DNA of 64,000 bases, from the NCBI RefSeq assembly GCF_009811555.1, contig NZ_BLIN01000003.1, forward strand, positions 806,001 through 870,000. Reading direction: 5' to 3'. This document shows positions 1-64,000 of this stretch, one piece after another (the stretch's first letter is position 1; every line of letters starts with the position of its first letter). A program made the position numbers and the translations under genes. The notes under the pieces are model-generated. The model did no database searches and was not told the DNA's origin. It saw nothing but the letters and a program-made list of their open reading frames with translations. The DNA comes from Streptomyces caniferus (GTDB lineage: Bacteria; Actinomycetota; Actinomycetes; Streptomycetales; Streptomycetaceae).

Positions 1-2
1 GT

Positions 3-752
3 CCGGCGGTGCTGACCCTCGACGGCGTCCGGACCGGGGACACGGCTCCGGTCAGCCTGGATCTGCGTGCCGGGGAGATCCTCGGCATGGTGGGCCTCAC
101 CGGCGCGGGGCACGGGGAACTGGGCCGCGCCCTGGCCGGCGCCCGGCCCCTCACCGGCGGACGGGCGCTGCTCGACGGCCGGCCCTATGCCCCGCGTACG
201 GTCAGGGCCGCCGTCGGTTGCGGCGTCGGCCTGGTGACCGGCAACCGTCAGGAAGAGGGCTGTGCCGCCGAACTGACGGTACGGGAGAACTTCCTCGCCA
301 ACCCCCGGGCAAGCGGGGTGCCGTCCTGGCGCCCGCTCGTCCCCCGGCGCGAGCGGGCCGAGGCCGCGGATCTGATCGAGCGGTTCTCGGTGTCGCCCCG
401 GGACACCGAGGCGCCGATGGCCACCCTGTCCGGAGGGAACCAGCAGAAAGTCATGGTCGGCCGGTGGCTCAGGACGAACCGGCGCCTGCTGATCCTCGAA
501 GAGCCGACCGCCGGGGTGGACGTCGGCGCCAAGACGGCGCTCTACCGCCTGCTCCGGGAGGCGCTGGCCGAAGGCCTCGCCGTCCTGCTCCTCTCCACCG
601 ACTTCGAGGAGGTCGCCCAGGTGTGCCACCGGGCCCTGGTGTTCGTCCGCGGGGCGGTGACCGCCGAGCTGAGCGGCGAGGCCCTCACGGTCGCCGAACT
701 CACCCGCGCCGCCTCGGCGATGCCCGCGCTCACCGGGACGGTGGAGCCATGA
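3..752 (+). CDS. Sugar ABC transporter ATP-binding protein, C-terminal part (cut by window edge)
   Basis: This is the second nucleotide-binding domain of a two-domain sugar importer ATPase (RbsA/XylG/MglA type). The frame is open at the left edge, so the first domain lies outside the window; the GTG at 9 is not a credible start. The signature LSGGNQQK is intact (about residue 141 of the visible part), followed by a Walker B-like LLILEEPTAGVDVGAK and a switch region near LLLSTDFEEV. The Walker A position reads GLTGAGHGEL and lacks the Lys-Ser/Thr, as is usual for the degenerate second domain of this family. The stop overlaps the permease start (ATGA), so the genes are translationally coupled. 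Confidence 0.93.
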   Translation, partial: PAVLTLDGVRTGDTAPVSLDLRAGEILGMVGLTGAGHGELGRALAGARPLTGGRALLDGRPYAPRTVRAAVGCGVGLVTGNRQEEGCAAELTVRENFLANPRASGVPSWRPLVPRRERAEAADLIERFSVSPRDTEAPMATLSGGNQQKVMVGRWLRTNRRLLILEEPTAGVDVGAKTALYRLLREALAEGLAVLLLSTDFEEVAQVCHRALVFVRGAVTAELSGEALTVAELTRAASAMPALTGTVEP

Positions 753-1789
753 CCCCCGCACCCCGCCCCCTGCTGGGCCGCCGGTTCGGGCACCTCCTCG
801 GCGCCTACGGGCTCCTGGCGCTCGCCGCCCTGCTCTTCCTGGCCTTCTCGCTCGCTCTGCCGGACACCTTTCCCACCCTGGACAACATCTCCGAGGTCCT
901 GTCCAACCACTCGATCCCCGCCCTGCTCGCCCTCGGCGCCATGATCCCCATCGTCACCGCCAAGTTCGACCTGTCCCTCGGCTACGGGCTCGGCCTCGCG
1001 CACGTCATGACGATGCGGCTGATCGCCGACGAGGCGTGGCCCTGGCCCCTTGCCTGCCTCGTGGTGGTCCTGGGCGGGGCGGTCGTCGGCACCTTCAACG
1101 GGGTCGTCGTCGAGTTCGCACGGATCAACTCCTTCATCGCCACCCTCGGCACCGGCAGCATCCTGTACGCCCTCACCGGCTGGATCACCAACGGGGCCCG
1201 GATCGTCCCCGGCCCGCAGGGTCTGCCGGCGGCCTTCACCGACCTCTACGACTCCCGGTTCCTCGGCCTGCCGGTGTCCGCGTTCTACGTCCTCGCGCTG
1301 ACCGCCGTACTGTGGCTGCTCCTGGAGCGGCTGCCGCTCGGCCGGTACCTGTACGTCATCGGCTCCAACCCCCGCGCCGCCGAGCTGGTGGGCATCCCCA
1401 CCCGGCGCTACGTCGTCTACGCCTTCGCCGGTTCCGGGCTGGTCGTCGGTATCGCCGGGGTCCTGCTCGCCGCGCAGCAGCGGATCGGCAATCCCAGCGT
1501 CGGCCTGGACTATCTGCTGCCCGCTTTCGTCGGTGCGCTGCTCGGGTCCACCGCGATCAAGCCCGGCCGCCCCAACGCCCTGGGCACGCTGGTCGCCGTC
1601 GTCGTCCTCGCCATCGGGCTCGCCGGGATCGGCCAGCTCGGCGCCCCGTTCTGGGTCACCCCGCTGTTCAACGGCGCCACTTTGCTCCTCGCCGTCGGCA
1701 TGGCCGGCTACGCCGCGCGCCGCCAGCTGCGCCACCGGCGGACGAACCCTCCCCGGGCCCGGCACGACGTGGTCCGTACCGGCTCATGA
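749..1789 (+). CDS. Sugar ABC transporter permease (RbsC/BPD_transp_2 type)
   Basis: This is the membrane channel subunit of the sugar importer, 346 residues with about eight to ten hydrophobic segments. The family fingerprint is visible: an early MIPIVTAKFDLSLGYGLGL segment, the FIATLGTGSILYALTG segment, and the cytoplasmic YVIGSNPRAAELVGIPTRRY loop that contacts the ATPase, then FVGALLGSTAIKPGRPNALGT near the end. The ATG at 749 overlaps the ATPase stop, and the stop overlaps an ATG of the binding-protein frame. The substrate is probably a pentose or related sugar, but the sequence alone does not decide it. Confidence 0.93.
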   Translation: MTPAPRPLLGRRFGHLLGAYGLLALAALLFLAFSLALPDTFPTLDNISEVLSNHSIPALLALGAMIPIVTAKFDLSLGYGLGLAHVMTMRLIADEAWPWPLACLVVVLGGAVVGTFNGVVVEFARINSFIATLGTGSILYALTGWITNGARIVPGPQGLPAAFTDLYDSRFLGLPVSAFYVLALTAVLWLLLERLPLGRYLYVIGSNPRAAELVGIPTRRYVVYAFAGSGLVVGIAGVLLAAQQRIGNPSVGLDYLLPAFVGALLGSTAIKPGRPNALGTLVAVVVLAIGLAGIGQLGAPFWVTPLFNGATLLLAVGMAGYAARRQLRHRRTNPPRARHDVVRTGS

Positions 1790-1833
1790 CCCCCGGCCCT
1801 CGCCCCCGGGTCGTCCGCCCGCAGGGAGCGCCC

Positions 1834-3009
1834 GTGCACCCGCCCCGCAGGACCGCCCTCGGCAGCGCGGTCGTCATGGTGGTGGCGGCCACGGTCCTCG
1901 TGGGCTGTGAGCGCGGCACCTCGACCGGGGGCGGGCCCTCCGCACCGGGCCCGGCGAAGTCCGGCTGTCCCACCGTCCTGGCCCGGGCCCGGACCGACGT
2001 CGCACGGGCCGAGAAGCCCCACACCGCCTGGGACGGCCCCACGACCGGGCCCAGGGCGGTCTCCGGCAAGCGCATCGTCTATGTCGCGCAGACCATGACC
2101 AATCCCGGCGTGGCGGGCGCCGCCCAGGGGGTGCAGGAAGCCGCGAAGTCCATCGGCTGGAGTGTCCGGGTGATCGACGGTCAGGGCACCCCCGCCGGGA
2201 TCCAGACCGCGTTCAGCCAGGCCATCGCCCTCCGGCCCTCGGGCATCGTCGTGGGCGGCTTCGACCCCCGCCTGACGTCGCAGCAGGTCGGCAGGGCCCG
2301 TGCGGACCACATCCCGCTCGTCGGCTGGCATGCGGTCGACGACCCCGGCCCGAGCAAGGACCCCGAACTCTTCAGCAACATCACCACCAGGGTCACGGAC
2401 GTCGCGAGGATCAGCGCGGACTGGGTCATCACGCACTCCCACGGTCATGCGGGAGTCGTCGTGTTCACCGATGCCTCGATCCCGTTCGCCAGGAACAAGT
2501 CCGAACTGATCAAGAAGCAGCTGGCCACCTGTTCCGGTGTGAAGCTGCTGGCGGAGGAGAACATCCCGATCTCGGACACCAGCAGCCGCACGCCCCAGGA
2601 GGTCTCCTCGCTCCTCTCCCGTTTCCGGGACGGCTGGACCCACTCCGTGGCCATCAACGACGTGTACTTCGCCGATGCCGCCCCGGCCCTGCGCGCGGCG
2701 CGCAAGAAGGGCGGCGGCGCCCCGTACAACATCGGTGCGGGCGACGGCGATCCGTCCGCCTTCCAGCGCATCAACAGCAGACAGTTCCAGGCGGCCACCG
2801 TTCCCGAGCCGTTCGCCCAGCAGGGCTGGCAGATCCTCGACGAATTCAACCGCGCCTTCTCCGGCAGGCCCGCCAGCGGATACGTCGCCCCCGTGCACAT
2901 CGCCACGGCCGCCAACAGCCGCGGGGCGACGACATGGGACCCGTCCGGCTATCGCGCGGCGTACCTGAGGATCTGGGGGAAGGAGGACGAGGCGGGGCGG
3001 CACGGCTGA
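1834..3009 (+). CDS. Sugar ABC transporter substrate-binding lipoprotein
   Basis: This is a periplasmic-binding-protein-type solute receptor of the ribose/xylose family (Peripla_BP_4), 391 residues, anchored outside the membrane. The GTG at 1834 is preceded by AGGGAG five bases upstream and gives a compact lipoprotein signal: basic start, hydrophobic stretch, lipobox VLVGC at residue 25. An ATG at 1786 overlapping the permease stop is an alternative that adds 16 residues before the signal. The mature part has the KRIVYVAQTMTNPG strand, a GIVVGGFDP strand and a GAGDGDPSAF segment as in type I binding proteins. It is the third gene of the importer operon. Confidence 0.9.
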   Translation: MHPPRRTALGSAVVMVVAATVLVGCERGTSTGGGPSAPGPAKSGCPTVLARARTDVARAEKPHTAWDGPTTGPRAVSGKRIVYVAQTMTNPGVAGAAQGVQEAAKSIGWSVRVIDGQGTPAGIQTAFSQAIALRPSGIVVGGFDPRLTSQQVGRARADHIPLVGWHAVDDPGPSKDPELFSNITTRVTDVARISADWVITHSHGHAGVVVFTDASIPFARNKSELIKKQLATCSGVKLLAEENIPISDTSSRTPQEVSSLLSRFRDGWTHSVAINDVYFADAAPALRAARKKGGGAPYNIGAGDGDPSAFQRINSRQFQAATVPEPFAQQGWQILDEFNRAFSGRPASGYVAPVHIATAANSRGATTWDPSGYRAAYLRIWGKEDEAGRHG

Positions 3010-3040
3010 CGGCAGCGGGCGGTCGGCACCGGCGGGGCCC

Positions 3041-3844
3041 TCACCCGAGGAGGATGCCGCTCACCGCGCTCGTCCTGACCACGCTGCCGCGGGCCGGAGC
3101 AGTGGCCTTCACCGGTGTGCCGGGGTCCGACAGGGAGAGGGTGTTCGACACCTCGATCCCGGCGTTGCCGAAGGACAGCCGGGCGCGCACCAGGCGCTGC
3201 TGTCCGTCGATCCAGGCATCGGCGTGGACCGGGAGGGTTCCGCCGAGCGACTCCTGCATCTGGGCGACCTTGGTGCGGGTCTCCTGCGACATCCGGCGCG
3301 TGATCGTGGAGTAGTCGAGGGCGCCGCGGTAGTGCACGGCAGGTACGCCCTTGATCTTCTCCTCACCGACCTTCGAGACGTAGCGCATCGCGGCCACCTG
3401 ACGGAGCGTGTGCGCGGGGTCGTTCACCGGTGCGCGGAGCAGATAGTGGGCTTCGGCGGCATCGCGGCCGATCGCCGCCCACCCGCCCGCGGCCGCCGGA
3501 ACGCCCCGCAGATAGACGGTGCCGCCCGCGAAGACCTCGTCCACATGGCCGACCGCCCCTCCCGGCAGGTCCACCGAGAGCCGGCCGGTGTCCCCTGCCA
3601 GGTCGAAGCGTCCCCGGACGGCAAGCGAATGGGTCTCGCCCCGGTCGCCCATCGAGATGTTCCCGTCGATCCGGGCCGAGCCGCGGAGCGTCGCGGTGAC
3701 CGCGGCCCGTACGGCCTTCTCGTGCGCGGCGGAGGCTGCCGCTGCGTCCGCCGTCCCGGGCTGCGCCTCGCTTCCCTCATCGCGGGAACATCCGGCACTC
3801 AACAGCATCGCTGCGCCTAAGAGGACGAGGGCAGCACGTCGCAT
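3041..3844 (-). CDS. Lipoprotein, LppX/LprAFG-like
   Basis: This is a 267-residue exported lipoprotein. The ATG at 3844 (GGAGAGA directly upstream) gives MRRAALVLLGAAMLLSAGC with a clear lipobox; a longer reading to 3901 adds residues with no signal character and was not used. The mature part begins with an acidic linker and continues as a beta-rich fold with a YVSKVGEEKIKGVPAVHYRG segment and a late DAWIDGQQRLVRARLSFG strand, features common to the large actinobacterial LppX-like lipoprotein family that binds lipids at the envelope. The ligand is unknown. It converges on the ABC importer operon with only 31 bases between the stops. Confidence 0.8.
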   Translation of the reverse strand: MRRAALVLLGAAMLLSAGCSRDEGSEAQPGTADAAAASAAHEKAVRAAVTATLRGSARIDGNISMGDRGETHSLAVRGRFDLAGDTGRLSVDLPGGAVGHVDEVFAGGTVYLRGVPAAAGGWAAIGRDAAEAHYLLRAPVNDPAHTLRQVAAMRYVSKVGEEKIKGVPAVHYRGALDYSTITRRMSQETRTKVAQMQESLGGTLPVHADAWIDGQQRLVRARLSFGNAGIEVSNTLSLSDPGTPVKATAPARGSVVRTSAVSGILLG

Positions 3845-3862
3845 GATCTCTCCAGGGAATTC

Positions 3863-3885
3863 CGGTCGGGCAGCACGCCCGACCG
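3863..3885. promoter_or_regulatory. Inverted repeat upstream of the lipoprotein gene
   Basis: A perfect 9-bp inverted repeat (CGGTCGGGC and GCCCGACCG around AGCAC) lies 19 bases before the lipoprotein start. It could be an operator or a 5' leader hairpin close to the ribosome binding site; nothing decides between these. Confidence 0.35.
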
Positions 3886-3971
3886 TACGGATGTTCGCCA
3901 TGGAAATACTGCCATATGCCGCGTTGCCCGAATCGGCCCGCTTTTCGGGTACTTGCCGTGAGCCGGCCCGG

Positions 3972-4592
3972 CTACTCGAACCGCGCGGGGTCGCCCGCTC
4001 CGCGGCGCACGATCTCGACGCTGTCGCCGGAGAAGTCGATGACCGTGGTCGGCTCGGTGCCGCAGTCGCCCGAGTCGATCACTGCGTCCACCACGTGGTC
4101 GAGGCGTTCCTTGATCTCCCACCCCTGCGTCAGCGGCTCGTCCTCGTCGGGCAGCAGCAGGGTGCTGGAGAGCAGCGGCTCACCGAGCTCCGCGAGCAGG
4201 GCCTGGGTGACGCCATGGTCCGGGATCCGGACCCCGACGGTCTTCTTCTTGGGGTGCAGCAGCTGGCGCGGCACCTCCTTCGTCGCGGGCAGGATGAAGG
4301 TGTAGCTGCCGGGCGTCGCCGACTTCACCGCGCGGAACACATCATTGTCGACGTGCACGAACTGGCCCAGCTGCGCGAAGTTCTGGCACACCAGGGTGAA
4401 GTGGTGGCGGTCGTCGAGGTTGCGGATCGACCGGATGCGGTCGATGCCGTCACGGCTGCCGAGCTGGCATCCCAGTGCGAAACAGGAGTCCGTCGGGTAC
4501 GCGATGAGCGCACCGGAGCGGATGCTCTCGGCCACGGTGCTGATGGTGCGCCGCTGCGGATTGTCGGGGTGCACATCAAAGTATTTCGCCAT
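3972..4592 (-). CDS. Sua5/YciO/YrdC family protein (L-threonylcarbamoyladenylate synthase-like)
   Basis: A 206-residue cytoplasmic protein of the Sua5/YciO/YrdC fold, which binds ATP, bicarbonate and threonine in tRNA t6A synthesis. Visible family features are IAYPTDSCFALGCQLG near residue 30, the KxR-like SIRNLDDRHHFTLVC stretch, PGSYTFILPATKEVP, KKTVGVRIPDH and SSTLLLPDEDEP. Length and the late VIDSGDCGTEPTTVIDF segment match the YciO branch rather than the longer Sua5 branch, so true t6A synthase activity is not certain. It stands alone on the minus strand. Confidence 0.88.
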   Translation of the reverse strand: MAKYFDVHPDNPQRRTISTVAESIRSGALIAYPTDSCFALGCQLGSRDGIDRIRSIRNLDDRHHFTLVCQNFAQLGQFVHVDNDVFRAVKSATPGSYTFILPATKEVPRQLLHPKKKTVGVRIPDHGVTQALLAELGEPLLSSTLLLPDEDEPLTQGWEIKERLDHVVDAVIDSGDCGTEPTTVIDFSGDSVEIVRRGAGDPARFE

Positions 4593-4640
4593 CCACCGAG
4601 CCTACGGGATCCGGCCACCCCGGCCCATGTGGCAGGAGCG

Positions 4641-4682
4641 GCGGGGCCCGGCCGACACCCGTGGGTGTCGGCCGGGCCCCGC
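4641..4682 (-). terminator. Strong hairpin terminator after the acyl-CoA dehydrogenase gene
   Basis: A perfect 20-bp inverted repeat (arms 4641-4660 and 4663-4682, loop GT) lies 33 bases beyond the dehydrogenase stop. There is no T run, as is normal for actinobacterial terminators. Confidence 0.85.
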
Positions 4683-4714
4683 CGGTCCGGAGTGCGGTCT
4701 GCGGGGGCTGAGAG

Positions 4715-6436
4715 TTACGGCGCCATCTCGTACGTCCCGGCCAGCGCCTCGACGCGCTCCCAGACACGCGTCGAGCGGGCATCGTCGACGACGGGACGCC
4801 GGACCGCGCCCAGCGCCCAGCGCTGCTGCTCCGCGGTGGCCGAATCCTTGCCGTGCAGCTCCACGGCGTGTGCGGAGAAGTCGCGTACGAGGACGGCGAA
4901 CAGCTCGTCGAGCACATCGGCGTCGAGGCCGGTCAGGCGCGCCTGCTCCAGGATCAGCTGACCGTGCACGACCAGCGCGAACAGCTGGCCGACGGCGAGC
5001 AGCAGGTCGAGGTCGCGGCTCTGCGCCTCGTCCGGGGCGGCGGTGGTGACGAATTCGCAGAGGGCGTCCGCCTGCTCGCGGAAGCGGGCGACGTTGGGCA
5101 CCTCGGCGTAGGCGTCGTAGGCGGCGCGCCAGTCGTGGAAGCGGATGGAGCCCAGGCCGCGGGCCGGTCCCTGCCGGAAGAGGAACGCGTCGTCGGCCGC
5201 GTCGAGGCGGGTCGGCACGGCCTCGTACTCGGCCGGGTTCAGCAGGTGGTTGCCCATGAACTTGAGGATCAGGGCCAGGTTGACGTGGACCGTGCCCTCC
5301 AGCTTGGGCAGGCCGCGGATCTCGGTGGCGGCCTGCGAGAAGTAGGTGTCCTTCTCGAAGCCCTTGGCCGCGATGACGTCCCACATCAGGTCGATGACCT
5401 TCTCGCCCTCGGTGGTCACCTTCATCTTCGTCATCGGGTTGAAGAGGAGGTAGCGGCGGTCGTCGGGGCCGGCCGAGCGGAAGTAGTCGACGGCGCGGTC
5501 GCTGAACAGCTTCATCCCGATGAGGCGGACATAGGCGTCGGTCAGCTCACGGCGCACGTGCGGGAAGGCGGTGACGGGGCGGCCGTAGAGGATGCGGTTC
5601 TGAGCGTGCGTCACGGCCTCGTACATCGCGTGCTCGCAGATGCCGATGGCGCCGGTGCAGAGGTTGAACTTGCCGACGTTGACGGTGTTGAGGGCGGCGT
5701 CGAAGGCGGCGCGGCCGGTGTGCAGGATGTCGTCCTGGCCGACCGGGTAGTTGTCGAGGCGGAACTCGCTGACGTACTTGGAGGAGTCGACGACGTTCTT
5801 CACGACGTGGTACGCGGGGTGGCGGCTCTCGGCGGCGAAGAAGACATAGCCGTCGGGGCCCTCGATGTCGGTGCGGCGGCCGAAGACGGAGACGAGTCCG
5901 GCGGCGTTGCCGTTGCCGATGTAGTACTTGGAGCCGCTGGCGCGGAAGCCGCCGTCGCCGTCGGGCTCCAGCAGCATGTCGGTGGAGTAGATGTCGGCGC
6001 CGTGGGCCTTCTCGGACAGGCCGAAGGCGAACACCTCGCCCTGCGCGAGGAGTTCGGCCGCGCGGGCACGGACGGCCTCGTTGTCGCTCTGCCAGACCGG
6101 GCCGAGCCCGAGGATGGTGACCTGCCAGGCGTACCAGTAGTCGAGGCCGTAGAAGCCGAATATCTCGTTGAGGGCGGCGATGCGGGCGGTGTCCCAGCGC
6201 TTGTCCTGCTGCCCGTCGGCGGCGGAGGCCGGGGTGAGGAAGGTCGCGAACAGCCCTTCCTTGGCGGAGAACTCAAGGAAGTCCGCCAGCCAGACGCGGG
6301 AACGGTAGTCCTCGATCAGCCGGCGCTTGCCGCGGTCCTCGAACCAGTCGACGGTGGCGCGCAGCAGCCGGCGGGTCTCGGGGTCGAAGTGCGCCGGGTC
6401 GTAGGTGCGGGGGTTGAACAGCAGCTGGTCGGCCAT
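4715..6436 (-). CDS. Acyl-CoA dehydrogenase family protein
   Basis: A 573-residue flavoenzyme of the acyl-CoA dehydrogenase/oxidase superfamily. The FAD and substrate segments are visible: FAFGLSEKAHGADIYSTD around residue 155, the FRASGSKYYIGNG strand, and the C-terminal helical domain with MWDVIAAKGFEKDTYFSQAATEIRGLPKLEGTVHVN in short successive motifs. It is longer than a standard dehydrogenase (about 380 residues), like the large actinobacterial and acyl-CoA oxidase forms. Start ATG at 6436 has GGAAAGG upstream. The PadR regulator gene ends 94 bases upstream on the same strand and may be co-transcribed, so PadR is a candidate regulator. Confidence 0.88.
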   Translation of the reverse strand: MADQLLFNPRTYDPAHFDPETRRLLRATVDWFEDRGKRRLIEDYRSRVWLADFLEFSAKEGLFATFLTPASAADGQQDKRWDTARIAALNEIFGFYGLDYWYAWQVTILGLGPVWQSDNEAVRARAAELLAQGEVFAFGLSEKAHGADIYSTDMLLEPDGDGGFRASGSKYYIGNGNAAGLVSVFGRRTDIEGPDGYVFFAAESRHPAYHVVKNVVDSSKYVSEFRLDNYPVGQDDILHTGRAAFDAALNTVNVGKFNLCTGAIGICEHAMYEAVTHAQNRILYGRPVTAFPHVRRELTDAYVRLIGMKLFSDRAVDYFRSAGPDDRRYLLFNPMTKMKVTTEGEKVIDLMWDVIAAKGFEKDTYFSQAATEIRGLPKLEGTVHVNLALILKFMGNHLLNPAEYEAVPTRLDAADDAFLFRQGPARGLGSIRFHDWRAAYDAYAEVPNVARFREQADALCEFVTTAAPDEAQSRDLDLLLAVGQLFALVVHGQLILEQARLTGLDADVLDELFAVLVRDFSAHAVELHGKDSATAEQQRWALGAVRRPVVDDARSTRVWERVEALAGTYEMAP

Positions 6437-6529
6437 GGGTGGTCGCCTTTCCGGATGAGGGTCGAGGGTCGTGGCAGGAGGTTTCTGGGGCGTGCCGGTG
6501 GACGGCGGGGCAGAGCCCGGGGCGCCGGT

Positions 6530-7105
6530 TCAGCCCTCGGGGCCGCGTCGGTCGAGGGCGGCGAGCCGGTGGAGGGTGGCGAGCACGTCGTCGAGCCAGG
6601 CGAGGGTCATGCGCTCGTAGGCGATGCCGCCGCGCAGCACGACGTGCTGGAGTTCCTGTCCGGCGTCGGGGGCGGCGGGGGCCTCGGGTCCGGTGAAGTC
6701 CCGCCGCTCCCCCGCGAGATAGTGTGCGAGCCGGTCGGTGTGCGCCCGGTGGTGCCGCTCGACCTCGCGGATCAGCGCGCCCGGGTCGTCGAAGGCCGCG
6801 CCACGGATCTTCACGGCGAGGTCGTGGCGGACGCTCTCGGGTTCGATCGGCTCGTGCAGCCACCGGGAGAGCGCGGCCCGGCCCGGGTCCGCGACGGAGT
6901 ACTCCTTCTTGTCCGGCCGGGCCTGTTGCGGCACCTCGCGGACGTCGATCCAGCCGTCGCTCTCCATGCGCTTGAGGACGCGGTAGATCTGCTGGTGGGT
7001 GGCGGTCCAGAAGTATCCGATGGACCGCTCGAAGCGTCGGGCCAGCTCATAGCCGGAGCCCGGCTTCTCCAGCAGAGAGACGAGGATCGCGTGGTCGAGC
7101 GCCAT
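6530..7105 (-). CDS. PadR family transcriptional regulator
   Basis: A 191-residue PadR-type repressor. The N-terminal winged helix starts MALDHAILVSLLEKPGSGYELARRF and contains the recognition region TATHQQIYRVLKRMESDGW, followed by the wing. The C-terminal half (VirR-like) is helical and should form the dimer. AAGGA lies seven bases before the ATG. The inverted repeat at 7117-7138 overlaps the leader, so autoregulation is likely. The dehydrogenase gene follows on the same strand. Confidence 0.92.
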   Translation of the reverse strand: MALDHAILVSLLEKPGSGYELARRFERSIGYFWTATHQQIYRVLKRMESDGWIDVREVPQQARPDKKEYSVADPGRAALSRWLHEPIEPESVRHDLAVKIRGAAFDDPGALIREVERHHRAHTDRLAHYLAGERRDFTGPEAPAAPDAGQELQHVVLRGGIAYERMTLAWLDDVLATLHRLAALDRRGPEG

Positions 7106-7116
7106 GCCCCGATCCT

Positions 7117-7138
7117 TCTATGCAACTTGTTGCATAGA
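7117..7138. promoter_or_regulatory. Probable PadR operator
   Basis: A perfect 10-bp inverted repeat with two central bases (arms TCTATGCAAC at 7117-7126 and GTTGCATAGA at 7129-7138). It is AT-rich against the background and sits 12 bases before the padR start, the position expected for an autoregulatory site. Confidence 0.75.
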
Positions 7139-7199
7139 CAAGTGGGCACCGCCCGGGTGAGACGCGGCTCACCCCGTGAGCCGGTCGGCGGACATGCCG

Positions 7200-7234
7200 C
7201 GGGGCCCGCCGGCGGAATGCGCCGACGGGCCCCG
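7200..7234 (-). terminator. Terminator after the first small secreted protein gene
   Basis: A 15-bp stem with a single mismatch (7200-7214 with 7220-7234), ten bases past the stop of the 7244-7627 gene. Confidence 0.7.
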
Positions 7235-7243
7235 GGGAGTAGC

Positions 7244-7627
7244 TCAGCAGTTCACGTCGAGGACGTGGATCCCGGACACCAGAGTGCCTTCGAGCTTGAA
7301 GCAGCGGTTCTTGTCGGCCTCGTTGATGTACAGGGGCTTGGAGCCGCCCGTCCAGTACACGGTGACCGTGGCCCCGGTCGCTTCGGCGGGGAAGAACCCC
7401 TTCCAGCTGGTCCCGATCGGCCGGTCGTGCTGGCAGTAGTTCTTGCTTTCTATGCCCGCCGGGCCCTTCCACTCGTAGCAGGTGTCGATGAGCGACCCCG
7501 CGTTGTGCTCGAAGGAGATGTAGTTGTCCGCGGCAGCGGCGGCGGACGGCGCCGTCAGTACCGCGCCGGCCAGGGCCAGGCCCAGGGCGGCGGCACCGCA
7601 GGCCGACGAACGCTTCGTGTGTCGCAT
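7244..7627 (-). CDS. Small secreted four-cysteine protein (paralogue 1)
   Basis: A 127-residue exported protein. The ATG at 7627 gives MRHTKRSSACGAAALGLALAGA and an Ala-rich cleavage region APSAAAAA; an ATG at 7663 would add 12 residues. The mature part is about 95 residues with four cysteines in the pattern DTCYEW ... YCQHD ... CFKLEG ... DVNC at the very C-terminus, probably two disulfides. The same layout occurs in the neighbours 7667-8053 and 8885-9265, so these are paralogues from duplication. I know no function for the family. It is the last gene of the secreted-protein group. Confidence 0.8.
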   Translation of the reverse strand: MRHTKRSSACGAAALGLALAGAVLTAPSAAAAADNYISFEHNAGSLIDTCYEWKGPAGIESKNYCQHDRPIGTSWKGFFPAEATGATVTVYWTGGSKPLYINEADKNRCFKLEGTLVSGIHVLDVNC

Positions 7628-7666
7628 GCGGGGTCCCGCCTCTCGTGTCGTTCGTCCGGTCATGCT

Positions 7667-8053
7667 CTAGCAGTCCTTTTCGGTGATCTTCGGATCGAAG
7701 GTGTAGCCGCTCAGCACGTAGCAATGGCCGCGCTTCAGGTCCGTGATCTGCGGCGTCACATTGCCGCCCCCGATCTGCGCCGCCACCTTCACTTCGAGCT
7801 GGACGCCCTGGGCGTCATCGGGGATCTCCACCCGCCAGTCGGTGCCCTTGGGCTTCGCGTAGTCGCACGAGTCCGAGGTCGAGGAGGACTGCCAGTGGTA
7901 GCAGGTGTCGACGAGGAACCAGCCGTTGTTGGTGAATCCGATGTAGTTGCCCGAGCCCGCGGCGGCGGCCGACGGCGCGGTCATGACTCCGCCGGCCAGA
8001 GCCAGGCCGAGGGCGGCGGCGCCGCAGGCCACCGACTTCTTGAGGTTTCGCAC
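7667..8053 (-). CDS. Small secreted four-cysteine protein (paralogue 2)
   Basis: A 128-residue exported protein starting at GTG 8053 with AAAGG seven bases upstream. Its signal peptide is nearly identical to that of paralogue 1 (SVACGAAALGLALAGGVMTAPSAAAAG). The mature part keeps the pattern NYIGFTNNG ... DTCYHW ... CDYAKPKGTDW ... GHCYVLSG ... EKDC with four cysteines, but the central loop is longer (VKVAAQIGGGNVTPQ). The gene lies between paralogue 1 and the aerolysin-like gene, 39 bases from the former. Function unknown. Confidence 0.82.
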   Translation of the reverse strand: MRNLKKSVACGAAALGLALAGGVMTAPSAAAAGSGNYIGFTNNGWFLVDTCYHWQSSSTSDSCDYAKPKGTDWRVEIPDDAQGVQLEVKVAAQIGGGNVTPQITDLKRGHCYVLSGYTFDPKITEKDC

Positions 8054-8096
8054 AGGAGGACCTTTCGTGGAGGGTTCGCGAGGGGGGAACGACGGC

Positions 8097-8792
8097 TCAG
8101 CTACCGTTCTTCAGCTTTCCGCCATCGCACGAGACCTCGTCGGTGTCCGCCCGCGCAGCCGCGCTGAGGGGGACTTCGGTGCGCAGGCCCGTGATCTTCG
8201 CGCCGCCGAACTCGCCGCCCTGGATCCGCACATCGGAGACGCGCTGTTCCATGTCATGGCCCAGCATCAGCATCCCCTTCCGCCCCGGCTTGATGGTGAT
8301 CCGGACGTCGCCGCTCTTCGACTCGGCATTGGTCTGGCTGTACTGCGCGGAGGCCCCCACTCCCAGCTTGTCCTTGACCAGGGTGATATCGACGCTGGCG
8401 CCGACGTTCCATCCCCAGGTGAAGGTCTTGCTCCCGCTGAGTGTCTGGTTTATTTCCCCTTGCCCTCCACTGCAGTTCTGAATGGGGCCGATGCCCATGG
8501 CGGTGTTCTCCACGTCGAACCACTTGGTCACGTTCTTGGACTCCACGGACGTCGCGGTGCAGGACACATTGCTGTCGTTGCACTGCTCCATCGCCCGCTT
8601 GACCTCGTCCGCGGAATTCACCTGATATCCGTTGTCGTAGGTCACGGAGGGACTTCCCTCCTGCAGCCAGGTGTCCGTGTGGCCGTTGATGTCGGTGGAT
8701 TCGGCGGCCGATGCGGTGGGTGTCGTCAGGGCGAGTGCGACAGTGACGGCACCGAGCGCGAGACCGATACGGGATGCGGATGTGGGGATCAA
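8097..8792 (-). CDS. Secreted aerolysin-like (ETX/MTX2-type) beta-barrel protein, putative
   Basis: A 231-residue exported protein. The TTG at 8792 is preceded by GAGG six bases away and gives a signal peptide ending LTTPTASAAES; upstream in-frame sequence has no coding character. The middle has the alternation typical of aerolysin-type pore formers: SGSKTFTWGWNVGASVDITL, then KLGVGASAQYSQTNAESKSGDVRITIKPGRKGMLML, two long amphipathic Ser/Thr-rich strands around a possible insertion hairpin, ending at an IKPGRKG turn like the PPGKK turn of ETX/MTX2 toxins. Two cysteine pairs are present. Family assignment is by pattern only. It lies amid the small four-cysteine paralogues, which suggests a joint role. 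Confidence 0.72.
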   Translation of the reverse strand: MIPTSASRIGLALGAVTVALALTTPTASAAESTDINGHTDTWLQEGSPSVTYDNGYQVNSADEVKRAMEQCNDSNVSCTATSVESKNVTKWFDVENTAMGIGPIQNCSGGQGEINQTLSGSKTFTWGWNVGASVDITLVKDKLGVGASAQYSQTNAESKSGDVRITIKPGRKGMLMLGHDMEQRVSDVRIQGGEFGGAKITGLRTEVPLSAAARADTDEVSCDGGKLKNGS

Positions 8793-8884
8793 CGTTTTCC
8801 TCGCTCCGTTGGTGGGGGAACCCGATACAGGGGAAATCTGGTGCACAGGAGAGCGCGATGGCGGCGCTCCCCCGGTCGCCGCGT

Positions 8885-9265
8885 TCAGCAGCCCGTTTCC
8901 GTGAGCTTCGGCCGGTCGACGAGACCCGTGATCTCGAAGCAGTGGTTCTTGCTGGTGTCGAACACCGCGGCGCTGTCCCTCGTGGCGTAGTCCACGATGC
9001 TGGTGCTGAGGTCGATCTTCGCGCCGGTCGCCCCGTCGGGGAAATACGCCTGCCAGGTGGTGTTCACCGGCCGGACGTTGTGGCAGTAGTCCTTGCCCTC
9101 GACATCGCGCCACTTGTAGCAGGTGTTGGCGAGAATGCCGGCGTGATTGGTGATCTGAATGTAGTGACCGGAATCCGCCTGGGCGGCGGGGGCGGTGAGT
9201 ACCGCCGACAGGCTCGCGGCGCCCGCCGCGAGAAGACCGAATACGGCTCGGTGGTTGAACCTCAC
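8885..9265 (-). CDS. Small secreted four-cysteine protein (paralogue 3)
   Basis: A 126-residue exported protein. GTG at 9265 lies eight bases after GAGGGAG and gives a signal peptide ending VLTAPAAQA; the GTG at 9274 is too close to that ribosome site. The mature part repeats the neighbours' plan: HYIQITNHAG ... NTCYKW ... DYCHN ... CFEITG ... ETGC. Its central loop differs most (IDLSTSIVDYATRDSAAVFD). It is the first gene of the secreted group on this strand, and the direct repeats at 9402-9459 lie in its promoter region. Function unknown. Confidence 0.82.
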   Translation of the reverse strand: MRFNHRAVFGLLAAGAASLSAVLTAPAAQADSGHYIQITNHAGILANTCYKWRDVEGKDYCHNVRPVNTTWQAYFPDGATGAKIDLSTSIVDYATRDSAAVFDTSKNHCFEITGLVDRPKLTETGC

Positions 9266-9401
9266 AGTTGCCACTCCCTCTGGAAGTCTCCTGTGACATC
9301 GGAGAATTCGACGTCGTGAGATCCGAGTAAGTCATGGCAGCACGGCCGAATCAATTGATTCCGGCCAAGACTTCGGTACCCCGGAGAATTCCTGCGGGGC
9401 G

Positions 9402-9459
9402 ACCACGAGGACCACAGGAAATAACGGGTCACCACGGCGCCGTACCACGAGGACCACAG
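9402..9459. repeat. Direct repeat pair in front of the secreted-protein genes
   Basis: The 16-mer ACCACGAGGACCACAG occurs at 9402-9417 and 9444-9459, exactly 42 bp apart (four helical turns); a shortened copy (GACCACAGGACC) follows near 9475. The spacing suits a dimeric activator on one DNA face, for example the LAL regulator encoded next door; this is inference. Confidence 0.5.
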
Positions 9460-9508
9460 CCCTTTGCCGCTGCCGACCACAGGACCGGCGGCCGCCCACA
9501 GAAATACC

Positions 9509-9542
9509 GGAAGGCCCCCCGCCAGAAGACGAGGGGCCTTCC
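9509..9542. terminator. Hairpin terminator after the LAL regulator gene
   Basis: A perfect 10-bp stem (GGAAGGCCCC at 9509-9518, GGGGCCTTCC at 9533-9542) 39 bases past the LAL stop. It also insulates the secreted-protein promoter. Confidence 0.7.
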
Positions 9543-9580
9543 CGAGGTCCGGCCGGGCGCAACAAGCCCCGGACCGCAGC

Positions 9581-12496
9581 TCAGGACTCTGTCGCGCCGC
9601 TCCCCCCGCGGGACGTGTCCGCGGCGGCCATGGCCGCCGCCAGGTACGGGCGTCCCGCGATCCGGAGCTTGCGGTAGGCGCCGGTCAGATGGGTCTCCAC
9701 GGTCCGCAGCGTGACGACGAGCAGCTCGGCGATCTGCTTGTTGCTGTACCCCTGTGCCGCCAGTGTGCAGACACGTTCCTCCCCCGCGGTCAGCACCCCG
9801 GTGCCCGCCGCCCCGGCTCTGCCGACCCGCCCGCCGGCGAGGTGCAGCCGCTCCTCCAGACGTGCGGCGAGCACCGTGGCACCGCATGCCACGGCCACGT
9901 CCAGGCCGCGGCGCAAGGCTCTGCGGGCGCCCCGCTTGTCGTCCCGGTGCATCAGGGCGGCCCCGAAGTCGCCCAGGGCACGGGCGAGTTCGAGGCGGGC
10001 CGGGGTGGGGCCGAGTACCTGGACGGCCTCGGCCAGCAGGTCCAGCCCGCGGGCACCGCTCGTGGCCACCCCCGACACCCGCAGCGCCACCCCGAGGGCT
10101 CGTGGGATCCGGCAGCGCCGGGCGAGGTCCAGCTCCTGCTCGGCCAGCGCACGGGCCGACGCGGTCTCCCCCAGGGCGAGATGGGCGCCCACGGAACGGG
10201 AGCGCCAGGGGGCCATCGCGGGGCTGACCGTCCCCGCGGCCTCGCAGTGGTGACCGCACTCGCGGAGCAGCGAGAGCCCCGCCCGCAGCTCGCCCTGGGC
10301 GATCCGCAACGCCGCCAGGCTCATCAGGAACCGCGGTCTCTCCCAGGCCACTTCGGCCTGTCCCGCCACGGAGTGCACGGCCGCGATCCGCTCCGCGTCC
10401 TCGATCCTGCCCTGGGCGAGGAGGGCGTCGATCCTGATGGTGTCCAAGGTCAGTGCATACGGGAGCCGCCCGGTGGAGGACGCCTGGTCGGCGGCGGTCT
10501 GCGCCGTGGCGAGAGCTTCGGTGACGTTCCCCCGGCGCAGCGCCAGCCCCGCCTGGTAGAGCATCAGCGAGGAGACGAGCAGTTCCATGCCCTTGCCCGA
10601 GATCTCCCGTGTCAGATGGCGGTTGAGCCGGTCGGCCGTATCGAGCTCGTCGAGGTACAGCAGGGTCTGGGCGACGAAGTAGTGCAGGGGGAACAGGTCG
10701 TGGGAGAACGCCGGCAGATTCACGGACGCGCGCTCGATGAGACCGGCGATGTACGGGGCGGGCAGGGCCGCCCGCAGCGCGCGGAAGGCACGGATCGCGA
10801 GCAGTTGGCGTTCCCCCGCGGTGCGGTCGGCGAGGTCGTCGTCCGGGTCGGGGACCGGCGCCGGGGCCGGACGGCCGACGGACGGCCGCTCGAACTCCAT
10901 CCACGAGCGCAGCGCCCCCATCCGCAGCGCCAGTTCACGGTCGGCCGCCCCGGAGTCCGCCGCGCGCCGGTCGCACAGCGCCGCGATCTTCCGGTCCACG
11001 CTCGACAGGTCCGTCCGGGAGCCGCGGGACATGAGCAGTGAGTAGGCCAGCACGCCCAGGGCGTCGCTGCGGGCCGTCTCGTCGGTCAGCTCCTCGAGCG
11101 CGCCGGTGACGCAGGAGATGGCCAGCGCGGCATCGTAATGGCTGGCCGCGGTGCCCAGTTCCAGGAGCACGCGGGCGCGCTCGGCACCGTCCAGCGGCTG
11201 GTTCAGCGCGGCACGCAGACAGGTCACGGCCGTTTCCGGTGCGCCACGCCGTAAGGCCTGCGTGGCCGCTCTGCGCAGCACCGGCAGGACCCAGGAGCCG
11301 TGCACGGGACCGGCCGCCAGCAGATGGGCCGCGACCTCCTCGTCCGGGCGTCCGCTGAGGCAGGACACCTGGGCCGCCCGCGCATGGCCGGCCCCGAGTT
11401 CCTCGGGCGGCAGCATGCCGAGCACCGTGTCGCGGACGACCGGGTGGGTGAAGCGGAGGTCGCCGCCCGCCCGCAGCAGGCCCAGCGACCGCAGATCCTC
11501 GGCCGCGGAGAGCACCACCGCCCGCCCCGTCCCGCAGTACGCGGCGAGCAGTTCGGGCGGTTTGCGGTCGCCCAGGAAGGCCAGCGCCCGCGCCAGCCGC
11601 ACGACCTCGCCGGACGCCTGGCAGAGCCGGTGCGCGATCTCCCCGGCGAGCGTCGACAGCAGGACCGTGGGGATCCGGTCCCGGAACTGCGTGGTGGGCT
11701 GCACCCCACTGCGCTGCGCCTGGTGGAGCAGGGCCCGGACGAACAGCGGGTGCCCGCCCGTGGCGGCGTGACAGGCGGCGCAGAAGGCCTCATCGGGCTC
11801 CGCCACCTCCCAGAGCGTCCGCACCAGCTGCGCCACGCCGGCCACGTCGAGCGGTTCGACGACGATGGTGTGGCAGTTCGCGGGGCGGACGAGCTCGGCG
11901 AACAGCGGATCGAGGCGTTTGACCTCGGCACTCCGCGTGGTCACCGCGATCAGCACGGGATGGCTGTCCGACCGCCCGACGAAGTGCACGAGCCACCGCA
12001 GGGACGGCTGGTCGATCCACTGCAGGGCGTCGACCGCCAGGAGCAGGGGTTGCCGGCGGGAGAGCCGGGAGACGAGAGCGTCGAGCTCCCGCAGCGTCGA
12101 TGCCGTCACATTGGCCGCCTCGGGCAGCGGCTCGGTGGCGGCGTCGTCGTCCAGCGCCCGTAGTGTTTCCGCCGCGGTCCCGTCCAGGAGACGGGCGCGG
12201 TCGGCCTCGGAGGCTGCCGCCAGCAGGGGCTTGAACAGCTGTCGCACGGCGCCGAAGGCGAATTCGCGCTCCAGAGGATGGCAACGGGCCCGCAGCACTC
12301 GGAACTGCTCGTTCCGTTCCCACCAGGTGCTCAGCAGGACGGACTTGCCGACCCCGGCCGGCCCTTCGAGCTGTACGACGCGGGACCGGCCGGACAGGAC
12401 GTCGGCGGCCACGGCGTCGAGGGCGGCGAGCTCGCGTTCGCGCCCCACCAACGGCCAGTCGTCACCGCATGCATCGCGGGAATGTCCGAACGTCAC
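9581..12496 (-). CDS. LuxR family transcriptional regulator of the LAL type (ATPase plus HTH)
   Basis: A 971-residue large ATP-binding LuxR regulator. The N-terminus holds an AAA-type ATPase with Walker A GPAGVGKS at residues 45-52 and a Walker B-like LLLAVDALQWID near 155; a long helical repeat region follows; the C-terminus has the LuxR HTH LTAGEERVCTLAAQGYSNKQIAELL with VETHLTGAYRKL as recognition helix region. GTG 12496 was chosen because the LVGRERELAALD motif begins shortly after it; an ATG at 12580 would add 28 unconserved residues. LALs usually activate sugar use or secondary metabolism. The secreted-protein genes lie just downstream on the same strand and are possible targets. Confidence 0.93.
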   Translation of the reverse strand: MTFGHSRDACGDDWPLVGRERELAALDAVAADVLSGRSRVVQLEGPAGVGKSVLLSTWWERNEQFRVLRARCHPLEREFAFGAVRQLFKPLLAAASEADRARLLDGTAAETLRALDDDAATEPLPEAANVTASTLRELDALVSRLSRRQPLLLAVDALQWIDQPSLRWLVHFVGRSDSHPVLIAVTTRSAEVKRLDPLFAELVRPANCHTIVVEPLDVAGVAQLVRTLWEVAEPDEAFCAACHAATGGHPLFVRALLHQAQRSGVQPTTQFRDRIPTVLLSTLAGEIAHRLCQASGEVVRLARALAFLGDRKPPELLAAYCGTGRAVVLSAAEDLRSLGLLRAGGDLRFTHPVVRDTVLGMLPPEELGAGHARAAQVSCLSGRPDEEVAAHLLAAGPVHGSWVLPVLRRAATQALRRGAPETAVTCLRAALNQPLDGAERARVLLELGTAASHYDAALAISCVTGALEELTDETARSDALGVLAYSLLMSRGSRTDLSSVDRKIAALCDRRAADSGAADRELALRMGALRSWMEFERPSVGRPAPAPVPDPDDDLADRTAGERQLLAIRAFRALRAALPAPYIAGLIERASVNLPAFSHDLFPLHYFVAQTLLYLDELDTADRLNRHLTREISGKGMELLVSSLMLYQAGLALRRGNVTEALATAQTAADQASSTGRLPYALTLDTIRIDALLAQGRIEDAERIAAVHSVAGQAEVAWERPRFLMSLAALRIAQGELRAGLSLLRECGHHCEAAGTVSPAMAPWRSRSVGAHLALGETASARALAEQELDLARRCRIPRALGVALRVSGVATSGARGLDLLAEAVQVLGPTPARLELARALGDFGAALMHRDDKRGARRALRRGLDVAVACGATVLAARLEERLHLAGGRVGRAGAAGTGVLTAGEERVCTLAAQGYSNKQIAELLVVTLRTVETHLTGAYRKLRIAGRPYLAAAMAAADTSRGGSGATES

Positions 12497-12893
12497 CAGT
12501 TGCTCAACTCTCTCTTGTGCATCTGGCTTTCGAGACGTCCGGGGGTGGTCGTCGGTTGCTCGAGCTGGGCATCCGGGCATGCGGATACGCCGGCCGGCCG
12601 CCCCGCGCCCCGTGGAGAACGGCCGGACGCCGGCGGGTCACCACCGGATCCGGTGGTCCGCTCTCGTGTGCAACCACCTCGCAACGTTGCAGGGAGTTAA
12701 CTGAGGTACTGCCTCTGTGGCGGCTCGGTGACCATGATCCGGCCAATCCCGGGCCGGCCCGCCGCCGTCCCGGGAGCGGCTTTTGTTGTGGCCGGTCAGG
12801 AGAGGAACGGGACGTGTACCGACAAGAGACCGACAATCCGCAGGTCAGCGGCTCCGTGAAGGAACGCTCCGCGCGGAAGCCGGGGCGGTTTTG
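12497..12893. other. Intergenic region between divergent LAL and DUF779 genes
   Basis: About 400 bases without a gene. It holds a perfect 10-bp palindrome GCAACGTTGC at 12681-12690, a possible operator shared by the divergent promoters. No clear promoter hexamers were recognised. Confidence 0.4.
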
Positions 12894-13319
12894 ATGAGCG
12901 GCGGCGAGGAGCAGGCGGCGGTCACCGGGGACGCCGTCCCGGAGGGCGCGTCGCGTATCGCGCTGAGCGCGGCGGCGACCGAGCTGCTGCGCCTGTTGCA
13001 CGAACAGCACGGCCCGCTGATGTTCCACCAGTCCGGCGGCTGCTGTGACGGCAGCGCCCCCATGTGCTACCCGGCCGGGGAGTTCCGTACGGGGTCGTCG
13101 GATGTGCTGCTGGCCCGGCTGACCGTGGAGGGCGTGCCCGAGCCGGTGGGGTTCTGGATGTCGGCGGACCAGTTCGAGCGCTGGCGGCACACGCATCTGA
13201 CGGTGGACGTCGTACCGGGGCGCGGCAGCGGCTTCTCCCTGGAGGCGCCGGAGGGCGTCCGCTTCCTGATCCGCTCGCGGCTGTTCACCGACGAGGAACG
13301 CGCAGGTCTCGGCGACTGA
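12894..13319 (+). CDS. DUF779 domain-containing protein
   Basis: A 141-residue cytoplasmic protein of the DUF779 family. The fingerprint is the GGCCDGSAPMCYPAGEF segment (residues 44-60), a double cysteine followed by a third, which looks like a metal or redox site. In many bacteria DUF779 genes lie beside aldehyde dehydrogenase genes; none is adjacent here. The ATG at 12894 follows GGGGCGG; longer in-frame readings to 12783 add a basic stretch without conservation. A strong terminator follows. Confidence 0.85.
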   Translation: MSGGEEQAAVTGDAVPEGASRIALSAAATELLRLLHEQHGPLMFHQSGGCCDGSAPMCYPAGEFRTGSSDVLLARLTVEGVPEPVGFWMSADQFERWRHTHLTVDVVPGRGSGFSLEAPEGVRFLIRSRLFTDEERAGLGD

Positions 13320-13364
13320 GGCCGGGCGGGCCGGACCGTCAGGGGAACCGGAACCGGAGACATA

Positions 13365-13402
13365 GTGAGGCCCCACACACGGGGGAGAGCGTGGGGCCTC
13401 AC
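13365..13402. terminator. Bidirectional terminator
   Basis: A perfect 12-bp stem (GTGAGGCCCCAC at 13365-13376, GTGGGGCCTCAC at 13391-13402) between the convergent DUF779 gene and the 13570-14517 gene. Confidence 0.85.
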
Positions 13403-13569
13403 CCTGGAAAACGGATGAACGGCGCCGTAGGTTCCCTCGGAGTGAAAATTTCGCAGGAAAATCTTGAGCGTGGTGTGGAAGTGCTTGATGTGCGCGTGAG
13501 GGGCGTGCACGTGCCCGGCGGGCACCTTCGTGGCGGGCCAGCCCTCGCCCGTACGGACCAGGGCGCAGC

Positions 13570-14517
13570 TCAGGCGTCGTCCTGCACCAACCGCTCCAGC
13601 ACCGCCTGGAAGTCCGCGTCCGCCACCACCCGCAGCCCCTCGCCGTCCAGCCGGCTCAGCGGGGTCATCACACCCCGGCGCCACCAGAACACCCTGGGGC
13701 TGATGGCCCCCGCCGCGTCCTCGTGCCCGGCCGCCGCGAACTGCGCCATGGCCTGCAACGCCGGGATCACCTGGGCATCGTGAATCCGGTGGAACGCCAG
13801 CTGGTGGCGGAAAGGCAGCGCGACCAGCGCACCGTCCGGGGTGAGCTCGGTGCCCATGAGCCGCTGCACGAGTTCGTCCAGCACCAGCACCCGGCTCGCG
13901 GTGAAGAAGGAGTCGCCGAGCAGCACCTCGAACGCCGAGCCGTCGCCGCGCCGCACCGTCTCGTGCCCTTCGACCGGCAGCGCGCGCAGATTGTTCATCG
14001 CCCGGATCCGCAGCTCCGCCACGTCCCCCAGCTCCGCCAGGGAGTCCTCGCTCAGCATCTGCACCGCCTCGGGCAGATCGAGGGCGAGCACCTCCCGCAG
14101 CCCCGGCGCCGGCGCACGCCCGTAGCGGAAGGAGTCCGAGGCGGGCAGCGTCTCCTGGGCGACCACCCGGGGGAAGAGACAGGCCCGGATCTCGTCCTCG
14201 CTGAGGACGTCCAGCGGCTGCGGACCGTCCATCGTACGGAGCACCTTGCCGACGTGGTCCCGGATCAGCGCGGGCCAACTGCGCTCACCGCGCCGGTCGC
14301 GGTGGCACACCGCGGCGAGGTTGCCGAGGCCGAACTGCCGGCCCGCGGAGTCGGTGACCACGCCCGCATACGCGGTGACTTCGAGCCCCTGCTCCGCGAA
14401 GGCCTGCCGGACCTGGGATCTGAAGACGCCACCCTCGCGCTCGGAGAAGAAGGTGAACTCCCCGTCGCGTGCCAGGTCGCGGGGATCCCGCTTCGGTCCT
14501 CGGCGGAACAGGCGCAT
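13570..14517 (-). CDS. Protein of unknown function, DUF1444-like
   Basis: A 315-residue soluble protein without signal or membrane segment. The ATG at 14517 follows GGGAGG and gives MRLFRRGPKRDPRDLARDGEF; the longer reading to 14613 is unlikely. The protein carries an LPVEGHETVRRGDGSAFEVLLGDSFFTASRVLVLDEL stretch in the middle (read in pieces) and an ALVALPFRHQLAFHRI strand later, reminiscent of the DUF1444 family. No catalytic motif is evident. It is a single gene, convergent with the DUF779 gene. Confidence 0.7.
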   Translation of the reverse strand: MRLFRRGPKRDPRDLARDGEFTFFSEREGGVFRSQVRQAFAEQGLEVTAYAGVVTDSAGRQFGLGNLAAVCHRDRRGERSWPALIRDHVGKVLRTMDGPQPLDVLSEDEIRACLFPRVVAQETLPASDSFRYGRAPAPGLREVLALDLPEAVQMLSEDSLAELGDVAELRIRAMNNLRALPVEGHETVRRGDGSAFEVLLGDSFFTASRVLVLDELVQRLMGTELTPDGALVALPFRHQLAFHRIHDAQVIPALQAMAQFAAAGHEDAAGAISPRVFWWRRGVMTPLSRLDGEGLRVVADADFQAVLERLVQDDA

Positions 14518-15219
14518 CTCTTCCTCCCGGCAGCGGCCACGCACAACGGCCTCGAATGGGCCGATCGTAACGGGTGCCCCGCCGACCTCGCCGTCCTGAC
14601 GCCTGCCGTTCACGGCGGTGGCCGAACCGGGGTGACGAGGGGTGGGATCGGAGGGGCGAGGGCGAGAGATGGGGGGCTTGCGCCTGGCACGGAGGACGGA
14701 CGGTCCGGGCCGTCTTTGCTGACGGCGCTACAGGCCTAAGGGCTGTCCCGTAATCCCTGGTGGATCAGCGCACGGCGTCAGATGCGGTGCATCGCAAGGC
14801 GGAGGGACGTCCGGATACTGGGCGTATCCGGATGTTCCGACAACGCGGCGAGGTGCCGTAGCTGTCGTCGTGCGCCCGCCAGGGATTACGGGACAGCCCT
14901 TAGCAGGGCAGAGCAGGCACAGCAGGCATGCGCCGTATCAGCGTGTCCGGGGCACGAAGGCCTGCTGTCCCTTGAGGGAACCGAAGTTGACGGAGTGAAG
15001 GCAGTCGCCGGAGGCAGCGCACTGCCGCCGACAGCATGGGCCCATCTCCTCTCCATGGGCACGAAGTACCGCCAGGAGCAGCAGACGTGACGTGTCGTCA
15101 GCGAAACCCGCGAACCGCGAACCGCCGATCAACGACAGGGTCGCGCTCGGGGTTCAGGGGCAGGGCCAGGGCCGGTACCGGGATCGCCGTACAGGGCCAC
15201 CCCTGGGTGACGCCCTCGG
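14518..15219. other. Intergenic region carrying a MITE
   Basis: About 700 bases without a supported gene. The MITE at 14739-14900 takes up part. Short open frames at 14782-15090 (+) and 14938-15132 (-) are low quality: the first begins inside the MITE and neither resembles a family I know. Confidence 0.5.
14739..14900. mobile_element. MITE with perfect 22-bp terminal inverted repeats and TA duplication
   Basis: A 162-bp element. The left end begins AGGGCTGTCCCGTAATCCC (14739 onward) and the right end is its exact reverse complement ending at 14900, 22 bp in all. Both ends are flanked by TA (14737-14738, 14901-14902), a target duplication typical of IS630/Tc1-mariner and some IS5-group elements. 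The interior is itself an imperfect inverted repeat centred near 14822 (GGATAC and GTATCC arms), so the whole unit can fold as one long hairpin. It has no transposase and must be moved in trans. Confidence 0.88.
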
Positions 15220-16245
15220 TCAAGTACGTGGGCCGCCGGGAGCGTCGGCGGGTGCGCTGGAGGCCCGTACGACCAGCTGCGGGGCGAGCCGGATCGTGTG
15301 CCGTGGTCCCGGCTCCCCGCCGGCCGGGCCCCGGCTCAGCAGGCGGGCGGCCTCGGCGGCCAGTTCGCCGACCGGCTGGCGGACGGTGGTCAGCGCCGGG
15401 TCGGCGAGGCCCGCGAGCGGGATGTCGTCGAAGCCGGTGACGGCGACCTCGCCCGGCACGTCCGCGCCCAGTTGCCGCAGACGCTGCAGTGCACCGGCGG
15501 CGATGAGGTCGTTGGCGCAGATCAGGGCGTCCGGGCGGGACGGCCAGACGCGGTCGACGGCGGCCCGCCCCCACTCCACCGAGAAGTCGCCGAGTTCGAT
15601 GCGTCCGGGGGCCGTGGGGTCCAGCTGTGCGGCTCCCGCCTCGTAGGCCGCGCGCCGCTCGACCGCGGCCGACGCGGTCCCGGCCGCTCCGACGAAGCAG
15701 GGGCGACGGCGGCCGGTAGCCGCCAGATGATCGAGTACCAGGGCCATACCGGCCGCGTTGTCGACGGCGACGGAGTCGGCGACGCCGGGGCCGCATCCGC
15801 GGTCGAGCAGCACCAGCGGCACCCGGGCGGCCGCGCTCGCCACCGCCTCCCGGCTGCGCCGCTCGTCGACGGGTATCAGCAGCAGGGCGTCGACCTGACG
15901 TCCCAGGAACGCGCCGATCCGGGCCGCCTCGGTCACCGGGTCGTCGTCGCAGTCGGCGAGGAGCACGGCCCGCCCCTCGGCATGCAGGGCGTGCTCCAGC
16001 TCCCGGACGAGGGAGGGGAAGAACGGGTTGGTGATCTGCGGCAGCACGAGTCCGACGGTGCCGGTGGAACGGCTGCGCAGGGCGCGGGCCACCTGGTTGG
16101 GCCGGTAGCCCAGGCGCTCGGCCGCCGCGCGGACGGTGCGTGCGGTCTCGGCGCCGACCGGACGGGTGCCGGCCAGGACACGGGAGACCGTGGCAATGGA
16201 GCAGTCCGACGCCAGCGCGACATCCCTCAACGTGACTTCGGCCAC
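15220..16245 (-). CDS. LacI family transcriptional regulator
   Basis: A 341-residue repressor. The N-terminal HTH is VTLRDVALASDCSIATVSRVLAG (read in parts) at residues 4-26, then the hinge helix NQVARALRSRSTGTVGLVLPQI, then a periplasmic-binding-protein-like sensor with DALICANDLIAAGAL and EVAVTGFDDIPLAGLADPALTTV. Start GTG 16245 follows GGGAG. It diverges from the nucleoside hydrolase/MFS operon, and two LacI-type palindromes lie between them; the inducer is therefore probably a nucleoside, ribose or a derivative. Confidence 0.94.
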   Translation of the reverse strand: MAEVTLRDVALASDCSIATVSRVLAGTRPVGAETARTVRAAAERLGYRPNQVARALRSRSTGTVGLVLPQITNPFFPSLVRELEHALHAEGRAVLLADCDDDPVTEAARIGAFLGRQVDALLLIPVDERRSREAVASAAARVPLVLLDRGCGPGVADSVAVDNAAGMALVLDHLAATGRRRPCFVGAAGTASAAVERRAAYEAGAAQLDPTAPGRIELGDFSVEWGRAAVDRVWPSRPDALICANDLIAAGALQRLRQLGADVPGEVAVTGFDDIPLAGLADPALTTVRQPVGELAAEAARLLSRGPAGGEPGPRHTIRLAPQLVVRASSAPADAPGGPRT

Positions 16246-16311
16246 CGTCTCCCGGCTCCCTCCGGTTCGGCCCGCCCGAACCGGAGGGAGCATACGCCCC
16301 CTTGCGCGGCT

Positions 16312-16325
16312 GGCAAACGTTGTCC
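16312..16325. promoter_or_regulatory. LacI-type operator 1
   Basis: GGCAAACGTTGTCC, an imperfect palindrome with the AACGTT centre typical of LacI/PurR-family sites, 67 bases upstream of the lacI-type start. Confidence 0.7.
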
Positions 16326-16433
16326 CATGAGAGCCGGATCCCTGGGCCGCACCGCTCACTCTTCGTCCCGATAACGTCCGGATGACCAGAGATTGAACCA
16401 TTGACAACCAGCAGGTCTATGGGTCAAGTTTCC

Positions 16434-16447
16434 GGAGAACGTTTTCC
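16434..16447. promoter_or_regulatory. LacI-type operator 2
   Basis: GGAGAACGTTTTCC, the same centre and arm layout as operator 1 and 122 bp away, in the leader of the hydrolase operon. Two sites at this distance suit repression by looping. Confidence 0.7.
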
Positions 16448-16588
16448 ATGCTGCTCGCTCGCCGGCTGACTCCACGCCCGGGCTCGCCATGGGTGACCGC
16501 CGGGCGCGCTGTGCGCCGGAGCCCATACCGGCCCGCACACCACCTTCATCACCGCTTTTCCGAGCAGCAGAGCAAAGGGGCTCTTCCG

Positions 16589-17536
16589 TTGGCCAGAAAG
16601 ATCATCCTCGACTGCGACCCGGGGCATGACGATGCGATCGCCATGCTCCTGGCACATGGCAATCCCGATGTCGAGCTGGTCGCCGTGACGACCGTGGTCG
16701 GGAACCAGACGCTGGAGAAGGTGACCCGCAACGCCCTGTCCGTGGCGCGTATCGCCGGGATCACGGGCGTGCCCTTTGCCGCCGGCTGCCCGCGTCCGCT
16801 GGTCCGGGCCATCGAGACGGCGCCGGACATCCACGGCGAGACCGGACTCGACGGCCCCGACCTGCCCGAGCCGGCCTTCGAGCTGGACCGCCGGCATGCG
16901 GTGGACCTGATCATCGACACGGTGATGTCCCACGAGCCCGGCGAGATCACCATCGTCCCGACCGCGGGCCTGACGAACATCGCGCTGGCCGTGCGCAAGG
17001 AGCCGCGGATCGCGGAGCGGGTGCGCGAGGTCGTCCTGATGGGCGGCGGCTACCACGAGGGCAACTGGAGCGCGGTCGCCGAGTTCAACATCATCATCGA
17101 CCCCGAGGCCGCGCACATCGTCTTCAACGAGCGCTGGCCGGTGACCATGGTCGGTCTCGATCTCACACACCAGGCGCTGGCGACCCCCGAGGTCGATGCG
17201 AAGATCGCCGCGGTCGGCACCCGCCCGGCCAGGTTCGTCGGTGAGCTGCTGGACTTCTTCCGCGAGGCCTACCGCGAGAACCAGGGCTTCGACCACCCGC
17301 CGGTCCACGACCCGTGCGCGGTCGCGTATGTGATCGACCCGGACGTCATGACCGTGCGCAAGGCCCCGGTGGACATCGAGCTGCGCGGTGCGCTGACGGT
17401 CGGGATGACCGTGACGGACTTCCGTGCGCCCGCGCCGGAGGACTGCACCAGCCAGGTCGCGGTCACGCTCGACCACGAGCGGTTCTGGAACCTCGTCGTG
17501 GACGCGCTCGAGCGGATCGGCGACGTCGAGGCATGA
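16589..17536 (+). CDS. Nucleoside hydrolase (inosine-uridine preferring type)
   Basis: A 315-residue N-ribohydrolase that splits nucleosides into base and ribose in the cytoplasm. The calcium and ribose site motif DCDPGHDDA occurs at residues 8-16; VPTAGLTNIALA, VVLMGGG and the EFNIIIDPEAAHIVF segment are family hallmarks, and PPVHDPCAVAYVIDP holds the late conserved His-Asp. TTG at 16589 lies after AAAGGGG; the longer ATG frame to 16448 has a Pro/Arg-rich non-conserved N-terminus. It is coupled to the transporter gene by ATGA overlap. Confidence 0.94.
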   Translation: MARKIILDCDPGHDDAIAMLLAHGNPDVELVAVTTVVGNQTLEKVTRNALSVARIAGITGVPFAAGCPRPLVRAIETAPDIHGETGLDGPDLPEPAFELDRRHAVDLIIDTVMSHEPGEITIVPTAGLTNIALAVRKEPRIAERVREVVLMGGGYHEGNWSAVAEFNIIIDPEAAHIVFNERWPVTMVGLDLTHQALATPEVDAKIAAVGTRPARFVGELLDFFREAYRENQGFDHPPVHDPCAVAYVIDPDVMTVRKAPVDIELRGALTVGMTVTDFRAPAPEDCTSQVAVTLDHERFWNLVVDALERIGDVEA

Positions 17537-18975
17537 ACGTTTCCACCACGCAGCGCCCCGTCGAGGCGACGGACGGCGGCGGGTCCGGCGTCCGGGTCGG
17601 CGTACTGGTCGTCGCGCTGCTCGCGGCGTGCTTCGCCTTCCAGCTCAATGCGAGCATGCTCAGCCCCGCGCTGAAGAACATCGAGGACACCCTCGGCGCC
17701 AGTTCCGCCGAGATCGGCCTCACCCAGACCGCGTTCTTCACCTCGGCGGCACTGTTCTCCCTGTTCCTCCCGCGGCTGGGCGATGTCATCGGCCGCCGCC
17801 GGGTGCTGGCCGGGATGCTCGGCCTGATGGTCGTCGGATGTGTGGTCGCCGCGCTGGCGACCAGCGTGCCGATGCTGTTCGCCGGCCGCATCATCCAGGG
17901 TGTCTGCGGCCCGGTCGTCCCGCTGTGCCTGATCATGCTGCGGGTCGAGGTCAAGGAGCCGAAGCGGTACGGCACCCTGCTCGGCGTGATCACCGCCGTC
18001 AACGGCGGGATCGCCGGTGTCGACTCCCTCGCGGGCGGCTACCTCGCCGACCGCCACGGTTTCGGTTCGGTCTTCTGGGCGATGGCGGTCGTCGCGGCCC
18101 TGGCCGCCGTGCTGGTCGCCACCCTGACCCCCGAGTCGAAGGCGCCGGCGGCGACCCGTATGGACTGGCCCGGTGTCGCGCTGCTCGTCGTCTCCGTGGG
18201 CTCGCTGCTGATCGCGCTCAACGAGGCGGGCAAGCTGGCCGCCGCCAACTGGCCGCTGATCGCCGTCCTGCTCGTCCTGTCCGCGGCCGCCTTCGCGCTG
18301 TTCTGGCGGACCGAGAACCGCAGTGGGCACCCGCTGGTCGCCACCCGGCACCTCAAGCAGCGGGCGACCTGGGCGACCCTGCTGACCACCGTGCTCACCA
18401 TGACCGGTGTGTTCGCCGTCATGAACGGGCTGATCCCGGCGTTCGCCCAGGACGCCCAGGCCGGGCTCGGGATGAGCGCCGAGGCCTCCGCCTGGTGGAC
18501 GCTCTCCCCGTACGCGCTCGCCGGGCTGGCCATGGGGCCGCTGGCCGGACGCCTCGCCGCCACCTTCGGCTACGGCCGCATCCTGCGGTGCGGCCTGGTC
18601 GGGTCGGTGGCGACGGTCGTGCTGATGCTGCTCACGATGCAGAGCCATTCGCAGGTCCTGCTGCTGGTGACGTCCATCCTGGTGGGCATCGCCTACGCGG
18701 GCGTGGCGAACATCGTCCTCAACGGGCTGGGCATCGTCCTGTCCCCCGCCGAGAACCCGGGCTTCCTGCCCGGCCTCAACGCGGGCGCGTTCAACCTCGG
18801 CGCGGGGCTCAGCTTTGCGCTGCTGTACGCGGTCAAGACCGCCGCCTCGCCGGCGGACCCGTCGTCGCCCGGAGGCTACACCGCCGGCATGATCGCGGGC
18901 GTGGTCATCCTGGCCGCGGCCTTTGCGACGTCCTTCCTGATCCCGAAGCCGGTGACGGCCGAAGCCCAGGACTGA
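17533..18975 (+). CDS. MFS transporter (DHA2-like)
   Basis: A 480-residue major facilitator with about 14 hydrophobic segments. The motif A-like GDVIGRRRVLAGMLGLMVVG follows segment 2, with FAGRIIQGVCGPVVPLCLIML as motif C-like helix. The start ATG overlaps the hydrolase stop. Motifs alone resemble drug exporters, but the operon with a nucleoside hydrolase and a LacI regulator makes nucleoside uptake the better guess; the direction of transport is inference. Confidence 0.9.
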   Translation: MNVSTTQRPVEATDGGGSGVRVGVLVVALLAACFAFQLNASMLSPALKNIEDTLGASSAEIGLTQTAFFTSAALFSLFLPRLGDVIGRRRVLAGMLGLMVVGCVVAALATSVPMLFAGRIIQGVCGPVVPLCLIMLRVEVKEPKRYGTLLGVITAVNGGIAGVDSLAGGYLADRHGFGSVFWAMAVVAALAAVLVATLTPESKAPAATRMDWPGVALLVVSVGSLLIALNEAGKLAAANWPLIAVLLVLSAAAFALFWRTENRSGHPLVATRHLKQRATWATLLTTVLTMTGVFAVMNGLIPAFAQDAQAGLGMSAEASAWWTLSPYALAGLAMGPLAGRLAATFGYGRILRCGLVGSVATVVLMLLTMQSHSQVLLLVTSILVGIAYAGVANIVLNGLGIVLSPAENPGFLPGLNAGAFNLGAGLSFALLYAVKTAASPADPSSPGGYTAGMIAGVVILAAAFATSFLIPKPVTAEAQD

Positions 18976-18991
18976 GGGACGCCCCGGCACC

Positions 18992-19031
18992 ACACCGCCC
19001 GTCGGCCGGATTTCCGGTCGGCGGGCGGTGT
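18992..19031 (+). terminator. Terminator of the nucleoside operon
   Basis: Stem of ACACCGCCCG (18992-19001) with CGGGCGGTGT (19022-19031), extended by an inner imperfect stem, 17 bases after the transporter stop. Confidence 0.75.
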
Positions 19032-19190
19032 GCTGCCGGCGTCCGCAGCGGGCCTCCGGGTACGGCACTCCGTAGCGCGGTGCCTCACTGAACCTCCGTC
19101 ATGACCGCCCGGCAGCGCTGAGGTCGCGCCGTCGTCGGCCGGTTCGCCCGGCCGGGTAGGTGCTTGCCGCCGGAAGGGCGGGGCACCGGG

Positions 19191-20330
19191 TCACTCCGAC
19201 TGCGTTTCCACCGTCCCGCGCAGGAGGGCGCCGAGACCGCCGGACGGCGCGCGCTCGGGATCGCGGACCACCACGATGTCGGCGCCGGTCGCGGCCGCCG
19301 ACCGCACCAGGGCGTCGTCCGCCCGCGCGACGGCCGGATGCTCCTCCCCCAGGTACGCCAACTCCGTTCCGCGTACGGCGAGTTGGTCGGCATCGGCGCC
19401 CACCCAGACCTGCCGGGCGATGTCCGCGCCGTGCGGGCTGACCAGCAGGGTGTCGATCCGGTGCTCCCGCGCCGCCTCGACCAGGGCGGGGATGCCGGCC
19501 GCGGCGTGCGGGGCGCTCTTGTTGCCGGGCCCGGCGCCGGTGCGGAAGCGGTCCGTCACCTGCACCACGTGTTCGCGTTCCTGGACCGCCCTGACCTGGG
19601 CGATGTCCCGGTCCACCAGTGCGCTCTCGGCACCCGGCGCACGACCGCCGTGCGTACTCTCGTAGGTGAGGGCGCGCAGCGGTTCGGGCAGCTTGTCGTG
19701 CACCAGGTGGCGGTCGCGTGCCTCCCCGATCAGGACGACGGCCTCGGCGCCGCTCCTCTCGAACGCCGCGCGCACCGCGTCGGCGATCTCCCCTGCGTTC
19801 TGCTCCCAGGTGTTCTCCACCTTGGCCTGGAAATGGCGTTCGGAGGGATCGCCCGAGGAGGTGCGGTGGAGGGGCCATTCGGCGCCCTTGACCTGGCCGG
19901 CTTCCTGGGTACCCCGCTCGCCCAGGAGGGCGAAGTCCGCTCCGGTGCGGTCGAGACGGACCACCAGGCAGACGGGGTCGTCGCCGATGGCCGCGAGCAA
20001 GGGGGTGACCCGGGGCACCGGGCCCCAGGCCGCGAAGGGCGTGGCCGGGGGGCCGGGGAGCGGGGTGTCGAGCACGATCGCGCCGTGGGCGGCGAACAGC
20101 ACCCGCCCGGTATGTGCCCCCGTATCGCCTTCCCGCCGGGTGAGCAGGGCCTCGTGCACCGCACCGCAGGTGGCCTCGTCCGCGCCGAGCGCGAACAACT
20201 GCGCCGTGGTGGCACTCGCCGTCAACTCCTGCTGCTTCGCGGCGTCCTCGCTGCTGTGCGGGACAGAGGCATAGACGGATGCCCAGGGGCCCGGCCGATC
20301 GATGACCGGTTTCAGGAGCGAGAGTCGCAT
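19191..20330 (-). CDS. bAERF-type protein (Rv2629/eRF1-like fold)
   Basis: A 379-residue soluble protein of the bacterial archaeo-eukaryotic release factor-like group, to which mycobacterial Rv2629 belongs. The N-terminal part has SVYASVPHSSEDA, the middle GDDPVCLVVRLDRTGADFALLG, then a VVLIGEARDRHLVHDKLPEPLRAL strand-helix unit, and the C-terminal domain IDTLLVSPHGADIARQVWVG. ATG 20330 follows GAGGAGG. Members are linked to stress and ribosome-associated roles, but no biochemical function is firm. Neighbouring small genes (DUF2795, DUF5709) fit a stress theme. Confidence 0.8.
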   Translation of the reverse strand: MRLSLLKPVIDRPGPWASVYASVPHSSEDAAKQQELTASATTAQLFALGADEATCGAVHEALLTRREGDTGAHTGRVLFAAHGAIVLDTPLPGPPATPFAAWGPVPRVTPLLAAIGDDPVCLVVRLDRTGADFALLGERGTQEAGQVKGAEWPLHRTSSGDPSERHFQAKVENTWEQNAGEIADAVRAAFERSGAEAVVLIGEARDRHLVHDKLPEPLRALTYESTHGGRAPGAESALVDRDIAQVRAVQEREHVVQVTDRFRTGAGPGNKSAPHAAAGIPALVEAAREHRIDTLLVSPHGADIARQVWVGADADQLAVRGTELAYLGEEHPAVARADDALVRSAAATGADIVVVRDPERAPSGGLGALLRGTVETQSE

Positions 20331-20619
20331 GGCGCTGCCTCCTCGGATTCGGCGGATTCTCCCGTGGTGCGGTGGGCTGTCATCGGTGTGCGGTGGTGTG
20401 CTGTCGGTATGCCGGTATGGGGTGGGGTGACTTACGAATTCCCGTTCCCGAAAGGCGTATGCATGACGGGCATATGCATCTGCGGTCACGTTCCGCGCAT
20501 GCCCGGACGATTTCCGTGTGCACGGTTGAAACGACGCTGCCGGGTTGTTAGGGCTGGGGGACCAGGGAAACTGGGAGTAACGCGTCGGGTCTGTACGACT
20601 CGTAGAGCCGGAGGCACCC
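20331..20619. other. Divergent intergenic region
   Basis: Holds the promoters of the bAERF gene and the DUF2795 gene. Relatively AT-rich around 20430-20480. No promoter I can assign with confidence. Confidence 0.35.
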
Positions 20620-21036
20620 ATGGTCATGGAACACGGCACGGACAAGACCGGCCCCGCCCGGGATGACGTGATGAAGAAGCAACTGCGGGGGCAGATGACG
20701 GCCGAGCGCTCCCTGCGGACCGATGAGGAGCATGAGCTCCAGCCGGCGGGAGAAGATCAGCCGGTGGCGGCGTGGTCCCCCGAGAGCGACTTCAGGGGCG
20801 GCACGCCGAGCGGAATGTCCGAGCAGGACGTCGGGCTGCGCTCCGAACTCGCCCAGCACCTCGGGCGGAGCCTGTATCCGGCCGACAAGAACACGGTCAT
20901 CGAGACCCTCCGGCGGAACAACGCACCGGACCGGCTGGTGGCGATGGCCGAGCGGCTGCCCGCCCATGAGCGGTTCGGCAATGTGCAGAGCATCGCCGAG
21001 GCCGTGGGCATCGCGACGGAACACCGACGCGCCTGA
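20620..21036 (+). CDS. DUF2795 domain-containing protein
   Basis: A 138-residue soluble protein. The C-terminal two thirds match DUF2795: a LRSELAQHLGRSLYPADKNTVIETLRRNNAPDRLVAMAERLP pattern (short pieces) in which YPA(D)K is the usual core, followed by FGNVQSIAEAVGI. The N-terminus is charged and probably disordered. The ATG at 20620 follows GGAGG by five bases. Function unknown; the family is common in actinobacteria in multiple copies. Confidence 0.85.
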   Translation: MVMEHGTDKTGPARDDVMKKQLRGQMTAERSLRTDEEHELQPAGEDQPVAAWSPESDFRGGTPSGMSEQDVGLRSELAQHLGRSLYPADKNTVIETLRRNNAPDRLVAMAERLPAHERFGNVQSIAEAVGIATEHRRA

Positions 21037-21051
21037 GGCCGGGCGGGCCGT

Positions 21052-21086
21052 CGCCTCCTGGCGCTGCCGCGAGACGTCAGGAGGCG
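21052..21086 (+). terminator. Hairpin after the DUF2795 gene
   Basis: CGCCTCCTG (21052-21060) pairs with CAGGAGGCG (21078-21086), 16 bases after the stop. Confidence 0.55.
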
Positions 21087-21154
21087 GACAATTGGTCGTA
21101 GAGGCACCTGCCGCGCCCGCGGCCGGGCCGACGAAGGGGTAGAGGGAGGCGGTT

Positions 21155-21634
21155 ATGTCCGACGACGCAATGGGCGACGAGGTCTATCAGCCGCCCCGAT
21201 CCGATCCCCAGGACAACCCCAACGACCTGGACATGGAGGACGCCCTGGACGAACCGGATCTCGACGAGACGCTGGACACGGGCTATTCGCCTCCGGAGCG
21301 GCCCTTCGTGGTCAATCACGAGGGGACCACCGCGCGGGAGCTGCACGACCGCGAGACGCTCGACCACCGGCTGGCCGTGGAGATACCGGACGTCTGTGAA
21401 CCCGACGGCGACGGAATCGGCGACCTGCCGGGCGGGGTGGGGGAACCCACCGATCTCGAATGCGGCGAGGAGCGGGCCGGCCGGCTCGTGGGATCCGACG
21501 AGGGATTCTGGCGCGGCGGCAGCAACGACATCGCCGCCCGGGACGTCGGGATCGACGGCGGCGCCGCGTCGGCGGAGGAGGCGGCGGTGCATATCGCGCG
21601 GGACAATGCGGGGGACGGGGACGGGGAGATTTAG
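21155..21634 (+). CDS. DUF5709 domain-containing protein
   Basis: A 159-residue very acidic protein, probably largely disordered. The DUF5709 hallmarks are visible: the early DVYQPPxSDPQDNPNDLDMEDALDEPDLDE-like acidic block, the ETLDTGYSPPERPF segment near residue 40, and a late EEAAVHIA stretch. The ATG follows GGGAGG. Function unknown; the family is streptomycete-typical and often found among stress genes. Confidence 0.88.
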   Translation: MSDDAMGDEVYQPPRSDPQDNPNDLDMEDALDEPDLDETLDTGYSPPERPFVVNHEGTTARELHDRETLDHRLAVEIPDVCEPDGDGIGDLPGGVGEPTDLECGEERAGRLVGSDEGFWRGGSNDIAARDVGIDGGAASAEEAAVHIARDNAGDGDGEI

Positions 21635-21959
21635 CGAGCAGGTTCAGGGCGGGCCCCGGTGCGGAATTCCCCGGAATTCCGGGAGGCCGCTGTATCGCGT
21701 CCCCGGGCGTCCATCGTGTGGTCCCACGTATCGATATTGCGGTCCCGGAGTAACCATTCTCCCGTGCGGCCCCCGTCGCGCAGTCCGGCCCCGGCGAGAT
21801 GACCGTGGATATACGCCGTGGATATACGCCCAGCCATATTCTGCGCTCAGGCACCTTCGCGGCAATGAATGACCGGAGCATGCCCGGTAGGAGTACGGGT
21901 ACGGGCACGGATCGCCGACCGGCACACACACGGTCCGGTCACCCGGCGTCGCGCAGCAG
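21635..21959. other. Gene-free region with short repeats
   Basis: About 325 bases between convergent genes. It holds two GGAATTCC palindromes (near 21661-21680) and the tandem repeat at 21803-21828. No gene was recognised. Confidence 0.5.
21803..21828. repeat. 13-bp tandem repeat
   Basis: CCGTGGATATACG occurs twice head to tail (21803-21815, 21816-21828), AT-rich relative to its surroundings. Role unknown. Confidence 0.6.
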
Positions 21960-22583
21960 CTACTCCCCCCGCACCGCCGGCCCCGCCTCGTCGGCTGCCA
22001 CCTGCTTCAGGGTCCGCCCGCTGAGGACCGACCGGGCCCGCCGGGGGTCGGGGGTACCGTGCCGCCCGGCGCGGTCGTCCTTCTCCTTCACCAGCAGCCA
22101 GGCCTCCCGTTCCCCCGGGCCGCCGCGGAACCGGGTGAGGGCGTAGCTGCCCCGGAGTTTGCTGCCGTCGAGCCGGAAGGCCACATGGCCGTCCGCCAGG
22201 GCCTGGCCGAACGACAGGGCGCGGCCCTTCTTCTTCCGGGGCAGCGGGCGATAGCTGCCCCGGTCCCAAACGATCACGGCGCCCGCGCCGTACTCCCCCG
22301 CCGGGATGCCGCCCTCGAAGGTGAGGTACTCCAGCGGATGGTCCTCGGTGGGCATCGCCAGCCGCTTGTCATGCGGGTCGCCGGACGGGCCCTTGGGCAC
22401 GGACCAGGACTTCAGCACTCCGTCGACCTCCAGCCGGAAGTCGAAGTGCAGGGTGCTCGCGTCATGGATCTGCACGACGAACCGGGACGCCCCGCCCTCG
22501 GCGGGCCCGGTGCCCGCGGGCTCGCGCGTCCGGTCGAAGTGCCGTTTGCCGCGGTACGCCGTCAGTCCGTCCCTGCCGCCCAC
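21960..22583 (-). CDS. Stand-alone DNA ligase D 3'-phosphoesterase domain protein
   Basis: A 207-residue protein equal to the LigD phosphoesterase domain, which trims 3' ends in non-homologous end joining. Visible features: RFVVQIHDASTLHFDFRLEVDGVLKSW (residues about 29-55, with the catalytic His and Asp), PKGPSGDPHDKRLAM, EDHPLEYLTFEGGIPAGEYGAG and IVWDRGSY. Polymerase and ligase domains are absent, so it is a one-domain form. GTG 22583 was chosen as the first start near the conserved region; upstream frame continues open only as a shadow of the formate dehydrogenase gene. Confidence 0.85.
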   Translation of the reverse strand: MGGRDGLTAYRGKRHFDRTREPAGTGPAEGGASRFVVQIHDASTLHFDFRLEVDGVLKSWSVPKGPSGDPHDKRLAMPTEDHPLEYLTFEGGIPAGEYGAGAVIVWDRGSYRPLPRKKKGRALSFGQALADGHVAFRLDGSKLRGSYALTRFRGGPGEREAWLLVKEKDDRAGRHGTPDPRRARSVLSGRTLKQVAADEAGPAVRGE

Positions 22584-22784
22584 GTGACCTGCCCGCCCTT
22601 CATGCCGATGGCCGCATCTCTCACTGTCGCGTCCGGCGCCCGGCGCCGCATGTGCGCACGCGCCGACGCCCGCGCACCCCTTGTGACTGCCCCGGCTGGG
22701 TGAGTAACAGGCCCACCGAGGGGCACACGGAGCCCCCGGCAGCGAGCTTGGAGGTACCTCATGAGTCGACGCACTGGAGGAACC

Positions 22785-25700
22785 ATGGGCGGACGCCGGC
22801 TGCTCCGCGACTGGCCCGCGTACCGGCAGCTCACCGGCAAGGACCCGCTGGGCCGCGGACGCGCCGCGATGTCCCGGCGCACCGAGGAGCTGCGGCCCCG
22901 TACGGACACCGCCGACCGTGTGGTGGCCTCGATCTGCCCCTACTGCGCGGTCGGCTGCGGGCAGCAGGTGTACGTCAAGGACGAACGGGTGGTGCAGATC
23001 GAGGGGGACCCCGACTCGCCGGTCAGCAGGGGCCGGCCGTGCCCCAAGGGGTCGGCGACGCTCCAGCTGACGACGGGGGACGCCCGGCGCCACCAGGTTC
23101 TCCACCGTCGGCCGTACGGGACCGAATGGGAGCCGCTGGACCTCGACACGGCCATGGACATGATCGCCGAGCGGGTGATCACGCTGCGCCGTGACACCTG
23201 GCAGTGGGAGGTGGACGGGCGGCGGGTCGCCCGTACGCTCGGCATCGCCAGCCTGGGCGGCGCCACCCTCGACAACGAGGAGAACTACCTGATCAAGAAG
23301 TTGCTGACCGGCCTCGGCGTGGTCCAGGTGGAGAACCAGGCGCGGGTCTGCCACAGCTCCACGGTCGCCGGCCTCGGCACCTCGTTCGGGCGCGGCGGGG
23401 CGACCACCTTCATGCAGGATCTCCAGCACGCCGACTGCATCGTCATCGAAGGGTCCAACTTCGCCGAGGCGCACCCCGTCGGCTTCCAGTGGGTCATGGA
23501 AGCCAAGGCGCGGGGCGCCCGGATCATCCACGTCGATCCGCGCTTCACCCGCACCAGCGCCCTGTGCGACCAGCATGTGCCGATCCGGGCGGGCACCGAT
23601 ATCGCCTTCCTCGGCGGGCTCATCCACCATGTGCTGAGCGAGGAGAAGGACTTCCGGGAGTACGTCCTCGCCTATACGAACGCCGCCACCCTCGTCGGCG
23701 AGGACTTCCGCGACACCGAGGATCTCGACGGCGTCTTCTCCGGCCTGGACGCGGAGGGCCGGCGTTACGACCCGGAGAGCTGGCAGTACGAGGGGACCGA
23801 CGTCCAGGCGCCGGCGGGCGATGTCGAACAGCTGCACGACCAGCGCCTGCGGGACGCGGGCGCCGAGGGCCAGCACCTCCCGGGGCACGCCGAGACGCAC
23901 GGCGCGGGCGGGGCGCGGGCCCACGCCCGCGCCGCGCAGGACCCGACGCTGCAGCACCCCCGCTGCGTCTACCAGATCCTCAAGCGGCACTACGCCCGCT
24001 ACACCCCCGAGATGGTCGAGCGGACCTGCGGGGTGCCGCGCGAGGCGTTCTTGCAGGTGTGCAAGGCGCTGACGGAGAATTCCGGGCGCGAGCGCACCAG
24101 CGCCTTCGTCTACGCGGTGGGCTGGACCCAGCATTCGACCGGGGCGCAGTACATCCGGGCGGCCAGTGTGCTCCAGCTTCTGCTGGGGAACATCGGGCGC
24201 CCCGGCGGCGGTATCCAGGCGCTGCGCGGTCATGCCTCCATCCAGGGCTCCAGCGACATCCCCACGCTGTTCAACCTGCTGCCCGGCTATCTGCCGATGC
24301 CGCATGCGCACGCCCACGAGGACCTCGACACCTTCGTCGCGGCGAGCCGCACCGACAAGGGTTTCTGGGGCGAGATGCGGGCCTACGTCGTCAGCCTGCT
24401 CAAGTCCTACTACGGCGACGCGGCCACGCCGGACAACGACTTCTGCTTCGGTCATCTGCCGCGGCTGACCGGTTCGCACAGCACCTACGACACGGTCCTC
24501 GCCCAACTGGACGGCGTCTGCAAGGGCTACTTCCTCATGGGCGAGAACCCCGCGGTCGGCTCGGCCAACACCCGTCTGCAACGGCTGGGCATGGCGCAGC
24601 TCGACTGGCTGGTGGTCCGGGACTTCTCGCTCATCGAGTCGGCGACCTGGTGGCAGGACGGCCCCGAGATCGAGACGGGCGAACTGCGCACCGAGGACAT
24701 CGGGACGGAGGTGTTCTTCCTCCCGGCGGCGGCCCACACCGAGAAGTCCGGTTCCTTCACCAACACCAACCGCTGGCTGCAGTGGCACCATGCCGCCGTC
24801 GAACCGCGCGGCGATGCGCGCAGCGATCTGTGGTTCATGTACCACCTGGGCCGGCGCATCAAGGAGAAGCTGGCGGCGTCGACCGATCCGATGGACCGGA
24901 TGGTGCAGGACCTGACCTGGGACTACCCGGTGGAGGGGCCGCTGCGGGAGCCGGTCGCCGCCGCCGTGCTGGCCGAGATCAACGGGCACGGCCCCGACGG
25001 GGCGCCGCTGAGCACGTACACCGAGCTCAAGGACGACGGTTCGACCCGGTGCGGCTGCTGGATCTACTGCGGGGTCTTCGCCGACGGCGTCAACCACGCC
25101 GCCCGGCGCACCCCGCACACCGAGCAGGACTGGGTCGCCGCGCGGTGGGCCTGGGCCTGGCCGGCGAACCGGCGGATCCTCTACAACCGGGCCTCGGCCG
25201 CTCCCGACGGGACTCCCTGGAGCGCGCACAAGGCGTACGTCTGGTGGGACTCCGACGCCGGACGCTGGACCGGCCACGACGTACCGGACTTCATCGCCGA
25301 CCGGGCGCCGGACCATGTGCCGCCCGCCGGGGCGACCGGGCCCGACGCGCTGCGCGGCGACGACCCCTTCATCATGCAGGCTGACGGCAAGGGCTGGCTC
25401 TACGCACCGGCCGGGCTGCACGACGGACCGCTGCCCACCCATTACGAGCCGCAGGACTCCCCGTTCCCCAACGCCCTCTGCCCCGGCCAATCGCGCTCCC
25501 CCACCCGGCAGCTCTACCTGCGCGAGGGCAACCGCTACCACCCCAGCGGTGACGAGCCGGGCGCCGAGGTCTATCCGTACGTGCTGACCACACACCGGCT
25601 GACCGAGCACTTCACGGCGGGCGGGATGAGCCGCTGGTCGCCCCATCTTGCCGAGCTGCAGCCCGAGTTGTTCTGCGAGATCTCTCCGCAGCTCGCCGCG

Positions 25701-26054
25701 GAGCGCGGTCTGGAGCACCATGGCTGGGCCACGATCATCACGGCCCGCAATGCCATCGAGGCCCGGGTCGCGGTCACCGACCGCATCAGGACGCTGACCG
25801 TGCACGGCCGTACGGTGCATCAGATCGGGCTGCCGTTCCACTGGGGACCCAATGGGGTCGTCACCGGCGACGCGGCGAACGAGCTGGTCGCCATCGCGCT
25901 GGACCCCAACGCCCATATCCAGGAGGACAAGGCGCTCACCGCCGACATCCGGCCGGGGCGCCGGCCGCGCGGGCCCGCCCTCCCCCGCCTGGTGGCCGAG
26001 TACCGGCAGCGGGCGGGCATCACCGAGCACACCGGAGAGGACCAGCGGTCATGA
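22785..26054 (+). CDS. Formate dehydrogenase alpha subunit (molybdopterin oxidoreductase)
   Basis: The catalytic subunit, 1089 residues, oxidising formate with a bis-MGD cofactor. One 4Fe-4S cluster site is CPYCAVGC near residue 51 with a fourth Cys in GRPCPKG (86). The active-site segment ENQARVCHSSTV has Cys at about 189, where E. coli FdnG has selenocysteine, and the following His. There is no twin-arginine signal, unlike FdnG, so the subunit appears to stay in the cytoplasm. A His/Ala/Gly-rich stretch (about residues 345-385) looks like a flexible insert. ATG 22785 follows GGAGG; ATG 22761, also with GGAGG, would add eight residues. First gene of an overlapping three-gene operon. Confidence 0.93.
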   Translation: MGGRRLLRDWPAYRQLTGKDPLGRGRAAMSRRTEELRPRTDTADRVVASICPYCAVGCGQQVYVKDERVVQIEGDPDSPVSRGRPCPKGSATLQLTTGDARRHQVLHRRPYGTEWEPLDLDTAMDMIAERVITLRRDTWQWEVDGRRVARTLGIASLGGATLDNEENYLIKKLLTGLGVVQVENQARVCHSSTVAGLGTSFGRGGATTFMQDLQHADCIVIEGSNFAEAHPVGFQWVMEAKARGARIIHVDPRFTRTSALCDQHVPIRAGTDIAFLGGLIHHVLSEEKDFREYVLAYTNAATLVGEDFRDTEDLDGVFSGLDAEGRRYDPESWQYEGTDVQAPAGDVEQLHDQRLRDAGAEGQHLPGHAETHGAGGARAHARAAQDPTLQHPRCVYQILKRHYARYTPEMVERTCGVPREAFLQVCKALTENSGRERTSAFVYAVGWTQHSTGAQYIRAASVLQLLLGNIGRPGGGIQALRGHASIQGSSDIPTLFNLLPGYLPMPHAHAHEDLDTFVAASRTDKGFWGEMRAYVVSLLKSYYGDAATPDNDFCFGHLPRLTGSHSTYDTVLAQLDGVCKGYFLMGENPAVGSANTRLQRLGMAQLDWLVVRDFSLIESATWWQDGPEIETGELRTEDIGTEVFFLPAAAHTEKSGSFTNTNRWLQWHHAAVEPRGDARSDLWFMYHLGRRIKEKLAASTDPMDRMVQDLTWDYPVEGPLREPVAAAVLAEINGHGPDGAPLSTYTELKDDGSTRCGCWIYCGVFADGVNHAARRTPHTEQDWVAARWAWAWPANRRILYNRASAAPDGTPWSAHKAYVWWDSDAGRWTGHDVPDFIADRAPDHVPPAGATGPDALRGDDPFIMQADGKGWLYAPAGLHDGPLPTHYEPQDSPFPNALCPGQSRSPTRQLYLREGNRYHPSGDEPGAEVYPYVLTTHRLTEHFTAGGMSRWSPHLAELQPELFCEISPQLAAERGLEHHGWATIITARNAIEARVAVTDRIRTLTVHGRTVHQIGLPFHWGPNGVVTGDAANELVAIALDPNAHIQEDKALTADIRPGRRPRGPALPRLVAEYRQRAGITEHTGEDQRS

Positions 26055-26971
26055 CCGACAGCCTGCTCAGCGGCCCGGAGCCGGACCCGGCCGGCGACGC
26101 CGGTCATACCGACGCCCCGCCCCGGGTGGGGTTCTTCACCGACACGTCCGTCTGCATCGGCTGCAAGGCCTGCGAGGTGGCGTGCAAGGAGTGGAACGCG
26201 ATCCCGGAGGACGGACTGTCGCTCACCGGCATGTCGTACGACAACACGGGCAGTCTCGGCGCCTCGACCTGGCGCCATGTGGCCTTCATCGAGCAGTCGG
26301 CGCCCCCGGCCGCGGCCCAGGCGCCCGCCCCCGAGGGCCGTACGGAACTCCCCCTCGCCGCGGACCCGCCGGCGGCGGGCGGCGAGTTCCGCTGGCTGAT
26401 GTCCTCCGACGTCTGCAAGCACTGCACGCACGCCGCCTGCCTCGACGTCTGCCCGACCGGCTCGCTCTTCCGTACCGAGTTCGGGACGGTCGTGGTCCAG
26501 GAGGACATCTGCAACGGCTGCGGCTACTGCGTCCCCGCCTGCCCCTACGGCGTGATCGACCAACGCCCGTCCGACGGCCGCGCCTTCAAGTGCACGCTCT
26601 GCTACGACCGGCTCGGCGCCGGGCTGGAGCCGGCCTGCGCCAAGGCGTGCCCGACCGAGTCGATCCAGTTCGGCCCGCTGGACGAACTGCGCGCCCGCGC
26701 GGCGCTGCGGGTCGAGCAACTGCACGCGGCGGGCGTGCCGGACGCCCGGCTCTACGGCCACGATCCCGAGGACGGGGTCGGCGGCGACGGGGCCTTCTTC
26801 CTGCTGCTCGACGAACCCGAGGTGTACGGGCTGCCCCCCGACCCGGTGGTCACCACCCGGGACCTGCCCGCGATGTGGAAACACGCGGGGGCGGCGGCAC
26901 TGTCGTTGGCGGGCGGTTTCGCGCTCTCCTTCGCGCTGCCCGCGCTCCTGCGAAGGAAGGGACGACGATGA
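26051..26971 (+). CDS. Formate dehydrogenase beta subunit (4Fe-4S ferredoxin-type)
   Basis: The electron-transfer subunit, 306 residues, with four cysteine groups for four 4Fe-4S clusters: CIGCKACEVAC, CKHCTHAACLDVC, CNGCGYCVPAC, and CTLC with CAKAC. A single C-terminal hydrophobic helix (AAALSLAGGFALSFALPALL) before RRKGRR should anchor it in the membrane, as in FdnH. The start overlaps the alpha-subunit stop and the stop overlaps the NrfD-like gene start (ATGA). Confidence 0.95.
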   Translation: MTDSLLSGPEPDPAGDAGHTDAPPRVGFFTDTSVCIGCKACEVACKEWNAIPEDGLSLTGMSYDNTGSLGASTWRHVAFIEQSAPPAAAQAPAPEGRTELPLAADPPAAGGEFRWLMSSDVCKHCTHAACLDVCPTGSLFRTEFGTVVVQEDICNGCGYCVPACPYGVIDQRPSDGRAFKCTLCYDRLGAGLEPACAKACPTESIQFGPLDELRARAALRVEQLHAAGVPDARLYGHDPEDGVGGDGAFFLLLDEPEVYGLPPDPVVTTRDLPAMWKHAGAAALSLAGGFALSFALPALLRRKGRR

Positions 26972-27933
26972 CGCACGAGGCCCCCCGGCGCGAGGGCACC
27001 CGCACGCGCCGTCGCCGTAAGGGCGAACAACTCATGGTCCCCCGGGCGGAGTTCCGCTCCTACTACGGCCGGCCGGTCATCAAGGCGCCCTCCTGGGCGG
27101 CCCGCGACATCGCCGGCTACTTCTTCCTCGGCGGCCTGGCAGGGGCCGGTTCGGTGCTCGCCGCGGGCGCCCAGCTGACCGGCCGTACCACGGTGGCGAC
27201 CGCGGTGAAGGTGTCCTCCCTGGCGGCGGTCTCCCTCTCGGCCGCCGCGCTGATCAACGACCTCGGCCGCCCGGACCGCTTCGCCCATATGCTGCGCGTG
27301 CTGAAGCCGACCTCGCCGATGAGCGTGGGCTCCTGGCTGCTCGGCGGCTACGGGCCGGCGGCCGGCGCGGCGGCCCTGTGCGCGGTCACCGGACGGCTGC
27401 CCCGGACCGGTGCCGTCGCCACCGCGGCCGCCGCGACCCTGGGACCGGCCGTGGCCACCTATACCGCCGTCCTCGCGGCGGACACCGCCGTACCGGCCTG
27501 GCACGGCGCGCACCGGGAACTGCCGTACCTCTTCGCCGCCTCCGCGACCGCGGCGGCCGCCGGGATGGCGCTGGTGGTGGCGCCGTCGCGGGAGAGCGCT
27601 CCCGCCCGGTGCGCCGCCGTGCTGGCCGCGGTGGCGGACGCGACCGCGGTCCGGGCGGCCGAACGGCGCCTGGGCATGGTGGCGGAAACCTACCGGGAGG
27701 GGCGGGCGGGCAGGCTGCTGCGTGCCGCGGAGGTGCTCGTCGTCGGCGGCGCGGTGACCGCGGCGCTCGGGGGCCGGTACCGCAGCGCGGCCGTCGCGGG
27801 CGGCCTGGCGCTGCTCGCCGGCTCGGCCTGCACCCGCTTCGGCGTCTTCGCCGCCGGTATCGCCTCCGCCGAGGACCCTGCCTACACCGTCCTCCCGCAA
27901 CGCGCGGCCCAAGGACCGCCGCCGTCACCATGA
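26968..27933 (+). CDS. NrfD/PsrC-like membrane subunit of formate dehydrogenase
   Basis: A 321-residue membrane protein with about eight hydrophobic helices after a basic, soluble N-terminus. YYGRPVIKAPSW and DIAGYFFLGGLAGAGSVLAAGAQ are typical NrfD/PsrC features, and INDLGRPDRFAHMLRVLKPTSPMSVGSWLL (in parts) carries the conserved quinone-site region. It replaces the cytochrome b gamma subunit of the E. coli enzyme and would pass electrons to menaquinone. Third gene of the operon. Confidence 0.9.
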   Translation: MTHEAPRREGTRTRRRRKGEQLMVPRAEFRSYYGRPVIKAPSWAARDIAGYFFLGGLAGAGSVLAAGAQLTGRTTVATAVKVSSLAAVSLSAAALINDLGRPDRFAHMLRVLKPTSPMSVGSWLLGGYGPAAGAAALCAVTGRLPRTGAVATAAAATLGPAVATYTAVLAADTAVPAWHGAHRELPYLFAASATAAAAGMALVVAPSRESAPARCAAVLAAVADATAVRAAERRLGMVAETYREGRAGRLLRAAEVLVVGGAVTAALGGRYRSAAVAGGLALLAGSACTRFGVFAAGIASAEDPAYTVLPQRAAQGPPPSP

Positions 27934-28102
27934 GAAGAACGCAGCCCAACGACACCGCCATGTGTACCCGGCCGCACACCGGAAACCCGACATGGCACCA
28001 CACCGTCGCATGGTGTTCCCGCGCCGGCCGTCCGCTCGCACCGGACCGCGACCGCCGCTCGGCCCCGCGCCGGAGCACACCGCCTCGACCGCAGGAGTTC
28101 AC

Positions 28103-29434
28103 GTGAATCGACGTCGTCCTCGGATCGTGATCGTCGGAGCCGGCTTCGCCGGATTCGAATGCGCCCGCACGCTCTCCCGGATGGCCAAGGGGGCCGCCGA
28201 GATCGTGCTGCTCAACCCCCAGGACTACTTCCTGTACGTGCCGCTCCTGCCGGAAGTGGCGGCCGGCATCCTCGAACCCCGCCGGGTCGCGGTATCGCTC
28301 ACCGGGAGCCTGCCGGACGCCCGGCTCGTCCTCGGGCTGGCCCACGGCGTGGACCTGGACGCCCGTCAGGTGCGCTACACCGACCCCGAGGGCGAGGACG
28401 GTGCGCTGTCCTACGACCGGCTGGTCCTGACGGTCGGCAGCGTCAACAAGCTGCTGCCCGTGCCCGGCGTGGCCGAGCATGCCCACGGCTTCCGCGGTAT
28501 GCCCGAAGCGCTGTACCTGCGCGACCACATCACCCGTCAGATCGAGTTGGCGGGTGCGACCGAGGACCCCGCCGAACGGTCCGCCAGGACCACCTTCGTG
28601 GTGGTGGGCGCCGGATACACCGGCACCGAAGTCGCTGCCCACGGAGTGCTGTTCACCGATGACCTGGCCCGGCAGAACGTGGGGCTCAAGGACGGTCCGC
28701 GCCCCCGCTGGCTGCTGGTGGACGTCGCCGACCGGCTGCTGCCCGGACTCGACGAGCGGCTGTCGCACACCGCCGACCGGGTTCTGCGCTCCCGCGGCGT
28801 CGATGTCCGCCCCCGCACGTCCGTCAAGGAAGCGACCTCGGACGGGGTACTGCTCGACGACGGCGAGTTCATCCACAGCCGCTCGCTGATCTGGTGTGTG
28901 GGCGTACGGCCCGACCCGCTGGTCGACTCCTTGGGGCTGCCCACCGACAAGGGGCGGTTGTGCGTCGACAAGTTCCTGGGAGTGCCCGGCAGGCCGGAGG
29001 TGTTCGCCTGCGGTGACGCCGCGGCCGTGCCGGACCTGACCCGCCCCGGTGAGGTGACGCCGATGACCGCCCAGCACGCCCAGCGGCAGGGCAAGGTCGC
29101 GGCGCTCAACGTCGCGGCGTCCTGCGGCCAGGGCTCACCGCGCGCGTACCAGCACCGGGACCTGGGCTTCATGGTCGACCTGGGCGGTGCGCAGGCCGCG
29201 GCCAACCCCTTCCACATCCCGCTCTCCGGCCCGCTCGCCGGCGCCCTCACCCGCGGCTATCACCTCATGGCGATGCCGGGGAACCGTCTGCAGGTGGCCG
29301 CCGACTGGATCCTGGACGCGCTGCAGCCGCGGCGCGGTGTCCACCTGGGGCTGGTCAGTTCCTGGTCGGTGCCGCTGGACACCGCATCACCCGAAGTACC
29401 CCGCCTGCCGGGCGACAAGCCGGGCAGGTCGTAG
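28103..29434 (+). CDS. Type II NADH dehydrogenase-like NAD(P)/FAD-dependent oxidoreductase
   Basis: A 443-residue flavoprotein. The first Rossmann motif is VIVGAGFAGFECA at residues 8-20; the second, VVVGAGYTGTE, lies near residue 172; the FAD ribityl site VFACGDAAAVPD is near 302. The LLPEVAAGILEPRRVA segment matches NDH-2 enzymes, which oxidise NADH and reduce quinone without proton pumping. GTG 28103 follows AGGAG; longer frames run through non-coding sequence. It follows the formate dehydrogenase operon after 169 bases and could share in feeding the quinone pool. Confidence 0.88.
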   Translation: MNRRRPRIVIVGAGFAGFECARTLSRMAKGAAEIVLLNPQDYFLYVPLLPEVAAGILEPRRVAVSLTGSLPDARLVLGLAHGVDLDARQVRYTDPEGEDGALSYDRLVLTVGSVNKLLPVPGVAEHAHGFRGMPEALYLRDHITRQIELAGATEDPAERSARTTFVVVGAGYTGTEVAAHGVLFTDDLARQNVGLKDGPRPRWLLVDVADRLLPGLDERLSHTADRVLRSRGVDVRPRTSVKEATSDGVLLDDGEFIHSRSLIWCVGVRPDPLVDSLGLPTDKGRLCVDKFLGVPGRPEVFACGDAAAVPDLTRPGEVTPMTAQHAQRQGKVAALNVAASCGQGSPRAYQHRDLGFMVDLGGAQAAANPFHIPLSGPLAGALTRGYHLMAMPGNRLQVAADWILDALQPRRGVHLGLVSSWSVPLDTASPEVPRLPGDKPGRS

Positions 29435-29503
29435 GAGACCGCACAGCGGATCCGGCGGCCTTCTCGCCTCGCCGGGCACCCGGCCCGAAAGGAGAATCCG
29501 GAC

Positions 29504-29806
29504 ATGGACGGAACAGCCCCGACCGCGCAGCTCGCCGCTGCCCAGGGGACCAGCGGCGTCCTCTTCAGCCTCGTGGGAGTGGTCATCGTCGCCGTGCTCC
29601 TCGCGGCCTTCGTATGGGGACGTCGCGTCAAGGCCCGTGAGCCGGGCCCGCCCGGTCCCGAGGAGCAGCCGCGGCTGCCGGAGGGCGGGCCCGTGGGGGA
29701 CATCGTCGAGAGCCGTGAGCCCGACGACCTCGCGCCGACGGACCATCGGCGCACCCCGCACGAGCTGAAGGGCAACGGGACCAGGCCCCGGAGCGACGGA
29801 AAGTGA
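29504..29806 (+). CDS. DUF6479 family membrane protein
   Basis: A 100-residue protein with one transmembrane helix (SLVGVVIVAVLLAAFVWG, residues 22-39) followed by RRVKARE and a Pro/Glu-rich tail, the DUF6479 plan seen in streptomycetes. The ATG follows AAAGGAG. No function is known. Confidence 0.82.
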   Translation: MDGTAPTAQLAAAQGTSGVLFSLVGVVIVAVLLAAFVWGRRVKAREPGPPGPEEQPRLPEGGPVGDIVESREPDDLAPTDHRRTPHELKGNGTRPRSDGK

Positions 29807-29881
29807 CGAACCGGCAGTCGGCGGACGACGGCAGGAAGGACGGCCCGGCTCCGCGTGCAGGCGGGCCGGCCGTGCCGCCGC

Positions 29882-30298
29882 CTACTGCACGCGTTCCGGT
29901 TCGGCTTCCTCCTCTTCGGGGAGCCAGACGTCGCTCACCGCGATATTGACCTCCACGACCTGGAGACCGGTCATCCCCTCGACCGCGGAAATCACGTTCT
30001 CGCGCACGCCCCTGCCCACGTCGGGGATGACCTCGCCGTATTCGACGACGACGTCCAGATCGACCGCGGCCTGCTTCTCACCCACTTCGACCTTGACGCC
30101 GTGCGTGGCGGTCGTGCCCCCGCCGGGTACGCGTTTGCGCAGCGCCCCCACCGATCTCGAGAACCCGCTGCCGAGGGCATGGACCCCGTCCGATTCACTG
30201 GCCGCCAAGAAGGCGATCTTTGCGACCACACCGTCGGCGATGGTCGTCCGTCCCAGGTTCCCGGTGTTCCGCGACCCACGCTCTGCGAACTCGGTCAT
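29882..30298 (-). CDS. Asp23/Gls24 family envelope stress protein
   Basis: A 138-residue protein. The Asp23 core is visible: GRTTIADGVVAKIAFLAASESDGVHAL, then VKVEVGEKQAAVDLDVVVEYGEVIPDVGRGVRENV (read in pieces), with VEVNIAVSDVW near the end and an acidic tail. In Gram-positive bacteria such proteins associate with the membrane and respond to envelope stress. It diverges from the methyltransferase gene. Confidence 0.92.
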   Translation of the reverse strand: MTEFAERGSRNTGNLGRTTIADGVVAKIAFLAASESDGVHALGSGFSRSVGALRKRVPGGGTTATHGVKVEVGEKQAAVDLDVVVEYGEVIPDVGRGVRENVISAVEGMTGLQVVEVNIAVSDVWLPEEEEAEPERVQ

Positions 30299-30429
30299 CG
30301 CGCCTCACCCCTTTGCTCCATCGAGGGGAAGTCTTCGGACCCTCTCTTCACGCTATGGCCGTACGGGTGACGCTGCCTCCCGAAACGGGGGCGGGCCTGC
30401 TCCGGGCCCCGAACCGGCGCACCTTCCCT

Positions 30430-30448
30430 CTTTGCCGGCCCGGCAAAG
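30430..30448. promoter_or_regulatory. Palindrome between Asp23 and methyltransferase genes
   Basis: CTTTGCCGG, C, CCGGCAAAG: a perfect 9-bp inverted repeat, followed at once by two more TTTGC half-sites (near 30451 and 30460), with another near 30310. A plausible operator. Confidence 0.45.
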
Positions 30449-30582
30449 AACTTTGCCCCTTTGCGCGGTCCCGGCGGACCATCCTCCCCAGGGACACGCC
30501 GCCGCAGCGGTGCTGCCACCCGTGACCCCGTGCACCGACGAAGCACCGGACCGCTCTCACCACGCATCAGGAGGACCCGCCG

Positions 30583-31227
30583 ATGCCCCACGACAGCACC
30601 ATCCCCGACCACGCATACTGGGACGCCCGCTATACGGAGAGCGACCGGATGTGGAGCGGACGACCCAACGCGCCCCTCATCCGGGAGACCAGCGACCTCA
30701 CGCCGGGCCGGGCACTGGACCTGGGATGCGGCGAGGGCGCCGACGCCATCTGGCTCGCCGAACAAGGCTGGCACGTCACCGCCGTCGACATCTCCCGGGT
30801 CGCCCTCGACCGCGCGGCCCGGCATGCGAAGGAGACGGCCGAAGCCGCGGCCCACCGCATCAACTGGGAGTGGTACGACCTCGGTTCCTCGTTCCCCGTG
30901 GGCACGTTCGACCTCGTCTCCGCCCACTTCCTGCACTCCCCCAGCGATATGCCGCGCGACGAAATCCTGCGGAAGGCCGCCGCTGTAGTGGCACCGGGCG
31001 GGGTCCTGCTCATCGTCGGACACGCGGCGGGCCCTTCCTGGGACCCCGGCCCGCACCCCGACCTGCACTTCCCCACTCCGGACGACGTCCTCGCGGCTCT
31101 CGGCCTCCCGGACGGGGAGTGGGAGGTCCTGCGCAGCGAGGAGCACCCACGCACGCTGACCGGCCCGGACGGACAGCCGGCCACCCGCCTGGACAACACC
31201 CTGAAGCTGCGCCGCACCGCGGCGTGA
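30583..31227 (+). CDS. Class I SAM-dependent methyltransferase
   Basis: A 214-residue methyltransferase. Motif I is ALDLGCGEGADAIWLAEQG at residues 47-65, motif II-like WHVTAVDIS follows, and FDLVSAHFLHSP and VVAPGGVLLIVGHA are the later strands. The N-terminal YWDARYTESDRMWSGRPN segment is characteristic of the tellurite-resistance/thiopurine-like branch. The substrate is not evident. AGGAGG lies upstream of the ATG. Confidence 0.9.
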   Translation: MPHDSTIPDHAYWDARYTESDRMWSGRPNAPLIRETSDLTPGRALDLGCGEGADAIWLAEQGWHVTAVDISRVALDRAARHAKETAEAAAHRINWEWYDLGSSFPVGTFDLVSAHFLHSPSDMPRDEILRKAAAVVAPGGVLLIVGHAAGPSWDPGPHPDLHFPTPDDVLAALGLPDGEWEVLRSEEHPRTLTGPDGQPATRLDNTLKLRRTAA

Positions 31228-31235
31228 CACCCTCT

Positions 31236-31262
31236 CGCCGGGGCCGATGGACGGCCCCGGCG
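31236..31262 (+). terminator. Terminator of the methyltransferase gene
   Basis: Perfect 10-bp stem CGCCGGGGCC (31236-31245) with GGCCCCGGCG (31253-31262), seven-base loop, nine bases after the stop. Confidence 0.8.
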
Positions 31263-31443
31263 TTCCCCGTTCCCCGCTCCTCTTCACGCGGACCCGCTCA
31301 GGTGGCCGACAGCGGCGCGTTCAGTGGCACCAGGGCCGTCGGCAGGGCCAACACGGCTGCCAGGGCGCGGAGTTCGACGACGTCAGAGCGCCGCCGCCTC
31401 GTGCCCGCCGCCGCGCCGCGGTGGGTGCGGTGGGGACGGTCCG

Positions 31444-31887
31444 ATGAGGCGGGTCTCCGGAATAGGCCGATTGCGCAGGGCGTTCTGTGGTGATGTGGGA
31501 GGTCACACCGGGAGCGCCGGAGGCCCACCGGGGCCATGGACGGCCGCGGCGGAGCGGATCGCCGAGGACCGGGCGAGTACGGAGCGGCTGATCGAGTCGT
31601 TGACGCGGCTGTGGGACGGCGTCGTGGAAGCCGCCGCCCTGACGGCCAACGACGACGAGCACGACCCCGAGGGCGCCACGGTCGCCTTCGAGCGGGCCCA
31701 CCTGCGCGACATGCTGAAGCAGGCGCACGCCGATCTGGACGACCTCGATCGAGCCGCCCAGCGGATTGCCGCCGGCACGTACGGCGTCTGCGAGCACTGC
31801 GGGGAGCCGATCTCCGCAGGACGGCTCACCGCCCGCCCGACGGCGACGACCTGCATCGACTGCGCGCACAAGGACCGTCGCCGCTAG
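31444..31887 (+). CDS. TraR/DksA family C4 zinc finger protein
   Basis: A DksA-type protein, about 147 residues with the ATG at 31444 (GGGGACGG upstream); the first 40 residues are not conserved, so a later start is possible. The coiled-coil region runs from ERIAEDRASTERLIES to DDLDRAAQRIAAGTYG and the zinc finger is CEHCGEPISAGRL with CIDCAHK, four cysteines. Such proteins bind RNA polymerase through the secondary channel; short actinobacterial forms are poorly studied. Confidence 0.82.
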   Translation: MRRVSGIGRLRRAFCGDVGGHTGSAGGPPGPWTAAAERIAEDRASTERLIESLTRLWDGVVEAAALTANDDEHDPEGATVAFERAHLRDMLKQAHADLDDLDRAAQRIAAGTYGVCEHCGEPISAGRLTARPTATTCIDCAHKDRRR

Positions 31888-31968
31888 CGAGCCGGGTAGC
31901 CGGCCGGGTCACGGGCCACGGGAAGGGCCGAGGCACGGGCCGCCGCACAGACCACGTCACCGGCCCGG

Positions 31969-32802
31969 TCACAGGATGTCGAGGGGCTGCTTGCGGGACG
32001 GGGGCGGGAAGGCCTCGTCGAGGAGGCGGAGGTCGTCGTCCGTGAGGTGCAGGCCGAGGGCCGCATGGTTCTCTTCGACGTGGGCCGTACTGCCCGCCTT
32101 GGGGATGGCGATGACGTCGTCCCGGCGCAGCACCCAGGCGAGCGCCACCTGAGCAGGCGTCCAGCCGCGCGCGGAGGCCAGGGAGGTCAGCGCCTCGTGG
32201 CCGAGGAGCCGGCCCTGTTCCACGGGTGAGTAGGCCATGACCGGGACGGCGAGTTCCCGGCAGCGGGGAAAGAGGTCGTGCTCCGGGCCGCGGCGGGTGA
32301 GGTTGTAGAGCACCTGATCGGTCTGCGGGAGGGCGCCTTCGGGCAGGTCGGCGAGGTCGTCGACGTCGAAATTGCTCACTCCCCAGGAGCCGATGCTGCC
32401 CTGCGCCACCAGTGATTCCAGGGCCTCGACGGTCTCGTCGAGCGGGACGCTGCCCCGCCAGTGCAGCAGGTAGAGATCGATCCGGTCGGTTCTGAGCCGG
32501 CGCAGGCTCGCCCGGCAGGCGTCGAGGGTGCCTCGCCGGTCGGCGTGGAAGGGCAGCACCTTGCTCACGACGAACGCTTCGTCCCTGCGGCCGTGCATCG
32601 CCTCGCCGACCAGTTCCTCGGCGGCGCCGTTTCCGTACATCTCCGCCGTGTCGATCACGCTCAGCCCCAGGTCCAGGCCCCGCCGGAGGGCGGCGATCTC
32701 CTCGGCGCGCCGTGCGGGGTCGTTCCCCATGTGCCAGGTGCCCTGCCCGAGAGCGGGCACCTGCACACCGGAAGGAAACGTCACTGTGCGAGTGCGGGTC
32801 AT
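31969..32802 (-). CDS. Aldo/keto reductase
   Basis: A 277-residue NADPH-dependent reductase with a TIM barrel. The catalytic set is visible: Asp and Tyr in VIDTAEMYGNG (about residues 51-60), Lys in VVSKVLP and His in YLLHWRG. The C-terminal cofactor site includes VIAIPKAGSTAHVEEN. Start ATG 32802 follows AAGGAG. It converges on the DksA-like gene; substrate unknown. Confidence 0.93.
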   Translation of the reverse strand: MTRTRTVTFPSGVQVPALGQGTWHMGNDPARRAEEIAALRRGLDLGLSVIDTAEMYGNGAAEELVGEAMHGRRDEAFVVSKVLPFHADRRGTLDACRASLRRLRTDRIDLYLLHWRGSVPLDETVEALESLVAQGSIGSWGVSNFDVDDLADLPEGALPQTDQVLYNLTRRGPEHDLFPRCRELAVPVMAYSPVEQGRLLGHEALTSLASARGWTPAQVALAWVLRRDDVIAIPKAGSTAHVEENHAALGLHLTDDDLRLLDEAFPPPSRKQPLDIL

Positions 32803-32961
32803 CGTGTGCTCCTTCTCCGTCCTCGACGGACCGTCGCGATCACGTGGACGCCATGATCGCAGCCCGGTGTGCGAGGCGTGCTCCCCCGGGAGGGAATCGC
32901 CGCTCGACCTTTCCCGGCCGCCGAGCGGCGGAAGCCCACGCGATCACCGGGGCGGCCCCGT

Positions 32962-34839
32962 TCAGCCCACCGCCACCACCGCCCGCTCCGCAACGCCCAG
33001 GGCCGCGGCCATGATGCTCACCTGCGGGTTCACCTCGGGACAGCTGGGCAGCAGCGAGCCGTCGGCGATCAGAACTCCGCGCACGCCGCGCAGGCGGCCC
33101 TCCCCGTCGGCGGGGCAGCGCTGGGAATCCGCCCCGGCGGCCACGGTTCCGGTGGGGTGGAAGGCCGAGAGATGGAGGCTGCGGGCGCTCATCCCGTCCA
33201 GCAGGGCGGTCAGCTCGGGCAGGGAGCGGGCGCGCGGTGCGGTGGGAATGCCGGTCAGCACCTCGCGGGCACCGGCGGCGAAGAGCAGTTCGCCCATGGC
33301 GCGTACCGCGGTCATCAGACGGCCCGCGTCACGGGGATCGAGGTCGTAGCGGAGCAGGGTGTGGTCCCGGCCCAGGACCCGGCCCGAGGGGCGGTCGGCG
33401 ATCATGGCGCCGAGTGTCGCCAGCCGGTCGGCGGCGTCCACCTCACGGCGCAGTTCACGGCCCACGCCCGGCAGTACGAAGCTGCCCATGCCCGGTGGGG
33501 TGGCGGTGGCCTCGATGAGGATGCCGCCGCTGTGCAGTTCCTCGACGCCGACGCTCTGCAGCACCCCCTCCCAGGCCGTCACCGGCTCGGCGAAGCGGCC
33601 CGCCACGCTGGTCGCCGGATGGACGCTGAGATTGCGGCCCAGCCGGGGGTGGCCGCCGAGCCCGGAGCGGCGCAGCAGCGGCGGCGACTGCAGCGCGCCT
33701 GCCGCGACCACCACCAACGGGCTCAGGATCTCCAGTTCGCCGCCGCCCGGACGCTCGACGGTCACCCCTGCCGCCCGCGGACCACCGGGCCGGTCGGCGT
33801 CCACCAGAATGCGCCGCACCCGTGCCCCGGTGACGATCCGGGCTCCGGCGGCGCAGGCGTCGGGCAGCACCGAGCGCTGCACACTCTGCTTGGCGCCGGT
33901 GGGGCAGCCCACGACGCACTGGCAGGAGCCTTTGCAGCCCAGGGCGTTGCGGCGCAGCGGCGCGGCCCGCCAGCCGAGCCGCTCGGCCCCGGCGAGGGTG
34001 AGCAGTCCGTTGTTGCCGATCACGTCGAGGGGCTGGGTGGCCACGCCCAGGGTGCGCTCCGCCTCGTCGAGGTGCGCCCCGAAGCCGTCGGCGAGGCCGA
34101 GCCCGAAGGTGGTGCGCCAGTGGTCCAGCACATGGTCCGGGGTGCGGTAGCAGGTACCGGAGTTGACGAGGGTGGTCCCGCCCACGGCCCGGCCCGTGGG
34201 CAGCAGCAGCGGGGGACGGCCGGCCGCGACGGTGGCGCCGCCGTCGCGGTAGAGCGCCGCGAACCGTTCCAGGGGCGTGCGGCGTCCGAAGGATGCGGTG
34301 GTGTGGTGGTCCCCTTCCTCCAGGACGACGGTGCGCAGTCCGGCGCGGGCCAGGACGCGCGCCGCCATGGCTCCGCCGGCGCCGGAACCGATCACCACCG
34401 CGTCCGCGGTGCTCCGTGCGGGCCAGTCCGTGGCGGGTGTGCAGTCCAGCGGCGGGTCGGACGGCGGCGCGAGGGCGAGCGGGCCCGCTGGTGACCTACC
34501 GGTGCCGTGTGCCGCGCGGGTCCGGTCCGCGAGCATCCGCTCCGTGCCGGCGGCCAGCAGCACCGGAACCTTCACCAGGTCGAACAGCGGGGCCAGGCGC
34601 GGCCGGGCGGCCAGCGCCGTCATCAGTTCGTCCCGCTCCTCCGGGGCGAGGGCGGCGAGCGGGCGGCCCGTGCGGGCCAGCGCATAGGCGTCGACGGCAC
34701 GGGCCGCGGCGCGCACCCCGGCGCGAACGGGTGCGGGCATCGAGGCCAGCAGGTCGTCGAGGCGTCGGGGCACCCTGGCGGGCCAGGGTGTGCTGCCGTC
34801 GTCGGCGAGGAGGGCCGCGACGAATCCGGCGGTGCTCAT
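32962..34839 (-). CDS. GMC family FAD-dependent oxidoreductase
   Basis: A 625-residue flavoprotein. A helical N-terminal region (about 1-145) precedes the FAD motif VIGSGAGGAMAARVLARAG. GRAVGGTTLVNSGTCYR and the cysteine-rich GCKGSCQCVVGCPTGAKQS are typical of the long-chain alcohol oxidase and cholesterol-oxidase-like branch. The C-terminus carries the active-site region SLHLSAFHPTGT and LIADGSLLPSCPEVNPQVSIMA with the His-Asn pair. Its start overlaps the stop of the AttH-like gene. The substrate is likely lipophilic. Confidence 0.9.
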   Translation of the reverse strand: MSTAGFVAALLADDGSTPWPARVPRRLDDLLASMPAPVRAGVRAAARAVDAYALARTGRPLAALAPEERDELMTALAARPRLAPLFDLVKVPVLLAAGTERMLADRTRAAHGTGRSPAGPLALAPPSDPPLDCTPATDWPARSTADAVVIGSGAGGAMAARVLARAGLRTVVLEEGDHHTTASFGRRTPLERFAALYRDGGATVAAGRPPLLLPTGRAVGGTTLVNSGTCYRTPDHVLDHWRTTFGLGLADGFGAHLDEAERTLGVATQPLDVIGNNGLLTLAGAERLGWRAAPLRRNALGCKGSCQCVVGCPTGAKQSVQRSVLPDACAAGARIVTGARVRRILVDADRPGGPRAAGVTVERPGGGELEILSPLVVVAAGALQSPPLLRRSGLGGHPRLGRNLSVHPATSVAGRFAEPVTAWEGVLQSVGVEELHSGGILIEATATPPGMGSFVLPGVGRELRREVDAADRLATLGAMIADRPSGRVLGRDHTLLRYDLDPRDAGRLMTAVRAMGELLFAAGAREVLTGIPTAPRARSLPELTALLDGMSARSLHLSAFHPTGTVAAGADSQRCPADGEGRLRGVRGVLIADGSLLPSCPEVNPQVSIMAAALGVAERAVVAVG

Positions 34840-36254
34840 CGCTCGCCCACCTCCGCGTGCGCGGTCCCTTCGAGGAGCCACTCCTCCTCCGTGCGCCAGC
34901 GGCCCCACCAGCGTTCGAGGCGGACGACGGCGTCGGCGGTCTCGCTGTTGCGGCAGACGGCCGGACTGCCGTCGGGGTCCGCGTAGTCGAGCGGCAGGGT
35001 GCGCTCGGCGGGAAGGCTCACCTCGACCCGGATGCGGCGCAGCCCGGCGCGGCCGGTGACGCTCCAGTCCGGATGTCCGAGGGCGGCGCGGAAGCGGCCG
35101 AGTCCGGCCCAGCCGAACGCGGCCCGCTCCGCCCGCCGGGGCCAGGTGCGGCCGCCGCGGCGCAGCCGCAGGAAGACCAGGGGCGGCAGCCGGCGCAGCC
35201 CCGGTCGCGTCGAGACGGCGGCGACGATCTCCAGCACCTCGCCGTTGCCGAGATCCGCGTGCAACCAGGCCCAGCGGTGTGCGTTGCCGTGGCCGTAGAT
35301 GCGGGCGGAGGCGCCGGGCGCGCCGTGCAGGGTCAGCTTTTCGCCCCCGTAGGTGACCGTGCCGTCGTAGGTGGCACGGGCGGCGGGGAGGATCTGCGCG
35401 GCGGGCAGCAGGGGGCGGCGCCAGGACCAGCGCGGGAAGGTGAACAGCGGTGCGTCCTCGGGTCGTTCGGTCAGCTCCCAGCGGAAGTCGCCGGCGGCTC
35501 CTTCGAGGTGCCCGGGACGGGCGGTGATGCCGTCCGCACGGAAGCCGTCCTGACCGCCGCGCCAGGGTTCGGGGCCGAAGCGCGTATGCCGCACGGCGTC
35601 CTGCGGACCGTCGGGGGCGGGCTCGGGGAAGACGGCGGCCCAGCCGTGCACGAAGGCCGGTGAACCGTCGGTCGGCGCGACCAGTTCGTGGTGCAGCCAC
35701 AGCCCGCGGCCGGTCGCCGGGTCGGTGACGGTGGTGTACCAGACCTCGGTGCGGCCGCGTTCCCCGTGCCAGCGCGGCGCCAGGTGGCTGCTGCCGTTCT
35801 CGTGGCGGGGAAAGCGGACACTGCCCAGGAAGGGGGCCAGGCCGGTGGCCAGGGGGAAGCGCAGGGTGCCGGTGCCGATGCGGTCCTCCCCGTCGTAGAG
35901 CGTGCAGGGCAGCACCGTCATCGAGCGGACGGGACGGCGTGGCGAGACGGACTTCCAGCCGTCCAGGGTCAGGCGGCGTCCCTGGACGGTGAAGGCCAGC
36001 CGGTAGCGGATACGGCGCCGGGCGAGCGGCGAGATCTCCATCTCGCCCGTGACGTACGGGTCGTCGGCCCATCCGGCGATGCGCAGGCGACCGCTCACCC
36101 GGGCCACGGTCGTCCCGAGCGGCCGGAGTACGTGCGGCGCCGTCACCCGCAGGTCGAGCCGGGCCCGCCGGGTCGCGTCCTCGCCGTCGAGCCGGGCGCT
36201 GCCGAGCATGGTCTCGGTGAACGCCGTCCCGCGGGCGCTGTGGCCGCCGCTCAT
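34836..36254 (-). CDS. AttH/CrtC-like lipocalin-type protein
   Basis: A 472-residue protein rich in beta strands and Trp, resembling the AttH/CrtC (hydroxyneurosporene dehydrogenase-like) lipocalin duplication fold: HLAPRWHGERGRTEVWYTTVTDPATGRGLWLHHEL near residue 150-190 (in parts), GWAAVF, and in the second half YGHGNAHRWAWLHADLGNGEVLEIVAA. Such proteins handle hydrophobic substrates such as carotenoids. The gene is coupled at both ends (ATGA overlaps) to the GntR regulator and the GMC oxidoreductase, so the two enzymes should act in one pathway. Confidence 0.75.
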   Translation of the reverse strand: MSGGHSARGTAFTETMLGSARLDGEDATRRARLDLRVTAPHVLRPLGTTVARVSGRLRIAGWADDPYVTGEMEISPLARRRIRYRLAFTVQGRRLTLDGWKSVSPRRPVRSMTVLPCTLYDGEDRIGTGTLRFPLATGLAPFLGSVRFPRHENGSSHLAPRWHGERGRTEVWYTTVTDPATGRGLWLHHELVAPTDGSPAFVHGWAAVFPEPAPDGPQDAVRHTRFGPEPWRGGQDGFRADGITARPGHLEGAAGDFRWELTERPEDAPLFTFPRWSWRRPLLPAAQILPAARATYDGTVTYGGEKLTLHGAPGASARIYGHGNAHRWAWLHADLGNGEVLEIVAAVSTRPGLRRLPPLVFLRLRRGGRTWPRRAERAAFGWAGLGRFRAALGHPDWSVTGRAGLRRIRVEVSLPAERTLPLDYADPDGSPAVCRNSETADAVVRLERWWGRWRTEEEWLLEGTAHAEVGER

Positions 36255-36937
36255 GCCAGCTCCTCCAGCATGATCCGCTCGGTGGCGGTCAGATAGGTCT
36301 CGGCAGCGGATCGCGCGGTGTCCCGCTCGCCCGCCACCACCGCCTCGACCACCGGCGCCAGCCGGGCATGTGCGGCCTCCGGGTCGGTGAAGGGCCGTAC
36401 CAGCGCGGAGCGGACCGGCAGATAGGCGTGGAAGAGGGTGTTGGTCAGCAGCACGTAGACGCGGTTGCCGGTGGCGCGGGCCAGCGCGCGGTGCACCTCG
36501 ATGTCCGCCAGCTGTACGGCGTCGCCGCCCTCGGCCGTGCGTACCGCCGCGAGCAGTTCGCGCAGCTCGTCGCGCTGTGCGGCGTCCGACCGGGTGGCGG
36601 CCCGCTCGGCGATCAACGCGCCGATGCTGCGCCGCACTTCGAAGATCTCACCGATCCAGTCCGGGCTGTGCCGTACCAGCATCGGCAGCAGATCGGCGCC
36701 GCCGAGGCGCAGGTAGTCGCGCACCCGGGTGCCCACGCCGTGCCGGGTCTCCAGCAGACCGGCCTGGAGGAGACGGCCGTAGGCGTGCTTGAGGGTGGTG
36801 CGGTTGACGCCGTACCGCTCGGCCAGCCGGCGCTCGGTGGGCAGATAGCCACCGGCGGGATAGCGGCCGGTCAGGATCTCCTCCCGCAGCCGGTTCTCCA
36901 GGACGTCCACGACGGTCTCACGGGGCAGCGTCTCCAC
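36251..36937 (-). CDS. GntR/FadR family transcriptional regulator
   Basis: A 228-residue regulator. The winged HTH lies in residues 6-70 (LREEILTGRYPAGGYLPTERRLAERYGVNRTTLKHAYGRL, in pieces), followed by an all-helical FCD-type sensor with GEIFEVRRSIGALIAERAA and a late HARLAPVVEAVVAGERD helix. GTG 36937 follows GGGAGGG. It heads the operon with the AttH-like and GMC genes and faces an inverted repeat at 37004-37018, so it likely represses its own operon until a small acid or lipid ligand binds. Confidence 0.92.
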   Translation of the reverse strand: METLPRETVVDVLENRLREEILTGRYPAGGYLPTERRLAERYGVNRTTLKHAYGRLLQAGLLETRHGVGTRVRDYLRLGGADLLPMLVRHSPDWIGEIFEVRRSIGALIAERAATRSDAAQRDELRELLAAVRTAEGGDAVQLADIEVHRALARATGNRVYVLLTNTLFHAYLPVRSALVRPFTDPEAAHARLAPVVEAVVAGERDTARSAAETYLTATERIMLEELA

Positions 36938-37003
36938 GTTTTCCCTCCCAGGGCAGCGGTTGCCGGCGCACCACCCGGCCAGGGCTGAGTGAATCAGTGG
37001 CTG

Positions 37004-37018
37004 AGTGGATGATCCACT
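37004..37018. promoter_or_regulatory. Probable GntR operator
   Basis: AGTGGAT, G, ATCCACT: perfect 7-bp arms, 67 bases upstream of the GntR gene. Related half-sites (CAGTGG, GAGTGA) lie just beside it. Confidence 0.7.
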
Positions 37019-37218
37019 GCACCATCAGACGTCGGCCCCGTCAAGCCCTGTCACTGTCGCTGGTGTCCGTCGCACTGCTTCGTGGGCGTCATCCGCCGAT
37101 GGCCGCCACCGCAGCCCGAGTTGCCCCTCCACCCGCCCGGACCGGCCGGCCCACCGGCCTCCTCATCCGCCGCCGCACACCCCCGACGAGGGAGAACGGA
37201 CCCGTCGGCCGGGCCCCG

Positions 37219-37593
37219 TCAGCCGGTCTCCACCAGCGGCGCGTACTCCTTGCCGAGCTGCGACATGGCGTGGTCGAACTCCTTCTGCGAGATGACCTCG
37301 TGGAGCGTGCCGAGCACCGCCCGTACCCCGCGGGTGGCTTCCGACTTGGTCAGGCCGGTGTGCTCGCGCACCCTGCGGACCGACTCGTCGGGCCCGAAGA
37401 TCACCATGCTGCCCCGCCCCCGCTGGAGTGATTCGCGCAGGGGCTCGGGAAGTTCGAGGGCCAGATCGCGGGCTTCGCCGTCGCTCAGACGAAGGGCGAG
37501 CGTCTCGAGGGTGGCGCGGGTGAGATCGGCCGCTTCCTGCCGCGAGAATCCCGTGCGATGCGCCACTGCCTGGAAGAACTCCTTCTCGTCCAT
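37219..37593 (-). CDS. DUF2267 domain-containing protein
   Basis: A 124-residue soluble helical protein of the DUF2267 family: FFQAVAHRTGFSRQEAADLTRATLETLALRLSDGEARDLALELP (in pieces) is the family core, and the second half repeats the same helical pattern. ATG 37593 follows GGAGG; the longer reading to 37665 was not used. Function unknown; often in stress regulons. Confidence 0.87.
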   Translation of the reverse strand: MDEKEFFQAVAHRTGFSRQEAADLTRATLETLALRLSDGEARDLALELPEPLRESLQRGRGSMVIFGPDESVRRVREHTGLTKSEATRGVRAVLGTLHEVISQKEFDHAMSQLGKEYAPLVETG

Positions 37594-37769
37594 GCGAGCC
37601 TCCACATCGGAATCGAGGAACGGGCGAGGGAGGCAACCTCTCCCACCACCTTGCCACGCCCGCATCCCGCGTGCGAGGCACCGCAGGGCGCATCACGGGG
37701 AAGGCGGATCACCCGCCCCTTGCGGAACACCCACTGTGACCACCCGACCACCGGCCGCGGCAGCGGGTC

Positions 37770-38735
37770 TCAGGCCTCGGAGGCCGGGTCGACGCCGGTC
37801 AGGTCGTGGCAGGCGGCCCACAGGCGCGCCGCGGTCGCGGTGTCGGCCAGGTGGTCCCAGAGGGGTTCCGCCCTGGGCCGGCCGCGGAGCCCGAACACCC
37901 GCGGTCCCCACATCTGGCCACCCCGCACGTCCGGGTCGAGCACGGCCCGGACGGCCGGCCACGCACCGGCCTCCTTGCCCTGCACGAGAAGGCCGAGCGG
38001 CAGGCCGCGCAGCCGCTCGCCGGTGGTCCGCTCGCTCACCGGCGGACGCGAGGGAGTCAGGGAGTCGAGCGCGCCGCCGGGATGGACGACCACGCTCCGC
38101 GTCGTGCTCCCGGCGGCGCGCAGGCGGCGGTCGAGTTCGAAGCCGAAGAGCATCTGGGCCAGCTTCGACCGCCCGTAGGTGCGCTTGGGCCGGTAGTCGT
38201 GCGTGCTCTGGAGGTCGTCGAGGTCGAGGCGTTCGGTCTTGGCGGCGAAGCTGCCGGTGGTGACGATGCGGCTGCCCGGCGTGGCCAGGAGCAGCGGAGC
38301 CAGTCGGCCGGTCAGCACGAAGTGCCCGAGGTGGTTGGTGGCGAACATCAACTCGTGGCCGTCCCCGGTCTCCCGGCGCGGCGGATCGTCGAGCGCCACC
38401 CCCGCGTTGTGGACCACCGCGTCGAGACGGTCCAGCCCGAGCGCGTCCACGGACGTCTTGAGGGAGGCGAGATCGGCCAGGTCCAGCCGCAGATGCCGCA
38501 CCCGGGCGCCGGGGACATGGGAGCGGATCGAGGCGAGGGCGGCTTCGGCCTTCGTCGCGTCGCGGCTGCCGAGCACGACCGTGGCCCCGGTGCCGGCGAG
38601 CTGTTCGGCGACGAAATACCCGATGCCCGCGTTGCCGCCGGTGACCAGGAAGCTCCTGCCCTCGGCGCGGGGAAGACGGTGCACGTCCCACGGCTGGGGC
38701 TGGGTCCGGGGCTGGGGCTGGGGTACGGAGGACAT
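37770..38735 (-). CDS. SDR family oxidoreductase
   Basis: A 321-residue short-chain dehydrogenase of the retinol-dehydrogenase/WWOX-like type. The cofactor motif TGGNAGIG is near residue 32, NHLGH and the NAG motif (VVHNAGV) follow, and the active site is Ser (TTGSFA) with YGRSKLAQ (Tyr and Lys). The N-terminus carries a short QPQPRTQPQP repeat. ATG 38735 follows AGGAG; a GTG one codon earlier also exists. Three 11-bp repeats lie about 93-125 bases upstream. Confidence 0.9.
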   Translation of the reverse strand: MSSVPQPQPRTQPQPWDVHRLPRAEGRSFLVTGGNAGIGYFVAEQLAGTGATVVLGSRDATKAEAALASIRSHVPGARVRHLRLDLADLASLKTSVDALGLDRLDAVVHNAGVALDDPPRRETGDGHELMFATNHLGHFVLTGRLAPLLLATPGSRIVTTGSFAAKTERLDLDDLQSTHDYRPKRTYGRSKLAQMLFGFELDRRLRAAGSTTRSVVVHPGGALDSLTPSRPPVSERTTGERLRGLPLGLLVQGKEAGAWPAVRAVLDPDVRGGQMWGPRVFGLRGRPRAEPLWDHLADTATAARLWAACHDLTGVDPASEA

Positions 38736-38827
38736 CACGGGCTCCTAGCGCTCGAGGTGATCGGGCGGCGCCGGGGATCGCGTTGTCACGACGGGCGCCG
38801 CCCACACCTCACGGTCCCAGCGGGCGC

Positions 38828-38860
38828 CGACACCCTGCCGACACCCCACCGACACCCCGC
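38828..38860. repeat. Three 11-bp direct repeats upstream of the SDR gene
   Basis: CGACACCCTGC, CGACACCCCAC, CGACACCCCGC, head to tail. Seen from the SDR gene they are GGTGTCG heptamers at an 11-bp period, the geometry of SARP-type activator sites. Confidence 0.5.
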
Positions 38861-38893
38861 TGTTCGCCACCGACGGCCGGCCGTCGTCGGCCC

Positions 38894-39568
38894 TCAGATG
38901 GCCATGGCCTCCTGGATCCACCGGTTCACCCGGTACGGCAGCCACCACAGCAGCGGCCCGGTGCGGGAGATCAGGCGCTCCTCCAGGAAGTCGGCGGCGA
39001 CGGCCTCGGGCACGGCCGACAGCGGTGCGCCGTACGACAGTTGGCTGATCGCCTTCCGGTAGTCGGGCTCGTCCGCGGTGAAGCGGCGCAGGTGGCCCCA
39101 TCGGCGGTCGCGGATCTGGACGAAGCCGGGACCCTCGCGCCACAGGCATTTGCAGAGGTAGTGCTCGTTGCGCCACTGGGAAAGGGCAGCCGCCTCGTCG
39201 ACGGGGCCGGTGAGGGTCCGGGGCGGCTGGAGGTGGCTGAGCTCGCGCCAGCCGTCGCCGGGCTCCGCGGGCAGGCGCAGCCGCCACTGGACCAGCACGG
39301 CGCGTGCCGTCAGATCACGGATCAGGCACAGCCGCCGGACCGCGTGCGCGGCGGCTTCGGGGTCGGCGACGTCCGTCAGGTCGATCTCCTCGGCGATCCG
39401 GACGCGCCGCACCCCCAGCTCCCACAGCCGGGCGGCGTACTCCTCCGGGGGTCCGGTCAGGTCGAGTTCGCCCAGGCTCATGCCGGGCAGGGTGCAGGCG
39501 TCCTCGTCGTAGTCCCGCCATGCGGCGAGCATCAGCGCCCGGGGGGCGGGGGTGGTGGTGCGGGTCAT
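38894..39568 (-). CDS. DUF5825 family protein (RiPP cluster)
   Basis: A 224-residue protein matching DUF5825, a family that accompanies RiPP-maturation radical SAM C-methyltransferases in streptomycetes. Hallmarks: LMLAAWRDYDEDACTLPGMSLGELDL at the start (in parts), LWELGVRRVRIAEEIDLTD, LVQWRLRL and YLCKCLWREGPGFVQIRDRR. It starts 28 bases after the methyltransferase stop with GAGGAG upstream. No enzymatic motif; a partner or binding role for the methyltransferase is a guess. Confidence 0.85.
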   Translation of the reverse strand: MTRTTTPAPRALMLAAWRDYDEDACTLPGMSLGELDLTGPPEEYAARLWELGVRRVRIAEEIDLTDVADPEAAAHAVRRLCLIRDLTARAVLVQWRLRLPAEPGDGWRELSHLQPPRTLTGPVDEAAALSQWRNEHYLCKCLWREGPGFVQIRDRRWGHLRRFTADEPDYRKAISQLSYGAPLSAVPEAVAADFLEERLISRTGPLLWWLPYRVNRWIQEAMAI

Positions 39569-39596
39569 GGGTGTCTCCTCGTGGGCCGGGCGGCGC

Positions 39597-41525
39597 TCAG
39601 GCGTGGACGACGTCGCGGGGTGCCTGCGGCGTCTCCTGCGGGGCGGGGGCGGCGTGACGGTGGCGCATGAAGTCGAGCCGCAGCAGGTCCTCGTTGACGG
39701 CCGCCGGGGCGAGGTGGACGTACTGGCCGCCGTCGGTGAAGACCAGCCCGAGCGTCACCCAGTGCTGGAGGAGGGCGTGCACCTCGGCCTCGTCGACCGG
39801 ATGCTCCGGCAGGCGCGCGGCGAGCTTGCGGGTCAGCGCGGCAGGGGCGTGCGGCTGGTCGAGGAGCCGGAAGGCCGCGGTCTCCAGGGGCGTGGTGAGC
39901 TCCATGGCGCCCCAGTCGAAGGCGTGCCGGCGGCTGACGCACACGATGCGGTCGCCGAGGTCGGCGTGGGTGAGCCTGCTGTCCGTGTGGTGTTTGCGCC
40001 AGGCGGCGAGGGCGTCGTTGAGGGAGGTGACGGTGGGTTCGCCGATGCCGCGTTCGGGTGCCTCGAAGACGTAGGCCAGCTCGTACAGTTCGGACTCGGG
40101 CAGGTCGTAGGTGAAGCGGTAGTGCTCCTCGGGCCGCAGACCGGTGAAGCCGAGTTCGGGCCGGTTGAAGTACGGGCTGAAGCGTTCGATGGCGATACGG
40201 GCGGAGAGGTCGACCGGCGGGTCGAGGTGTTCCAGGGCGGGCAACTGGGCGATGACCGGCTCGTAGTCGGCGGCGGTCTCGCCGGGGAAGCCGTGGAGGT
40301 AGTTCCAGGAGACGGAGAGTCCGGTCTCGGCTCCGTCGCGGAGCATACGCACGTTCTGGCAGCCGCTCACGCCCTTGTCCATCAGGTCGAGCACCCGGCT
40401 GTTCAGGCTCTCGATGCCCGGCTGGACGTAGATCATCCCCGCGTCGGCGAGGGTGCGCAGCTGGGCGCGGCGCATATTCGCCTTGATCTCGATGTGCAGG
40501 CGCAGGTCGTAGCCGCTCTCGATGATGCGGGGCAGGACGGTGTTGAGGTAGCCCATGTCGAGGATGTTGTCGACGACGTACATGTCCAGCACCCGATGGC
40601 GGCGCGCCAGGTCCATGATCTCTTCGTAGAAGACGTCGGGGCTCTTGCTGCGGAACTGCATGAAGGAGCCGTTGAGGCCGCAGAAGGTGCAGTGGTGCTT
40701 CTCCCCCCACCAGCAGCCGCGGGCGCCCTCGACGACGAGCTTGGGCTCCACCCAGTTGCGGGCGACGGAGGACGCCAGCCGCTCGAAGTAGCCGCTGTAG
40801 TCGGGCGGCAGGATGGTGGCGGGAGGCAGCGGGCTGGTGCTCATCGGGTTGGCGGTGCTGGTGCCGTCGGGGGTGCGGTGGCACAGCCCGGGGACGGCGG
40901 ACAGGTCGCCGCCCTCGTCGAGGGCGGTGAGCAGCTGGGGAAAGGCGGCTTCGCCCTCGCCGCGGACCACGAAGTCGAGGAAGGGGAAGTTGCGGTGGCC
41001 CGCCGCGCCCTGTTCGGCATCGCAGTTGGCGCCGCCCATGACGGTCTTGATGTGCGGGGCGAGGCGTTTGACGTACTTGGCGGCGGCGAGCGCGGCGGTG
41101 TTCTGCTGGAAGGTGGAGGTGAAGCCGACGACGTCGGGGCCGGCCGCGACGATCCGCTCGGCGGTCTCCCGGACGAACTCCGGTACCACGCGGTGCAGTT
41201 CCTCGGACATCCGGATGCGTTCGTCCCGCAGCTTGCCGCGCATCGAGGCGCGGAACTCCGGCACCCGCCACTCGGGCTCGTCGTAGAGGGCGGAGGAGAA
41301 GACCCAGTCGCCGCATCCCATGAAGTACGAGGAGAGCGCATAGAACTGGTAGTCGTCCGCGGTGAACTCGGTGCGCCGGGTGATCCAGTCGGTGAATTCC
41401 AGGTTGGCGTGCAGGACATCGGCATGGCCGGAGGTGCGCTCGTCGACACTGCGTCGCAGGATTCCGAGGGCGAGGGACGGGAGGTCGATCGGGGACCAGG
41501 GCATGTTGACCAGCAGGACGCGCAT
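39597..41525 (-). CDS. RiPP maturation radical SAM C-methyltransferase (B12-binding)
   Basis: A 642-residue radical SAM enzyme. Residues 1-200 form a cobalamin-binding-like domain (MRVLLVNMPW, DVVGFTSTFQQN, VMGGANCDAEQG, VVRGEGEAAFPQL). The radical SAM domain has an unusual C-x7-C-x2-C motif, Cys 271, 279 and 282 in GCWWGEKHHCTFCGLN, known from the TIGR03975-type RiPP enzymes. The C-terminal 100 residues (ETAAFRLLDQPHAPAAL ... EVHALLQHWVTLGLV) look like a PqqD/winged-helix precursor-recognition domain. The predicted reaction is methylation of unactivated carbon in the precursor. ATG 41525 follows GAGGAG. Confidence 0.92.
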   Translation of the reverse strand: MRVLLVNMPWSPIDLPSLALGILRRSVDERTSGHADVLHANLEFTDWITRRTEFTADDYQFYALSSYFMGCGDWVFSSALYDEPEWRVPEFRASMRGKLRDERIRMSEELHRVVPEFVRETAERIVAAGPDVVGFTSTFQQNTAALAAAKYVKRLAPHIKTVMGGANCDAEQGAAGHRNFPFLDFVVRGEGEAAFPQLLTALDEGGDLSAVPGLCHRTPDGTSTANPMSTSPLPPATILPPDYSGYFERLASSVARNWVEPKLVVEGARGCWWGEKHHCTFCGLNGSFMQFRSKSPDVFYEEIMDLARRHRVLDMYVVDNILDMGYLNTVLPRIIESGYDLRLHIEIKANMRRAQLRTLADAGMIYVQPGIESLNSRVLDLMDKGVSGCQNVRMLRDGAETGLSVSWNYLHGFPGETAADYEPVIAQLPALEHLDPPVDLSARIAIERFSPYFNRPELGFTGLRPEEHYRFTYDLPESELYELAYVFEAPERGIGEPTVTSLNDALAAWRKHHTDSRLTHADLGDRIVCVSRRHAFDWGAMELTTPLETAAFRLLDQPHAPAALTRKLAARLPEHPVDEAEVHALLQHWVTLGLVFTDGGQYVHLAPAAVNEDLLRLDFMRHRHAAPAPQETPQAPRDVVHA

Positions 41526-41594
41526 GTCGGCTCCTCGTAGGCGGCGGGGTGGGAGGGGAGGCGGCCGGCGGCCGGCCGGTGACGTGCGGAGGGT

Positions 41595-41627
41595 CCGGCC
41601 GGCCCGGTGGTGCACCGGGCCGGCCGG
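41595..41627 (-). terminator. Hairpin between precursor and methyltransferase genes
   Basis: A perfect 15-bp stem (CCGGCCGGCCCGGTG at 41595-41609 with its complement at 41613-41627), seven bases after the precursor stop. Inside an operon it should act as a partial terminator or mRNA 3' stabiliser that raises precursor over enzyme expression. Confidence 0.8.
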
Positions 41628-41633
41628 GGAGGG

Positions 41634-41753
41634 TCAGTCCTCCTCGGTGTCCTCGGCGTTGCGGAACGGCACGGTCACCGTGATGCCGATGCCCGGCTTG
41701 CGGTTCTCCTCGTCACCCGCGAGCGGGTCGTTGTGGATGATGTCCTTCTGCAT
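41634..41753 (-). CDS. RiPP precursor peptide (39 residues)
   Basis: A short gene between the S9 peptidase and the radical SAM gene, on the same strand, with AGGAGA seven bases before its ATG. The product starts MQKDIIHNDPLAGDEE, an acidic leader-like part, and then has RKPGIGITVTVPFRN, a stretch of beta-branched and small residues, before an acidic tail (NAEDTEED). There is no Cys and no Ser; the Ile/Thr/Val block is the likely target for C-methylation. Evidence is position, ribosome site and composition; leader and core limits are unknown. Confidence 0.82.
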   Translation of the reverse strand: MQKDIIHNDPLAGDEENRKPGIGITVTVPFRNAEDTEED

Positions 41754-41793
41754 GGCTGTGTCTCCTGTTCTGCCGGTGTTTCGGGAACGGATC

Positions 41794-43644
41794 TCACATT
41801 CCGGGGGGCGCCGGACGGGCCGGTGCTCCCCAGGACCCCGTCCGCCGGGGGACGGGGGGTTCGGTGGGCCGCGGAGTGCGGCGCAGGTGCCGGCCGAGGA
41901 AGCCCATGGCGCGCTGCAGGGCCGCCACGTGGTGAGTGCCGGTGTAACCGTCGTGGCCGGTGTCCAGCCACAGGGACTCGTGCGCGACGCCGGCCTCCCG
42001 CAGGGCGGCCAAGTAGCTGCGGACCTGGCCGGGCGGGCATTTGACGTCGCGGGTGGCGGCGATCACCAGCAGCGGGGCGCGGACATCGGCCGCGTAGTGG
42101 AGCGGCGAGCTGCGCGCGTAGCGTCCGGGCACGGCGTCGGGGGTGCCGCCGAACAGCCGCTCGTCCAGGGCCCTCAGCGCGGGGGTGCCGGTACGGTGCG
42201 CGGCGGCGCAGTCGGCGACCGGTTTGACGGCGACGCCGGCCTGCCAGAGGTCCGGCCGGGTGCCGAGGGCGAGCAGGGCCAGGTAGCCGCCCCAGGAGGT
42301 GCCCCACAGGCCGATCGCATCCTCGCGGGCCAGACCGCGGCGGAGCAGGTCGGTCCGGACCGCGACGAGGTCGGCGACCTGGGTGAGCCCGACGCCCTCG
42401 CCGTAGGCGGCGCGCCAGCCGGGGCCGTAGCCGGTGGAGCCGCGGTAGTTGACCCGGGCGACCGCGAACCCGGAGGCGACCAGGGAGTGCACCTGCGGGT
42501 CGTAGGCGTCGCGGTCGTGGTCGGCGGGGCCGCCGTGCACCAGGAACACCAGCGGCGGCGGCCCGTCCGGGGCCGTGTCCGGTTCGCTGAGCAGGGTGTG
42601 CACGGGCCCGTCCGGGCCGGGGGTCCACAGGTCGCGGTGCCGGCCGGGTGCGGGGGCGGGCAGGACGGGGAGGGCCGGCAGCCGGGTGCCGGCGGTGGAG
42701 CGCATGCGCGGCGGGGTGGCCGTGTCGGTCCAGAGGTAGTGCACGTCGTCGCCGGGGTGCGGGGCGGCGTCGAGCAGGGTGCCGGGCGGGCAGGGCACCG
42801 GGGTCAGGGTGCGCCGGTCGAGGTCGGCCGTGGTGAGGGCGGAGCGGCCGTGGCGGTCCTGGCGGATGAGGACCCGTCGCCCTTCGGGGTACCAGCGCGC
42901 GGTGATCTCGGTGTCGAAGCGGCACCAGTTCAGCGGACGCAGTCCGGTGCCGGGCCGCCAACTGGCCAGTCGGTAGCGGTCGTCGTCCTCCTGGACCAGC
43001 AGCAGTTCGCTGGCCGACAGGGACGGCGCGAAGCCGAGCGCCCACAGCCGGCCGCTCCGCCCCGAGAGCCGGTCGAGAACCTCCCCCGAGCAGGTCACGA
43101 GGGTGACCGCACGGTCGGATCCAGCCGCCCCCGACAGCGCCAGCAGCCCGCCCGACGGCGAGATCCCGGTCAGCAGCGCGGGGCCGTCGACGGTGCGCAC
43201 CTGCCGGGCCGGTCCGCCCGGTGTGCCGAGGTGGACGGTCATCGAGCGGCCCTCCCCGAGGCCGAGGGCCACGGTGCCGGCGTCGCTGACGGCGAGACCG
43301 CACGGGAGGCCGGGGCGCAGGCCGGTCAGACCGGGGTGCCGCGGTCCGCCCCCGAAGTCCTGGAAGTACCAGAGCCCGAGGCCGCTACGGTCCTCGTCGA
43401 ACCACCACACCCGGGCGTCCGCGTCGAGCGCGCAGTGCACCGTGCCGTCCGGGCTGTCGGTGACCTGACGGGCGGTGCCGGTGGCGGCGTTCCAGGTGAA
43501 GATCTCGCAGCGGCCGTCGGCGTCCGCGGCCAGCGCCATGCGCGCCGGGTCGCGCGGGCAGACCTCGGGCAGCGCGGGCCGGTAGACCCGGAAGCCGGTG
43601 CCGGGGGGCGGCGGTGCGGCGGTGCCTGCCGCGGTCGCGCTCAT
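41794..43644 (-). CDS. S9 family peptidase (prolyl oligopeptidase type), RiPP cluster
   Basis: A 616-residue serine peptidase. The N-terminal half is a beta-propeller-like region (DSPDGTVHCALDADARVWWF and similar repeats); the C-terminal alpha/beta-hydrolase domain has the oxyanion-side VFLVHGGPADHD, the nucleophile GTSWGGY, Asp in AATRDVKCPP and His in DTGHDGYTGTHH. No signal peptide is seen, so it acts in the cytoplasm, probably removing leader or tail from the modified peptide. It overlaps the MFS gene by ATGA and the precursor gene follows after 40 bases. Confidence 0.9.
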   Translation of the reverse strand: MSATAAGTAAPPPPGTGFRVYRPALPEVCPRDPARMALAADADGRCEIFTWNAATGTARQVTDSPDGTVHCALDADARVWWFDEDRSGLGLWYFQDFGGGPRHPGLTGLRPGLPCGLAVSDAGTVALGLGEGRSMTVHLGTPGGPARQVRTVDGPALLTGISPSGGLLALSGAAGSDRAVTLVTCSGEVLDRLSGRSGRLWALGFAPSLSASELLLVQEDDDRYRLASWRPGTGLRPLNWCRFDTEITARWYPEGRRVLIRQDRHGRSALTTADLDRRTLTPVPCPPGTLLDAAPHPGDDVHYLWTDTATPPRMRSTAGTRLPALPVLPAPAPGRHRDLWTPGPDGPVHTLLSEPDTAPDGPPPLVFLVHGGPADHDRDAYDPQVHSLVASGFAVARVNYRGSTGYGPGWRAAYGEGVGLTQVADLVAVRTDLLRRGLAREDAIGLWGTSWGGYLALLALGTRPDLWQAGVAVKPVADCAAAHRTGTPALRALDERLFGGTPDAVPGRYARSSPLHYAADVRAPLLVIAATRDVKCPPGQVRSYLAALREAGVAHESLWLDTGHDGYTGTHHVAALQRAMGFLGRHLRRTPRPTEPPVPRRTGSWGAPARPAPPGM

Positions 43645-44912
43645 CCGGTCTCCTCCTCGGTGCCGCGGGTGCGGCGCGGTGCCACACAGGTCACGTACAG
43701 CGCGAGCACGGCCAGCAGCACCGCGCAGCCCGCGAAGGTCGCCCCGGCTCCGGCCCGGTCGGCGAACAGCCCGGCGAGGGCCGGGGACAGGGCCGCCGCC
43801 GCGCCCGACGCGGTGGCCAGGACGGTGCCGGTACGGGCCTGCAGCGCGGGTGGGGTGAGCTGGATGATCCGGGCCTGCAGCGCCACGGTGGCCGAGGGCG
43901 TCAGGAAGCAGAGGAGCCCGAAGAGCAGCCCGAACTGCCAGGCGTCGCGGGCCACCGCCAGGGCCACGGCGGGCGGCACCAGCAGCCAGGACACCGGCAC
44001 CAGCACGCTCGCCGCGGCGTGCCGACGGGCCAGTCGGGGCGCGGCCAGCGCTCCCGCCAGCCCGGCCGCCCCGGCCAGCGCGAGGACCAGGCCCAGGGGA
44101 GCCGCGCTCCGGCCGTGGTCCTGGAGCGCGAAGACCGTCGTGTAATACAGCGCGACGAGCAGGGCGTTGACGGCCGAGATCCAGACGAGGGCCAGCCGCA
44201 GGAAGGGTTCCCGGCGGAGCAGCGTCACGCCTGCCCCGGCTTCGGCGAACAGGGCCCGCCAGGCCCGCCGCGGTGTGCCGGCCGGCGGCCGCTGCTCCGG
44301 CCGCGGAGCCAGATCGGAGCGCATGGCCCGGACGCCGCCCGCCGCGACGGCGTACGACAGGGCGTCCACGAGGAACGGCAGCCAGGCGCCGACGGCGAAG
44401 AGCAGCCCGCCCAGCGCGGGCCCGACGACCAGGGCGCCCCGCTCCCCCGCCTGTAATCGGGACAGCACCCGCCGGTGCTCCTCCGGGGGACACACGAACG
44501 CCAGGGTGCCCAGCGACGCCGCTTCGTAGCAGGCGCTCGCGCACCGCTCGACGAGTACGGCGGCGAGGAGCACGGCCAACGGCACCGGACCCGCCGCGAC
44601 GGCCACGGTGACCCCGGTCATGGCCCCGGCGGACACCACCGCGGCGCCCACCATCACCTGCTTGCGGGCCCCACGGTCGGCGGGCACCGCGGCGAGCGGG
44701 CCGAGGACCAGCGTGGCGGCCGCGGAGAGCCCGGCGACGGCCCCGACCTCGGCCGGGGAACGGCCGAGGCTCAAGAGCAACAGCGGCAGCACGAATCCGG
44801 CGGTCTGGCTGCCGAGCGCGTCACAGGTGCCCGCCCACCAGAACAGCCGGACGTCGCGGCGGGCGTACGGCAGGGGGGCGGCGGATGCCGCGGCCGGGGC
44901 GGAGTGCGTCAT
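43641..44912 (-). CDS. MFS transporter, RiPP cluster exporter
   Basis: A 423-residue major facilitator with about 12 hydrophobic segments, opening RLFWWAGTCDALGSQTAGFVLPLLLLSLG and with LAAVPADRGARKQVMVGAA as the motif A loop, close to the MFS_3 (enterobactin exporter-like) branch. As first gene of the cluster operon it most likely exports the finished peptide and gives self-protection. The ATG at 44912 has no good ribosome site; the true start may differ or the message may be leaderless. Confidence 0.87.
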   Translation of the reverse strand: MTHSAPAAASAAPLPYARRDVRLFWWAGTCDALGSQTAGFVLPLLLLSLGRSPAEVGAVAGLSAAATLVLGPLAAVPADRGARKQVMVGAAVVSAGAMTGVTVAVAAGPVPLAVLLAAVLVERCASACYEAASLGTLAFVCPPEEHRRVLSRLQAGERGALVVGPALGGLLFAVGAWLPFLVDALSYAVAAGGVRAMRSDLAPRPEQRPPAGTPRRAWRALFAEAGAGVTLLRREPFLRLALVWISAVNALLVALYYTTVFALQDHGRSAAPLGLVLALAGAAGLAGALAAPRLARRHAAASVLVPVSWLLVPPAVALAVARDAWQFGLLFGLLCFLTPSATVALQARIIQLTPPALQARTGTVLATASGAAAALSPALAGLFADRAGAGATFAGCAVLLAVLALYVTCVAPRRTRGTEEETG

Positions 44913-45663
44913 CAGGGACGACCCGCGACCGGTCTCGCGGTGGAGCGGGTGGCACCACCGGACGGGTCGCCTGCCGGGTCGTTCACGGGGAGGGTCACCG
45001 GACGGGTGACCGGGAGGTTCGTCAGACGTCTGGCCGGACGGTCCTGCGATGTCCCCGTCCCCTGGGATAACTCCGACGGTAAGTCGTGCGGTAAGCCCTG
45101 CGATAAGCCCTCGGTGCGCGGGGTCGCTGATCGCCGTTCCATGCGAAGCCACCTCAACGTCGTGGGCAGATCGTGAAGATCGCCACACCAATAGGTCAAC
45201 TTGCGGAGGAAATGTGCCAGAAGCGTGCTGGAGCTTAACCAGCCAGTGACACAGGCCACAAGATGTCGGGCGGTGAACAACTTCGACCGCATTCACACGC
45301 CCGGTTTCCTCCCTCATGAACGAGATGACCGGGTATCGCGGCCCGGTCCCGCACTGTCCACTACGGCCCACCGCCGCTCATCGAACGCACCCGACCACAC
45401 GACGCGCACGCGCCCGGCTGTACGGGTGACTTCCGCCGGCATTCCTTGCGCGAGGGTCACCCGGGTGGGTTACTGGCCGTACCTACCAGGTGGGCCGCCC
45501 ATCCCTCCGCTGGGAGATGCGGCGGTCGGCTCATCGGTGTGTCCATCGGTGTGTTGCTTCGGCTTCCACAGGCATGGCGTCGCCCGACGGAGGGGTTCTA
45601 CCAGTCGGCACCCTCAGGGGTGTTGGCCGGCGGAGACGGCTCAACCACGTCCGAGGAGGCGTA
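44913..45663. other. Divergent intergenic region upstream of the RiPP operon
   Basis: About 750 bases without a supported gene. The 45066-45113 repeats lie 154-201 bases before the MFS start. A GTCACC-GGACG-GGTGAC inverted repeat sits near 44994-45010. Open frames here have poor codon character. The far end carries the promoter of the 45664 gene. Confidence 0.5.
45066..45113. repeat. Four 12-bp direct repeats (GATAAG/GGTAAG) upstream of the RiPP operon
   Basis: GATAAC at 45066, GGTAAG at 45078, GGTAAG at 45090 and GATAAG at 45102, at an exact 12-bp period, separated by CCG/TGC-rich hexamers. AT-richer than the surroundings. A candidate iterated regulator site. Confidence 0.6.
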
Positions 45664-46344
45664 GTGCGAGCCCTTCCTGTTCTGCGAACGCTGGTGGCGG
45701 CGGCCGTCGTTCCGCTGACGCTGGCCTCCGCTCCCGGCGCCCACGCGGCATCGCCGGTTCTGGTGACGTGTGGTGAATCGGCGTTGGTCGACGCGGTCAA
45801 CACGGCCAACGCGGCCGGCGGCGGCAGCCTGATTCTCGCCCCCCTGTGCACGTACACCCTCACCAGCGCCCACAGTCCGGGGGGAGCCGGACAAGCACCG
45901 GGGTTGCCGAACACCACCACCTCGATCGCCATGGCCGGCCTGGGCACGCAGATCGTCCGGGCGCCGGGCGCACCGGCCTTCAGGATCTTCGAGGCCGACG
46001 GGCCGTCCCACGTCCCGGGCGCCAACGGCCAGTTGTCCCTCACCTCGGTATCGGTCGGCGGTGGTGACGCCGGCCTCGGTGTGGGAGGGGGGATCGCCAA
46101 CCTCGGCGGCAATGTCGCCCTCACCGGCAGCACGGTCCGCGACAACAAGGCGTCCTACGGGGGCGGCATCTACACCGATGGCGCACTGACGCTCACCGGC
46201 AGCACCGTCACCGCGAACACCGCCGGTGTCAACGGCGGCGGCATCTTCACCAACGCCGGCACGGTGACCTTGATCGGCGGTCTGGTGGTCGGCAACAGCC
46301 CGAGCAACTGCGGTGCCCTGCCGCCCGTTGCCGCCGCCTGCTGA
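45664..46344 (+). CDS. Secreted right-handed beta-helix-like protein
   Basis: A 226-residue exported protein. GTG 45664 follows GGAGG and gives a signal peptide with VVPLTLASAPGAHAA. The mature part resembles the choice-anchor/polymorphic outer-membrane-type repeats: ESALVDAVNTANAAGGGSLILAP near the start, then GGGIANLGGNVALTGSTVRDNKASYGGGIYTDGALTLTGSTV (repeats GGGI ... LTGSTV), and a final GNSPSNCG with C-terminal Cys. It is short for this fold (three or four coils). The target is unknown. Confidence 0.8.
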   Translation: MRALPVLRTLVAAAVVPLTLASAPGAHAASPVLVTCGESALVDAVNTANAAGGGSLILAPLCTYTLTSAHSPGGAGQAPGLPNTTTSIAMAGLGTQIVRAPGAPAFRIFEADGPSHVPGANGQLSLTSVSVGGGDAGLGVGGGIANLGGNVALTGSTVRDNKASYGGGIYTDGALTLTGSTVTANTAGVNGGGIFTNAGTVTLIGGLVVGNSPSNCGALPPVAAAC

Positions 46345-46492
46345 CGACGGCCCGCCCCGGCATCGCCGTCACAAAGAACCGGGCCGCCCGCCTCCGCGCC
46401 CCCACCGCGGAGCGCGCGGCGGCCCACCCTCGCCCCGGCCGAGCCCCGTCAGCCGGGCGCGACCGATTCCACGGCAAGAGAAGGAGGGCACC

Positions 46493-48223
46493 ATGGCTCC
46501 GGCAGGGACCAGCGCCGACCCCACCCAGGGCGCTCCGGCGGGGGCACCTCCGTCACCCCTCCGTGCCGGCGATGCGCCGGGTCTCGCGGACGTCATGGAC
46601 ACCGGTGAGCCGCTGGTGACCGAGATCCCGGTGGGGCACGCCCCCCTCTGGGCGGCGATCACCCCGGACGGCCGGCACGTCTATGTGACCAACTTCGGTA
46701 CCAGCAGCATCAGCGTCATCGACACCGCCACCCGCACCGTCATCACCACGATCGCCGTGACCAACGGACCATGGGAGATCGTGATCACCCCGGACGGGCT
46801 GCGCGCCTACGTGGCCTGTTTCGGGACCGACAGCGTGGCGGTCATCGACACCGCCACCCACTCCGTCACCAGCACCATCCCGGGGCTGAACAAGCCCCTC
46901 GGCCTGACGGTGACGCCCGACGGCTCCCGGCTCTACGCGGCCAGCCTGGGCGGGGACCGGGTGGATGTGATCAGCACGGCCACCGACACCCTCATCGCCT
47001 CGGTACCGCTGAGCAGCGGTCCGCGCGGTGTGGCGGTCACTCCCGACGGGTCGCAGGTCTATGTCACCGAGGAGGGCGCGAACACGGTCGAGGTCATCGA
47101 CACCGCCGGCCACACCGTCATCGCGACCATCGAAGGGTTCCTCTTCCCCCGGGGAGTGGCGGTCTCGCCCGACGGACAGCGCGCCTACGTGTCGGAGTAC
47201 GGCGGCAACAGGCTGGGCGTCATCGACACGGTCACGCACTCCGTGGCGTCCACCCTCACCGGGCTGCCCATCCCCCTCGGCGTGGCGGTCGGCCACAACG
47301 GGCTGCTGGCGTACGTCACCTGCGACGGCGATGACACCGTCGCCGTGATCGACCTCGTCAGAAACGAGGTCATCGATACGGTGCCGGGCTTCCACGCGCC
47401 GGCCTGGCTGGTGATCACGCCGGACGACCTCGAGGTCTACGTGGTCAACAACGGCAATGAGACGGTGAGCGTGCTGAGCGCGCCGGGCGGTGGGTACCCC
47501 AACGTGGGGCCCATGTCGGGCGGAACGCCGGTGACCCTCATCGGGGAGGGACTGCGCAACACCACCGCCGTCCGCTTCGGATGCCGTCCGGCCGCGTCCT
47601 TCACGATCGTCAACGACCGGGAGATCCGCACCGTTTCACCGCTCCTCGTCAGCGACGTCAGCGTCGATGTCACCCTCGGACAGCGCACCAGCCGGACCGT
47701 CGGCCGGTTCTACTACCTCCCCGACTCCGTGCTGACCCGGATCAGCCCGAGGTCGGGCCCGTTGGCCGGGGGCGGCACGCTGACGGTGACCGGCCGGGGC
47801 CTGATCACCACCACCTCGGTGCACTTCGGCGAGGTGGCCGTCACCCCCTCGTCCGTCCTGGACGACCAGGTCACCGTGACGGTGCCGCCCACGCAGACGG
47901 CCGGCCCCGTGCCGGTCACCGTGGTCACGCGGAGCAACTCGTACGGGCGGGCCACCTACACCTACGTGGGGCCGCCCCGGATCACCTCCGTGCTCCCCTC
48001 CACCGGCTCGACGTCGGGCGGCGACCCGGTCCTGATCGAGGGCGCCGAGCTCGCGTTCACCCAGTCGGTGACGATCGGCGGGGTCGCGGCCGCCTTCGGG
48101 ATCATCTCCCCCACCCGGATCGCCGCCGTCACGCCTCCCGCGGACGCCCCCGGCCCGGCAACTGTCGTCGTGACGACCACGGGCGGCACCGCCACGGCAC
48201 CCGGGGCCTTCGTCTACGCCTGA
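46493..48223 (+). CDS. YVTN beta-propeller and IPT/TIG repeat protein
   Basis: A 576-residue repeat protein. Residues about 40-340 form a propeller of seven YVTN-type blades, each with ITPDG...VYVTN...VSVIDTAT-like elements; residues about 345-575 form three IPT/TIG immunoglobulin-like domains (GGTPVTLIGEGL, GGTLTVTGRGL, GGDPVLIEGAEL). ATG 46493 follows AAGGAGG. No signal peptide or membrane segment is visible, odd for a fold that is normally extracellular. It likely works with the neighbouring IPT proteins as a surface or structural protein. Confidence 0.88.
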   Translation: MAPAGTSADPTQGAPAGAPPSPLRAGDAPGLADVMDTGEPLVTEIPVGHAPLWAAITPDGRHVYVTNFGTSSISVIDTATRTVITTIAVTNGPWEIVITPDGLRAYVACFGTDSVAVIDTATHSVTSTIPGLNKPLGLTVTPDGSRLYAASLGGDRVDVISTATDTLIASVPLSSGPRGVAVTPDGSQVYVTEEGANTVEVIDTAGHTVIATIEGFLFPRGVAVSPDGQRAYVSEYGGNRLGVIDTVTHSVASTLTGLPIPLGVAVGHNGLLAYVTCDGDDTVAVIDLVRNEVIDTVPGFHAPAWLVITPDDLEVYVVNNGNETVSVLSAPGGGYPNVGPMSGGTPVTLIGEGLRNTTAVRFGCRPAASFTIVNDREIRTVSPLLVSDVSVDVTLGQRTSRTVGRFYYLPDSVLTRISPRSGPLAGGGTLTVTGRGLITTTSVHFGEVAVTPSSVLDDQVTVTVPPTQTAGPVPVTVVTRSNSYGRATYTYVGPPRITSVLPSTGSTSGGDPVLIEGAELAFTQSVTIGGVAAAFGIISPTRIAAVTPPADAPGPATVVVTTTGGTATAPGAFVYA

Positions 48224-48952
48224 CCGCCGGCCGCATACCCGCTTGGTCATCCTTCTGGTCTCGCAGCGGACCATGCATCGGGACGCCGGCTCGGGCCTTT
48301 CCCTCTCCTTTTCAGGAACCGCCGTCAAAGGTGGCCCGCAAGTCCCTCCGTTCGCGCGGACAGCGAGAATTCCCGGGCCGACGGCGCCTTTCTCATGCCT
48401 TCGCCGCCTTCGCTGCCTCCACCGCCTGCGCTGCCCCCGCTGCCCCCGCGCAGAGCGCACAACCAGCGCTCGGCCGTCGCAGCCGACGCCGATTCGCACC
48501 GCCCTGAGCTGCCGACCACCGTGAGCCGGGCCGGGATCAGACACCCTTCCTGACGAGTGCGCATGCCGTCAGCCGACCGACAGGCGAAGTCATCTCCCCC
48601 TTCTTTCAAGCCTCTTGACGCCGGATCGCACCGCAGCCGCCGGGGCGCGCGACGACGACCGGAATCGAAGAGCGAATTCTTAGCCTATTCACCTACCAAC
48701 CCCTCGATGCCCCAGTTCCACCTATCGCCTCCTTCACCCCTTGGCTTTAATCGGACGAGCGAGATTGACGGCGCCCGCGATATGGCGCCGCGTCGCTTCA
48801 TTGAGGACGACCCGCCCAGGCGCCCTGAGGCAACGGTCTCCGCCATCCCCTTCCCGCCCCACGGGGGACATCCATTGCGTTTGCGGGCCGCGTCAGTCAA
48901 CCGCCTGCTCCTGCGCACCCCAACAGAGCGGCACGTTCGAAGGAGAAAGATC
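48224..48952. other. Long gap before the IPT/TIG gene
   Basis: About 730 bases without a supported gene. It has a CTGCC/CCGCC-rich stretch (48395-48460) and an AT-richer part (48665-48770) that may hold a promoter. The open frame running through into the IPT gene lacks coding character. Confidence 0.5.
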
Positions 48953-49747
48953 ACGGCAACAATCACGTCGTTGGTGGACACAACGACCACCACCAATCAG
49001 GGCAAAACCGGGGACACCGTCCAGATCAACGGCACCGCGCTGGCCACCACCACGAGGGTCAACTTCGGTTCGGCGTCGGTCACCCCGACAGGCGTCACCG
49101 CCACCCAGGTCACCTTCGTGGTGCCCAGTACCGCACCGTGCTCCGGCCAGGTCTCCGTCAGCGTCACCAGCAGCACCGGCGCCATCAGCGACGCGCTGCC
49201 GTTCTTCGTCATCGCCTCGCCGACCACGACAGGGCTGAGCGTCACCTGCGTATCGGCCGCCACGGGTGGCTCGGTGACGCTGTTCGGCACCAACTTCCTC
49301 TCCGGTACGCAGGTCGGGCTGGGCACCGTCGGCAACGTGGCGGTCACCCCCACCCAGCCGAGCCAGGTCACCTTCACCGCACCGGCCAACCCGGGCCAGG
49401 TCGGTACGGTGTCGACCCAGCCGGTGACCATCACCGCCGGCGGGGTCAGCCCCTCGGGCACCACCCTGATCGACTACTGCCTCGCGCCGGCCATCACCTC
49501 GGTGCTTCCCACCTCGGGGACGGCGGGGGACCAGATCACCGTCAACGGAACCGGTTTCGTCGGCGTCGATCCCGTCACCTTCACCGACAGCGCCGCCGCC
49601 ACCGCCACCGCCACCGCGGTCTTCACCCCCGTGAGCGACACCCAACTCGTCGCCACGGTGCCCGGCGGACTCGCCACCGGCGCCGGGAGCATCACGGTCC
49701 ACACCTGCGGCGGCAACTCCAACGCCCAGGCCTTCACCGTCACCTGA
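48953..49747 (+). CDS. IPT/TIG domain protein with apparent ACG start
   Basis: A 264-residue protein of three IPT/TIG domains (TGDTVQINGTAL, GGSVTLFGTNF, AGDQITVNGTGF with following strands). AAGGAG lies seven bases before an ACG at 48953, exactly where an ATG would be expected, and the reading then begins ACATITSL-like (Ala-Thr-Ile-Thr-Ser-Leu), as such proteins commonly begin after Met. No ATG/GTG/TTG sits at a proper distance; the next, TTG 48974, is too far. So either ACG is used inefficiently or the start was lost by mutation. No signal peptide. Confidence 0.72.
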   Translation, partial: TATITSLVDTTTTTNQGKTGDTVQINGTALATTTRVNFGSASVTPTGVTATQVTFVVPSTAPCSGQVSVSVTSSTGAISDALPFFVIASPTTTGLSVTCVSAATGGSVTLFGTNFLSGTQVGLGTVGNVAVTPTQPSQVTFTAPANPGQVGTVSTQPVTITAGGVSPSGTTLIDYCLAPAITSVLPTSGTAGDQITVNGTGFVGVDPVTFTDSAAATATATAVFTPVSDTQLVATVPGGLATGAGSITVHTCGGNSNAQAFTVT

Positions 49748-49821
49748 TCCTCGGGGACGACCGGGGCCGACACCACGGCCACCATGTCGCCGTCCGTCCG
49801 CAGCGCAGGGCGCGGGCGGCC

Positions 49822-50370
49822 GGCGGCACCAGTAATCCCCTGCCGTACTTCTATCTCGCCGCGCCGACCCTCAGCGATCTGTCCCCGCACCTGGGCCCGG
49901 ACACCGGAGGCAACACCGTCACCGTCTTCGGCACCAATCTGACGCTCACCAACGCCGTGAACTTCGGTGCGAGTCCGGCCACTTCCCTGGTCGTGGTCTC
50001 CGACAACCAACTGACCGTGACCGCTCCGGCCGGGGTCGGCACGGTCGTCGTCACCGTCACCACACCGGGCGGGACCAGCACGGCGGCCACCGGGAATCCG
50101 TACTACACCTATCTCGGGGCGCCCGTCCTGACCAGCCTCCCCCCCTCCCACGGTGCTGATGTCGGGGGCGACGCCATCGTGCTGGGCGGCAGCAACCTCA
50201 CCTACACCGATGCGGTGACCTTCGGCGGGGTACCGGCCTCGTTCGCCGCGATCTCCGACACCCAGGTCGTCGCGACCTCCCCGGCCGGGGCGCCCGGCAC
50301 GGTGAATGTCGTGGCGCACACCCCGGCCGGGAACAGCAACGCCCTGCCCTTTGTCTACGACCCGTCCTAG
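49822..50370 (+). pseudogene. 5'-truncated IPT/TIG domain gene
   Basis: The frame encodes the end of one IPT domain (GGTSNPLPYFYLAAP) and then two full IPT/TIG domains (GGNTVTVFGTNL, GGDAIVLGGSNL) up to the stop at 50370. No start codon with a ribosome site exists before it: upstream in frame the sequence is out-of-frame shadow of the preceding gene, and the ATG at 49784 is in another frame. The most likely history is deletion or recombination between similar IPT repeats that removed the 5' part. Confidence 0.6.
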
Positions 50371-50576
50371 GCCGTGTTGCCAAAGGAAGCTGGTGAGCCG
50401 GGTGCACCCGGGACTTCGCCGTCGAGCAGCGCCATTCCCAGTACGGGCCACGCCTCCCGCCTGCGACGGTGCAGCCGCGTGGTGTCCATCTCGCTGCGTA
50501 AACTGTTGGCTCGTGTGCCTGTCTGTGATGTCAACGTGCACATTGACGGTTTCCCGTTCTACCGAAGGACTGAGCC

Positions 50577-50876
50577 GTGCCCGACCGACCTGAGATTGTC
50601 TGCATCTGCGGCTCTGCTCGGTTCGTGGACGAGATGCGTGCGGCGAACCGTGATCTGACCTTCGCAGGTGTCATCGTCGTCGCGCCAGGCGAAGCAGACG
50701 AGTTGATCACCAACGAGCAGAAGACCGCGCTGGACGCCCTCCACCTGCGCAAGATCGACCTGGCTGACCGGGTTCTGGTCGTCAACCCCGGCGGGTATAT
50801 CGGCGAGTCCACGAGCAGGGAGATCGCATATGCCCACGCCACCGGCAAGCCGATCTCCTTCACCGATCTCGTCTGA
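50577..50876 (+). CDS. Nucleoside 2-deoxyribosyltransferase-like protein
   Basis: A 99-residue protein. IVCICGSARFVDEM at the start and LADRVLVVNPGGYIGESTSREIAYAHATGKPI in the second half (pieces) are the nucleotide-binding features of the nucleoside 2-deoxyribosyltransferase-like fold found in phage and actinobacterial genomes. Catalytic Glu may be that of GESTSREI. GTG 50577 with AAGGA nine bases upstream. It lies between the two ends of the IS-like remnant, so it may have come as a passenger. Function in the cell unproven. Confidence 0.75.
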   Translation: MPDRPEIVCICGSARFVDEMRAANRDLTFAGVIVVAPGEADELITNEQKTALDALHLRKIDLADRVLVVNPGGYIGESTSREIAYAHATGKPISFTDLV

Positions 50877-50930
50877 CCAGTAGACGCTTCGTGGTGCGCG
50901 CGGGCAACGGGGCTCAGTCAGCCTCGGAGC

Positions 50931-51345
50931 GTGTTGCAGGCCGGGGTCTGGGCGCGCGTCCTCGATCAGGTCCAGGCGACGGCTCACCAGGGCGGCGACG
51001 TCGACTGGATCGCGCCGAGCGACTCCACGATCGTGCGTGGCCACCAGCACGGCGCGACCTTGCCCAGGGACTCAGGGGGCACGGTCGAACTACAAGAAGT
51101 TCGGAGATGAACCCGCTGATCACGTGATCGGCCGCTCCCGTGGCGGGTTGACGATCAAGACGCACCTGGCCGCCCGATCGACTTCGGTGACGAGCAGCGG
51201 CAGCGGTACCGGGGCCGCAACGTCGTCGAGCGCTGCTTCAACAAGCTCAAGCAGTGGCGCGGGCTCGCGATGCGATCAGACAAGACCACCCGCAGCCACC
51301 ACTCCGGTCAGCGCCTCGCCGCCACATTCCACTGGGTCCAGGCCT
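50931..51345 (+). pseudogene. IS5 family transposase remnant
   Basis: Pieces in three frames: VLDQVQATAHQGGDVDWIAPSDSTIVRGHQHGA (first catalytic Asp in SDST), then GDEPADHVIGRSRGGLTIKTHLAA, then RNVVERCFNKLKQWRGLAMRSDKT with the catalytic Glu, and RLAATFHWVQA at the end. The segment with the second Asp is deleted and at least two frameshifts are present, so it is inactive. Confidence 0.85.
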
Positions 51346-51423
51346 TTAGCAATACGGCTCAGGTGCCCCGACCCTCCGGGCCGGTGCCGTACCGCGCGCC
51401 GCGGCCAGAGGGCATCGTCCGGT

Positions 51424-52425
51424 TCAGTGCCCCAGCCGCTTGAGAGCCGACTCCGGATAGCGCTCGCCCGCCACCGCCTCCTCGGGTACTGCCCGGCGCA
51501 GCAGCTCGCGGTCGGCCCCGGTCAGGGACAGTGCCACGGCAGCGGCGTTCTCCTCCAGGTAACGGCGGCGCTTGGTGCCGGGGATGGGGACGATGTCCTC
51601 GCCCTGGGCGAGCAGCCAGGCCAGCGCGGCCTGGGCGGGCGAGCAGCCGATCCGCTCGGCGATGTCCCGTACGGCCTGGACGAGCGCCAGGTTGCGCCGG
51701 ATGTTCTCGTCGGCGAACCGGGGCCAGCGCCGCCGGTTGTCCTGCGGGGTCAGGTCGTCGCGGGAGGAGACGGCTCCGGTGAGCATGCCGCGCCCGAGCG
51801 GGGAGTAGGCCACCACGGCGATGCCCAGTTCCCGGCAGGTGGCGAGCAGTTCGCCCTCCACCACGCCGCGGGTGAAGAGGGAGTACTCCACCTGGACCGC
51901 GCTGACCGGGTGGACGGCATGGGCCCTGCGCAGCGTGGCGGCGCTGACCTCGCTCAGTCCGATGTGGCGTACCAGCCCGGCGTCCACCAGCCGGGACATG
52001 GCGCCGACCGTCTCCTCGACGGGCGTCGCGGGGTCGCGGCGGTGCGCGTAGTAGAGGTCGATGTGCTCGACTCCCAGACGGCGCAGGGACGCCCGGCAGG
52101 CTACGGGGACGTAGTCGGCGGAGGTGTCGACGTCACCGACCCGGCCCGTGGCCGCGTCATGGCGGAGCCCGAACTTGGTCGCCACGACCACCCGGTCCCG
52201 GTCGTGGGCGTGCCGGTGCAGCCAGCGGCCGACCAACTCCTCGTTGCCGCCCTGTCCGTAGGCGTCGGCGGTGTCCAGGAGGGTGATGCCCAGCTCGAAG
52301 GCGCGGTCCAGCGTGTGCTGGGACTCCTCCTCGTCCGGAACGCCGTAGGCGATCGACATGCCCATGCAGCCCAGGCCGATCGCGGACACCTCGGGGCCGT
52401 GGTCGCCCAGCTTGCGGTACTTCAT
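51424..52425 (-). CDS. Aldo/keto reductase (AKR13-like)
   Basis: A 333-residue reductase. Asp and Tyr lie in LLDTADAYGQGGNEELVG (about residues 51-60), Lys in VVATKFGLRHD and His in YYAHRRDP; the cofactor loop is IVPIPGTKRRRYLEEN. The start overlaps the stop of the decayed upstream frame (ATGA at 52422-52425), with GAGAGGAAG as ribosome site. It stays intact although the genes upstream in the same transcript are broken. Substrate unknown. Confidence 0.92.
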   Translation of the reverse strand: MKYRKLGDHGPEVSAIGLGCMGMSIAYGVPDEEESQHTLDRAFELGITLLDTADAYGQGGNEELVGRWLHRHAHDRDRVVVATKFGLRHDAATGRVGDVDTSADYVPVACRASLRRLGVEHIDLYYAHRRDPATPVEETVGAMSRLVDAGLVRHIGLSEVSAATLRRAHAVHPVSAVQVEYSLFTRGVVEGELLATCRELGIAVVAYSPLGRGMLTGAVSSRDDLTPQDNRRRWPRFADENIRRNLALVQAVRDIAERIGCSPAQAALAWLLAQGEDIVPIPGTKRRRYLEENAAAVALSLTGADRELLRRAVPEEAVAGERYPESALKRLGH

Positions 52426-53260
52426 CGAGTCTTCCTCTCAGTGGACCGGACAGCGGTATTGGCGCGGGCGACGTGCAGCAGCCACGCGACTTCTTCGGTG
52501 TAGCCCCCGTCCGTGGCGGCGTCCTGGCCGAGCGCCGCCGGGGTGGGGACGGGTGGACGGTCGTCCCGCTTCGCGCGCAGCGCCGAGGCCGGCGAACCGG
52601 CCTGCACCATGGCGTGCAGCCTGGCGGGTCGAGCCCGCACTGCACCGCGATCAGCGTGAGCAGTCGGTTCAGGCAGTACACGAGGCACTCGCTCGCGCCG
52701 ATCGCCGTGCAGTACAGGCCTCTTCGCAGCCATTGCCGGCCGGCCACCCGCCCGTAGCGCCGGCACAGCCGGATGATCTCGATCATTCCAGCGCCGAACG
52801 CGCCGACGTAGAGCAGCAGATAGGCGGCGACCAGCGGACGGTGCGCGTTCTGCAGCAGGTAGTGCGCGCTGCGCTGCTGGGTGCCCGCTCCCGCCGTCGC
52901 CCACAGGGTGAGCATGACGACCGCGCACACGGCGGCGGCCGGCAGCCGGACGAGGGCGTGCCGCCGGGCCGCCTCGGGCGGGTACACCCAGTGGACGATC
53001 GCCGCGAGGAAGGCGGCACTGGACGCGACGCCGCCCAGGAGATGGATGCCGAGCGCCCCGAGACCGGCCACTCCCAGCCGCGCGTCCACGGCCCGGGCGA
53101 CGGACGGCGTGGAGAGCGTGAAGGAGATCCCCTTGCAGAAGAAGGCGATGAGCAGCGCGCGCACTGCCGGATCGTTTTGCTGATGGCGCAGGTCGCGCAG
53201 GCGGTAGAGCAGGGCGAGTGCGCAGAGGACGGCGCATGCGGGGAAGACGACGGCCTTCAC
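52422..53260 (-). pseudogene. MAB_1171c-like membrane protein, frameshifted and internally deleted
   Basis: From GTG 53260 the frame encodes seven hydrophobic helices (VVFPACAVLCALALLYRL to YCLNRLLTLIAVQ), the membrane part of MAB_1171c/DUF6545-type proteins. After CGLDP near 52630 the frame turns to junk, while the next frame continues with a plausible C-terminus ending EEVAWLLHVARA and stopping at 52422. The usual soluble DUF6545 domain of about 150 residues between them is missing. A deletion plus frameshift is therefore inferred. Confidence 0.65.
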
Positions 53261-53882
53261 GCCGGTGACGAGGCGTCCCGTCGGCCGTGGGGCGACGAGC
53301 GGCTGAGCAACTGCCCGGCAGGGGAGCCGCGTTCGGATGGAGCGAGTTCTCGATCCGGGCGATCGTCTCGGCGTCGGCGGACGGGACGCGCCACACCGAC
53401 TCCACCGGAGGCCGGGTGACGCGTTCGAGGATGAGGGAGGCGACGATCTCCGCCTCCTGCTCCTCCGCGGTGGAGCAGCCGGTGCGCCCCAGCATCTCCC
53501 GCACCCGGCGCGGATCCAGATGCGGCAGCAGCTCGCGCATCGTCGCCGCGTCGAGGCCCAGGGAGTCACGGTGGTGGCACAGCATGTGCGCGAGCTCATG
53601 GGCGATGATGTGGTCCTGGTGCAGACGGCTCGTCTCGGCCTCGACGATGATGACGTCGAAGGTGTCCGTCGCCAGCCACATACCGCAGGGCGTCTGCACG
53701 CCCAGGGCAAGCGGGACGAGCTGGATCGGGCGGCCTCGGTCCGCGCTGAGCTGTTCCGTCAGCGTGGCGGTACCGCAGGCGTCGGGCAGGTCCAGGCGGG
53801 CCGGTACGGCGTCCGCGACCCGTCGCAGGTGCTTGAGGTCCTTCTTGCGGGGCTGTCGGTCAGCCCTGGAGGTTAACGCCAC
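53261..53882 (-). pseudogene. ImmA/IrrE-like metallopeptidase gene without its stop
   Basis: GTG 53882 opens a frame with KKDLKHLRRVADAVPARLDLP and the zinc site HIIAHELAHMLCHH (HExxH), then ELLPHLDPRRVREMLGRTGC and EQEAEIVASLILERV, the plan of the ImmA-like partner of MAB_1171c proteins. After IARIENSLHP the frame has no stop and runs on as a shadow through the membrane-protein gene to 52422. The zinc domain is intact, so the product may still be made as a long fusion with nonsense tail, or the gene is decaying. The listed end is where the downstream gene begins. Confidence 0.6.
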
Positions 53883-54258
53883 GGCCGAAGCCTGCTCCTT
53901 CCCCGCCCCGGGCTCTTCGTCCCGCCCGGGAAGCCACGCTCCCGCAGGAGCCGTGAACTCTGCGACATTCTCTTCCCTTTGACGCCGCCGTTCCTTGCCC
54001 GCCGACAGGCCGATGCTATCCGTCCCCGGCTGCTGTCGCCGAAGTCTGCCCGCGCCCTGCACCGGGGTACGGCGCCCCCTCTCGCCGAGGAGACTGCGTG
54101 TGCGGGCGGGCCGCTTCCCGACGATCGGGGCCGTCCGCCGAACAGGCAGGACCGGAGGGCCGGGCCGCCCTGCGCTTCCGGACGGATATGGTCCGACCAC
54201 AGGGCGTGTGTGACATAGTTTTCGCGTGGACGTATGAGGCCGAGCCAGGGAGTGGTGG
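53883..54258. other. Divergent region between ImmA-like and FadR-type genes
   Basis: About 375 bases. An AAAGGGAAG site and ATG at 53970 open a 31-codon frame toward the ImmA-like gene (MSQSSRLLRERGF start), possibly a leader or a remnant of the usual upstream regulator; support is weak. Confidence 0.35.
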
Positions 54259-55014
54259 ATGTCTGCCGAGTGGCAACCGGTGCGGCAGTCGCGCACGCAT
54301 GAGCTGGTGCTCGAGCGCATCGAGGAACGGGTGCTCGCGGGCGAACTCAAGGCCGGGGACCGCTTGCCTCCCGAGCGTGAGCTGGCACCGGTGCTCGGGG
54401 TCAGCCGGTCCGCGCTGCGCGAGGCACTGCGGGTACTGGAGACGATCGGGGTGCTGGTGTCCCAGCCCGGCCGGGGGCCGGATGCCGGGGCGCGGGTCGT
54501 GCGGAACCCGGATGATGCGCTGGGCCGGCTGCTGCGCCTGCACTTCGCCCTGGGCAGCTACAGCCTGGGGGATGTGCTGGAGGCCCGGGTGGTGCTGGAG
54601 CGCTCCAGCTTCGCGACCGCGGCGGCCCATGCGTCGGCGGAAGACCTCGACGAGGCGGAGGCGCTCCTCGTCCGCATGCAGGAGCCGGACGTGGGGGTGA
54701 CCGACTTCAACGATCTGGACACCCGGTTCCATGTCGCCATGGCCCGCGGCTCCGGAAACCAGCTCATCTCCACCCTGACCTCGGCCGTGCGCGAGTCGGT
54801 GCGGCCGCTGATCCTGCAGGCGCTGGAGGCGGCCGAGGACTGGCCGGCCACGACCGCCGCGCTGAACAAGGAGCACACCGAGCTGCTGCGCCTGGTACGT
54901 GCGGGCAAGGGCGCCGAGGCCGCCGACCTGGTCGAGAAGCACATCCGCGGCTTCCACGGCACGCTGGTCGACGAGAACGCGCCGGACGACCGGTCCGAGG
55001 ACGCGGACCGGTAG
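54259..55014 (+). CDS. FadR/GntR family regulator of lactate utilisation (LldR-type)
   Basis: A 251-residue regulator. The winged HTH covers residues 12-75 (RIEERVLAGELKAGDRLPPERELAPVLGVSRSALREALRVLE, in pieces) and the FCD sensor follows with VLEARVVLERSSFATAAAHAS, FHVAMARGSGN and a late KEHTELLRLVRAG His helix, the metal-binding set of FadR-C domains. It lies convergent to the lactate permease gene; two matching operators sit in the permease/LutA promoter region, so it most likely represses the lactate genes in the absence of lactate. Confidence 0.9.
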   Translation: MSAEWQPVRQSRTHELVLERIEERVLAGELKAGDRLPPERELAPVLGVSRSALREALRVLETIGVLVSQPGRGPDAGARVVRNPDDALGRLLRLHFALGSYSLGDVLEARVVLERSSFATAAAHASAEDLDEAEALLVRMQEPDVGVTDFNDLDTRFHVAMARGSGNQLISTLTSAVRESVRPLILQALEAAEDWPATTAALNKEHTELLRLVRAGKGAEAADLVEKHIRGFHGTLVDENAPDDRSEDADR

Positions 55015-55087
55015 GACCGTCCGGCCGGCGGGCAACTCGCCGGTGCGGCGCGGGCGCCCCGTTTCCGGCCGCGCCCGCCCACCCCCA

Positions 55088-56761
55088 CTACGGCAGCATC
55101 CAGGACAGCACCGGCAGGGACTGCAGGCAGACCAGGACGCACAGGACCGCCAGCATCACGATGCTGTAGCCGACGACCTTGCGCAGCAGGATCCGTTCGG
55201 TGCCGGGCTGCTCCACCGCGGTCGCCGCGATGGTCAGGTTCTGCGGGCTGATGAGCTTGCCGACGACGCCGCCCGTGGTGTTGGCCGCGACCAGCAGGGT
55301 CGGATCGATGCCCGCGGCCTTTCCAGCGGTCTGCTGGAGGGTGGCGAACAACGCGTTCGACGAGGTGTCCGACCCGGTGACGGCGGTGCCGAGCCAGCCG
55401 AGGACCGGGGAGAGCAGGGCGAAGAGTCCGCCGGCGGCGGCGAGCCAGGTCCCGATGGCGAGGGTCTGTCCCGACTGGTTCATGACGTAGCCGAGCGACA
55501 GCACGGTGGCGACCGTGGCGATGGCGAGCCGCATGTTCTTCACGGTGCGTCCCGCGCAGGACAGGCCCCGGCGCACGGTCATCGGGAAGCGGTCGACGTC
55601 CTTCGCCCGGCTGTAGATCAGCATCACGAGGAGACCGGAGAGGATGAGCAGGGTGCCGGGGTTTCCCAGCACCTCCAGCTTGTAGACCGCACTGCCCGCC
55701 GGGGAGCCGTCGGGGGCGAGGAGATGTCCGTACAGGCCGGGCCAGTTGAGCTGCAGATCGGCGGCGCCGAGCAGCTCGGGCACATGGACGCCGCCGACGT
55801 CGAGCTTGGCGAGGGCGAAGACCGCGATCACCAGGGCGTACGGCAGGACGGCCAGGGCGACGCGGCGGCCGGTCAGCGGTTCGGCCTCGACGCGGGAGCG
55901 CTGGTCGTCCGGGGTGGTGGGGGCCCAGACGAGCAGCATGAGGACGGCGGCGGCGAAGCCGGCGAGCGCGGCGACGACATCGGTCAGCTCGTAGGCGAAG
56001 TGGGCCGAGCACCAGAACTGGGCGAGGGCGAAGACGCCTCCGGTGACCAGGGCGATGGGCCACAGTTGCCGCAGGCCGCGTCGCCCGTCGACGAGGAAGA
56101 GCAGCAGCTGCGGGACGAAGAGGGCGAGCAGCGGGCTCTGGCGGCCGATGACGCCGGCGATGTCCTCGGCCGGGATGCCGGTGAGGTTGCCCGCGGTGGT
56201 GATGGGGATGGCCATGGCCCCGAAGGCGACCGGTGCGGTGTTGGCGATCAGGACGGTCACGGCCGACTTGAGCGGGGGCAGTCCGAGCGCCATCAGCATG
56301 GCGGCGGTGATCGCGACGGGTGCGCCGAATCCGGCGAGGGCCTCCAGGAGTCCGCCGAAGCAGAAGGCGATGAGCATGGCCTGGATGCGCAGGTCTCCGC
56401 GCCCGACGGCGTTGAAGGAGCGGCGCAGGTCCTCGAAGCGGTTGCTGACCACGGTGAGCTCGTAGAACCAGAGGGCGGACACCACGATCAGCATGACCGG
56501 GAAGAGGCCGAAGGCCAGGCCCTGGGTGGCGGACAGCGCGCCGAGCCGTAGGGGCATGCCATAGCCGAGGACCGCCACCAGGAGTGCGGCCAGCAGGGCG
56601 CCGAGCGCCGACTGGAGCGCGGGCCGCCGGGCCGCCATCAGCAGCAGGAAGAAGGTCGCGAGGGGCACCAGGCCCAGGAGCGCGGTGGCGGTGAGGCTGC
56701 CTCCGACGGCGGTCACGTCGGGTGTGTAGAGGGCCAGGACGGCCGGTGGTGTGGTGGCCAC
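55088..56761 (-). CDS. lldP: L-lactate permease (LctP family)
   Basis: A 557-residue membrane transporter with 13-14 hydrophobic segments. The family signature regions are FCFGGLLEALAGFGAPVAITAAML near residue 135-160, APVAFGAMAIPITTAGNLTG, and GWLGTAVTGSDTSSNALFATLQQTAG plus LLVAANTTGGVVGKLISPQNL near the C-terminus. GTG 56761 follows GAGGAGG. It is transcribed away from lutABC across a shared promoter region with two operators. Imports L-lactate with protons. Confidence 0.94.
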   Translation of the reverse strand: MATTPPAVLALYTPDVTAVGGSLTATALLGLVPLATFFLLLMAARRPALQSALGALLAALLVAVLGYGMPLRLGALSATQGLAFGLFPVMLIVVSALWFYELTVVSNRFEDLRRSFNAVGRGDLRIQAMLIAFCFGGLLEALAGFGAPVAITAAMLMALGLPPLKSAVTVLIANTAPVAFGAMAIPITTAGNLTGIPAEDIAGVIGRQSPLLALFVPQLLLFLVDGRRGLRQLWPIALVTGGVFALAQFWCSAHFAYELTDVVAALAGFAAAVLMLLVWAPTTPDDQRSRVEAEPLTGRRVALAVLPYALVIAVFALAKLDVGGVHVPELLGAADLQLNWPGLYGHLLAPDGSPAGSAVYKLEVLGNPGTLLILSGLLVMLIYSRAKDVDRFPMTVRRGLSCAGRTVKNMRLAIATVATVLSLGYVMNQSGQTLAIGTWLAAAGGLFALLSPVLGWLGTAVTGSDTSSNALFATLQQTAGKAAGIDPTLLVAANTTGGVVGKLISPQNLTIAATAVEQPGTERILLRKVVGYSIVMLAVLCVLVCLQSLPVLSWMLP

Positions 56762-56883
56762 GGATGCTCCTCCTCGGGTTGGGTGCACCGCCCGGCCCGC
56801 CGGTGGGCCCTCGACCGGGCCGCGGCGCCGCCTGGCCGGCGGGACGGCACTCAGTAGCCCATTGAAGATGTCGCATGTCAATA

Positions 56884-56894
56884 AGGTCGGACCA
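56884..56894. promoter_or_regulatory. LldR-type operator 1
   Basis: AGGTCGGACCA, a palindromic GGTC-G-GACC core of the FadR-family TGGTnnnACCA type, on the permease side of the shared region. Confidence 0.75.
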
Positions 56895-56931
56895 AACTTT
56901 TCACCCTTCCTCGACCGGTCGGTCGCTAGTA

Positions 56932-56942
56932 TGGTCAGACCA
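56932..56942. promoter_or_regulatory. LldR-type operator 2, overlapping a -10 element
   Basis: TGGTCAGACCA, within a perfect ATGGTC-A-GACCAT palindrome, centred 48 bp from operator 1 and 19 bases before lutA. A TAGTAT at 56927-56932, a likely -10 of lutABC, abuts it, so binding should block transcription. Confidence 0.8.
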
Positions 56943-56960
56943 TTGAACGGAGGAGGCCCT

Positions 56961-57728
56961 ATGCGCATCGGACTCTTCGCCACCTGTCTGGGAGACACCC
57001 TCTTCCCCGAGGCGGTGAAATCCACCGCGGTACTGCTGGCCCGCCTGGGACACGACGTGGTGTTTCCGCCGGAGCAGACCTGCTGCGGTCAGATGCATGT
57101 CAACACCGGTTACCAGCGCGAGCCGGTCCCGCTGGTGCGGAACTTCGCCGAGCAGTTCGGCGACCCGTCGATCGAAGCGGTGGTGATGCCGTCGGGCTCC
57201 TGCGCCGGCTCGGTCCGCCACCAGCACGAGATCGTCGCCGAGCGGTACGGGGACGCGGCGCTGCGCACCGGGGTCGCCGCCGTGAAGGCCAAGACGTACG
57301 AGCTGTCGGAGTTCCTCGTCGACGTGCTCGACGCGGCGGATGTCGGCGCGTACTTCCCGCACCGGGTGACCTACCACCCCACCTGCCACTCGTTGCGGAT
57401 GCTGCGGGTCGGCGAGAAGCCGCTGCGGCTGCTGCGCGCCGTCGACGGCATCGACCTGGTGGAACTTCCCGAGGCCGACGCGTGCTGCGGCTTCGGCGGC
57501 ACCTTCGCGGTCAAGAACGCCGCGACCTCCTCCGCGATGCTGCGGGACAAGATGGACCACATCACCGGCACCGGGGCCGACGTCTGCACGGCGGGCGACT
57601 CGTCCTGCCTGATGCACATCGGCGGCGGGCTCTCGCGCATCCGGTCCGGTACCAGGACGCTGCACCTGGCGCAGATCCTCGCCGCCACCCGCACCTCGCC
57701 CCACGTCCTGACGGAGGCCGCCCGATGA
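56961..57728 (+). CDS. lutA: Lactate utilisation protein A (Fe-S, CCG domains)
   Basis: A 255-residue iron-sulfur protein of the LutABC lactate dehydrogenase complex. It has the two cysteine-rich CCG-type motifs: QTCCGQMHVNTG near residue 39 and ADACCGFGGTFAVKN near 172, with YHPTCHSLRML and GDSSCLMHIGG as additional ligands. ATG 56961 follows GGAGGAGG. First gene of the operon; the stop overlaps lutB. Confidence 0.95.
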   Translation: MRIGLFATCLGDTLFPEAVKSTAVLLARLGHDVVFPPEQTCCGQMHVNTGYQREPVPLVRNFAEQFGDPSIEAVVMPSGSCAGSVRHQHEIVAERYGDAALRTGVAAVKAKTYELSEFLVDVLDAADVGAYFPHRVTYHPTCHSLRMLRVGEKPLRLLRAVDGIDLVELPEADACCGFGGTFAVKNAATSSAMLRDKMDHITGTGADVCTAGDSSCLMHIGGGLSRIRSGTRTLHLAQILAATRTSPHVLTEAAR

Positions 57729-59293
57729 GCAGCCCGACCGGCCCCTCGACGCGCAACACCTTCCTCGGGATGCCCGCCGTCCCGCCGCGCTCCCCCTATG
57801 GGACGGGCCATCTGCGCGGCGAGCGGGCGTTCCCCGAGGCCGCCCAGGACGAGCTGGGCAACGAGCAGTTGCGCCGCAACCTGGGCAGGGCCACCCACTC
57901 CATCCGCGCCAAGCGCCTCGCCCTCACCGGCGAACTGCCCGACTGGGAGCAGCTCCGCGACGCCGGTTCGGCGATCAAGACCGACACCATGAACCGGCTT
58001 CCCGAGCTGCTGGAGCAGTTGGAGCAGAAGGTCACCGAACACGGCGGCACCGTCCACTGGGCGCGCGACGGCGTGGAGGCCAACGAGATCGTCGCCCGGC
58101 TCGTCAAGAACACCGGCAGCGACGAGGTCATCAAGGTCAAGTCGATGGCCACGCAGGAGACCGGCCTCAACGAACACCTGGCGAGCGAGGGCATCACCGC
58201 GCACGAGACCGACCTCGCCGAGCTGATCGTGCAGCTCGCCGACGACCGGCCGTCGCACATCCTGGTCCCCGCGATCCACCGCAACCGTGACGAGATCCGG
58301 GAGATCTTCCTCAAGGAGATCCCCGGGATCGACCCCGGCCTGGACACCGTCCCCGCCCATCTGGCGGCCGCGGCGCGCGCGTATCTGCGCGAGAAGTTCA
58401 TGACGACCCGCGTGGCCGTCTCCGGGGCCAACTTCGGAATCGCCGAGACCGGCACTCTGTCGGTGGTCGAGTCCGAGGGCAATGGCCGGATGTGCCTGAC
58501 CCTGCCGGAGACGCTGATCACCGTCATGGGCATCGAGAAGGTGCTGCCGCGCTTCCAGGACCTGGAAGTCTTCCTGCAGTTGCTGCCGCGCTCCTCGACC
58601 GGTGAGCGGATGAACCCCTACACCTCGATGTGGACGGGCGTGACGCCGGGCGACGGCCCGCAGGATTTCCATCTCGTCCTGCTCGACAACGGGCGTACGG
58701 CGGCGCTCGCGGACCGGATCGGGCGCGAGGCGCTCCACTGCATCCGCTGCTCGGCCTGCCTCAATGTCTGCCCCGTGTACGAGCGGACCGGCGGCCACGC
58801 CTACGGGTCGACGTACCCCGGTCCGATCGGCGCGGTGCTCACCCCGCAGCTCGCCGGGATGCACGGCGCCGGGGACGACCCCAACAGCTCGCTGCCGTAC
58901 GCCTCCAGCCTCTGCGGGGCCTGCTTCGACGCCTGTCCGGTGAAGATCGACATTCCGTCGCTGCTGGTCGAACTGCGGCACCAGCACACCGAGGAGTCCG
59001 GCTCCACCGCGGAGGGGCTGGCGATGAAGGCCGCGGCCGCGGTCATGAAGCGGCCGAAGCTGTTCACGGCCGCGCAGAAGGCGGCGGGGCTCGGGCGCGT
59101 ACTGGCGGGGCGGGACGGCACGCTCTCGCGTCTGCCGGCGCCGTTCGACGGCTGGAGCGACAGCCGGGACACCCCCGCCCCGCCCAAGCAGTCCTTCCGC
59201 TCCTGGCTCGCGTCCCCCGAGGGCGCGGCCACGATGCGGGCCGCGGCGGCGGAAGGCGCCCCGCACACCGACGACGCACCGGAGGCACCGTGA
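57725..59293 (+). CDS. lutB: Lactate utilisation protein B (LUD domain plus 4Fe-4S)
   Basis: A 522-residue protein. The N-terminal LUD domain spans about 70-310 (VIKVKSMATQETGLNEHL, VAVSGANFGIAETGTL, VVESEGNGRM), then a ferredoxin-type part with HCIRCSACLNVCPVYERTGGH and LCGACFDACPVKIDIP, two 4Fe-4S sites, and a C-terminal tail rich in Ala. It should pass electrons from lactate oxidation onward. Coupled to lutA (ATGA) and lutC (GTGA). Confidence 0.95.
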   Translation: MSSPTGPSTRNTFLGMPAVPPRSPYGTGHLRGERAFPEAAQDELGNEQLRRNLGRATHSIRAKRLALTGELPDWEQLRDAGSAIKTDTMNRLPELLEQLEQKVTEHGGTVHWARDGVEANEIVARLVKNTGSDEVIKVKSMATQETGLNEHLASEGITAHETDLAELIVQLADDRPSHILVPAIHRNRDEIREIFLKEIPGIDPGLDTVPAHLAAAARAYLREKFMTTRVAVSGANFGIAETGTLSVVESEGNGRMCLTLPETLITVMGIEKVLPRFQDLEVFLQLLPRSSTGERMNPYTSMWTGVTPGDGPQDFHLVLLDNGRTAALADRIGREALHCIRCSACLNVCPVYERTGGHAYGSTYPGPIGAVLTPQLAGMHGAGDDPNSSLPYASSLCGACFDACPVKIDIPSLLVELRHQHTEESGSTAEGLAMKAAAAVMKRPKLFTAAQKAAGLGRVLAGRDGTLSRLPAPFDGWSDSRDTPAPPKQSFRSWLASPEGAATMRAAAAEGAPHTDDAPEAP

Positions 59294-59931
59294 CCGCGAC
59301 CGCACGTGAGACGGTGCTCCGGCGCGTCCGGGACGCCCTGACCCTCTCCTCCCACCCGCCCGAGGTGGAGATCCCCCGCGCCTATCGCACCGGGCGCACC
59401 CTCCCCGACGAGGAGCGGCTCGCCCTCTTCGTCGACCGGCTGCTCGACTACAAGGGGCGGGTGCACCGCTGTACGGCCGACGGCACCGCGGCGGTGCTCG
59501 CCGAGGTGCTCCATGGGCACCGGGCGCGAAGGGTCGGGGTGCCCGCGGGACTGGATCCGGCCTGGTTGGCCGCCTTCGACGGGGAGGTGGTGACGGACTC
59601 CCCGGACATCCCGGCGCCCCGGCTCGACGCCCTGGACGGTGTGGTGACGGCCTCCGCCGTCAGCTGCGCGGAGACCGGCACGGTCTTCCTGGACGGCGCC
59701 GCGGCGGACCAGGGGCGGCGGGCGCTGACGCTCGTCCCCGACCTGCATGTATGCGTCGTCGACCTGTCGTCGGTCGAGGCCGGTGTGCCGGAGGCGTTGG
59801 CGCGGCTCCGGCCGACGAGCCCGCTCACCCTGATCAGCGGCCCCTCGGCCACCTCGGACATCGAGCTCGAACGGGTGGAGGGGGTCCATGGCCCGCGCAC
59901 GCTGGAAGTGGTGATCCGCACCGACGTGTGA
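59290..59931 (+). CDS. lutC: Lactate utilisation protein C (LUD domain)
   Basis: A 213-residue protein of the LUD family. GVVTASAVSCAETGTVFLDG and RRALTLVPDLHVCVVDLSSV mark the core; TLISGPSATSDIELERVEGVHGP (in parts) is the conserved C-terminal segment. The GTG overlaps the lutB stop. Third member of the LutABC complex that oxidises L-lactate to pyruvate. Confidence 0.95.
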   Translation: MTATARETVLRRVRDALTLSSHPPEVEIPRAYRTGRTLPDEERLALFVDRLLDYKGRVHRCTADGTAAVLAEVLHGHRARRVGVPAGLDPAWLAAFDGEVVTDSPDIPAPRLDALDGVVTASAVSCAETGTVFLDGAAADQGRRALTLVPDLHVCVVDLSSVEAGVPEALARLRPTSPLTLISGPSATSDIELERVEGVHGPRTLEVVIRTDV

Positions 59932-59945
59932 GGACCGCGCCGTAA

Positions 59946-59999
59946 GCCGGGGTTGGCCTCGTGACCTGGTCTGACGCAGGTCACGAGGCCAGCCCCGGC
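59946..59999 (+). terminator. Terminator of lutABC
   Basis: A 22-bp stem (59946-59967 with 59978-59999) with one G-T mismatch and a ten-base loop, 15 bases after the lutC stop. Confidence 0.88.
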
Positions 60000-60134
60000 C
60001 TCGTCCACGCCCAATTCGGGCGATCCCCCGCGTCGCCCGAATCAGGCAGCTTGACCGGTTTTCCACCTACGGGCGGATATCCGGAGTCGTACAGAGTAGA
60101 TTGGCCGTGAGCCAGTCAACGCAGGAGTTACAGG

Positions 60135-60797
60135 ATGTCCCCCCGCAGCGCATCGGTCAATGAAGAATTGCGGCGGCGGTCCCGCGAGCGGCTGCTGCAG
60201 GCGACGGTCGAGCTGGTGGGAGAGCGCGGCTTCGAGGCGACGACGCTGGCGGACATCGCCCATCGGGCGGGGACGGCGCGGGGGCTGGTCTCGTACTACT
60301 TCCCCGGCAAACGCCGGCTGCTCCAGTCCGCCGTGCACCGCCTGATGCATCGCACGCTGCAGGAGGCGCTGGAGCGCGAACCGCGGCCGGAGGGGCCGGA
60401 CGCGGGGCGGGAACTGCTCGCGCGGGCCATCGACGCGATCCTGGGGCTGGCGCATGAGCGCCCGTTGCTGATGCGGACGCATATGGCGGGGATGCTGACG
60501 GCCGACGGGTTCATCCAGTGCCCCGAGCAGCAACGGCTGGCCCAGTTGCTGCGGGAGACGGTCGTGGCGTACGGCTCCCCCGACCCCGATGCCGACTATC
60601 CGCTGTTGCGGGCCCTGCTGATGGGCGCGGTGGTGGCGATGCTGCTGCCGGGAGCGCCGATGCCGCGCGGGCGACTGCGCGCCGAGCTGTTCCAACGGTA
60701 CGGGCTGGACTGGGCGTCGGGGGTCCCGCCGGACGAGGAGCCGCCCGGCGGGAGCGCCGAAGCGCGGGACGGCACAGGGGCGGACGGTCAGCGGTAG
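60135..60797 (+). CDS. TetR family transcriptional regulator
   Basis: A 220-residue regulator. The N-terminal HTH is RERLLQATVELVGERGFEATTLADIAHRAGTARGLVSYYFPGKRRLL (in pieces, residues 17-63). The ligand domain is helical with a Pro/Gly-rich C-terminal tail. ATG 60135 has AGGAG upstream (60122-60126). Its 3' end overlaps the convergent LVIVD gene by ten bases. Target unknown. Confidence 0.92.
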   Translation: MSPRSASVNEELRRRSRERLLQATVELVGERGFEATTLADIAHRAGTARGLVSYYFPGKRRLLQSAVHRLMHRTLQEALEREPRPEGPDAGRELLARAIDAILGLAHERPLLMRTHMAGMLTADGFIQCPEQQRLAQLLRETVVAYGSPDPDADYPLLRALLMGAVVAMLLPGAPMPRGRLRAELFQRYGLDWASGVPPDEEPPGGSAEARDGTGADGQR

Positions 60798-62272
60798 TCG
60801 GGCTGGGTCTGGACGTTGAGTTCCCGCATCCGTACCGACGCGGCGCTGTCCGTGCGCCGGTCGTCGATCCGCAGGACGTCGAAGCCCTTGGCGATGTCGT
60901 TGGAGTAGATGTGGCCGTTGTAGTAGTACGCGGACCACGCGCCGCCGGTGATCAGTGAGTCCGTGGAGAGCGGGCCGCGTTCGAAGTAGCCGATCTCCTT
61001 CGGGTGCGCGGAGTCGGTGAAGTCCCAGACCGAGACGCCGCCCTGGTACCACGCCTGGACCATGATGTCGCGATTCCTGGCCGGGATCAGCGAACCGTTG
61101 TGGGCGACGCAGTTCTCGGTGTCGGCCTGGTGCCGCGGGATCTTGTAGTAGCTCTTGAAGACCAGCTTGCGGTGGGTGCCCTTGCTGACGATGTCGTAGA
61201 TCCCGTCGGCACCGCGGTTCGGTCCGGTGCTCTCGTTGCAGGTGGCCGCTCCGCCGCCGCCCAGCTCGTCGGTGAACACGACCTTGTTCCCCCGCTCGTT
61301 GAAGGTCGCGGAGTGCCAGAAGGCGAAGTTGACGTTGTCCTCGACCCGGTCGATGACCTTGGGCGCGGCCGGGTTCGCGACGTCCAGCAGGATGCCGTCG
61401 CCCATGCAGGCGCCCGCGGCCAGCTTCAGCGTCGGGAAGGTGGTGATGTCGTGGCAGCCGGTGGTCTGCGAGACGCCCGGGTTGGTGCTGCCGCCGGGGT
61501 TGCCGCCGTCCGGGAACAGGACGGGGAAGTCGACGACGGCGGCCTTTTCGGGCGCGGAGCGCGGCACCTTGATGACGGAGATGCCGTCGTGCGGCGGCCG
61601 GCAGTCGGGGAAGGCCTCGCTGGGCGAGTAGGACGAGACGTACACGTAGACGTTGCGGCGCTCGGGAAGCAGCGTATGGGTGTGGGAACCGCAGGCGGTC
61701 TCGACGGCGGCGACGTACTTGGGGTTCTTCTTGTCGCTGATGTCGAAGATCTTCATGCCCTCCCACGAGGATTTCTCCGTCGCGGGCTGGGCGGTGCTGT
61801 GGCAGGAGTCGTCGCTGCGCGAGGAGTCCGTGGACAGGAAGAGCAGGTTCCCCGAGACCGAGACGTCGTTCTGCGAGCCGGGGCAGAGCACCTGGCTCAC
61901 GGTCCTGGGCGCCGCGGGCCGGGAGATGTCGTAGATCACGAAGCCGTCGTAGTTGCCGGCGAAGGCGTACTTCCCCTGGAAGGCCAGGTCGGAATTGGTG
62001 CCCTGGAGCGCCTGCTTGGGGAGGGTGGCCAGCGGGCGGACGTTGGCGCTGTGGACCACCTCGTCCACGCCGGGTATCTCGCCGTTCCTGATCGCGGCGC
62101 GGGTGTCCGCCTCCTGGCCGCGGCTCATCTCCCGGGCCGCGGAGGGGTGGTCGCCGGGGTCGGGGGTGGCGGCCGCCGGCCCGGCCACGAGCAGGGAAGC
62201 GGCGAGCCCGAGGGCCGCGGCCACCGCTTTGAGGGGTCTGCGCCGCACGCGGGGTCTGTGCAACGACGTCAC
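60788..62272 (-). CDS. Secreted LVIVD repeat protein
   Basis: A 494-residue exported protein. GTG 62272 follows AGGAGG; the signal peptide RRRPLKAVAAALGLAASLLVAGPAAA has an RR near its start and could use the Tat route. The body is a beta-propeller of LVIVD-type blades (FVIYDISRPAAPRTVSQVL, MKIFDISDKKNPKYVAAVE, GILLDVANPAAPKVIDRVE, VSVWDFTDSAHPKEIGYFE), with conserved HTHTLLPE and several cysteines. Such proteins are extracellular; the function is not known. Confidence 0.88.
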   Translation of the reverse strand: MTSLHRPRVRRRPLKAVAAALGLAASLLVAGPAAATPDPGDHPSAAREMSRGQEADTRAAIRNGEIPGVDEVVHSANVRPLATLPKQALQGTNSDLAFQGKYAFAGNYDGFVIYDISRPAAPRTVSQVLCPGSQNDVSVSGNLLFLSTDSSRSDDSCHSTAQPATEKSSWEGMKIFDISDKKNPKYVAAVETACGSHTHTLLPERRNVYVYVSSYSPSEAFPDCRPPHDGISVIKVPRSAPEKAAVVDFPVLFPDGGNPGGSTNPGVSQTTGCHDITTFPTLKLAAGACMGDGILLDVANPAAPKVIDRVEDNVNFAFWHSATFNERGNKVVFTDELGGGGAATCNESTGPNRGADGIYDIVSKGTHRKLVFKSYYKIPRHQADTENCVAHNGSLIPARNRDIMVQAWYQGGVSVWDFTDSAHPKEIGYFERGPLSTDSLITGGAWSAYYYNGHIYSNDIAKGFDVLRIDDRRTDSAASVRMRELNVQTQPDYR

Positions 62273-62436
62273 AAGGACCTCCTGGAGTCCGTTCCGAGGT
62301 GAACGGGTTTGGCCCCGGTAGTATCGCGCTGTTCATGTACATATCAATAGAAGAAAATGCGCAGGCAATGGCCGAGCGGGGCAGGTAACGACCGGGCACG
62401 CCCCGACGGATGGTCCGACGGACAGGAGTGCGCACC
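62273..62436. promoter_or_regulatory. Divergent promoter region, LVIVD and DUF305 genes
   Basis: An AT-rich core (62330-62365) carries the ATGTACAT palindrome near 62335-62342 and a GTAGTAT possible -10 near 62318. Probably drives both genes. Confidence 0.45.
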
Positions 62437-63093
62437 GTGAAGCGTCCCAGGAGAGCGAGCGTCCTCGTCGCAGCCGCCGGCTGGCTGGTCATCTCCCTTG
62501 CCCTGAACGGCTGTTCATCCGGGGACGACGCCGAGGCGGACCGGGCCGGCGGAGCGAAAGTGGTGGCACCGGGCAAGCCGGGCGAGCAGGCGAGGACCCT
62601 CACCGCCGACGAGGCCAGGAAGGCGCGCGGCGACGACTCCCCCAACTCCGCCGACTTCGCCTACATCCAGATGATGATCCCGCACCACCGCCAGGCGTTG
62701 GTGATGACGGCCCTGGCGAAGCGGTACGCCCATGACGAGCGGGTCGGACGGCTGGCCGAGCGGATCGCCGCTGGCCAGAGGCCTGAAATCGGCGCCATGG
62801 AAGGCTGGTTGACCGGCTTCGGCGGGCCGCGCACGGCGGGCGGGCACCATCATCACGGGGAGATGCCCGGGATGGCGACCGGCGCCCAGCTCGCCCAACT
62901 GCGGGCGGCGCGTGGCGAGAAGTTCGACGCGCTCTTCCTGAAGTTGATGATCGCGCACCATCAGGGCGCGGTGTCGATGGCCACGGAGCTGCTCTCCGGG
63001 GGCAGGAACACCCTGGCGGAGGAGATGGCCAACGAGGTCATCGCGCAGCAGAGCGCGGAGATCGGACGGATGCGGCGGATGCAGCGGGCGTAG
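62437..63093 (+). CDS. DUF305 domain lipoprotein
   Basis: A 218-residue exported lipoprotein. GTG 62437 lies eight bases after AGGAG and gives MKRPRRASVLVAAAGWLVISLALNGC with a lipobox (Cys 26); an ATG at 62410 would add nine residues. DUF305 hallmarks are the two His pairs MMIPHHRQAL and MIAHHQGAVSM in a helical fold, plus a HHHHGEMPGM loop that looks metal-binding. The family is often linked to copper or other metal handling. Confidence 0.92.
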   Translation: MKRPRRASVLVAAAGWLVISLALNGCSSGDDAEADRAGGAKVVAPGKPGEQARTLTADEARKARGDDSPNSADFAYIQMMIPHHRQALVMTALAKRYAHDERVGRLAERIAAGQRPEIGAMEGWLTGFGGPRTAGGHHHHGEMPGMATGAQLAQLRAARGEKFDALFLKLMIAHHQGAVSMATELLSGGRNTLAEEMANEVIAQQSAEIGRMRRMQRA

Positions 63094-63147
63094 CGGATGC
63101 GGGCGGGGCAGGTGGACGCGCGGGGCAGGTGCCCCGGCGTTCGGCCG

Positions 63148-63897
63148 TCAGCGCTTGTTGTGGCGCGGCGTCAGGAGGCCTTCGTCCCGGGCGCCGGCGA
63201 TCAGGCGGAGCGATCTTCGGCGGTTACGGCCGGTGGCGAGCATGACGGCCTGCACCGGATCGCGCCCCTCCTGCTGGGCCTGACGGTATGCGTCCGCGGC
63301 GACCCTCCGGCGCTCACCGGCCCGCGACCGGGCGAGGACGGCGGAACGGACACGCGCGGGCGGCGGAGCGGAGGCGGACGGTCCGGGCGGTCCGGACGGT
63401 CCGGGTGGCGTCGATGCGTCGGACCGGGTCGGCGTCTCGGAACCGGTCGGCGCCTGGGACGGTGTCGGCGTCTCCGCCGGCGCCGACGTCGCGGAGGGCG
63501 TCGACTCCTCGGACGACGCCGATGATTCGGGCGGCACCGGCGATGCGGAGACGGGGGCGGCCGGGGACGACGCGACGATGGCGGGCGGCGCGGACAGGAG
63601 GGGTGCGGCGAGCGAAGCGGAGGGCGCCTCGGGTGCCGGTTCGCCGGCCGGATCGGCGGACGGCTCGACGGCCGGATCAGGGGTCGGCCGCAAGGACGGT
63701 TCAGCGGTCGGTTCGGAGGTCGGTTCGGAGGCCGGCTCGGCAGCGCGTCCGGCGGACGCCCCGGCGGTCGGACCGGCGGCTGGATCGGCCGGCCCCTCTG
63801 CGGACGGCCCGGCGAGGTGGCCGGTGCCGGCACCCGGGTTCGCCTCCTGGAGCACACCGTCGCCTCGGACGCTGCCGGTCGCGTCCATGGGCCGCAC
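63148..63897 (-). CDS. Pro/Ser/Ala-rich protein with C-terminal HTH-like domain (may extend past the window)
   Basis: The visible 249 residues start at GTG 63897, but the frame may continue beyond the right edge, so the start is open. Residues 20-175 are low complexity with AEPSxEPT/PSADP-type repeats. The last 65 residues are basic and helical: AADAYRQAQQEGRDPVQAVMLATGRNRRRSLRLIAGARDEGLL (in parts), a helix-turn-helix pattern seen at the C-terminus of many streptomycete proteins where AV...FG/SxxTAxxWVxRARxxGLL is typical. DNA binding is inferred. No known family name. Confidence 0.6.
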   Translation of the reverse strand: MRPMDATGSVRGDGVLQEANPGAGTGHLAGPSAEGPADPAAGPTAGASAGRAAEPASEPTSEPTAEPSLRPTPDPAVEPSADPAGEPAPEAPSASLAAPLLSAPPAIVASSPAAPVSASPVPPESSASSEESTPSATSAPAETPTPSQAPTGSETPTRSDASTPPGPSGPPGPSASAPPPARVRSAVLARSRAGERRRVAADAYRQAQQEGRDPVQAVMLATGRNRRRSLRLIAGARDEGLLTPRHNKR

Positions 63898-64000
63898 CGA
63901 CGCCGCCGGTCCGGTCCGCGGCCGGTCGTCCCGTTCCGCCGAGGCGGTCGCCGGGCCCGGCTGCCGGGGTGCGGGCCGGGCCCTCCGCGGGCGCCCGGTG

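Follow-up and report, generated by a model that had tools for sequence, protein, structure and literature searches.

We read a five-gene set on the minus strand of the window (the whole 64,000-nucleotide stretch analysed here) as a clavusporin-type RiPP operon making a C-methylated hydrophobic peptide, a reading to which we assign a probability of about 0.85, in which the chemistry, the sites of methylation, the cuts, the export and function of the peptide and what DUF5825 does are predicted. The gene content and order, their conservation, an alternating core in the precursor and the sequence homology that links DUF5825 with the C-terminal half of the radical SAM enzyme beside it were observed directly, while the type of product is suggested by orthology with Streptomyces clavuligerus.

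The set spans positions 44912-38894 and starts with an MFS transporter, the presumed exporter (43641..44912; PF07690, 101 bits), whose gene overlaps by 4 bases that of an S9 prolyl-oligopeptidase-type peptidase, presumably the leader peptidase and counterpart of MpcP (41794..43644; PF00326, 118 bits). These are followed by a 39-residue precursor peptide (MQKDIIHNDPLAGDEENRKPGIGITVTVPFRNAEDTEED; 41634..41753), a B12-dependent radical SAM (rSAM) enzyme of the RiPP C-methyltransferase family (39597..41525) and, after a gap of 28 nt, the DUF5825 partner protein (38894..39568; PF19142, 259 bits). The coordinates and the Pfam and TIGR03975 matches thus bear out the sequence-only reading, which had located these five genes on one strand. 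The rSAM enzyme matched TIGR03975 with 611 bits (cut-off 282), with PF02310 at residues 119-198, PF04055 at 269-425 and the cluster motif C271-x7-C279-x2-C282; the three cysteines were invariant, and PF02310 was present, in all 33 aligned TIGR03975 members. Its solved-structure match was 7kdx_A (E 2.9e-15, residues 119-426). The precursor, free of both Cys and Ser, gave no match in Pfam and NCBIfam. Including flanking genes as extra cluster members was unsupported: 17 ORFs that flank or overlap the set were compared with relatives, and the two with matches outside the window's own genome both overlap the operon or the leader ORF described below.

Conservation was followed in the best 80 of 525 rSAM relatives (rSAM identity 71-92%), to which all counts out of 80 refer. 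The MFS gene was present in 74/80 loci and the peptidase gene in 78/80, the remaining two lying at contig edges, and the DUF5825 gene adjoined the rSAM gene in 79/80, the 80th locus stopping at a contig edge. All four large genes were found in 73 of the 80 loci, and every one of these 73 kept the order of the window. A precursor homologue was found in 77/80 loci on the same strand as the rSAM gene, starting 183-443 nt upstream of the rSAM match; two of the three loci without it end at a contig edge (L029 and L052), and the third (L008) is interrupted between the peptidase and rSAM genes by a gap of 10 Ns. The sequence-only reading had said that a lack of conservation of the short ORF beside homologous methyltransferase genes would refute it; with homologues in 77 of the best 80 loci the ORF is genuine, and its origin as a chance ORF is ruled out.

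Residue counts were made on 79 peptides (63 distinct; L036 was excluded for Ns within the peptide), which come from close relatives and are therefore not independent. The predicted core GIGITVTV (residues 21-28; 41670..41693) is flanked by Pro20 and Pro29 as putative cleavage points. Core positions 2, 4 and 6 were Ile or Val in 79/79 peptides and position 8 in 72/79, while the odd positions varied (G/S/T/K/M/V/Y/R), giving 30 distinct cores altogether. This alternation predicts an amphipathic strand as well as the methylation sites. This narrows the earlier proposal of methylation throughout the Ile/Thr/Val block: the Thr positions are exchangeable, with Lys, Ser, Tyr, Arg or Val in their place, and the Ile/Val positions 2, 4 and 6 are fixed. 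Proline preceded the core in 76/79 peptides and followed it in 72/79. Since the first Pro was absent from three precursors (both of L020 and that of L040) despite the presence of the peptidase gene, and the second from seven, cleavage after Pro is not universal. A codon-position test on the precursor (mean entropy 0.39, 0.26 and 0.48) gave only modest information, third positions being almost all G or C.

The closest known system is that of the clavusporins, whose operon shares with the window a B12-rSAM/DUF5825 pair, stated to C-methylate the product (statements in PMC12257519), and a prolyl oligopeptidase, MpcP, which is named as the peptidase for the leader (statements in PMC12951456). The RiPP operon, the identity of the precursor, its C-methylation, maturation by the peptidase and MFS export, as proposed from the sequence alone, remain the likeliest reading, whereas the accompanying statement that a gene set of this kind has an undescribed product is contradicted by these two sources, on whose statements we reject the idea of an undescribed stand-alone set. 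A syntenic operon with an unannotated precursor is present on pSCL4 of S. clavuligerus, a species whose name suggests that it is the clavusporin producer. The window's proteins were 83% (rSAM), 59% (DUF5825), 66% (peptidase) and 54% (MFS) identical to their counterparts there, and 33 of the 39 precursor residues were identical to those of the S. clavuligerus genome ORF, a putative counterpart of the clavusporin precursor. The core GIGITVTV of the window corresponds to SVGITITV in S. clavuligerus. With this operon the clavusporin kind would gain a further sequenced member, and the 30 distinct cores among 79 peptides form a large natural library for predicting methylation sites.

Clavusporins are reportedly C-methylated on unactivated carbons within a hydrophobic core, and a similar route can be proposed for the window. 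The precursor leader (QKDIIHNDPL...) would be bound by the rSAM enzyme together with DUF5825, and, with methylcobalamin as the donor, methyl groups would be placed on unactivated carbons in the side chains of GIGITVTV, most likely those of Ile/Val at core positions 2, 4, 6 and 8. The S9 peptidase would then cut after Pro20 and perhaps also after Pro29, and the MFS protein would export the resulting short and strongly hydrophobic peptide. The calculated [M+H]+ without modification is 759.461 for GIGITVTV and 856.514 for GIGITVTVP. As reported for clavusporins, the product may lower surface tension and aid aerial growth.

The DUF5825 protein, treated previously as a bystander, is by profile comparison distantly homologous to the C-terminal half of the partner rSAM enzyme (residues ~353-621), and in the clavusporin system it is reportedly required along with the rSAM enzyme. 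The two profiles matched with a probability of 96.7 and P 4.7e-10, colinear across 180 columns, in comparison with P 0.018 for the best of 60 column shuffles. The match consists of two separate blocks in preserved order, of which the first alone (RD-x5-V-x-W...HLxPP) reached P 4.8e-7 and is barrel sequence, not winged helix. The DUF5825 profile did not match the N-terminal half of the rSAM enzyme, nor were matches obtained with reversed or shuffled profiles. Four rSAM proteins from other phyla or classes were also matched (P 3.9e-7). Larger alignments (259 and 115 rows) gave P 2.9e-9, but with a low-confidence residue alignment, and the smaller alignment pair is the usable one at residue level. 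In a direct HMM search the best whole protein was L137 (E 7e-10), with single stretches weak and one out of order. DUF5825 itself had no match to PqqD or to the RiPP recognition element (RRE, a beta3-alpha3 winged helix), and its best PDB match (1zyl_A, E 0.012) was taken as chance. In the homologous rSAM region, some members gave winged-helix matches that were weak and below cut-off (e.g., TrmB at 550-606 of L131). Two weak DUF5825 matches beyond the members of the order (G536 and G895; 21 bits, below the cut-off) were traced to unrelated reading frames.

Since DUF5825 is homologous to an enzyme half and is without the B12 and iron-sulfur parts of the rSAM enzyme, it is probably a degenerate, shortened and catalytically empty duplicate of that half, which would add a substrate-recognition surface. 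A fuller scenario, which we regard as moderately probable, starts with duplication of the 3' half of a B12-rSAM gene of the TIGR03975 family. The copy would have retained the final barrel units together with the winged-helix-like domain at the C-terminus, lost the B12 and [4Fe-4S] parts and become a recognition subunit pairing with the parent enzyme, whereby one rSAM fold could methylate a wide range of unrelated short peptides. Beside DUF5825/rSAM pairs, precursors of at least five types occur. Convergence, meaning a generic winged-helix domain combined with a fortuitous match and no duplicated half, would account for the lack of a convincing solved-structure match of DUF5825, the uncertain residue alignment of the larger run and the weak single-domain scores. 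We nevertheless hold it to be unlikely, as two blocks in the right order, a first block of barrel sequence, the silent N-terminal, reversed and shuffled controls and the recurrence of the match in distant rSAM proteins all argue for homology. If DUF5825 is a degenerate enzyme half, a family of unknown function gains an origin and a testable job, the reason for the dependence of these B12-rSAM enzymes on a second protein can be addressed directly as a question of structure, and streptomycetes would have built a set of peptide families on a duplicated half. Further methylated peptides could readily be sought among the other precursor types encoded next to such pairs.

A B12-rSAM/DUF5825 pair is also carried by biphenomycin-like clusters with YHxYxY precursors, which differ from the window in having an MNIO and aromatic precursors (statements in PMC12257519); among the window's five operon genes, Pfam identified no MNIO. 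TIGR03975 enzymes from RiPP clusters of the Nif11 and other types (S. meliloti, R. leguminosarum, Niallia and Methylomagnum) belong to the window enzyme's family at 30-34% identity, but those clusters have other precursor types and, in an incomplete gene table, no DUF5825 in the annotated neighbourhood. TokK and other solved B12-rSAM structures have the B12 and radical SAM core in common with the window enzyme, and the match to them ends before the C-terminal part that resembles DUF5825. A rival explanation is that the pair in the window performs another reaction on the peptide (crosslinking, epimerisation or rearrangement) instead of or besides C-methylation. The B12-rSAM enzyme PbsB, of another family, is stated to form a biaryl crosslink with no methylation (PMC12257519), and TIGR03975 is a subfamily-level model, so that a single function for all its members is not assured. 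However, the core offers no aromatic pair to link, the homologous pair is stated to C-methylate (PMC12257519), and the conserved alternating Ile/Val suits methylation of tertiary carbons, which makes another reaction highly improbable.

Ahead of the MFS gene lies a 76-codon ORF (MERRSATPRTEGLSQGLPHDLPSEL...; 44912..45142, minus strand) with a putative leader function, whose stop overlaps the MFS start and which is an extra feature of the window relative to the clavusporin operon. It contains TTA at codons 13, 17, 21 and 25, and a leader with early TTA was found in 23 of 77 loci, whereas the antisense strand gave 1 of 77. The UUA tRNA exerts developmental control, and the early TTA codons fit such control. 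This bears on whether the C-methylated peptide might instead serve antagonism or signalling, as variation of the core between strains (the 79 peptides have 30 different core sequences) and the two precursors with different cores in the L020 operon would allow. We rate such a role as rather improbable, given the early TTA codons, an alternating hydrophobic/polar pattern that fits an amphipathic strand and the surfactant and developmental activity reportedly described for the product of this operon type.

A 15-bp hairpin (41595..41627, minus strand; z -3.7) begins 6 nt past the precursor stop; both this strong hairpin and the leader ORF had escaped the sequence-only reading. While the best stem was below 11 bp in six of the 79 precursors (L013, L053 and L077-L080), a stem of at least 11 bp followed the stop in the other 73, in comparison with 72 of 1580 mononucleotide shuffles.

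The operon occupies the minus strand of the window, in the order MFS exporter (44912-43641, PF07690), S9 peptidase (43644-41794, PF00326), a 39-residue precursor (41753-41634) upstream of the rSAM gene, the B12 radical SAM enzyme or rSAM (41525-39597, PF02310 and PF04055, with TIGR03975 at 611 bits against a cut-off of 282) and DUF5825 (39568-38894, PF19142). An AGGAG/GAGGAG-like site precedes the start of each of the last four genes, and the DUF5825 match is the only one in the 9.15-Mb genome. The set of five genes on one strand proposed by the sequence-only reading was thus confirmed, with family matches to PF07690, PF00326, TIGR03975 and PF19142; the interpretation given with it is supported in part.

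Clavusporins are reportedly hydrophobic ribosomal peptides with several C-methylations, which are said to reduce surface tension and to help Streptomyces development; they are reportedly made by DUF5825 together with a B12 radical SAM enzyme, from an operon described as widespread in actinomycetes. The further claim that the product of such a set is undescribed is not supported, since a homologous B12-rSAM/DUF5825 pair that C-methylates amino acids is characterised for clavusporin biosynthesis (PMC12257519), and a prolyl oligopeptidase, MpcP, takes off the clavusporin leader (PMC12951456). The operon of the window is a further member of this already known kind. In PLSDB, the rSAM gene (83.2% identical to that of the window) was found in 16 S. 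clavuligerus plasmid records and the DUF5825 gene likewise in 16; judging by the name, this species is presumably the clavusporin producer. Its annotated locus L111 (NZ_CP016560.1, pSCL4) lists MFS, alpha/beta hydrolase, rSAM and DUF5825. The pSCL4 annotation carries no precursor gene, the PLSDB gene table being incomplete. The iterated profile located the unannotated precursor at L111:6812 (MQKDVIHNDPLAGDEENRKPSVGITITVPFRNAEDADED), where it overlaps the peptidase gene at that gene's annotated end (6812 vs 6852).

Conservation of the short ORF beside homologous rSAM genes, which the earlier reading had proposed as a check, was found in 77 of 80 loci by an iterated profile; these were the best 80 of 525 rSAM relatives in genome contigs, 71-92% identical and all labelled Streptomyces. 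The three remaining loci lie at contig edges (two) or a scaffold gap (one), and L020 holds two copies. The four large genes were all present in 73/80 loci, always in the order of the window (73/73), whereby DUF5825 was found in 79, S9 in 78 and MFS in 74. No MFS match turned up in L023 or L038 despite upstream DNA being present in the sequence, so of all parts of the operon the exporter is the least constant.

Together with the window and S. clavuligerus, the peptides free of Ns (L036 dropped) made a set of 79, 63 of them distinct. All have [QE]KD at residues 2-4 (78 QKD, 1 EKD) and [DN]PL three residues beyond His/Asn. With the residue that follows KP taken as core position 1, all 79 peptides have Ile or Val at positions 2, 4 and 6; the sequences are related and hence not 79 independent events. 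At position 8, 72/79 have Val or Ile (otherwise Leu in 5, Phe in 1, Arg in 1), and the odd positions vary: G/S/T/K at 1, G/S/M at 3, T/V/S/K at 5 and T/Y/K/S/R at 7. In the Ile/Thr/Val block noted earlier, the alignment nevertheless points to a requirement for beta-branched aliphatic residues at every second position and to none for Thr. The core may form an amphipathic strand methylated on its Ile/Val side. Pro stands ahead of the core in 76/79 peptides and after it in 72/79. It is missing before the core in both L020 copies and L040, and after it in the second L020 copy, L075 and L077-L081, all of which retain the peptidase gene, so strict post-Pro cleavage does not explain every member. The tandem L020 precursors (7599 and 7785) differ in their cores (GVSVKVTI vs GVSVSVSR), and Pro precedes neither core. 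L075 and L077-L081 form a sub-group with the core GVGVV[VI]Y[LF], no second Pro and an rSAM ~71-72% identical to that of the window.

Six bases past the precursor stop of the window lies a 15-bp hairpin, in a 108-nt spacer folding at -56.3 kcal/mol (z -3.7). Within the first 60 nt after the stop, 73/79 cases show a stem of 11 bp or longer (with up to one mismatch) vs 72/1580 mononucleotide shuffles, and the base composition of the stems differs among strains with the pairing kept (S. clavuligerus, L040, L056). A T-run is absent; the hairpin probably acts by partial termination or 3'-end protection, which would raise precursor over enzyme.

Read together, the two alignments show that DUF5825 contains motifs also seen in the C-terminal half of rSAM. 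Profiles of 55 and 33 sequences, respectively, matched colinearly over 180 columns, from rSAM ~353 to 621 (probability 96.7, P 4.7e-10), and rSAM 340-440 (barrel end, RD...W...HLxPP; P 4.8e-7) and 500-642 (P 2e-7) each matched alone. Control regions gave P 0.076 (rSAM 1-260) and 0.0094 (116-340), the reversed profile P 0.25, and out of 60 column shuffles the best reached P 0.018, scoring 26.1 vs 79.9 for the real match; DUF5825 residues 1-40 gave no match (P 0.026). Four rSAMs from other phyla or classes (Sinorhizobium, Rhizobium, Niallia, Methylomagnum) also matched DUF5825 (P 3.9e-7), and no DUF5825 gene is listed in the neighbourhood of theirs. The Pfam DUF5825 model reached 1/33 rSAM members (E 0.013). 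Against homology count a direct HMM search, in which single stretches scored only weakly, and the low-confidence residue alignment with larger sets. DUF5825 exceeded the cut-off in 65/297 family genomes, 86/391 order genomes and 4/396 phylum genomes, where each of the four belongs to the genus of the window, and the rSAM family is spread much wider. From the profile match and this narrow range against the wide one of rSAM, we read DUF5825 as a putative degenerate copy of the C-terminal half of rSAM that arose late by duplication.

A 76-codon leader ORF with four TTA codons (45142-44912, minus strand) overlaps the MFS start. This TTA-rich ORF ahead of the exporter gene is conserved in the nearest relatives, and in L005-L007 it is in frame with MFS. 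TTA fell within the first 35 codons of the leading ORF in 23/77 loci (antisense control 1/77), and in none of the matched stretches of rSAM (0/80) or DUF5825 (0/79). The leader ORF may be under UUA tRNA control.

More distant DUF5825/rSAM loci carry other precursor types, grouped by eye among 37 loci with an rSAM match, 15 of which had no nameable precursor. A second type, MKRRS[IV]QNDPIS...GAV[IV]V..FALDITKAAPV..., lies upstream of the rSAM match beside DUF5825/rSAM pairs in 9/37 (L132, L133, L135-L141), with an S9 peptidase match in 8/9 (not L133). The fourth, M[EV]..IKK[VI][VA]VR[ED]...EKRP[TS][RS] (L112, L113, L115, L117, L119, L122, L123), has no beta-branched run in its C-terminal part, and the fifth, MKKRT[IV]Q...GRW[LM]V..., occurs in L131 and L134. 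The third type, of 26-33 residues (L128:3857, L129:3782, L130:1752 and 1972, rSAM-strand coordinates; for example MEKTVVTSDPQSDERESVKVEVGITVKF), alternates Val/Ile, with the core at the very end and no follower sequence.
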